26,433 nucleotides of DNA. Origin: a virus. The translations under genes were made by a program, and so were the position numbers. This document shows, one piece after another, positions 1 through 26,433 of the stretch; within the stretch, counting starts at the first letter, position 1; each line of letters starts with the position of its first letter. Where the stretch lies: the IMG/VR virus record IMGVR_UViG_3300032401_000072, positions 1-26,433 of that record; one strand, written 5' to 3'. A model generated the notes under the pieces. The model was not told where the DNA came from and searched no databases. It saw nothing but the letters and a program-made list of their open reading frames with translations.

Positions 1-1070
1 CGTCGACGATCGGACGATACAGAATCGCCCCACGTAACGACTTCATCGGCATCCATATCAAATGGTGGATCGCCAATGACCATTGCTTCTTCCAGAACAT
101 CAACACTCAGTGTGAGCAGTTCATCAACAACTTCGTGATAACCAGGACATAGAATAATGTTGTATTCATATGTGTCTGAACGGATATCTTGGTTGCTATT
201 GATTGTTGCTTGCAAAGATTGTACGATTGCTGCACGTCGTGCAGCGTCGTCATTACCAAGAGTGGTTTCGTTAAGAAATTCTTGTGTGTACTGATAATCA
301 GCCGCTGAATCAATTAATGTTTGTGCTGCTTCTGATGGTGTCCACTCTGTTCCAATAAGAGTACCAAGACCAAGTGTAACCCATTCGTTTGCAACGCCAG
401 TCAAACCAAGAAATCCTACAACTGCAGGTGGTTGATTGTAGCCGTTGCTGAAGATGTTTAGTGGATTTGATGTCCAATCTGCTTCAAAATTCGTTCCTGT
501 ATTACGGAAAGCATATGCATGGTAAACACTACCGTTCATTGCTGTATGTGCATCTTGAAGGAATTCGGTTGCATTAACGGTAAGCTTCTCCATTGGATGC
601 CCTGAATAGAAACCGTTTGCTAGGTTGAAGTTAGTGATTCTAGCTTGTGCCAAACTCTCGAGGACGTTAGCTGCATCATTAACTTTAGCAGCCCATCTTG
701 TTAGAATTGATGTACGTGTGTCATCGAGGTCAACGAACGCACGAATTACATAGGAAAGGTTGCCAATTCCAAGATATTGGTTAAGAGCAAATAGACCATA
801 CTCGTTACGACTATCACCATGAAGCTCATTACCGTTTGTATCTGTAAGGAACTGTGGAATACCATATAGTGTGACGCTTTGTGATGCTGATGTAACTGTA
901 CGAATCACGTCATGTTCATAAGTACCTGCCGCAGGTGAGACACCATCTGGCTGAATCTTTTCATCTGCTGTAGCAATAAAAATTAAAGGTACAGTCGGAG
1001 CTGACGCCGGAATGAAAAATGATTCATCGGTGACTGTGACTGATATACCGGGTGATACTAATGTAGTCAT
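1..1070 (-). CDS. Tail sheath protein (T4 gp18-like), 5' part, runs off left edge
   Basis: The start ATG is at 1070 and the frame stays open to base 1, giving 356 residues without a stop; the 3' end lies outside the window. The N-terminus reads MTTLVSPGISVTVTDES, followed by a segment PTVPLIFIATADEK, which is the usual opening of contractile-tail sheath proteins: a 'pG+' beta strand for the inter-subunit handshake, then the core. Further on are VIRAFVDLDDTR and a TWGDSV stretch of the kind seen in phage sheaths. The sheath polymerises around the tail tube and contracts at infection. An ACGGAG ribosome site lies just before the start, and a perfect late promoter 26 bases before it. It follows gp15 directly; T4 has genes 16 and 17 between them. 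Identification is by pattern recognition and fairly sure. Confidence 0.88.
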   Translation of the reverse strand, partial: MTTLVSPGISVTVTDESFFIPASAPTVPLIFIATADEKIQPDGVSPAAGTYEHDVIRTVTSASQSVTLYGIPQFLTDTNGNELHGDSRNEYGLFALNQYLGIGNLSYVIRAFVDLDDTRTSILTRWAAKVNDAANVLESLAQARITNFNLANGFYSGHPMEKLTVNATEFLQDAHTAMNGSVYHAYAFRNTGTNFEADWTSNPLNIFSNGYNQPPAVVGFLGLTGVANEWVTLGLGTLIGTEWTPSEAAQTLIDSAADYQYTQEFLNETTLGNDDAARRAAIVQSLQATINSNQDIRSDTYEYNIILCPGYHEVVDELLTLSVDVLEEAMVIGDPPFDMDADEVVTWGDSVSSDRR

Positions 1071-1095
1071 AACTAAATCTCCGTTATTGTGGTAG

Positions 1096-1103
1096 TATTT
1101 ATA
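1096..1103 (-). promoter_or_regulatory. T4-type late promoter before tail sheath gene
   Basis: The leftward strand reads TATAAATA, the T4 late consensus recognised by the gp55/gp33-modified host polymerase. It would start RNA at about 1090, giving a 20-base leader with the ribosome site. It gives the sheath gene its own late start, separate from gp13-gp15. Confidence 0.8.
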
Positions 1104-1204
1104 TCAAAGTCGTTAAATTTTCACAAAAACACAGAAGCTCAAACAATTCGATCCGAATCTAACCGAGTGGAAAAATATGGTCAATAACAGATACAATCGA
1201 AATG

Positions 1205-1978
1205 TTATTCGTTTGATTCACCTAGGACATCATCAACGGTTGCAACAAGTTCGTACTCATAACCTGCCTCTTCTAGTTGGTCAATAATATCTTGTGGTGT
1301 CGTATTAAGGTCTGCTATGTGCCCAATTCGAATGTAAATGTCCTTAATGAAGTCTTGACGAACCTTCGTTGGGGCTGTAATCCAAATTGGTATTTGGAAC
1401 GTCAGTGTTGAAACGATCAATCTGCGATCGGCACCAACAGGATAGTTTTCTTCGAGCAGGATGTCTGTTAGTTCTAGAATTGTAATCTTAGTCCAATCAA
1501 ATTCTGAATCGCTAATCTGTATTTGTAGGTTAGGATCAAAGAGAATTAGAATCTGCTCAAGCATCTGCCAATGTTGATTGGTGTTGCTTGCATAAAGGGC
1601 TAATTCGACATCTATGTAATAAGGAATTGGTACCAGTTGGTGAAGTACCTTAATATCGTCGGGCATTAGTCCACCACGTTGGACATACTTAACTGCTCTC
1701 TCGACATTGACCCCCTTACGTCTGTCAGGAGCAAGTCTAACACTCTTCATGTAAGCACTCATACGTGGTATTTTTAGAGGAAGGTTTTGTGTGTTTTCAT
1801 TGAGTATCGCAGCGGCGACTCTATCTTTACTTCCATATGCAACGGGAACATCAATCATGTGTTCTTCGCCATCGGATCTTTTTCCAGTCTTGACTTGCAG
1901 TCCCTCAAAGATTGCCATGAACTGGACAAGATATCGTGCAAACTGTTGGTCGAAGAAATACTTTCTTGTTGGTCTCAT
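1205..1978 (-). CDS. Tail terminator / sheath stabiliser (T4 gp15-like)
   Basis: The protein has 257 residues (T4 gp15 is of similar size). It starts MRPTRKYFFDQQFARYLVQF, then has IDVPVAYGSKDR near residue 45, LKIPRMSAYM near 70 and a YYIDVELALYASN / MLEQILILFDP pattern near 120-150. This order (Y-F start, 'VP+AYG.K', 'PRMS', 'EQIL..F.P') is typical of the gp15 family. In T4 gp15 caps the finished tail and holds the sheath, joining it to the neck. The gene starts one base after the gp14-like stop, with AGGAAAG overlapping that stop as ribosome site, so the two are probably translationally coupled and share the late promoter before gp13. Its position between gp14 and gp18 agrees with the call. 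Confidence 0.85.
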   Translation of the reverse strand: MRPTRKYFFDQQFARYLVQFMAIFEGLQVKTGKRSDGEEHMIDVPVAYGSKDRVAAAILNENTQNLPLKIPRMSAYMKSVRLAPDRRKGVNVERAVKYVQRGGLMPDDIKVLHQLVPIPYYIDVELALYASNTNQHWQMLEQILILFDPNLQIQISDSEFDWTKITILELTDILLEENYPVGADRRLIVSTLTFQIPIWITAPTKVRQDFIKDIYIRIGHIADLNTTPQDIIDQLEEAGYEYELVATVDDVLGESNE

Positions 1979-1979
1979 G

Positions 1980-3548
1980 TTACTTTCCTAGCTTACTCAT
2001 TGGTATTGCATTGCCATCGTTAAGGTAGCTTTGTAATGTTGGTTTTGTTGGATTGTAACGCAATCGTTTATCCTCTTCCAAGAATATCCACCTATTTTTC
2101 TGTAGCTTCCATCTATATAGTCTTGGTGGTATTGGATCGGAAACTTGTGGATATGTAATGCGATGGTATGCCCCATCATTTGGATTCGATGAGTTGTTTT
2201 CCCAAGGAAATGCTGGACCTTCAGTGTAAGGTAATCCATTTGGTGGTATTGCATCTTCAACGTATAGTGCTTGTGGATTAACATTAAGTTTGCTAAGATC
2301 AATGTCTTCTTCAGCAGCTGTTGCTAGTTCGTCAAGTGTGAACTCGCGAACGTTTGCGATATCTTCGCCACGTTCTGGAACCTCTGTATCTGCTTCGGCG
2401 TTGACTCTCTGGTTAAGAACATCAGCATCAATCATGTACCTTGGATCGTTAAGGTGCTCATAGTTATTGACGTTGCTTGGTGGATTTAGGTCACCAAAAA
2501 TATCGATTGTTTCTTGAGATGCAAATGCTGGTGCTGCAATAACACGAAGTATTGTTGGTTTCCAACCAGGTGTGAATCCTTGAGTGCTCCAAGAAACGTC
2601 TGTGACTTCCAAATACTTCTTTACTGGTTTTAATCCTGGCGTATACTGTATCTCACTTGGCACTTCTAGAATGTCACCAATCACAAGTGGTCTTCCGAGA
2701 AGATTGACGGCAGATGAGAATCCAACTTGAAATACCCACGTTTGTGTTTCGGGGATATGAATACCAAAACGTGTTAGGTCAAGAGAAACGTCAACAAGAT
2801 CGTAGTACGCTTTAATCTGAATACTCGTTGATGCATATTCTCTATCTCTGTTCTCCAAGAACCCCATCTCGTCTTGAACATCGCTTAATTGTACAGACGC
2901 ATAGTCAATTAGTTGTAATGAAGTAACAGCCCAAAAATCATTTACACCACCACTAAATGCAAGTGGAGTAAATCTCCAGTAACGTGCAGGTGCAGATTGT
3001 TTAATTCTTAATGTCACCATGTCATCGGTATCGGGGATTGTGATGATGTCAACCCCATACCACTTAACGTTGTCTACTGATCTTTCAACTCTCAACTTAG
3101 TTGCTTTATTTGGACCATTACAACCTTGTTTGATTTTAATTGTTGTGATGTGTTGCTTAATTGAAGTATCAATTCCATAACGAACACGGCTGTTGTCGAG
3201 ACGAATTGGTCCAAAGTCGTATCCAATATAAGAGTTCCCAATAATCTGTGGACCCTTTTGTGTCGATCTCCATTCTGATATTGTGTTATCAAACGCATTG
3301 GATGCTGGAAATGCTGGATACTGTCCACTTGATATTGCTTGTCCCTGACCAGTTAAATCAACAAGTTTTGTCTGTTCCCAAATACCAAGAAGTTTGAATA
3401 CATTAACTGGAGCTGAGGCAATATTAAGTGCCTCATTGATAATGTTGTTGACAAAGCTACTATCCTGATCGTTGACAAGTGTAAACTCAGAACAAGGTAA
3501 GTCAAGGTTATAGGCACATGGAAGATTTGGATTATTTTTAGTTGTCAT
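1980..3548 (-). CDS. Neck protein, gp14-like, with inserted discoidin-like domain
   Basis: The protein has 522 residues, about twice T4 gp14 (256). Residues about 25-60 and 235-350 look like a gp14 body: NNIINEALNIA near the start, then RPLVIGDILEVPSEIQY, KKYLEVTDVSW and GWKPTILRV. Between them, residues about 60-215 resemble an F5/8 type C (discoidin) galactose-binding fold: PASNAFDNTISEWRS, YIGYDFG, LRVERSVDNVKWY and ARYWRFTPL in the right order. The last 170 residues are Pro/Asn-rich and end with an RLYRWKLQKNRW segment. In T4, gp14 joins gp13 to form the neck that connects head and tail. The gene follows gp13 by 10 bases and precedes gp15. No clear Shine-Dalgarno site precedes its ATG (ACACACAAAA), suggesting coupling to gp13. 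The gp14 assignment leans on context; the discoidin-like call rests on the motif order alone. Confidence 0.65.
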   Translation of the reverse strand: MTTKNNPNLPCAYNLDLPCSEFTLVNDQDSSFVNNIINEALNIASAPVNVFKLLGIWEQTKLVDLTGQGQAISSGQYPAFPASNAFDNTISEWRSTQKGPQIIGNSYIGYDFGPIRLDNSRVRYGIDTSIKQHITTIKIKQGCNGPNKATKLRVERSVDNVKWYGVDIITIPDTDDMVTLRIKQSAPARYWRFTPLAFSGGVNDFWAVTSLQLIDYASVQLSDVQDEMGFLENRDREYASTSIQIKAYYDLVDVSLDLTRFGIHIPETQTWVFQVGFSSAVNLLGRPLVIGDILEVPSEIQYTPGLKPVKKYLEVTDVSWSTQGFTPGWKPTILRVIAAPAFASQETIDIFGDLNPPSNVNNYEHLNDPRYMIDADVLNQRVNAEADTEVPERGEDIANVREFTLDELATAAEEDIDLSKLNVNPQALYVEDAIPPNGLPYTEGPAFPWENNSSNPNDGAYHRITYPQVSDPIPPRLYRWKLQKNRWIFLEEDKRLRYNPTKPTLQSYLNDGNAIPMSKLGK

Positions 3549-3557
3549 TTTTGTGTG

Positions 3558-6554
3558 TTAACCAATTACGAACTGTGTCTCCATGCCGAACTGTTCGACT
3601 GTGCTATTAGCAATATAGTCGTCAACTTCCTGTCTGCATGCTGTCATTCGGCGTTCAGCATCTGCCCGGAGATCAGACGCATTTAGGGCAATTCCCCCAC
3701 CAGCTCCAGGTAACGTTTGGAAATATCCACGTGTGTTTGCAAGAATCAATTCGGCTTCTGCAATCGACCACGATTGGATCCAGTTGTTAAGGTATCTATC
3801 TCTAATAATGTCTTGTTCGGTTCTCTCAACTGAGCAGTCTATTAGTACTCGTTCTCTTCTGTTAATACCCTGTAATAGTTGTAGCGTTCGAGCTCTTTCA
3901 TTCCAAATATAGTTGACACGATTTGCAAATAGAATTTCCATCAATTCGATGTATTCACTAATTATGTGATAGCTAACTAAGTCAAATGTTCCCATCTGAT
4001 ATAGATGTTGCAGGGTTAACTGTCCAAAAACACCAGATCCAGCAGCACTTGACATGAATGCAGATGTCTTTCTCTTTACTCCAAGAATCTGAACAATTTT
4101 GTGATATCCTTTCGTCTTGTCAGACAACACATATGTTTGCTGTCCTGGGTTAAGGTCAAGGAAGAAGAATTGTCTATCATAAGTGCTGGATGATGTTCTG
4201 CGAATCATTTGCAGTGCTTGATCAACGCACCATTCAAGTTGCGGCTTCGTTAATTGCACCTGTACACTTGGATGACCAAGAGCAAAAAGAATGTTCTCAA
4301 TCATCTCTCTACGTTCGTCAGCAGTTCCATCTGTTCCGATACCAATTTGTTTGTACATTGGTGTTCGAGAGACTCCATCTGTTCCTGGCACCTCCATCTG
4401 TATTTGAGGTGTAACCGTTAGTGGTACATTGTCCAGATCGAACATGTAGTAAGGTGCTACAATTGGCAGTGGTGTTGGTGGATAAATCTTGAAGAACGCT
4501 GTCGATCCTTTCCATCCCGTTGTAAAACACAAATCACCACATTCAGATAACGATACAGTTACTGGTGGGATAGCTGCAACCCACGTTGTACCATTCCAGA
4601 TCATTAACTTGTTATTTGTTGTATCATACCACTCAGTACCAACAGTTGGTACTAATGGTGATGTTGTATACGCTAGTGGTATCCAAACGAGTCCGTTCCA
4701 TTGATATAGTTGATCATTGTTTGATGTATCAATCCAATACTGTCCTGCTGCTGGAGATGTTGGTTGAGTCTGGTATTCCGTTGGAAAGATCTCGACCCAA
4801 ATACCACCACTTCGAACATACCATTTATCGTTTGTGATGTCATACCAATACACACCGTTTACAATTATCGTTGGATCTGTTGGATACGAAATGTAGTTAC
4901 ATGCAACCCATTGTGAGCCATCCCAAATGTACAATACGTTTGTGACGTTGTTATACCATGCAGCCATATTTTGTTCGTAAAGGATTTGCTCTGCTGGATC
5001 ATCAGGTTGACTATAAAAGTATGGAACTTGTACCCACGAATTCGTAATAACACTCCATTCGTAGAGGAAATTATTTGTTGTATCAAGCCACAAAGCGCCT
5101 GGTGGAGGTGTTGTTGGAATATATGTTGATATCAAAACTGGTGTTACAACCCATACAAGACCATCCCAAATTGACAACACTTTAGTTGTTGTATTAAACC
5201 AAGGTTGGTTAATTGCAGGATTAACGGGAGCAGTTGGTGAGAAAACAGCATTCGTTATAATTCCCCACAACACGCCATTAAATTGTTTGATTTTTGTGTT
5301 AACAGTATCATACCAATATGTGCCGATTGGTGATAGAACAGGATCTGTTGGAGCAGCAAGGAATGTTACTTCAACCCAATGACCATCTTCAAGATCGTCC
5401 CCAATGGGACAAGATCCAGTAATATCAACCCATTTATATAACTTCCCACTATCGGTATCATACCAATAAGCACCACATTGAATGACATTGAACGAAGGAT
5501 CAGAACTCTGTATAAATGTCGTTAGTGGAATCCATACTGTACCATCCCAACGATATACAGTAACACCATCAAACCACAATGTACCACATGGCATGTTTGT
5601 TGGATCACCAGCAACAGAAATCTTATTAAGAAGAACCCATGTTAGTCCATTCCATTGGAATAATTGATTTGTATCGGTATCGACCCAGTAGTCTCCAACT
5701 GCTGGCATTGTTGGTTGTGTTAGACTAAAGATTGGATCTAGAAGAATGTTTGAATATCCGTTCCACTGATACAGTTTCTTATTAACTGTGTCATAAAAGT
5801 ATCCACCTGTATTTGGTGGTAACATTCCCTGAAATGGATTACCAAAGATTGCAAACTTGTAGTTAAGTTCATCAACCAATCCTTCCCATATGATTGCATC
5901 TTGACCATTAAACGTGATTATTGATGCAGGAACAGCACATGGTACTGGTGGTGGAAGTCGTCCTAAATCATCTACCCAATTGTAATTTGGTGGAAGTTGA
6001 TTGAGATAGAATGGAAGCTGGTACGTTACCCCAGTTTGGTATCCTGTTAGATCACTTGGTTGAACACCAAGAGTAACACACTGATATGCTGCTTGATCTG
6101 GTGATCCACTACCACCATATTGTAGTGAGTATGTGTGAACGCCTTCGTAGTGATATCGAAGAACATTATCTACAGCAAATCCTGCAATGTAGTAGCTTTG
6201 ATTTGCAACTAAATTGGTGATTGTAAGTGTTGTTGTTTCTTTGTCATCATAAAATCCACCAACAACAAGTCCTGTACTAATCTTATCACCAGCATGAATA
6301 TCTGGATTAGCAGTTGGATCTGGACTATAACGTGTACCATCAATTGGGGTTTGATCGAGACTAATTGGAATTGTATCAAGAACAATCACGATTCCATCAT
6401 ATGCGAGATCGTCAACTGTACATCCCGCACCAAACTTCGGAAGTGTCCATGTTACTTCACCAGTTGTTGGACTTGTTCTTGTTAGTCGAATTGATATTTC
6501 TCGACCATTCTGAATAATTTGTTCGGGGGTGTCTGCGTAAACGCCGTATGCCAT
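3558..6554 (-). CDS. Giant neck protein: gp13-like C-terminus with 11 Trp-rich repeats
   Basis: The protein has 998 residues; T4 gp13 has 309. Residues about 720-998 look like the gp13 head-completion/neck fold: FALGHPSVQVQLT, QLEWCVDQALQMIRR, then YIELMEILFANRVNYIWN, RYLNNWIQSWSIAEAELIL and a closing helix rich in E/D/R. Residues 1-150 look beta-rich and fibronectin-III-like (TGEVTWTLP; LTITNLVANQSYYIAGFAVDN). Residues about 250-661 hold 11 repeats about 39 residues apart on the pattern G-x-x-W-[YFV]-D-T-x-x-x-x-L-Y-x-W-[ND]-G-x-x-W-V, as in GTEWYDTTNNKLMIWNG. Such repeats are usual in surface-exposed phage fibres and may bind sugars, but this role is inferred. A late promoter lies 25 bases before the start; the ribosome site is CAGGAGTTACC. 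It heads the gp13-gp14-gp15 unit. Confidence 0.75.
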   Translation of the reverse strand: MAYGVYADTPEQIIQNGREISIRLTRTSPTTGEVTWTLPKFGAGCTVDDLAYDGIVIVLDTIPISLDQTPIDGTRYSPDPTANPDIHAGDKISTGLVVGGFYDDKETTTLTITNLVANQSYYIAGFAVDNVLRYHYEGVHTYSLQYGGSGSPDQAAYQCVTLGVQPSDLTGYQTGVTYQLPFYLNQLPPNYNWVDDLGRLPPPVPCAVPASIITFNGQDAIIWEGLVDELNYKFAIFGNPFQGMLPPNTGGYFYDTVNKKLYQWNGYSNILLDPIFSLTQPTMPAVGDYWVDTDTNQLFQWNGLTWVLLNKISVAGDPTNMPCGTLWFDGVTVYRWDGTVWIPLTTFIQSSDPSFNVIQCGAYWYDTDSGKLYKWVDITGSCPIGDDLEDGHWVEVTFLAAPTDPVLSPIGTYWYDTVNTKIKQFNGVLWGIITNAVFSPTAPVNPAINQPWFNTTTKVLSIWDGLVWVVTPVLISTYIPTTPPPGALWLDTTNNFLYEWSVITNSWVQVPYFYSQPDDPAEQILYEQNMAAWYNNVTNVLYIWDGSQWVACNYISYPTDPTIIVNGVYWYDITNDKWYVRSGGIWVEIFPTEYQTQPTSPAAGQYWIDTSNNDQLYQWNGLVWIPLAYTTSPLVPTVGTEWYDTTNNKLMIWNGTTWVAAIPPVTVSLSECGDLCFTTGWKGSTAFFKIYPPTPLPIVAPYYMFDLDNVPLTVTPQIQMEVPGTDGVSRTPMYKQIGIGTDGTADERREMIENILFALGHPSVQVQLTKPQLEWCVDQALQMIRRTSSSTYDRQFFFLDLNPGQQTYVLSDKTKGYHKIVQILGVKRKTSAFMSSAAGSGVFGQLTLQHLYQMGTFDLVSYHIISEYIELMEILFANRVNYIWNERARTLQLLQGINRRERVLIDCSVERTEQDIIRDRYLNNWIQSWSIAEAELILANTRGYFQTLPGAGGGIALNASDLRADAERRMTACRQEVDDYIANSTVEQFGMETQFVIG
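4572..5807 (-). repeat. Eleven tandem protein repeats (W-DT-W-G-W pattern) inside gp13
   Basis: This segment encodes residues about 250-661 of the neck protein. Examples are GDYWVDTDTNQLFQWNG, GTYWYDTVNTKIKQFNG, GQYWIDTSNNDQLYQWNG and GTEWYDTTNNKLMIWNG. Conserved are an aromatic or Trp, an Asp-Thr pair, a hydrophobic-Tyr/Phe pair, W-N/D-G and a final W-V/I. The copies differ strongly at base level, so the array is old rather than a recent duplication. Confidence 0.85.
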
Positions 6555-6578
6555 TGGTAACTCCTGTGATCTATCTGT

Positions 6579-6586
6579 TATTTATG
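6579..6586 (-). promoter_or_regulatory. T4-type late promoter before gp13
   Basis: The leftward strand reads CATAAATA, one base from the T4 late consensus and with the ATAAATA core shared by all late promoters in this window. The predicted RNA start is near 6573, leaving a 19-base leader. It probably drives gp13, gp14 and gp15. Confidence 0.65.
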
Positions 6587-6606
6587 AAACAACAAGGAGT
6601 ACCGAA

Positions 6607-6939
6607 TTAGATCTCACATGTATTCTTATTCAACCAACGAATAATGTGTTCTGATGTCCACGATGTATCGAAGTCAACACTCTCGTCAACCGTATCAACA
6701 TCATGGAATCTTATTGCTAATGGGGTGGGACAATTGTCATTTATGTCTTCGTATTGCCACTCAACGATAATCGTTTGATTAGGTTTGAGAGAGACAACAC
6801 GTTTGTCGTTTTCATCTTCGACAGTTAGCTTACAGTATTTTGTCACTGTATAGGTGGACTGCTGAATGGGGTTCTCGGCAATAGCATTGACTAGCTGTTG
6901 CTTCGTGTCGAGATACTGTTTGAATGTGAGTTTGTTCAT
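6607..6939 (-). CDS. Small late protein of unknown function with LTFKQYL N-terminus
   Basis: The protein has 110 residues. I place the start at ATG 6939, because a GGAAAG ribosome site and a late promoter lie just before it; an ATG further out (7032) overlaps the previous gene and has no such signals. The first residues, MNKLTFKQYL, nearly match those of the nucleotidyltransferase at 20315 (MLTFKQYL). They resemble the capsid-targeting leader of T4 internal proteins, although no LxE cleavage site follows closely. The middle (KYCKLTVEDENDKRVVSLKP, then IIVEWQYEDI) looks like a compact beta fold. I do not recognise the family. Its place before gp13 and its late promoter suggest a virion or assembly role. 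Confidence 0.6.
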   Translation of the reverse strand: MNKLTFKQYLDTKQQLVNAIAENPIQQSTYTVTKYCKLTVEDENDKRVVSLKPNQTIIVEWQYEDINDNCPTPLAIRFHDVDTVDESVDFDTSWTSEHIIRWLNKNTCEI

Positions 6940-6960
6940 CTTTCCAACAATGTTTGTTGA

Positions 6961-6968
6961 TATATTTA
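6961..6968 (-). promoter_or_regulatory. T4-type late promoter before 110-aa gene
   Basis: The leftward strand reads AATAAATA followed by TA. The predicted RNA start is near 6955 with a 16-base leader. It lies in the gap between the upstream gene's stop (6998) and the ATG at 6939, which supports that start. Confidence 0.6.
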
Positions 6969-6997
6969 TTGTTGGGAAGAGGGTTATTTTAGAGAAT

Positions 6998-7432
6998 TTA
7001 GATGCGTTCTGTCTTGTGCATCCAGTAATCATTTGTTACAGCAAACTTGACTGCAAACGAACATCTGCGATCGTCAAGTACGACTGATTCTATGTATGTC
7101 TGATATAGAACGACCCACTCACTCGTCTTTTGATTGACACATGCAATTGAACATTGATTACTACCAGAAAGTTTACCAAAGATCCGTTGGAATTTTTCGA
7201 TCTCATCTTCACCATTAAGTTCAGATGGTAACCTAAATGACCTACAAAAAGTTATAATAACACCTCTTTCAATAACCTCAAACTTTGTCACTTCTCCATG
7301 AAGAAACAAGAATTCATCTTGTGTTAACTGTGGTGCAGCTATTATAGCATGTATGTTGGGACGTCGAAGGGGCCACAAAACACCTTCGCCAGTACCAGCA
7401 ATTGGAACTCCGAAATCATTAATTGTTGTCAT
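6998..7432 (-). CDS. Unrecognised protein, probably late/virion associated
   Basis: The protein has 144 residues and starts MTTINDFGVPIAGTGEGVLW. It is mostly beta-rich, with hydrophobic and charged stretches in alternation (FEVIERGVIITFCRSF; RRCSFAVKFAVTNDYW), no signal peptide, no membrane segment and no metal motif that I can see. A strong AAGGAG ribosome site lies 6 bases before the ATG. It is the first gene of the leftward block that leads into gp13-gp14-gp15-gp18 and diverges from the HNH nuclease gene. A CATAAGTA (7453-7460), one base away from the late core, lies before it and may be its late promoter. A small neck or tail protein would fit the position, but this is inference. Confidence 0.6.
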   Translation of the reverse strand: MTTINDFGVPIAGTGEGVLWPLRRPNIHAIIAAPQLTQDEFLFLHGEVTKFEVIERGVIITFCRSFRLPSELNGEDEIEKFQRIFGKLSGSNQCSIACVNQKTSEWVVLYQTYIESVVLDDRRCSFAVKFAVTNDYWMHKTERI

Positions 7433-7484
7433 ATTGTCTCCTTTTTATTTTACTTATGGGAGGAGACGGAAAATATAATAACTG

Positions 7485-7513
7485 TTGATCCTTCGAGGGT
7501 AATCGTGTAAAAT
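7485..7513 (+). promoter_or_regulatory. Host-type (sigma70-like) promoter for HNH nuclease
   Basis: TTGATC (7485-7490), a spacer of 17 bases and TAAAAT (7508-7513) give four of six and five of six matches to the consensus hexamers. The start codon follows 21 bases later. No late octamer is present here, so the gene appears to be read by unmodified host polymerase. Confidence 0.55.
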
Positions 7514-7534
7514 ATATGTTTAAGAGAGTGGCTT

Positions 7535-7915
7535 ATGAAAATTATCAACTTATTATCTGTTATATTAGTAGTAATCTCAACATCAGTTGACGCACGTTCT
7601 TCGACTGCAAGAGACCAATTTAAACGTCTCCAACCGTGTCCGGCAACGAATCAAAGCGTTGGTTCTTGCAGTGGATATATTATCGATCACATCGTTCCAC
7701 TAGATTGTGGAGGTGCTGATTCACCTTCTAATATGCAATGGCAAACTGTTGAAGATGCGAAGCGTAAAGATAGAATTGAACGACGTGGTTTGAATTGTAA
7801 GACGAGACAAGTTGCACCAGAAGATCGTGAATATTCTCTCGGATCAAAAGGTGGTTGTTTTTATTATAGTGATAGACTGAAGAAAGTTTACGTTGATAGA
7901 CAATGGTGTGATTAA
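7535..7915 (+). CDS. Exported HNH endonuclease-like protein
   Basis: The protein has 126 residues. Residues 1-20 form a plain signal peptide: Lys near the start, a hydrophobic core LLSVILVVIS, and a V-D-A cleavage site. The mature part holds an HNH signature: IIDHIVPLDCGG with the catalytic Asp51-His52 pair, SNMQWQT with Asn66, and basic residues in DAKRKDR. Six cysteines in the mature chain suggest disulfide bonds, consistent with life outside the cytoplasm. Similar small exported HNH proteins occur in bacteria and phages. The gene stands alone in orientation against the structural blocks, with its own host-type promoter, so it behaves like a moron or cargo gene. Its substrate is unknown; destroying DNA in the periplasm or outside the cell, for example of competing phages, is a guess. 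Confidence 0.8.
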   Translation: MKIINLLSVILVVISTSVDARSSTARDQFKRLQPCPATNQSVGSCSGYIIDHIVPLDCGGADSPSNMQWQTVEDAKRKDRIERRGLNCKTRQVAPEDREYSLGSKGGCFYYSDRLKKVYVDRQWCD

Positions 7916-8129
7916 AGTTTTTAACTTTGAGGTCGGTAACGGTATACTGTCACTATATGGTTATATGATATATTCGATTAAGACTACATACAAGAACTTT
8001 ATTATTTTGTCTTTGGTGTTGTAAACTTATCCCACGTTCGTGGGAGAACTACCTGGCGCATACCCCTTACTTAAGACCCACAAACCATACTTCCGTATAA
8101 TAATGATCAAATAATAACATAAAGGTCCT
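7916..8129 (+). other. Intergenic region between HNH and nucleotidyltransferase genes
   Basis: These 214 bases hold no gene that I can support and no tRNA. A short hairpin follows the HNH stop (AAAGTT/AACTTT, 7914-7928), and a GC-rich one lies at 8030-8045 (TCCCAC/GTGGGA). A TATAAT (8096-8101) could be the -10 box for the next gene, but no convincing -35 box accompanies it. Confidence 0.4.
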
Positions 8130-8597
8130 ATGAACTCAATACAATCCACAGAAAAAACACTACAGCAAGTCTATGCTCTACCTTATACATTCTACCTTGG
8201 TGGTTCTCGTCGTATGGCTGATTTACATCCAGATGAGATTAAAATCGGTCCAAACACTGACTATGATCTTTACACAAAATACTCAAAGTGGGGTGCCTTC
8301 GACTTGTATCGGCTTGGTTTTATGCCGTATGGTGAAGATTATTCGTATGGTGAAGGTTATGGTGAGTGCGATAACGATGTGCATTCAATCTGGTCAAAGA
8401 ATAATGTTCAAATCGTTTTTCGTTATAATATCGAAATGTATAAACAAGTGTTTGACAATCTTCCTGTCGAGTTTTATAAGAAATACATCTGGAAGTCTAG
8501 TGGACAATGTGTCACTGACACGAAACAAAAGATCGCTCTATTTAACGCACTATTGAAAGAAATGCCGAGATTTTTCAATTCTATAACAGGTTTTTAA
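8130..8597 (+). CDS. Nucleotidyltransferase-like protein (small, phage type)
   Basis: The protein has 155 residues. YLGGSRRM at residues 22-29 followed by NTDYDLY at 42-48 matches the polymerase-beta-type nucleotidyltransferase signature (Gly-Ser loop, then D-x-D with Asp44 and Asp46 as metal ligands). The third acidic residue is not obvious. The C-terminal half is aromatic and charged (VFRYNIEMYKQVF; VEFYKKYIWKSS). Small proteins of this type are common in phages and lack a proven substrate. AAAGGT precedes the ATG by 5 bases. It lies behind the HNH gene in the same direction, 214 bases away, and both form a rightward island between the gp23 and gp13 units. Confidence 0.6.
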   Translation: MNSIQSTEKTLQQVYALPYTFYLGGSRRMADLHPDEIKIGPNTDYDLYTKYSKWGAFDLYRLGFMPYGEDYSYGEGYGECDNDVHSIWSKNNVQIVFRYNIEMYKQVFDNLPVEFYKKYIWKSSGQCVTDTKQKIALFNALLKEMPRFFNSITGF

Positions 8598-8613
8598 ACC
8601 CTTCGTATAATGA

Positions 8614-8644
8614 GTGGATGGAAGCCTAATGGGCTCCCATCCAC
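8614..8644 (+). terminator. Imperfect hairpin after nucleotidyltransferase gene
   Basis: GTGGATGGAAGCCT and GGGCTCCCATCCAC pair over 14 positions with one mismatch and one G-T pair, with a 3-base loop. It begins 16 bases after the stop. There is no T run after it on either strand, so it may be an RNA-stabilising or weak terminator hairpin rather than a full intrinsic terminator. Confidence 0.4.
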
Positions 8645-8724
8645 GAACAAGGTTTAAGGAACACACGATATTCTACCCGTCATTTAGTTAAAATTGTTGA
8701 ATTTTACAGAGGTCTGCAGAAATA

Positions 8725-8752
8725 AAAAGAGCCACATTTCTGTGGCTCTTTT
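8725..8752 (-). terminator. Intrinsic terminator after major capsid gene
   Basis: On the leftward strand AAAAGAGCCACA pairs perfectly with TGTGGCTCTTTT around a GAAA tetraloop, followed by a T-rich tail. It lies 15 bases after the gp23 stop. The A/T flanks also allow some function in the other direction, for the rightward island. Confidence 0.88.
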
Positions 8753-8767
8753 CGGTTGTGTTACTTA

Positions 8768-10216
8768 TTAAGCAAATGTTACGTTGGTAACATTAACCTT
8801 TCCGTAGTAATCAGCGGAATTACCAAGTGATGTTACCTTGGACAAAAATGCTGTCTTACCATACCTTGTCATCAAAGAAACGACAGGCTGGAAGGTTGAT
8901 GGGTTGATAACAACACCAGAGCTCATCAGTGGGATATAGGGACAATAAAAGTACCCAGTATCCAATTCACCATTGCCACCCTTGTAACCGATGAGGACTG
9001 TGTCATCACCAGTATTCAGACCTGCGAAGGTGGATTCTGTTGGGTTAACCTGGTTCCACAGATAGCTGTAGACCTTGATTGTACCGTTCAGAGTACCAAC
9101 TAGCATGCTGTTGTTTGGACCCTTGAAAGAACCTTGAATTGCTGGAGCAAAGACGGACTTGGTTGCGACTTGTAGGACGCTGACCATCATTGGTGAGCAA
9201 ACGATGAAGTTACCTGCACCACGACGTGTCTTCCTTGCGATTTCATTGACAATCCACATGATTTGAGCGCTGAGGTTAGCAAAACGATCACCGACGAAAG
9301 TAGGTGTGTAGTAACCTGGTGCACCTGGAAGAGAACCATCCCATGTACCAACAGTGCCTGCGATTGTAATAAGGTCAGCAAGAATTTCGTTGTCAATTTC
9401 TTGAACGATGTGAGCACTTAGTGCTGTGGTCATTTCGTTCTCGAGATCTAGACCATGCTGGGATTGTATATCCTGCATAGCTTCGATTGTCCAACTTGCT
9501 TGTAGTTTACGTGTACCTGCTTCGACAGCTTGGCTGACGATTTCTAGTGACATTTGACGACCACCAGAACCTTCAATCATACCACCACCACCACCGAAGG
9601 TTGTACCACCAACTGCAACGCCGTTAAGAGCGGATGCACCAGACGATGCCTGGAATGTTGATGTGAAACCTCCGTTAGCACGCCATGCGTAACCTGCTGC
9701 TAGTGTATTGTCAATATCTGGATCGAACGACGTAGTGTCGTCACCTGCTGGAGCAAAACCACCTGCACCTGCAGCTTGATCATCAGCTACTGTTCCTGTA
9801 CCAGCTGAACCGGAATAGAATCTACGTAGTGCATTGACGTTACCGAATGCTTCGCTGTCGGTTGCTGTTACGATTGCGCCTGATGGTGTATCCCATGCTG
9901 CAATAGAACCACCTGGAACGTCTTGGTTATATTTGTAACGAAGGGAATAAACAAGTCCAACTGGACCTGTCATTGGCTGAACACCAACGAGTTCTGTTGC
10001 AATTGAGCCTGGGATAATACGGCGAATCATCGGAATCAGAATTTTTCTAAAACCTGCAATTGCTGTAGTATCGGTGGATCCAGAAACTGCGGATTCACCA
10101 AGGACGTGATTCTTCTGGTTTTCCAGAAGGACGTCTACGATCTTTTTCTTTTCGGGGGTAAGACCTTCAAGGAGGGCTCCCTTAATTTCACCCCATTTTT
10201 CTACAAGTTCATTCAT
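8768..10216 (-). CDS. Major capsid protein (T4 gp23-like)
   Basis: The protein has 482 residues (T4 gp23 has 521). The N-terminal 41 residues form a charged helix (KWGEIKGALLEGLTPEKKK) like the delta region removed from gp23 in the prohead. LGE-SAV at 39-44 fits the gp21 rule L-x-E before a small residue, so a mature chain of about 441 residues is expected. Next come PMIRRIIPGSIATELVGVQPMTGPVGLVYSLR in two pieces near 62-95, a T4-type core motif. The middle is Gly/Ala/Thr-rich, and YGKTAFLSKV lies near the C-terminus. An AAAGGAG site lies 12 bases before the ATG. No late octamer sits directly before it; it is probably read through from the gp22 promoter and stopped at the hairpin at 8725. Confidence 0.93.
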   Translation of the reverse strand: MNELVEKWGEIKGALLEGLTPEKKKIVDVLLENQKNHVLGESAVSGSTDTTAIAGFRKILIPMIRRIIPGSIATELVGVQPMTGPVGLVYSLRYKYNQDVPGGSIAAWDTPSGAIVTATDSEAFGNVNALRRFYSGSAGTGTVADDQAAGAGGFAPAGDDTTSFDPDIDNTLAAGYAWRANGGFTSTFQASSGASALNGVAVGGTTFGGGGGMIEGSGGRQMSLEIVSQAVEAGTRKLQASWTIEAMQDIQSQHGLDLENEMTTALSAHIVQEIDNEILADLITIAGTVGTWDGSLPGAPGYYTPTFVGDRFANLSAQIMWIVNEIARKTRRGAGNFIVCSPMMVSVLQVATKSVFAPAIQGSFKGPNNSMLVGTLNGTIKVYSYLWNQVNPTESTFAGLNTGDDTVLIGYKGGNGELDTGYFYCPYIPLMSSGVVINPSTFQPVVSLMTRYGKTAFLSKVTSLGNSADYYGKVNVTNVTFA

Positions 10217-10252
10217 TTTAACTAGCTCCTTTAAGCTGTAATCGAACGTTTG

Positions 10253-11194
10253 TTAAATTTGCATGCCTGCGAGGCGTACATAATCACTGACGATATGTGC
10301 TTGTGGTTCTTTTTCCTCAACATCACTCTCTGTTAGTGTTTCGTAATTACCTGTTTTGACAATGCCAGAACCTTCAGTTAATTTGGTTGCTACTTTTTTG
10401 GACCCCTCAGCTAGTACTTTAGTTTCCTTCTCTGAAGTGTGTTCCTTGCCTTCATTAACCTGTGTTTGCTTCAATACACGACCGATAAAGGCCTTGTATG
10501 CTTCTTCAAGCCGTTTTGTTGGAACGGTTTGTAGAATTTGCTCCATAACCTCTCGTGGTTGACCACCGAGTGGTTTGAGAACTTCACCCATCTTGATTTG
10601 ACGCTCTAGGCCAGCACGAGCTGTTGCCTCTTGCTCAAGTCTCTTGGAAAGTTCTACATTTTGTTCTTGTGTTTCACGAAGCTGTCCCTCAACATCATCA
10701 GCATCAACGAAGTATTGACGATATTCTTCCTTGAATGCTTCGACCATTCTACGGCCGAGGTTAAGTTCACGTGCTTCCATAACATCATCTTTAAGTTCTG
10801 CAAATTCTGCTGCAATTCGAACTTCAAGGAACGAATCAAGCTTTTCAACAAGCTGGACTAGATCGTTTTGAACTTCTTCTGCCATCTGCGACTTTGCTTC
10901 TGTCAGTTTCTTTGCATATTCTGTTTGTAGATCTTTGTATGCAGAAATGTCTTCCTTTAGTTCAGCAATTTCTGCACTAAGGATTTCATTTAGTTTCTCA
11001 TCGATTGCTTCAACGAGGACGTCTTTTTCTTTGACCCATTGTTCAGTCAGTTCGACTCGAACGGTGTCTTCTGTTTCTTTGCGTGCAACTGCAACTGCTT
11101 CTTGAAGGTGTGCATTAAATGCTTCTTCAAGTTCTTTTTTGGAATCTTCTGAGAGGATATCAGCCTCAAGCAGTTTCTTCAAAATCTCATCCAT
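10253..11194 (-). CDS. Prohead core scaffold protein (T4 gp22-like)
   Basis: The protein has 313 residues, almost entirely helical and highly charged, with long coiled-coil stretches over residues 25-245. It acts as the inner scaffold on which gp23 assembles and is then cut to small peptides by the prohead protease. Several possible cleavage sites of the L-x-E type followed by a small residue are visible: LLE-A at 8-11, LTE-A at 97-100, LAE-GS at 261-265, LTE-GS at 272-276 and LTE-S at 287-290. The position between gp21 and gp23 is the T4 order. AAGGAG precedes the ATG, and a perfect late octamer lies 29 bases before the start. Confidence 0.9.
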   Translation of the reverse strand: MDEILKKLLEADILSEDSKKELEEAFNAHLQEAVAVARKETEDTVRVELTEQWVKEKDVLVEAIDEKLNEILSAEIAELKEDISAYKDLQTEYAKKLTEAKSQMAEEVQNDLVQLVEKLDSFLEVRIAAEFAELKDDVMEARELNLGRRMVEAFKEEYRQYFVDADDVEGQLRETQEQNVELSKRLEQEATARAGLERQIKMGEVLKPLGGQPREVMEQILQTVPTKRLEEAYKAFIGRVLKQTQVNEGKEHTSEKETKVLAEGSKKVATKLTEGSGIVKTGNYETLTESDVEEKEPQAHIVSDYVRLAGMQI

Positions 11195-11222
11195 TTCGAT
11201 CTCCTTAATAGATTCAGTAATT

Positions 11223-11230
11223 ATTTATAA
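11223..11230 (-). promoter_or_regulatory. T4-type late promoter before scaffold and capsid genes
   Basis: The leftward strand reads TATAAATA, a perfect late consensus. The predicted RNA start is near 11217, giving a 23-base leader before gp22. With no octamer before gp23, this is the likely main source of capsid mRNA. Confidence 0.8.
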
Positions 11231-11289
11231 CCTCTTGTAATTTCACAAGGTTTTTCGGTTTTGTTTGTTAAAATCTGTTTAAAATCAAT

Positions 11290-11311
11290 ACGTTACCAAA
11301 TGTTGGTACGT
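11290..11311 (-). terminator. Possible terminator hairpin after prohead protease gene
   Basis: ACGT-T-ACCA and TGGTACGT pair over 8 positions with one bulged base around a 5-base loop, starting one base after the gp21 stop. The leftward RNA continues ATTGATTTT, a weak T tract. It may reduce read-through so that gp22 depends on its own promoter. Confidence 0.4.
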
Positions 11312-11312
11312 T

Positions 11313-11939
11313 TTACTTTTTTCTAAGATCGTTCTTAAGGAACATCTTAATTTCGGTTACAAGGTGCTTCTGTGCTTTTGGATCGTCACGAATCTCCTCA
11401 GCAAGTGTCATGATTCTATTCCCATTTTTTGCGTTCTGAAGTGATTCAAACACACTTTGTGGCATAGCACCTGGTGCTGACGGTGTAGCAACAATATCAA
11501 TTGTAACAAACGAGAATCCTTCAACTTCACCATCGTCCTTAACGTTTCCAGCTCCACGTGAGCTAACACCAAGACGAACACCACTCTCAATCAACGTACG
11601 AGCAATTCTTCCTGATGGGGTATCAAGAATTTGAAGACGACCAACTGCGTTGCTCCCCTCCATGCGGATTTCTTTGATAGCGTGTGAGATACGGTCTAGG
11701 TTAATGTTAAGTGTTTGTGGATGGTCAAGTTCACCGAAGATTCCATTGCACTCTTTGATCCTTGCGTACGCCTCTGTAACAGCACGTGCAATTTCTGTCA
11801 CAGGATACTTACGCTTGTTGCGGTTCTCAATTGCACCTTGCATGAGAATTCCAGAAAGGTAGCAACTCTTACCATCACGTGACGCTTCGGTAATAATGTT
11901 ACATTCTGTTGGGGTAAGTTCTTCGATTAGTAGTTTCAT
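11313..11939 (-). CDS. Prohead protease (T4 gp21-like)
   Basis: The protein has 208 residues, nearly the length of T4 gp21 (212). It shows the serine-protease pattern of the phage prohead protease clan: GELDHP with His73, LGVSSRGAG with Ser126/127, and TIDIVATPSAPGA with Asp148. It cleaves scaffold, core proteins and the N-terminus of gp23 during head maturation, after L-x-E motifs in T4. The gene starts 3 bases after the core-protein stop, and the ribosome site AAGAAGGACT overlaps the end of that gene, so the two are probably coupled. It lies between core protein and scaffold, as in T4. Confidence 0.93.
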   Translation of the reverse strand: MKLLIEELTPTECNIITEASRDGKSCYLSGILMQGAIENRNKRKYPVTEIARAVTEAYARIKECNGIFGELDHPQTLNINLDRISHAIKEIRMEGSNAVGRLQILDTPSGRIARTLIESGVRLGVSSRGAGNVKDDGEVEGFSFVTIDIVATPSAPGAMPQSVFESLQNAKNGNRIMTLAEEIRDDPKAQKHLVTEIKMFLKNDLRKK

Positions 11940-11942
11940 TAC

Positions 11943-12164
11943 TTAGTCCTTCTTTACGTTGGCTTTTTCCATCTTTTGTGCTTTTTGAAGAAGTTTGACA
12001 GCCTTGTCTTCCATCTTTTCAGCAGCGGCATCTGAATCTTTCTTTTCCCCAAGTAAATCACGAACCCTGTTGACGATAACACTATGTGCAATCGTATTGA
12101 ATGCATCATTATTATCATTCAGTGTTGCATCAACAAGGAGTTTTAGTTGTTCTTTTGCGTCCAT
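11943..12164 (-). CDS. Small prohead core protein (T4 gp67/gp68-like)
   Basis: The protein has 73 residues. I place the start at ATG 12164, reading MDAKEQLKLLVDATLNDNN, because a GGAGAAAA site precedes it; an ATG 42 bases further out has no site and lies in a leader hairpin. The sequence is helical and charged, with an Ala/Lys/Glu-rich C-terminal half ending NVKKD. In T4 two small core proteins lie between portal and protease and take part in the prohead core. Only one such gene is present here. The identification rests mainly on position and composition. Confidence 0.72.
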   Translation of the reverse strand: MDAKEQLKLLVDATLNDNNDAFNTIAHSVIVNRVRDLLGEKKDSDAAAEKMEDKAVKLLQKAQKMEKANVKKD

Positions 12165-12190
12165 CGATTTTCTCCAGTTATAGGATGTCG

Positions 12191-12207
12191 AGTGAGAAAT
12201 TCTCACT
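12191..12207 (-). promoter_or_regulatory. Leader hairpin of core-protein mRNA
   Basis: AGTGAGAA and TTCTCACT form a near-perfect palindrome around one base (in RNA about six pairs with a 5-base loop). It falls about 10 bases after the predicted late RNA start and 27 bases before the ATG, where it could protect the 5' end of the gp67-gp21 mRNA. Confidence 0.5.
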
Positions 12208-12223
12208 AAAGACAGTTTGATAC

Positions 12224-12231
12224 TATTTATA
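12224..12231 (-). promoter_or_regulatory. T4-type late promoter before core protein and protease
   Basis: The leftward strand reads TATAAATA, a perfect late consensus, with RNA start expected near 12218. The 54-base leader is longer than at the other late promoters here and contains the hairpin at 12191-12207. Confidence 0.78.
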
Positions 12232-12248
12232 GGCTAGTTTACGAAAGG

Positions 12249-12292
12249 ATCAATATTTCTTGTAAACTGGTGATAATACAAGAAATATTGAT
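12249..12292 (-). terminator. Long perfect inverted repeat after portal gene
   Basis: ATCAATATTTCTTGTA (12249-12264) and TACAAGAAATATTGAT (12277-12292) are perfect reverse complements over 16 bases, with a 12-base loop. It starts 8 bases after the portal stop. The leftward RNA continues CCTTTCG, so there is no T tract. The hairpin could end the portal mRNA, shield its 3' end, or be cut by RNase III. Confidence 0.6.
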
Positions 12293-12300
12293 TATAAGGT

Positions 12301-13965
12301 TTATACAGGAAGTTCAGGTAGAGTTTCACCTTCGGCGCCACCTTCAGGAGCACCCCCAAGACCCTCGCCTTCAGGAGCACCTTCGCCGCCCGGAGGAGGA
12401 CCACCACCACCAAAGATGCTTCCACCTCCGCCACCTCCGCCACCACCTTCGAGGCCAAGTCCCTGTTCTCCACCACCGTATAGTTTGATATAGTCACCAT
12501 CTGTGAATGTTTGTTGGAGACCCTTCTCTTGACGAAGGAACATTTCGTTGGTTGCTTTCTCATCACCAGAAAGTTGTAAGAATCTAGTGAGAATGAACTG
12601 TTTCGACAAATAAGGAATTGAATCAGCATTTCCGATTTGAGTAAGTAGAGCTGCATCGAGTTCTGCTTGACGATACTTACCGAAATTCGATGGGGGAATT
12701 AACTTTAGTGAATATATGTCTGGATCAATATTGATCTCGACATTTCTTAGGAATCTTTTGAACTCTTCATCGAATACCATTTCAATGTGACGTTGAAGTC
12801 TTTCGATGTATAGAGCAAAGCGAAGTTCTTCAATATATGCAAGACCGACCTTACCATCATTGAATACAACATCTTTAGCACCACGCATTGCTTGTAACCA
12901 ACTAACTGGAACACGTAGGCCCATCATAACCTTTGCTTGGAAATAGTCAAGGTCAGATAGTTCACCAAGACTCTGACCACCAGGAAGTGTCTCAACTTTT
13001 GCACCTCGACCATCTGGTCTTGATGCAAAGAAGAAATCTTCGGTCATTGATTGCGGATTGTAGACAGAATCAACCTGATCTTTCCCGCCAATGGATGTTG
13101 GAACACGCTTTTGTCTAATCTCGTTCTTAATCCCTTCTAGATATTGTTTAACGCGCGCTGGTGGCATACGACCAACATCAATATAGAACACACGTCGTTC
13201 TGGTGCTCTTTGGATACGGTAGATGACAACAGCATCTTCTAGTAGTTCTTTTTGTTTATGTGAACGATAGACACTACGGAGAACTGAATCTCCAAAGGGC
13301 GCAGAATGTGACATATCGTCATTTAGAGTAAATCTAATAACATCAGTTTCAGCAATATACTCAGTGTTATAATTTTGTCCAAGTGGAACCGCACCTACGC
13401 CTACGCCACCAGCACCTCTTGGAATTTTTGTATCGGTACGGATTTGATAACCAACAATTTTTGTTACATCCTGTGCATCAACGATCGCAGCAAGAACATT
13501 TTGTGGTGGAACCCATTCCCACTTCTTATCTGATCCATATTTACGGAAGAAACAGTCTCCATACATTACGGTGTTTCTTGCGATCTTGAATAGTCTTCGA
13601 TCAAAGTCGTGCATCTTTGACCAATGACGAAGTGCAACTCTTAGTGTAGCAACTGTTGTATCATCAAGTGAGGTTCCTTCGGTGTTCTGGAGATGAATGT
13701 CAAAATACAGATTTGTCTTTGTATTGATCCCTGTCATTTCTTCAGCAATGATATCAAGTGCTCTTGTAACCTCAACGTCATTATCCATGATATCATATTC
13801 ACGATACCTTGTTAGACGCGTTGCACTACCTTGAACGAGACGTTGATACCACGTGTAATTGCCATATGATGCATATGAACCGTCAACGCCTTGACTGTCC
13901 TGTTGGAGAACGGTATCAGGACGTGGCGAAACGATTTTGAAAAAACTAGTTAATTTTCCGGCCAT
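12301..13965 (-). CDS. Portal protein (T4 gp20-like)
   Basis: The protein has 554 residues (T4 gp20 has 524). Typical segments include YNTEYIAETDVIRFTLND near 215, a VYRSHKQKELLEDAVVIYRI helix near 255, ERRVFYIDVGRMP near 280, and FFASRPDGRGAKVETLPGG with SLGELSDLDYFQAKVM and LRVPVSWLQ near 340-380, an order conserved in T4-type portals. The portal dodecamer forms the DNA entry and exit channel at one capsid vertex and starts prohead assembly. The last 50 residues are a low-complexity Gly/Pro/Glu tail with nine Gly in a row, probably disordered. A late octamer (GATAAATA) precedes the gene. It follows the dehydrogenase gene and precedes the core proteins. Confidence 0.93.
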   Translation of the reverse strand: MAGKLTSFFKIVSPRPDTVLQQDSQGVDGSYASYGNYTWYQRLVQGSATRLTRYREYDIMDNDVEVTRALDIIAEEMTGINTKTNLYFDIHLQNTEGTSLDDTTVATLRVALRHWSKMHDFDRRLFKIARNTVMYGDCFFRKYGSDKKWEWVPPQNVLAAIVDAQDVTKIVGYQIRTDTKIPRGAGGVGVGAVPLGQNYNTEYIAETDVIRFTLNDDMSHSAPFGDSVLRSVYRSHKQKELLEDAVVIYRIQRAPERRVFYIDVGRMPPARVKQYLEGIKNEIRQKRVPTSIGGKDQVDSVYNPQSMTEDFFFASRPDGRGAKVETLPGGQSLGELSDLDYFQAKVMMGLRVPVSWLQAMRGAKDVVFNDGKVGLAYIEELRFALYIERLQRHIEMVFDEEFKRFLRNVEINIDPDIYSLKLIPPSNFGKYRQAELDAALLTQIGNADSIPYLSKQFILTRFLQLSGDEKATNEMFLRQEKGLQQTFTDGDYIKLYGGGEQGLGLEGGGGGGGGGSIFGGGGPPPGGEGAPEGEGLGGAPEGGAEGETLPELPV

Positions 13966-13997
13966 TTACTGTTGTCTTTAAAGTTTGTGTGATCAAG

Positions 13998-14005
13998 TAT
14001 TTATC
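13998..14005 (-). promoter_or_regulatory. T4-type late promoter before portal gene
   Basis: The leftward strand reads GATAAATA. The predicted RNA start is near 13992, with a 27-base leader before the portal ATG. It lies between the dehydrogenase stop and the portal start. Confidence 0.62.
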
Positions 14006-14026
14006 ATCGGACTGATTTGGTTACCA

Positions 14027-15052
14027 TTAGTCTACTTCATACAGAGCACCATACTTGTTTGATACGAATTTATCAAACGATAGTGCTTCGTTAGGAACAT
14101 AACCGTGTCCTGTTAAAACACCCCGAAAATAGCAGTGAATTACAGAGACGGCACCAGCTGCTGTTGTCTTTTGAATTGCTGTGTATTTTAAGTCACTATA
14201 GAATTTTTTCAGGTATGTCTTTGTTGTCAGCCGTCCTTTAATATGTCCTGTAACCTCAACGAATAGAATGACAACATCGTCATCACAATACGGAACATCA
14301 CGTCGAAATAGTTCAACGACTTCTTGTTGTGTCATCTGTAAATCATCAATAAGGAACGCTATTCTATCACGATGGCCTTTGTAACGGATAGACTTATATG
14401 TTAGACTTCGTGTTGGTTTTACAGAATCAAATAATGTTCCAATTCCACCAGATGTATTGAACGCTTCATACTCGCAACCATCAAGAGCTAATAGTTCGTG
14501 TCCTTCTAGAGGCTGCAACATTACGTGTTGTCCGTTAACAATTGCAGGGCACGGTTGCATATATTCATTGACTAACCCTTCTAAGGACCAAGATAGATAG
14601 TATCTAATGTCATTTGTTGCTGCTCTTGGTAGAGCACCGACACGTATTTTTGCGTCACGAACAGTATCAAATTTAGCGGCGAGATCGTGTGTTATGATAC
14701 TTACGGCACCGGGAGCAAGTCCGCATTGAGGCATCATAATTGCGTCGTTAGACAGCAATCTAATTGCATCCGTTATTCCAATGTCTTCTGTGAGATCAAA
14801 ATATGCTGTCCCAACCAGAGCTGCAGCTTGTGCGATCCTGAGATTGACAGCGTATGGCGTTGCAGCAATAACGCCATCGTATGCTGATACCAGTTTTTCG
14901 AGAATTTTTGGATTTGCTGTTACGTCCGTTTGATTGACGTGTGGTACTGTTACATTGGGATCATAAATGTCAACATCGTACCCAAGATCTGTTAAATAAT
15001 CATATACGGTCTGACCAATAAGACCGTATCCGAAAAGTGCGATATGTTCCAT
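14027..15052 (-). CDS. Saccharopine dehydrogenase-like NAD(P)-dependent oxidoreductase
   Basis: The protein has 341 residues. The N-terminus is a Rossmann fold with GYGLIG at 8-13 and Asp29/Asp31 after the second strand. It continues with CGLAPG at 110-115, SWSLEGLVNEY at 154-164, FNTSGGIGTL at 198-207, YKSIRYKGHRDR at 219-230 and a closing beta domain. This order is that of the saccharopine dehydrogenase / lysine 6-dehydrogenase family (LYS9-type), which also includes carboxynorspermidine and homospermidine enzymes. These reduce or oxidise C-N bonds of amino acids such as lysine, or build polyamines. The true substrate cannot be told from the sequence. It lies between tape measure and portal, with its own late octamer and an AGGGG ribosome site. 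It is shorter than many cellular homologues, but all recognisable motifs are intact, so it is probably active. Confidence 0.85.
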   Translation of the reverse strand: MEHIALFGYGLIGQTVYDYLTDLGYDVDIYDPNVTVPHVNQTDVTANPKILEKLVSAYDGVIAATPYAVNLRIAQAAALVGTAYFDLTEDIGITDAIRLLSNDAIMMPQCGLAPGAVSIITHDLAAKFDTVRDAKIRVGALPRAATNDIRYYLSWSLEGLVNEYMQPCPAIVNGQHVMLQPLEGHELLALDGCEYEAFNTSGGIGTLFDSVKPTRSLTYKSIRYKGHRDRIAFLIDDLQMTQQEVVELFRRDVPYCDDDVVILFVEVTGHIKGRLTTKTYLKKFYSDLKYTAIQKTTAAGAVSVIHCYFRGVLTGHGYVPNEALSFDKFVSNKYGALYEVD

Positions 15053-15075
15053 ATAATATCCCCTATAATATGACG

Positions 15076-15083
15076 TATTTATT
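15076..15083 (-). promoter_or_regulatory. T4-type late promoter before dehydrogenase gene
   Basis: The leftward strand reads AATAAATA in the gap between the tape-measure stop (15111) and the dehydrogenase ATG (15052). The predicted leader is 18 bases. It places this metabolic-type gene in the late programme. Confidence 0.62.
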
Positions 15084-15110
15084 TGTCACTTACAGGGTTT
15101 AACAGGTCAA

Positions 15111-17519
15111 TTAAAATGTTGCAAGTACTCGAGCACTACCTGGAGCTGGTGATGTTGCTTCGGTAATCTTAGCAACCTTCATTCTTTCCATATCCTTATA
15201 CATCTGGAGAAGTTCTTCCATTGTTTTTCCGGTCGATGTTGATGTAGTATTGAGTCGTTCTAGAAGAACTATCATCGCTGCGGTTGGGTCACTCTTACCA
15301 GTGGCTGATGTTGCTGCTGCAGCGGCTGTACCAGGTTTGATTCCTTCTCCAGGTACTCTTTCAGTTAGTGGTGGTTGCCCTCTCTGGGCTCTCCTTGCGT
15401 TAATATCAGCAAGAGTTATACTTGCAGTTGCTTCAGGTGCCTCACTAGCTAACATTTCTGATAACTTATCTGCCCCACCCGACTTTTTCATGACATAATC
15501 CGTTGCAAAGTAGGCAGCAGCTCCAGTTGCAGCAAGTACGGTGGCGGTACCAAGAAGTCCTATACCTGCGGCTCCAGCGGCGGCAGTACCTGCACCTCCA
15601 CCAGCAGCCGCACCTGTAGTAGCTACTCCCTCCAAAATACCACCAGCAACTGAGACGCCTGCCCTTTTTAGTAATGTGGTTGCTAAAGCACCAAGTCCCT
15701 TTTCAAATATGGTACCAAGAAACTTTGTTGCTATAAGTCCACCTGCACCAATCAGAATTCCTGCCAATCCATTACCCTTCAGCCAACCAAAAATTGCACC
15801 AAGTGTAGCACCCATCTCCCCAATTCTATTGAATATACCTTTAGTGGTACCATCAATATTACTGAGGCTTTGTACAGACTGCTCACTCTTCTTTCCTCCT
15901 CCTGATATAGTTGCTTCTGTTGCGACATCCTCAAAGAATTTTCGGTCTGCTGTTGGCATTTTTTCAAGAGCCTTATCTAGAAACACTTGATTCTGGTCTG
16001 CTGCAACATCACCTCGTTTACTCGCTTCGGCGATTTGTTCCTTGATTGCCCTTCCAGCGTTTGCTTGCAGTTCAATAAAGCGCGCTTTATCTGTGTCAGA
16101 CATTGCACCTGGTGCTTTTCGTCCAAGTCGTTGTATTTCGGCAACTTGTCCGGGTGGTAACCCAGCCCTAGCTGCAATTAGAGCCAACATTTGAGCAGAC
16201 TTCATTCTTGAAACAGGCGTCGTTTGTGCACGCATTTTCTCGAAATTCACAGCAAGCTCACGGGCTTTCTGAGATGAAAGACCAATCATTACAAATTCCT
16301 CTTGTCTTGCTTTTATGCTAGCCAGCACCTGTTCTCGGTCTTTTTCTGTTACCTTTGACATTGCTTCCCGGAACTCTGAATCTTCAAGTAGTTGTTCATC
16401 AAGTTCAATAATTCGTTCTGGCAACATATTGGTAACATGTGAGAGACGTTCGACTCCCTTCAGATAACTTGAGGATTCTGTTTTTAATTCACCAACTGTT
16501 TTTGTGTGTGATGATGTTTGTTGCTGTAATTTAAAAGCGGCCGCTGCCAGTTTTCCACTAAGGATTGGATCACTACCTGCCATTTTGAATGTCTGTTCTT
16601 GAAGATCATTCAGTGTCATTGCATACGCTTCAGCACCTTCCTTAACAGCAAGAACAGAATCTTTTTGTGTCTGCATTATTTCCTGCAGATCCTTAACTTG
16701 TATTAGAAGTCTTGCTGATGCTTCATAAAATGGCTGCACACCAGATTTTTGGTAGAACTTAGCTGATTCAACAAGCTGTTCACCAGCTTTTCTGAATCCA
16801 TCAATCAGCGTCTTTGTGAACAATGCTGACATGCCTTTTGCTATCTTTGCAGCACCGCCACCCTTTTCAAATGAATCTGCTATTGATCCTGGTAAACCAC
16901 CTGCTGATTTCATTCCTTCTAGCATACCGTCATGCACAGCTGTCGCTGCGGACTTCATATCGGTGGCAATGTCATCCATGGTCTTACGGATTTTCTTTCC
17001 TTGCGTTTCAAGGCCAGCACTTTGACTTTGAAAAGCCTGAGAAAGTCGAATTACTTGGTCTTCAGTTAGTTTTCCGCCCTTTTCTAGCTGTGTAAATATT
17101 ACTTCAAGATCCTCTCCAACATGAATTACATCTCTTAGATTAGCCCCAACATCCTGGTATGACTTTACAAGTTGTCTTAGCATTTGTTCTTGCTGACCGA
17201 CGTTTGTGTCAACCTCTTTAAATGAATCTATAAGTATGTCTGTTTGACCTGCAAGAGCATTCAAAGCTTGCGTGTACTTAGCCGTACCACGAGCTGTCTT
17301 TTCAAATTTGTCACCAGTTAACTGTAGAGAGTCAGCGAGTTCGTCGAGATGTTTGTTGATCTTGTTTGTTTTGAACGAGTTGGCTGTTGCCGATAGGTGA
17401 TGCTGAATAGCACCAATAGTCGTATCTGCATCATGAAGGGTATCAGTCAAAAGTCTTGTATTTGATCTAATCTCGCGCGACAGCGTTGCCAATTCAGTTG
17501 CTGATATTGTATTTGCCAT
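15111..17519 (-). CDS. Tape-measure-like virion protein
   Basis: The protein has 802 residues. The N-terminal 230 residues are helical and charged, with coiled-coil character (RSNTRLLTDTLHDADTT; TQALNALAGQTDILIDSFKEV). A helical middle follows. Around residues 570-680 are Gly/Ala-rich hydrophobic segments (LAGILIGAGGLIATKFLG; AAAGAAGIGLLGTATVLAA) that could cross a membrane, then a Pro/Ala/Thr-rich C-terminus. This layout is usual for tail tape-measure proteins, which set tail length and are ejected with the DNA; T4 gp29 (590) is the analogue. The divergent neighbour is the gp26/gp51-type tail-assembly pair, as expected for tape-measure genes. It has a perfect late octamer 23 bases before the ATG. 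The sequence itself carries no diagnostic motif, so another ejected virion protein is possible. Confidence 0.65.
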   Translation of the reverse strand: MANTISATELATLSREIRSNTRLLTDTLHDADTTIGAIQHHLSATANSFKTNKINKHLDELADSLQLTGDKFEKTARGTAKYTQALNALAGQTDILIDSFKEVDTNVGQQEQMLRQLVKSYQDVGANLRDVIHVGEDLEVIFTQLEKGGKLTEDQVIRLSQAFQSQSAGLETQGKKIRKTMDDIATDMKSAATAVHDGMLEGMKSAGGLPGSIADSFEKGGGAAKIAKGMSALFTKTLIDGFRKAGEQLVESAKFYQKSGVQPFYEASARLLIQVKDLQEIMQTQKDSVLAVKEGAEAYAMTLNDLQEQTFKMAGSDPILSGKLAAAAFKLQQQTSSHTKTVGELKTESSSYLKGVERLSHVTNMLPERIIELDEQLLEDSEFREAMSKVTEKDREQVLASIKARQEEFVMIGLSSQKARELAVNFEKMRAQTTPVSRMKSAQMLALIAARAGLPPGQVAEIQRLGRKAPGAMSDTDKARFIELQANAGRAIKEQIAEASKRGDVAADQNQVFLDKALEKMPTADRKFFEDVATEATISGGGKKSEQSVQSLSNIDGTTKGIFNRIGEMGATLGAIFGWLKGNGLAGILIGAGGLIATKFLGTIFEKGLGALATTLLKRAGVSVAGGILEGVATTGAAAGGGAGTAAAGAAGIGLLGTATVLAATGAAAYFATDYVMKKSGGADKLSEMLASEAPEATASITLADINARRAQRGQPPLTERVPGEGIKPGTAAAAATSATGKSDPTAAMIVLLERLNTTSTSTGKTMEELLQMYKDMERMKVAKITEATSPAPGSARVLATF

Positions 17520-17541
17520 GGTTTCAGTCCTCTACTGAGGT

Positions 17542-17549
17542 TATTTATA
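17542..17549 (-). promoter_or_regulatory. T4-type late promoter before tape-measure-like gene
   Basis: The leftward strand reads TATAAATA, a perfect late consensus. RNA would start near 17536, with a 17-base leader. The rightward promoter for gp26 lies back to back with it in the same 116-base gap. Confidence 0.78.
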
Positions 17550-17580
17550 ACATGTGGCGTTAACGGAGAAAGTGGGTATT

Positions 17581-17609
17581 CTGCCAATAGAGACAACGTG
17601 ATATATAAT
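17581..17609 (+). promoter_or_regulatory. Possible sigma70-like promoter before gp26
   Basis: CTGCCA (17581-17586, four of six consensus bases), a 17-base spacer and a perfect TATAAT (17604-17609) precede the gp26 start by 26 bases. No late octamer is seen on this strand, odd for a tail-assembly gene. Confidence 0.45.
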
Positions 17610-17635
17610 TTTACATGTACGTAAATGAGGACATT

Positions 17636-18430
17636 ATGGAAACAACAGTAAAATCAAATCCACTTCTAGAAAACCTTCGACTTCCCGGTGAAACAGTTCG
17701 ACTCCCGTCTGGTGGGATGTTTTATAAGAATGGAGAACTAGCATCACATGTAAACAACGGTGAGATTCATGTGTATCCAATGAACACATATGAAGAGATT
17801 CTGATGAAAAGTCCAGATAAACTTCTCAATGGTGATGCGGTTCAGGAAGTGTTTACAAGATGTATTCCCGATATCCTAAAACCTTTAGATTTATTTGCAC
17901 GTGATGTTGACTATTTGATTCTCGTACTTAGACGAGTAACATATGGAAATACTGTTGATATTCCATATACCCATAACTGTGATAGTATTTCTCACACCTA
18001 TGTAGTAGATATTTCGCCGTTTATTCAACAGGCGAAAATTATTGATCCTACGACACTATCAACAAACTATCAATTAACACTTCCTAATCAACAAGTGGTT
18101 GAGATAATTCCTGTTAGGTTTGGTCAAACAATTAAGATGTTGCAGGAAGGAAGTGTGCAAAGAATACAGGATCTAACTGATGATGATATTAAGAATCAGT
18201 TCTATGATTCTTTAGTTAGTGTAATATCTGCTGTAGATGGCTGCACAGATCCAAAAATGATCCGTGAGTGGATTGAACAAATTAGTGCAGGTTGGTCCCG
18301 TCAAATCCAGACTGCCATGGAAAGGAATAGTAACTGGGGTCCTGAAACAGTGTCGACTGTAATATGTAAAACTTGTCAAAAACCACTAGAACTCGATTTA
18401 TCGTTAAACCCGATAACTTTTTTCTCCTAA
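17636..18430 (+). CDS. Baseplate hub / tail assembly protein (T4 gp26-like)
   Basis: The protein has 264 residues from ATG 17636. I prefer this start because TGAGGA lies 4 bases before it; an ATG 21 bases earlier has no site. Near the N-terminus is LPSGGMFYKNGEL (residues 24-36) and then the MNTYEEILMKSPDKLLNGDAV stretch (42-62, read in parts), a pattern typical of the T4 baseplate protein family that contains gp26. Near the C-terminus, CKTCQKPLEL looks like half of a zinc knuckle, followed by LNPITFFS and the stop. In T4, gp26 takes part in assembling the baseplate hub. The final Phe-Phe codons form a slippery heptamer followed by a hairpin, and the -1 frame continues as a gp51-like domain. 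The gene diverges from the tape-measure-like gene. Confidence 0.82.
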   Translation: METTVKSNPLLENLRLPGETVRLPSGGMFYKNGELASHVNNGEIHVYPMNTYEEILMKSPDKLLNGDAVQEVFTRCIPDILKPLDLFARDVDYLILVLRRVTYGNTVDIPYTHNCDSISHTYVVDISPFIQQAKIIDPTTLSTNYQLTLPNQQVVEIIPVRFGQTIKMLQEGSVQRIQDLTDDDIKNQFYDSLVSVISAVDGCTDPKMIREWIEQISAGWSRQIQTAMERNSNWGPETVSTVICKTCQKPLELDLSLNPITFFS

Positions 18431-18458
18431 CTCTCAGGTATCGGGCTCCGTCTGAGAG
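18418..18458 (+). promoter_or_regulatory. Programmed -1 ribosomal frameshift signal
   Basis: In the gp26 frame the codons ACT TTT TTC contain the slippery heptamer T-TTT-TTC (18418-18424). Six bases later, after the gp26 stop TAA, CTCTCAG (18431-18437) pairs perfectly with CTGAGAG (18452-18458). The 14-base loop can form an inner CGG/CCG stem. Slippery site, 6-base spacer and stem-loop match the layout of known -1 signals in phage tail genes. The -1 frame is open for another 76 codons. Confidence 0.82.
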
Positions 18459-18654
18459 AGCTGCCTATATTGCCCGGCTACAAGCTGAAGCTGGTATCTT
18501 GATCGATAGTGTAATATCTCTCGTGTACTTTATGCGTGGTGCAATATCATACCACGAAATGATGACATTATCTAGAAAGGAACGAGATCGGATTTCAGAC
18601 TTTATTAAGGAAAGATTGGAACAAGAAAAGGATAAGCCTAATCCAATATACTAA
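18424..18654 (+). CDS. gp51-like C-terminal extension made by -1 frameshift from gp26
   Basis: This is the -1 frame entered at the slippery site, adding 76 residues to the first 263 of gp26 (fusion about 339 residues). It is helical and contains RAPSERAAYIARLQAEAG, VISLVYFMRGAISYHEMM and RKERDRISDFIKERLEQE. A small domain of this type (hydrophobic 'LVY', then Gly/aromatic, then basic helix) follows gp26 in relatives of T4, where it is called gp51 or hub assembly catalyst; this match is from memory. Only a TTG codon (18373), without ribosome site, could start it independently; its first ATG lies in the middle of the domain. So frameshifting is the best explanation for its expression. The stop overlaps that of the convergent helicase gene by three bases. 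Confidence 0.75.
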   Translation, partial: LLTLRYRAPSERAAYIARLQAEAGILIDSVISLVYFMRGAISYHEMMTLSRKERDRISDFIKERLEQEKDKPNPIY

Positions 18655-20237
18655 ACTTCAGTGTATGCTTGCTTCCACCATTTTGGAATCATGTGACTGG
18701 CTTTACTATATAAATAGCTCCAACTTGAATCAAGAATGTACACGTGCCCCCAATCTTCTTTTGATCTGACAATACGTCCACCACCCTGAATCATATCAAC
18801 AAGTGCTTGTCTTTGATACCATTCACCTGATAGTTCCATTCGTGCTTTAATCCATTGGTCCCCAAGGAATCCATATGGTACCTTGACGAAGATTGCGAAT
18901 CTTGCGAGATCGTTGACAAGATCGAGACCTTCTGTTATACTTGGTGAGATTAGCACTCCTGGTTTACTTGAGTGTTTGAAGTCGTCGATAACATCTCGAC
19001 GGTCTCTACGTTGTTCTGATGGGTTATGTTCAAAGATCACATGAGGAACAGAGTTTGATAGTTCATCTATTAACCATTGTGCAATTGCGAAACTTCCTGT
19101 ATGAATAATTCCTGAAACGTCGTTATGTAATTCAAGTAGTCCCTTAATCGTTCCAATCATCGCCTTCCTGTTTGCTTGATTCTGTGGATCTTTCCAGTTG
19201 ACATTCATTCTCATAGATGGCATGAAGTAAACAGGTCGGTTCTCAACAGGAAATTCCGATGGTAGTGAAAGGAACGCTGCTTCATCTTGTGATATTCCAA
19301 GATCGTTACAGAATCCCTTGTAATTGAGGATTGTTGAAGACATGAACAGAAATTTATCAGCCATTGGTTCAAGAATCTTGTAGAAGTTTGTTGAAGCAAA
19401 GAGGTACTTAAACTTGATCATTGTTTTATCGTGAACAAGTGTGTATATTTGTTTAACATCGTCAATTCGCTCATTCATCACTGTTCGTACAAGTTTTTCA
19501 TGTTCTTGAAGTGATGCAAGTTCCTTGAGTTTGTTGAGTTCAACAGATGTAGTTTGTCTACTTGAAGGTGAGTCAATAATATACGAACATTCATCAACAA
19601 GTTCTGTAAGTTTAATCTCAACGGCTGGGTGATATACATCGTTAAGCCATTTGTGTGTGTGATCTAGAGTTTCGAGAACTTTCCACTTAACACCCATTCG
19701 TTCTGCACGCTTTGCCGTAATCTGTAGTGCGTTTAGTTCTGTTAACTGCTGTTCTGTATTATGACATTCATCAAGAATCATTAGTGGACGTCTTTTGAAC
19801 ATATTCGTGTAGTTGAAGCACAAAAGAGCCATCGTATAATTGAGAACAACGTGAGGAACGTTCTTTGCCCTCCCCTTTGCCATCACAAACGGACACGATT
19901 CACATTCGGGCTTTATTAGACTGCCAATATCACAAGTTGTATTGCGTTGTGAGCACGTGTAGTTGTTCTTTCCGTAGAAAGCAAACACACGTTCTTCGGG
20001 AAATGTATTTTCGTATTGTTCTTGTAGAACTTTTTGGGGAGTTAGAATGAACGACTTTCTGAAGTCGTCGGACTGAATGGAGTTACCATATGTCACACCT
20101 AGGTGGCTTTTGCCACCACCAACAGGTATCTCAAGAATCAGGTATCTTGCTGTTTGTTTTTCTAGCCACTCAAGTGCACGAAGTTGTGTTTCACGTGGAG
20201 GACTATTTGAATGAGACCAATGTTGTAAAATGTCCAT
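18651..20237 (-). CDS. DinG/XPD-like superfamily 2 DNA helicase with iron-sulfur cluster
   Basis: The protein has 528 residues from ATG 20237; a GTG two codons earlier is also possible. Motif I is VGGGKS at 39-44 and motif II is DECH at 156-159. Four cysteines between them (Cys95, Cys102, Cys112, Cys115) match the 4Fe-4S domain of XPD/DinG helicases. SSTILN near 300, ITEGLDL near 425 and MIQGGGRIVRS near 480 are later helicase motifs. Such enzymes unwind DNA 5' to 3' and act on damaged, branched or RNA-containing structures; here a role in phage DNA replication or recombination is likely. It has a consensus host-type promoter, so it is probably an early gene, unlike the neighbouring late genes. 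It converges with gp26/gp51 with overlapping stop codons. Confidence 0.88.
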   Translation of the reverse strand: MDILQHWSHSNSPPRETQLRALEWLEKQTARYLILEIPVGGGKSHLGVTYGNSIQSDDFRKSFILTPQKVLQEQYENTFPEERVFAFYGKNNYTCSQRNTTCDIGSLIKPECESCPFVMAKGRAKNVPHVVLNYTMALLCFNYTNMFKRRPLMILDECHNTEQQLTELNALQITAKRAERMGVKWKVLETLDHTHKWLNDVYHPAVEIKLTELVDECSYIIDSPSSRQTTSVELNKLKELASLQEHEKLVRTVMNERIDDVKQIYTLVHDKTMIKFKYLFASTNFYKILEPMADKFLFMSSTILNYKGFCNDLGISQDEAAFLSLPSEFPVENRPVYFMPSMRMNVNWKDPQNQANRKAMIGTIKGLLELHNDVSGIIHTGSFAIAQWLIDELSNSVPHVIFEHNPSEQRRDRRDVIDDFKHSSKPGVLISPSITEGLDLVNDLARFAIFVKVPYGFLGDQWIKARMELSGEWYQRQALVDMIQGGGRIVRSKEDWGHVYILDSSWSYLYSKASHMIPKWWKQAYTEV

Positions 20238-20261
20238 ATTCACTCTTAGATTTAATTAAAC

Positions 20262-20291
20262 ATTATACACAGGCTTTTAATTGGATGTCAA
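20262..20291 (-). promoter_or_regulatory. Consensus sigma70-type early promoter for DinG-like helicase
   Basis: On the leftward strand TTGACA (20291-20286) and TATAAT (20267-20262) are both perfect, with an 18-base spacer. The helicase ATG lies 24 bases further on. This is the strongest host-type promoter that I see in the window. Confidence 0.82.
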
Positions 20292-20299
20292 GATAAATA
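20292..20299 (+). promoter_or_regulatory. Possible late promoter for nucleotidyltransferase gene
   Basis: GATAAATA on the rightward strand abuts the -35 box of the divergent helicase promoter. It lies only 15 bases before the ATG, so RNA would start within the ribosome site AGAAGGAG. The match is good but the spacing is tight. Confidence 0.45.
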
Positions 20300-20314
20300 A
20301 AGAAGGAGAATAAT

Positions 20315-21046
20315 ATGTTGACTTTCAAACAATACCTACTCGAGGAAGTTAAGAAGAGTAAGGAAATCAATTTTGAGTATCATGCTGAGCTAAATCCAGA
20401 AATTTGGAAAGGCGACAAACTCCGTCCAGAAGTGCGAAAGAAAGCACTTGAAATAGCGAAAGAGTTTCTCAATTCGTTCCCAACAAAGCTCAAGGTCATC
20501 GACATTTACATTCCTGGAAGTCTTGCAAACTACAACTGGACAAAGAAGTCCGACTTCGATCTCCACATAATTATTGATCCTGTTTCCTGTCGTGGTATTA
20601 ATGTTGACGATTATTTCAAAGCAAAGGGAGCTGAGTGGAAGACTAAGCACAATATTTCAATTCGTGGGTTTAAAGTTGAGGTGTTTATTGAGCCAAAAGG
20701 AACAACACATGAGTCTAGTGCTGAATATAGCATTGAGAGTGATAAGTGGATCAAAAAACCCAAACACATCAAAGATTTAGAAATTGATGAAGATGAAATT
20801 GAGAAAACCGTAAGGAATTTGCAGAAAAAAATACGGATTTTGCTTTCCAAAAATGCAAATCCCAAGGAGATAGAGAAATTAAAGGAAAAAATTAGGGTTA
20901 TGCGGGAACGCGGCCTATATCGAACAAAAAAAGGCGAGTTTTCCGTTGGAAACCTCGCCTTTAAAGCACTGAGAAGTAAAGGTGATCTTGACCGTCTTAC
21001 ACGCGCGAAACGATCAAGAGAAGATGAAAAACTGTCTTTGGATTAG
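20315..21046 (+). CDS. Nucleotidyltransferase with capsid-targeting-like N-terminus
   Basis: The protein has 243 residues. IPGSLANYNW (66-75) followed by SDFDLHIIID (79-88) gives the Gly-Ser loop and the Asp80/Asp82 metal ligands of the polymerase-beta-type nucleotidyltransferase fold. FKVEVFIE (119-126) supplies the third acidic residue, Glu122, so the catalytic triad looks complete. Then come a YSIESDKWIKKP segment and a basic helical C-terminus. Similar proteins are common in T4-type phages of marine and soil bacteria, substrate unknown. The N-terminus MLTFKQYLLEE matches, position by position and conservatively, the leader MKTYQEFIAEA that directs T4 internal proteins into the head. A strong AAGGAG precedes the ATG. 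The C-terminal codons contain the terminator of the convergent gene. It ends 2 bases before that gene's stop. Confidence 0.75.
   Translation: MLTFKQYLLEEVKKSKEINFEYHAELNPEIWKGDKLRPEVRKKALEIAKEFLNSFPTKLKVIDIYIPGSLANYNWTKKSDFDLHIIIDPVSCRGINVDDYFKAKGAEWKTKHNISIRGFKVEVFIEPKGTTHESSAEYSIESDKWIKKPKHIKDLEIDEDEIEKTVRNLQKKIRILLSKNANPKEIEKLKEKIRVMRERGLYRTKKGEFSVGNLAFKALRSKGDLDRLTRAKRSREDEKLSLD
20930..20962 (-). terminator. Intrinsic terminator of membrane-protein gene, inside convergent CDS
   Basis: On the leftward strand AAAGGCGAG pairs with CTCGCCTTT. An inner TTTCC/GGAAA stem adds five pairs after one mismatch, with a 3-base loop, and seven T follow. That is a strong terminator for leftward RNA. It lies about 87 bases past the stop of the gene at 21049 and within codons 206-216 of the nucleotidyltransferase gene. 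Confidence 0.8.
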
Positions 21047-21048
21047 TT

Positions 21049-21537
21049 CTAGTATCCTAGTTGGAAGATCATAATTCTGTTGATACGTTCGCGACGTACC
21101 TCATTCCAAATATCGTCAATATAGTTAATCGTACAATGTCCGTAGCCAACTTCACCAGGACTGTTTGTCCACAATCCAATTATCCTTAACAGTCTGATGA
21201 TGAAAGCACCAGGTAAAAATCCTGTGATGAATACATACAAAACAGCAAAAACTTGCAATAACATGTCAAGTATTAATGTTATTGCAACAATTGATATCAG
21301 AACCTTGATGAAATCCATCAGTCCGGAGCTTTTGTCTTCGTTACTTTTGGACATCTCGTGACCAATCCACCATCCGACTCCGTAGCAAAGAAGGCTATCA
21401 GGATTATTGCGCACCCATCGAAAAAGTTTATTTGTTAAACGAAACGAACTGTGAAATGATCCTTGACAATCATTTTCGTTCCAATTCCACAATGTGCTGT
21501 GAACTGCTAGAATAGGCTTAAGTAAGAATTTCATCAT
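21049..21537 (-). CDS. Membrane protein of unknown function
   Basis: The protein has 162 residues from ATG 21537 (the next codon is also ATG; TTGGAGACA supplies the ribosome site and excludes the upstream TTG). Residues about 74-108 are strongly hydrophobic (MDFIKVLISIVAITLILDM; VFAVLYVFITGFLPGAF), and AFIIRLLRIIGLW follows, so two or three membrane segments are likely. The N-terminal 70 residues contain GWWIGHEMSK and are not obviously a signal peptide; the C-terminal 35 residues are polar. I do not recognise the family. It lies between two strong terminators, so it is a single-gene unit. Its size and topology would allow a holin or superinfection-exclusion role, but nothing shows this. Confidence 0.6.
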   Translation of the reverse strand: MMKFLLKPILAVHSTLWNWNENDCQGSFHSSFRLTNKLFRWVRNNPDSLLCYGVGWWIGHEMSKSNEDKSSGLMDFIKVLISIVAITLILDMLLQVFAVLYVFITGFLPGAFIIRLLRIIGLWTNSPGEVGYGHCTINYIDDIWNEVRRERINRIMIFQLGY

Positions 21538-21565
21538 TGTCTCCAATGAATTTTTAAGATGACAA

Positions 21566-21594
21566 ATTATCTCCTAAAATAAAAAGAGGATCAA
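21566..21594 (-). promoter_or_regulatory. Possible sigma70-like promoter for membrane protein
   Basis: On the leftward strand TTGATC (21594-21589), a 17-base spacer and GATAAT (21571-21566) lie 29 bases before the start. The -35 box is the same TTGATC as at the HNH promoter and is part of the terminator stem at 21584-21614. Confidence 0.45.
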
Positions 21595-21614
21595 CGAATA
21601 CCGTTGATCCTCTT
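21584..21614 (-). terminator. Intrinsic terminator after acidic late protein gene
   Basis: On the leftward strand AAGAGGATCAACG pairs perfectly over 13 bases with CGTTGATCCTCTT around a 5-base loop, followed by TTTATTTT. It begins 22 bases after the stop of the gene at 21636. Confidence 0.88.
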
Positions 21615-21635
21615 CAATTGTATTATAGATCTGTA

Positions 21636-22268
21636 TTAGTAACTACGCATCCTTGAAACCCGTGGATTTGAGGAACCACACGACTCCATATCTTCCATTC
21701 CAGGACGTGGCATTTTGCCGGTTTCACCACCGAACTCATCTTCATTGGTTTCGCCACTCTCATCTTCACTGGTTGAAAAATCAAACTCATCACCGCTTTC
21801 GTCATCGAGTTCACCATCTTCGGTTTCTGAATCACAACAACCTTCGATAATGTCTTCATAATCATCCATTGTTAGATCGGCAGTACCACGTTCCATTGCG
21901 AGATCCAACATGTTATCAACAGCCTTGTGAAGTGCAATATCATCAGGAGCTTCTTCTTTTGCCCATTCCATCATACGAATAACGAGCGGAACATCCATAG
22001 ATACAATATCTTCACCCTCGAGACCTTCTCCGCCTTCCATGTCGTCAGCCTCGCCGCTCTCCATATCACCGAAGTCCTGGTAATCACCATATGACTCTTC
22101 GTCACCATATGTGTTCATTTCAGGATTGTATGGACCATCTGTTGTATCTGGTCCAGGCATTGAACGTGTACCACCCATCATGTAATCGTTTTCACGAACG
22201 TTACGTTTGCGACTTTTTGCGAGGGCTTCGCTTTTTGACATTCCGAACAATTCTTGTAGTAAAGACAT
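21636..22268 (-). CDS. Acidic late protein, probably virion or core associated
   Basis: The protein has 210 residues and is very acidic, with Asp/Glu/Gly-rich stretches at about 45-85 and 145-190. Between them, residues about 87-140 form a helical domain (VPLVIRMMEWAKEEAPDD, then LTMDDYEDIIEG). Domains like this, ending in 'LTMDDY..I', recur in T4-type phages without known function; this is from memory. The N-terminus MSLLQELFGMSKSEA recalls the targeting leader of T4 Alt (MELITELFDE), though no clear L-x-E site follows. The C-terminus is basic and ends MRSY. A late octamer lies 29 bases before the ATG, inside the 3' end of the RuvC-like gene, and AAGGAG lies just before it. A strong terminator follows, making it a single-gene late unit. 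Confidence 0.65.
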   Translation of the reverse strand: MSLLQELFGMSKSEALAKSRKRNVRENDYMMGGTRSMPGPDTTDGPYNPEMNTYGDEESYGDYQDFGDMESGEADDMEGGEGLEGEDIVSMDVPLVIRMMEWAKEEAPDDIALHKAVDNMLDLAMERGTADLTMDDYEDIIEGCCDSETEDGELDDESGDEFDFSTSEDESGETNEDEFGGETGKMPRPGMEDMESCGSSNPRVSRMRSY

Positions 22269-22295
22269 TTAGGGATCTCCTTGAATCTGATATGG

Positions 22296-22790
22296 CTATT
22301 TATCAGTGGTTAGTTTATTTCTTGCAAATTTTCCTAACCAATATGCGTCAATTAGGTCAGTTAGCCCTTTGGTCTTCAAATAACCTTGTTTTTTAAACCC
22401 GGCAATTATTTCTGGTGGTGCAGCATTAATCATATCATCTTTTGAAGCTTTTCCTTTACCTGTTGCAAATTTCTTTAGCGCTGTTGGTGCTACTATTTCA
22501 ATTTGTTTTAAGTTGAGATGCTTTCTCATCGATGCGATCATTAGGAATTGCAGTCCCGCTAGGTCACGAGTTGCATTACCAAAAGAACCAAACGCAAGCC
22601 CTTCGATATAGATTGAATTGGGATTATGGGACTTAATAAGATTAACGGCACCTTCAGCAATTAATGATGCTTGATCGAATACATCAAGGCGTTTGTCGTT
22701 TAATAAACAGCCAAAGTCAATAAGTTCACCATCTTTAAATACACAGTAACCAGGCGAACGGTAGGATTGGTCTATTCCAATAATGATCAT
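22296..22790 (-). CDS. RuvC-like Holliday junction resolvase
   Basis: The protein has 164 residues, the usual RuvC length. It has the RNase H-like pattern: IIIGIDQSYRSPGY with Asp7, SIYIEGLAFG with Glu63, VAPTALKKFATGKGKASKDDM as in RuvC (two pieces, 100-120), and LTDLIDAYWLG with Asp145/Asp148. All four acidic residues are present. It would cut four-way junctions made during recombination and clear branches before packaging, the job done in T4 by the unrelated endonuclease VII (gp49). The gene follows gp46 by 26 bases with a CGGAGAG ribosome site, so gp47, gp46 and the resolvase probably form one unit. Its last bases contain the late promoter of the next gene. Confidence 0.88.
   Translation of the reverse strand: MIIIGIDQSYRSPGYCVFKDGELIDFGCLLNDKRLDVFDQASLIAEGAVNLIKSHNPNSIYIEGLAFGSFGNATRDLAGLQFLMIASMRKHLNLKQIEIVAPTALKKFATGKGKASKDDMINAAPPEIIAGFKKQGYLKTKGLTDLIDAYWLGKFARNKLTTDK
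22297..22304 (-). promoter_or_regulatory. T4-type late promoter inside end of resolvase gene
   Basis: The leftward strand reads GATAAATA; it overlaps the last codons and stop of the RuvC-like gene. RNA would start near 22291, with a 23-base leader for the acidic protein. It separates a late gene from an upstream recombination operon. Confidence 0.62.
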
Positions 22791-22816
22791 ATACAGTCTC
22801 TCCGACTGTATTTAGA

Positions 22817-24508
22817 TCAAACTATTTTTGAGAAACCAGAGTCTAGTTTAATGGTAATTGTTCGATCAAATGCTGTGTCGATTTCGTCTCTGTGTGAAAT
22901 GATAAGAAGTGAGATTGCTTCTTCTTTGGCTTTCTTTTTTAACATAGCTGCGGCAGCCTGAACGCCAATAGTACTTAGACCAACATCAAGTACCTCATCA
23001 AACATACAAATGTTAATTGGAGTATGAAGAGCCTGTAGAACATCGCGGAACGCAAGTGCTAGTGACAAATTAACTCTAGCTCTTTGTCCATTCGATAGAC
23101 TACCAAAACTTTGCTCGTGACCAAATTGAGAGATTTTTGCATCAAGATCGAATGTAAACTCTACCTTGTGAGGAAGACCAAGTTCTCCAAGATAGTGTTG
23201 CAATCTTGTATTAAGGAATGGTAGGTTACGATTAAGGAATGCCTTTCGAACAAAACTATCCTTCTTTGTTAGTAACTTAACAAGAAATTGTTGGTGCTCA
23301 AGCCTCTTTGTAAACCCATTGATCTCTGTGTATTCAATTGGATCAAGTTTTGTATTCTCGAGGTCGCCAAGTGCTTCTAAGTGAGGATTTGTTGCCTCAA
23401 GTAACATATCAATCTTTTGTTTTGTAGCCTGACTTTGGTCACGAATCTTCACTAGACTGTCAAGATTAGTAACTGTTATTTGTTGTTCTATTTCTTTTTG
23501 TTTCTTTACGAGATTGGCAAATAAAGATTCCGTTGCTTGCAAATAAGTTTGGTTTTCGGTAACTTGTACCTTATTTTCATCTATCCCCCTTGCGCAAACT
23601 TCTATTCTGTCCTTTGTGTTAATGAAAGGTTGTTTGCAATAAGGACATTGTGATTTTTGTAATGAGTCTAACTCTATTGTAAATTTAGAGACAGCTGTTG
23701 TTTGTTCTTTGATTGTTCTTTCCAATGTGCGTTTCTCATTTTCAACTTCTCGAACTTCTTGCTTAAGTTCGGCTAATCTCTTGTGGAATCCTTGTTGCTC
23801 TTCAAAGTTAACTTGTGCGATCTTTTCGAGATCCGTCTGCAGTTGTGTAATTGTTCTTTCGTTGTTCTGAACCCAATTGACAACCCGCGACTTTGCGGCT
23901 GCGATTTGTTCTTGTAGTCTAATGTATTGTTGTTCAAGTTGGGCGATCTTTGTTTGTTGGATCTGGATATCACTTTGTGTGTCTTTAATTAGGTCCTTTA
24001 GAATCGCAGCCTTTAATGAAAGGATCGTTAGATTAAATAGAGTTTCAATAAATGCAACTTGGTGTTTTGATTCAAGATCAAGAAATGGTAATTGTGTTGC
24101 AGAAATGACAACGATTCGAACAAACATAGAATAATCCATTCCAATAATTTGTTCGATTCTTGCTTCAATGTCTGCCGTTGTCTTTTCTTTTCCATCTTCG
24201 AACAATCTTACGAAACCAGCTTTTGGAGATTTGCGGCCACGTTCAATACGATACATTACACCGTTTTTTTCGAACTCGATGGCAACAAACATATCCTTCT
24301 TATTTGTGTTGTTGATCAATTCATCAAGGTTGACATCATTGATTGGTTTGTTGAAAAGACAGTACACGAGTGCGTTGAGAATTGTTGTTTTTCCGGAACC
24401 ATTTTCACCCATAATTAATGTTGTTCCCGGTAGATCAAAATTAAATTCTGTCATTACTTTTCCGTAGCTCATAAAGTTACGGAACATAATCTTGAGGAAT
24501 TTTATCAT
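22817..24508 (-). CDS. Recombination endonuclease subunit gp46 (SbcC/Rad50-like)
   Basis: The protein has 563 residues (T4 gp46 has 560). Walker A is GENGSGKT at 34-41, the zinc hook CPYC at 288-291 lies in the middle of two coiled-coil arms (about 165-280 and 300-400), the signature is SLSNGQ at 470-475, and Walker B is CMFDEVLD at 501-508. With gp47 it forms the Rad50/Mre11-type complex that resects DNA ends and degrades host DNA in T4. Its ATG overlaps the gp47 stop (ATGA), showing translational coupling. Confidence 0.94.
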   Translation of the reverse strand: MIKFLKIMFRNFMSYGKVMTEFNFDLPGTTLIMGENGSGKTTILNALVYCLFNKPINDVNLDELINNTNKKDMFVAIEFEKNGVMYRIERGRKSPKAGFVRLFEDGKEKTTADIEARIEQIIGMDYSMFVRIVVISATQLPFLDLESKHQVAFIETLFNLTILSLKAAILKDLIKDTQSDIQIQQTKIAQLEQQYIRLQEQIAAAKSRVVNWVQNNERTITQLQTDLEKIAQVNFEEQQGFHKRLAELKQEVREVENEKRTLERTIKEQTTAVSKFTIELDSLQKSQCPYCKQPFINTKDRIEVCARGIDENKVQVTENQTYLQATESLFANLVKKQKEIEQQITVTNLDSLVKIRDQSQATKQKIDMLLEATNPHLEALGDLENTKLDPIEYTEINGFTKRLEHQQFLVKLLTKKDSFVRKAFLNRNLPFLNTRLQHYLGELGLPHKVEFTFDLDAKISQFGHEQSFGSLSNGQRARVNLSLALAFRDVLQALHTPINICMFDEVLDVGLSTIGVQAAAAMLKKKAKEEAISLLIISHRDEIDTAFDRTITIKLDSGFSKIV

Positions 24509-25551
24509 AACTGTTCTATTTTGAGTTCTTTATATAGTTCGATTAGGAACTGTGTATCAATCTTGTCAACGTTCAATTCACCGACAAGTTTGACGAATGT
24601 ATCATCGATGTTCTCTAGATGATCGACGTCAGCGTTTGTGTCAACAATCGCATCAGCTGTTTCTTTTGGTTCTTCAAAAACAAGTTCGCGGAGATTAAAC
24701 GTGTCCGTTATTGTTTGCTTAAGTGTTGTCATTTCTTCATATGTGATTGCAACGTCAGCAATACACTTGATACGGGCGCCGTCTATAAATGGTGCTTTAT
24801 TGTCTATAATATCCGAAAGGTTGACCTTTCTATATTTTGGACACTGTTCCCAATTATAGAAGTGCATATTGTGTGTTGTATGATCATAGACCATACAACC
24901 TCTTTCGTCATCACCAGCGTCACCAAAGTCCATTGGAAAACAGTTACCAATATATGTAACATTGAATCCTCTTTGTCTCTTATGAAAGTGACCAGATGCT
25001 ATATGCTTCGGACCAGAGAAATCTCTACAGTCAGATCCATGAGGGTTAGTATAATTTGATCCTGTTAGAATAAATCCCTTGAATTCAAAGTGACCAGCCC
25101 AAAATGGTATATCCGCGTACTTTGCTAGGTCAGGATACTCGTGTTGAAACATATATGGACAAAACATCATCTTGTCGTGAATGTCAGTGATCACCTCTGG
25201 TTGATCTATAACATGAAAGTTACGAAACTGTTTGAAATGAACAACAGAATGTATGTCTCTTGATGTCTTGTTGTATAGGTCATGATTACCTACAACGAAG
25301 AACACAGGAAGGCCAAAATTGTTGAGTTTCTCAGCACCGGCATAGGAGTATGCTAATGTTAGTACATTAATAGCACTTCGATTCTCGTGCCAATCTCCGA
25401 GAAATCCTATATAATCAACACCACCTTCTTCTTTAACCGTTTTAATGAACCAATCAATATAGTTAATGCAATCTTGATTGTGTTGTTCAGAATTGTTCTT
25501 TTTGCCGAAATGTATATCAGTCATATAGGCCCCTTTGGCCAATTTTTTCAT
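24505..25551 (-). CDS. Recombination endonuclease subunit gp47 (SbcD/Mre11-like)
   Basis: The protein has 348 residues from ATG 25551 (T4 gp47 has 339). I chose this start because GGGAGA lies before it; an upstream ATG at 25602 has no site. Metallophosphoesterase motifs are complete: TDIHFG with Asp12 and His14, GDWHE at 52-56, GNHD at 88-91, WAGHFE at 151-156 and GHFHKRQ at 187-193. This subunit carries the nuclease site of the gp46/gp47 complex. It overlaps gp46 by four bases. The rightward homing endonuclease gene starts only 52 bases upstream, so the gp47 promoter must lie in or beyond that gene. Confidence 0.93.
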   Translation of the reverse strand: MKKLAKGAYMTDIHFGKKNNSEQHNQDCINYIDWFIKTVKEEGGVDYIGFLGDWHENRSAINVLTLAYSYAGAEKLNNFGLPVFFVVGNHDLYNKTSRDIHSVVHFKQFRNFHVIDQPEVITDIHDKMMFCPYMFQHEYPDLAKYADIPFWAGHFEFKGFILTGSNYTNPHGSDCRDFSGPKHIASGHFHKRQRGFNVTYIGNCFPMDFGDAGDDERGCMVYDHTTHNMHFYNWEQCPKYRKVNLSDIIDNKAPFIDGARIKCIADVAITYEEMTTLKQTITDTFNLRELVFEEPKETADAIVDTNADVDHLENIDDTFVKLVGELNVDKIDTQFLIELYKELKIEQL

Positions 25552-25603
25552 AATATCTCCCATTGTTATTGTTATATATAAAGGAGTAAGAAAGGACTTC
25601 ACT

Positions 25604-26299
25604 ATGGTAAGAAAAATATACTATACCTACCTATTAATTGATCCTCAAACAAACGTTCCCTTTTATGTTGGCAAAGGTAAACGAAATAGAATGTATATGC
25701 ACCGTGTTGATGCATTAACTCTGAATGGAATCGACTATAAAAATAATCGACCTCATCACAAACTAATTCGCGAACTTGAAACTCAAGGCTTACGAATCAA
25801 ATATCAAAAAATTCTTGAACGTGCTAGCGAAAAAGAAGCTTTAGATAGAGAACGTGAAACCATCAAAGAAATTGGACGTAAACTCAATAATACTGGTCCT
25901 CTATTGAACACCAGTCGCGGTGGTCATATTGGTGGTGAAACTTGTAAAAGTGTTTGTCAATATGATCTTAACAGTAATTTAATTTCAATATATCCATCTA
26001 TAATAGTTGCTGCTGAATGTACTGGTGCTAACAGATCATATATCTCCCAATGTTGTAAAGGAAAGAGAAAATCTGCTGGTGGCTTTTTGTGGTCATATGA
26101 AAATAATCCTATTCCTGTCTTTAATAAAAAGTATTATCGTTCTGTTTTACAACTTTCTAAAGATGGTAGTTTAATTGCAACATATCGTTCGCTTACTGAA
26201 GCTCAAAATCAAACCCATGTTGAATTACATAACATTAGTGAATGTTGTCGTGGTAAATCAAAAACAGCTGGTGGATTTGTGTGGAAATATGTCGATTAA
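25604..26299 (+). CDS. GIY-YIG homing endonuclease with two NUMOD1 repeats
   Basis: The protein has 231 residues from ATG 25604 (GAAAGGA precedes it; ATGs further out, inside the gp47 start region, have no site). Residues 6-86 form a GIY-YIG-type nuclease: YYTYLL at 6-11, FYVGKGKRNR at 20-29 with catalytic Arg, and ALDRERE at 79-85 with the catalytic Glu. Two copies of a 48-residue DNA-binding module follow, at about 117-165 and 181-229, each with a CC[KR]GK...AGGF.W.Y ending, as in NUMOD1. It is a free-standing selfish endonuclease and runs against the gp47-gp46 operon. In T4-type phages such genes spread by cutting related genomes near their own site. Confidence 0.88.
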   Translation: MVRKIYYTYLLIDPQTNVPFYVGKGKRNRMYMHRVDALTLNGIDYKNNRPHHKLIRELETQGLRIKYQKILERASEKEALDRERETIKEIGRKLNNTGPLLNTSRGGHIGGETCKSVCQYDLNSNLISIYPSIIVAAECTGANRSYISQCCKGKRKSAGGFLWSYENNPIPVFNKKYYRSVLQLSKDGSLIATYRSLTEAQNQTHVELHNISECCRGKSKTAGGFVWKYVD

Positions 26300-26316
26300 A
26301 CATCATTCTTGATGTT
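26299..26316 (-). terminator. Short hairpin between convergent genes at right edge
   Basis: AACATCA (26299-26305) and TGATGTT (26310-26316) pair over 7 bases with a 4-base loop. It spans the stops of the homing endonuclease and the leftward gene at the edge. T tracts are poor, so it is at best a weak two-way terminator. Confidence 0.35.
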
Positions 26317-26433
26317 CTTGTTCGTTATGTTCTTCGATTTTTTGTTCTACATATGATATATCGTCTGAGCTGTACTTTTCTTCACGATTTAGACGTTGTT
26401 CATTTTCATAATCTGTCATAAAACTATGGGATG
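26303..26433 (-). CDS. 3' end of a leftward gene, acidic C-terminus
   Basis: The frame is open from the right edge to a TGA at 26305-26303, giving about 42 residues. It contains an ATG (at 26418) that could start a 37-residue peptide MTDYENEQRLNREEKY..., but no ribosome site precedes it, so the C-terminus of a longer protein is more likely. The tail is rich in Glu, Gln, Asn and His (KIEEHNEQEHQE). No family is recognised. It runs in the direction of gp47 and is separated from it by the homing endonuclease gene, so it may have been the original neighbour upstream in the same operon. Confidence 0.5.
   Translation of the reverse strand, partial: SHSFMTDYENEQRLNREEKYSSDDISYVEQKIEEHNEQEHQE

Follow-up and report, generated by a model that had tools for sequence, protein, structure and literature searches.

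A gp26-like gene and its −1 reading frame

The analysed window is a 26,433-nt stretch of DNA from a large T4-related phage (IMG/VR record IMGVR_UViG_3300032401_000072, which contains no sequence beyond it). On its plus strand lies a gp26-like gene (17636–18430) encoding a 264-aa protein, a predicted short tail assembly chaperone (TAC-N) read in the zero frame. By codons, the 3′ end of the ORF reads CCG ATA ACT TTT TTC TCC TAA, with the heptamer T-TTT-TTC (18418–18424, plus strand) in phase with the gp26 frame. A 6-nt spacer, TCCTAA (18425–18430, plus strand), holds the zero-frame TAA stop (18428–18430) and is followed by a possible stimulatory stem-loop (18431–18458, plus strand). Its arms, CTCTCAG (18431–18437) and CTGAGAG (18452–18458), form a perfect 7-bp stem with inner CGG/CCG pairs, and ViennaRNA assigns −12.4 kcal/mol to 36 nt of this region. 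All of these elements had been described in a sequence-only reading of the window, and we confirmed them to the base.

The −1 frame of the plus strand is open for 76 codons (18424–18651) and ends at a stop codon at 18652–18654. We assign it to a candidate C-terminal chaperone domain (TAC-C), the predicted equivalent of the gp51 C terminus. The frame had been said to have neither an early ATG nor a ribosome site, and this holds: its first ATG is codon 37 (18532), the first start codon of any kind 3′ of the heptamer is a TTG at codon 26, and the sole start codon around the junction, TTG 18373, lacks a 4-nt Shine–Dalgarno match. In-phase TTTTTTC occurs at only 3 of 7,594 codon pairs in the main ORFs of the window, and the 73 codons open past the stop have p ~0.008 from base composition. 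The window sequence by itself is thus suggestive of a frameshift; the decisive step is conservation.

Two minus-strand genes flank the locus. A DEAD/Helicase_C_2 helicase ORF (PHROG_2488, 18651–20243) is convergent with the −1 ORF and overlaps it by 4 bases (18651–18654). On the other side, an 802-aa gene (15111–17519) is divergent from the gp26-like gene, and a large divergent ORF adjoins the gp26-like gene in 47/49 and 9/9 jumbo-type relatives; that of RaK2 carries a note of similarity to a tape measure protein. The tape measure gene normally lies just downstream of a G/GT-type chaperone gene, and the sequence-only reading had placed the pair next to a tape-measure-like gene. A large conserved ORF is indeed adjacent, but it lies on the opposite strand, and the 802-aa protein gave no convincing family match in Pfam or PHROG and no tblastn match in the phage collection. 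Its possible identity as a tape measure protein is a guess.

The gp26-like protein matches PF12322 above the gathering cut-off (E = 6e-8) and PHROG_150, 'baseplate hub' (E = 3.5e-12). Among BFVD structures, its AlphaFold2 model (pLDDT 89) fits best to 'Baseplate hub assembly protein, T4-like' (E = 4e-19), all strong matches being predicted structures. Looking for a resemblance to solved TAC folds such as HK97 gp13, we obtained no PDB match for the model at E ≤ 0.001, and PDB sequence searches returned nothing useful.

Conservation of the heptamer and the downstream frame

We collected relatives from isolated phages and IMG/VR loci using gp26 protein queries alone, blind to the heptamer. This yielded 132 non-redundant gp26 genes, and stricter clustering left the 36 most divergent. 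T-TTT-TTC/T lies in phase near the gp26 3′ end in 129 of the 132 genes. The genes share ancestry, so that p-values assuming independence overstate the evidence; the strictly clustered sets still agree (36/36 and 24/24). The distance from heptamer to stop varies from 9 to 69 nt across the 132 relatives, and therefore the heptamer, not the stop, is the conserved element.

Every isolated jumbo phage that we examined has a gp26 ending in an in-phase T-TTT-TTC or T-TTT-TTT followed by a −1 ORF (XacN1, RAS14, Phosso, PA5oct, Deifobo, RaK2, Atu_ph07, PBECO4, Vibrio 2.275, GAP32 and XbC2). The site is also present in the smaller phages S-RIM8, Aeromonas 65.2, SRB7757, Otagovirus Astolliot and Vibrio D482. 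Four loci (L043, L044, L056 and L099) are natural mutants of the slippery site, with T-TTC-TTC in place of T-TTT-TTC and an intact −1 ORF; the −1 domains of L056 and L099 differ with a pN/pS of 0.17. SenALZ1 (L208) and Vibrio K445 (L209) carry the C-terminal domain in the −1 frame behind a gp26 end reading ATT TTC ATT TAA or CTT TTC AAG TAA, with no tandem heptamer; a shift there would call for a single-tRNA slip or some other mechanism.

The −1 frame remains open for 51–75 codons past the gp26 stop in all 128 untruncated loci, whereas in each alternative frame a single locus of the 128 attains 50 open codons. Sequence past the stop is under purifying selection (median pN/pS of 0.30, 0.15 and 0.20 in three groups). 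The −1 domain is predicted to be helical (pLDDT 88). Pfam holds no family for it, and a fold search found no match, which may only reflect how rarely the domain is annotated.

Downstream RNA structure is enriched as a class. Across relatives, the 60 nt 3′ of the heptamer fold more stably than shuffled sequence (mean z −1.5), whereas controls taken from elsewhere in these genes average −0.3 (p = 2e-6). In the window itself the local folding energy is only marginal (z about −1.7 for 36 nt and −0.6 for 60 nt), although a perfect 7-bp stem at 5–9 nt arose in no more than 38 of 5,000 shuffles. Relatives do not preserve the window's stem at the level of individual bases, and it is therefore excluded from the family-level evidence.

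Cyanophage-type gp26 genes (L116–L195) carry a GAG-GGW (GGAGGG-like) stretch ~9–11 nt before T-TTT-TTC. At the corresponding Glu codon 46/61 genes use GAG, whose share at their other Glu codons is 29% (p 1e-13). This stretch looks like a dnaX-type Shine–Dalgarno stimulator, judged by its sequence; upstream of the window's own heptamer we saw no GAG-GGW-like stretch.

We consider a programmed −1 ribosomal frameshift at T-TTT-TTC very probable in the window, on the strength of the comparative sequence evidence. None of the computable checks set out in the sequence-only reading refuted it. An independent −1 gene, translated by termination–reinitiation at or near the gp26 stop through ATGA or TAATG coupling, or from a start of its own, would fit the many records that annotate a separate small ORF. 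Such overlaps do occur (ATGA in 15/132 relatives and TAATG in 7/132, with PBECO4, Phosso, Atu_ph07 and L030 among the examples). However, the window's own start codons come late, 52/132 relatives have no ATG, GTG or TTG around the junction, and a start codon with a 4-nt Shine–Dalgarno match, which would mark a properly initiated separate gene, is the exception (13/132). Reinitiation also leaves the conservation of T-TTT-TTC unexplained. It may contribute to output in a few phages, but fails as a general mechanism, and we regard it as very unlikely to account for the window.

T runs can cause polymerase slippage, and the −1 ORF persists in a few relatives that have no tandem heptamer, so transcriptional slippage on the T run, or the slip of a single tRNA, might take the place of tandem −1 tRNA slippage. 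The codon choice at the site speaks against this. The P-site codon is TTT in 129/132 relatives, but the A-site codon is TTC in 121/132, keeping the run to six T; elsewhere the same genes use TTT for 66% of Phe codons. The enriched downstream structure is likewise what ribosomal shifting leads one to expect, and we give these alternatives as slight a chance as reinitiation.

The sequence-only reading had also proposed that the Phe-Phe near the gp26 end owes its conservation to being the slippery site, and codon choice supports this well. Were Phe-Phe kept for protein reasons and TTT TTC ordinary codon use, the 67 other Phe-Phe pairs of the same genes should be comparable, but they include no T-TTT-TTC and a single T-TTT-TTT. 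The base before the two heptamer codons is T in 132/132 genes, compared with 77 expected from synonymous usage, although the amino acid at that codon varies among S, N, A, H, T, D, Y, R and G. In T4 gp26 the Phe-Phe persists although the site is not slippery, and the residues may thus also serve the protein; yet T4-type phages, which need no shift, write the pair as GAR TTC TTT, and a chance heptamer can be practically discounted. The equally improbable reading that a base missing from the T homopolymer has split one long gene takes its plausibility from the run of six T and the metagenomic origin of the record, but comparison with the relatives refutes it: a split at this T run is shared by ~130 non-redundant genomes of many different samples and by finished isolates, the stops differ in codon and distance, and no relative with an in-frame fusion was seen there.

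Relation to T4 gp26 and gp51

T4 gp26 and T4 gp51 both match PF12322 (E = 9e-64 and 4e-52, respectively), which makes them homologues and gp51 an extended gp26. PHROG_634 ('baseplate hub assembly catalyst') spans residues 147–246 of T4 gp51 as well as the small ORF 3′ of gp26 in cyanophage S-RIM8. Profile comparison of T4-like and cyanophage −1 domains with the T4 gp51 C terminus gave 96% (E 2.6e-9), that of jumbo-phage with cyanophage −1 domains gave 70% over a 33-residue segment, and that of all −1 domains together with T4 gp51 gave 87%, with reversed controls below 1%. Compared directly, the −1 domain of the window's clade matches the T4 gp51 C terminus weakly (15–23%), and the link runs via the cyanophages.

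A complete gp51 gene in the −1 frame, the literal form of the original proposal, is rejected, as T4 gp51 comprises a full gp26 homologue plus the extension. The proposal of a G/GT-type pair stands in amended form: the homologies support gp26 as the predicted short tail assembly chaperone and gp26 fused to the −1 domain as the probable equivalent of gp51, with the −1 frame alone probably corresponding to the gp51 C-terminal extension. That such a pair acts in tail assembly as chaperones is likely, by homology and by analogy with lambda. Cyanophage records such as L018 (4232–4369) annotate a gp51 'baseplate hub assembly catalyst' from an internal start, and this annotation probably captures only part of the −1 domain.

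In Tequatrovirus-type gp26, the Phe-Phe is kept as GAG/GAA TTC TTT, which is not slippery, and in Ac42 and 50AhydR13PP it is lost. All of these phages have a separate full-length gp51. The T4-type pattern fits a loss of frameshifting after gene duplication and fusion, the direction being read from the sequence pattern. In a joint reading that we judge about as likely to be wrong as right, the T-TTT-TTC shift would be ancestral for the gp26/gp51 pair in jumbo phages, Kyanoviridae, Otagovirus and Aeromonas 65-like phages. T4 and its nearest relatives would have duplicated and fused the gene and then lost the slippery codons, and Kuttervirus, Vibrio K445 and the T-TTC-TTC clade would have drifted to a non-tandem or single-tRNA slip.

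Proposed mechanism and known chaperone systems

We infer the slippage itself, its frequency and the chaperone function as follows. Most ribosomes would terminate at the TAA at 18428–18430 and release the 264-aa short chaperone (TAC-N, gp26). In a minority, the two tRNA-Phe in the P and A sites on TTT TTC would slip back by one base to TTT TTT. These ribosomes would go on to read the 76 codons of the −1 frame, and their product, TAC-NC, would be a 339-aa counterpart of T4 gp51. Lambda gpG/gpGT serves as the model for their role: the short and long proteins would cover the tape measure protein and bring in the subunits of the tail tube.

The lambda pair belongs to another protein family and uses another heptamer, GGGAAAG; the divergent transcription of the large gene beside the window's pair is a further difference. 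The P2 gpE/gpE+E′ pair resembles the proposed one as a −1 frameshifted chaperone pair of a contractile-tail phage, and we know of no sequence relation between the two. Later papers attribute the programmed −1 frameshift of lambda gpG/gpGT to Levin 1993 and to Xu, Hendrix & Duda 2004 (as cited in PMC12859696 and PMC10885494) and that of P2 to Christie 2002 (as cited in PMC12859696). In Vandenendeviridae and Andersonviridae, PMC12846349 places the TAC frameshift at a GTTTTT motif. This is a comparative case for a −1 shift at a T run ending TAC-N in myoviruses, although of another lineage.

The closest known system is the gp26/gp51 pair of T4-like phages, which is of the same family (PF12322/PHROG_150), has short and long forms and carries a C-terminal extension homologous to PHROG_634. 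T4 differs in encoding the two forms in separate genes, whereas the window would make both from one gene by frameshifting. Vladimirov, Gautam and Davidson reportedly identified the tail assembly chaperones of T4-like phages in Virology in 2022 (566:9–15, doi 10.1016/j.virol.2021.11.003). According to PMC10885494, some T4-like phages dispense with frameshifting and have, beside a short TAC gene, a longer one for the fusion, and PMC12846349 describes poly-T −1 signals as already known from the TAC-N genes of this phage group; both papers cite Vladimirov et al. 2022. Because of these statements, the frameshifted chaperone pair is of an already known kind. The idea of such a pair, which the sequence-only reading expected to change the view of gp51 if general, is not new for the T4 superfamily: T4-like chaperones were reportedly assigned in 2022, and T4 itself uses two genes. 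In the literature that we searched, in which papers citing it stand for Vladimirov et al. 2022, we found no description for jumbo phages, which is weak evidence of absence. The finding was largely anticipated in 2022; what we add are the jumbo-phage members, the measured depth of heptamer conservation, the codon-level argument and the loss of the site in T4.

Dozens of jumbo phage genomes have next to gp26 a small ORF that is misannotated or lacks annotation; the proposed frameshift explains it, and provides an annotation rule, namely to look for T-TTT-TTC at the gp26 end and continue in the −1 frame. It ties gp51, the 'baseplate hub assembly catalyst', to the lambda-style scheme of tail assembly chaperones. 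The phages predicted to frameshift and the two-gene T4 form a natural contrast for the role of the short-to-long chaperone ratio in tail assembly.
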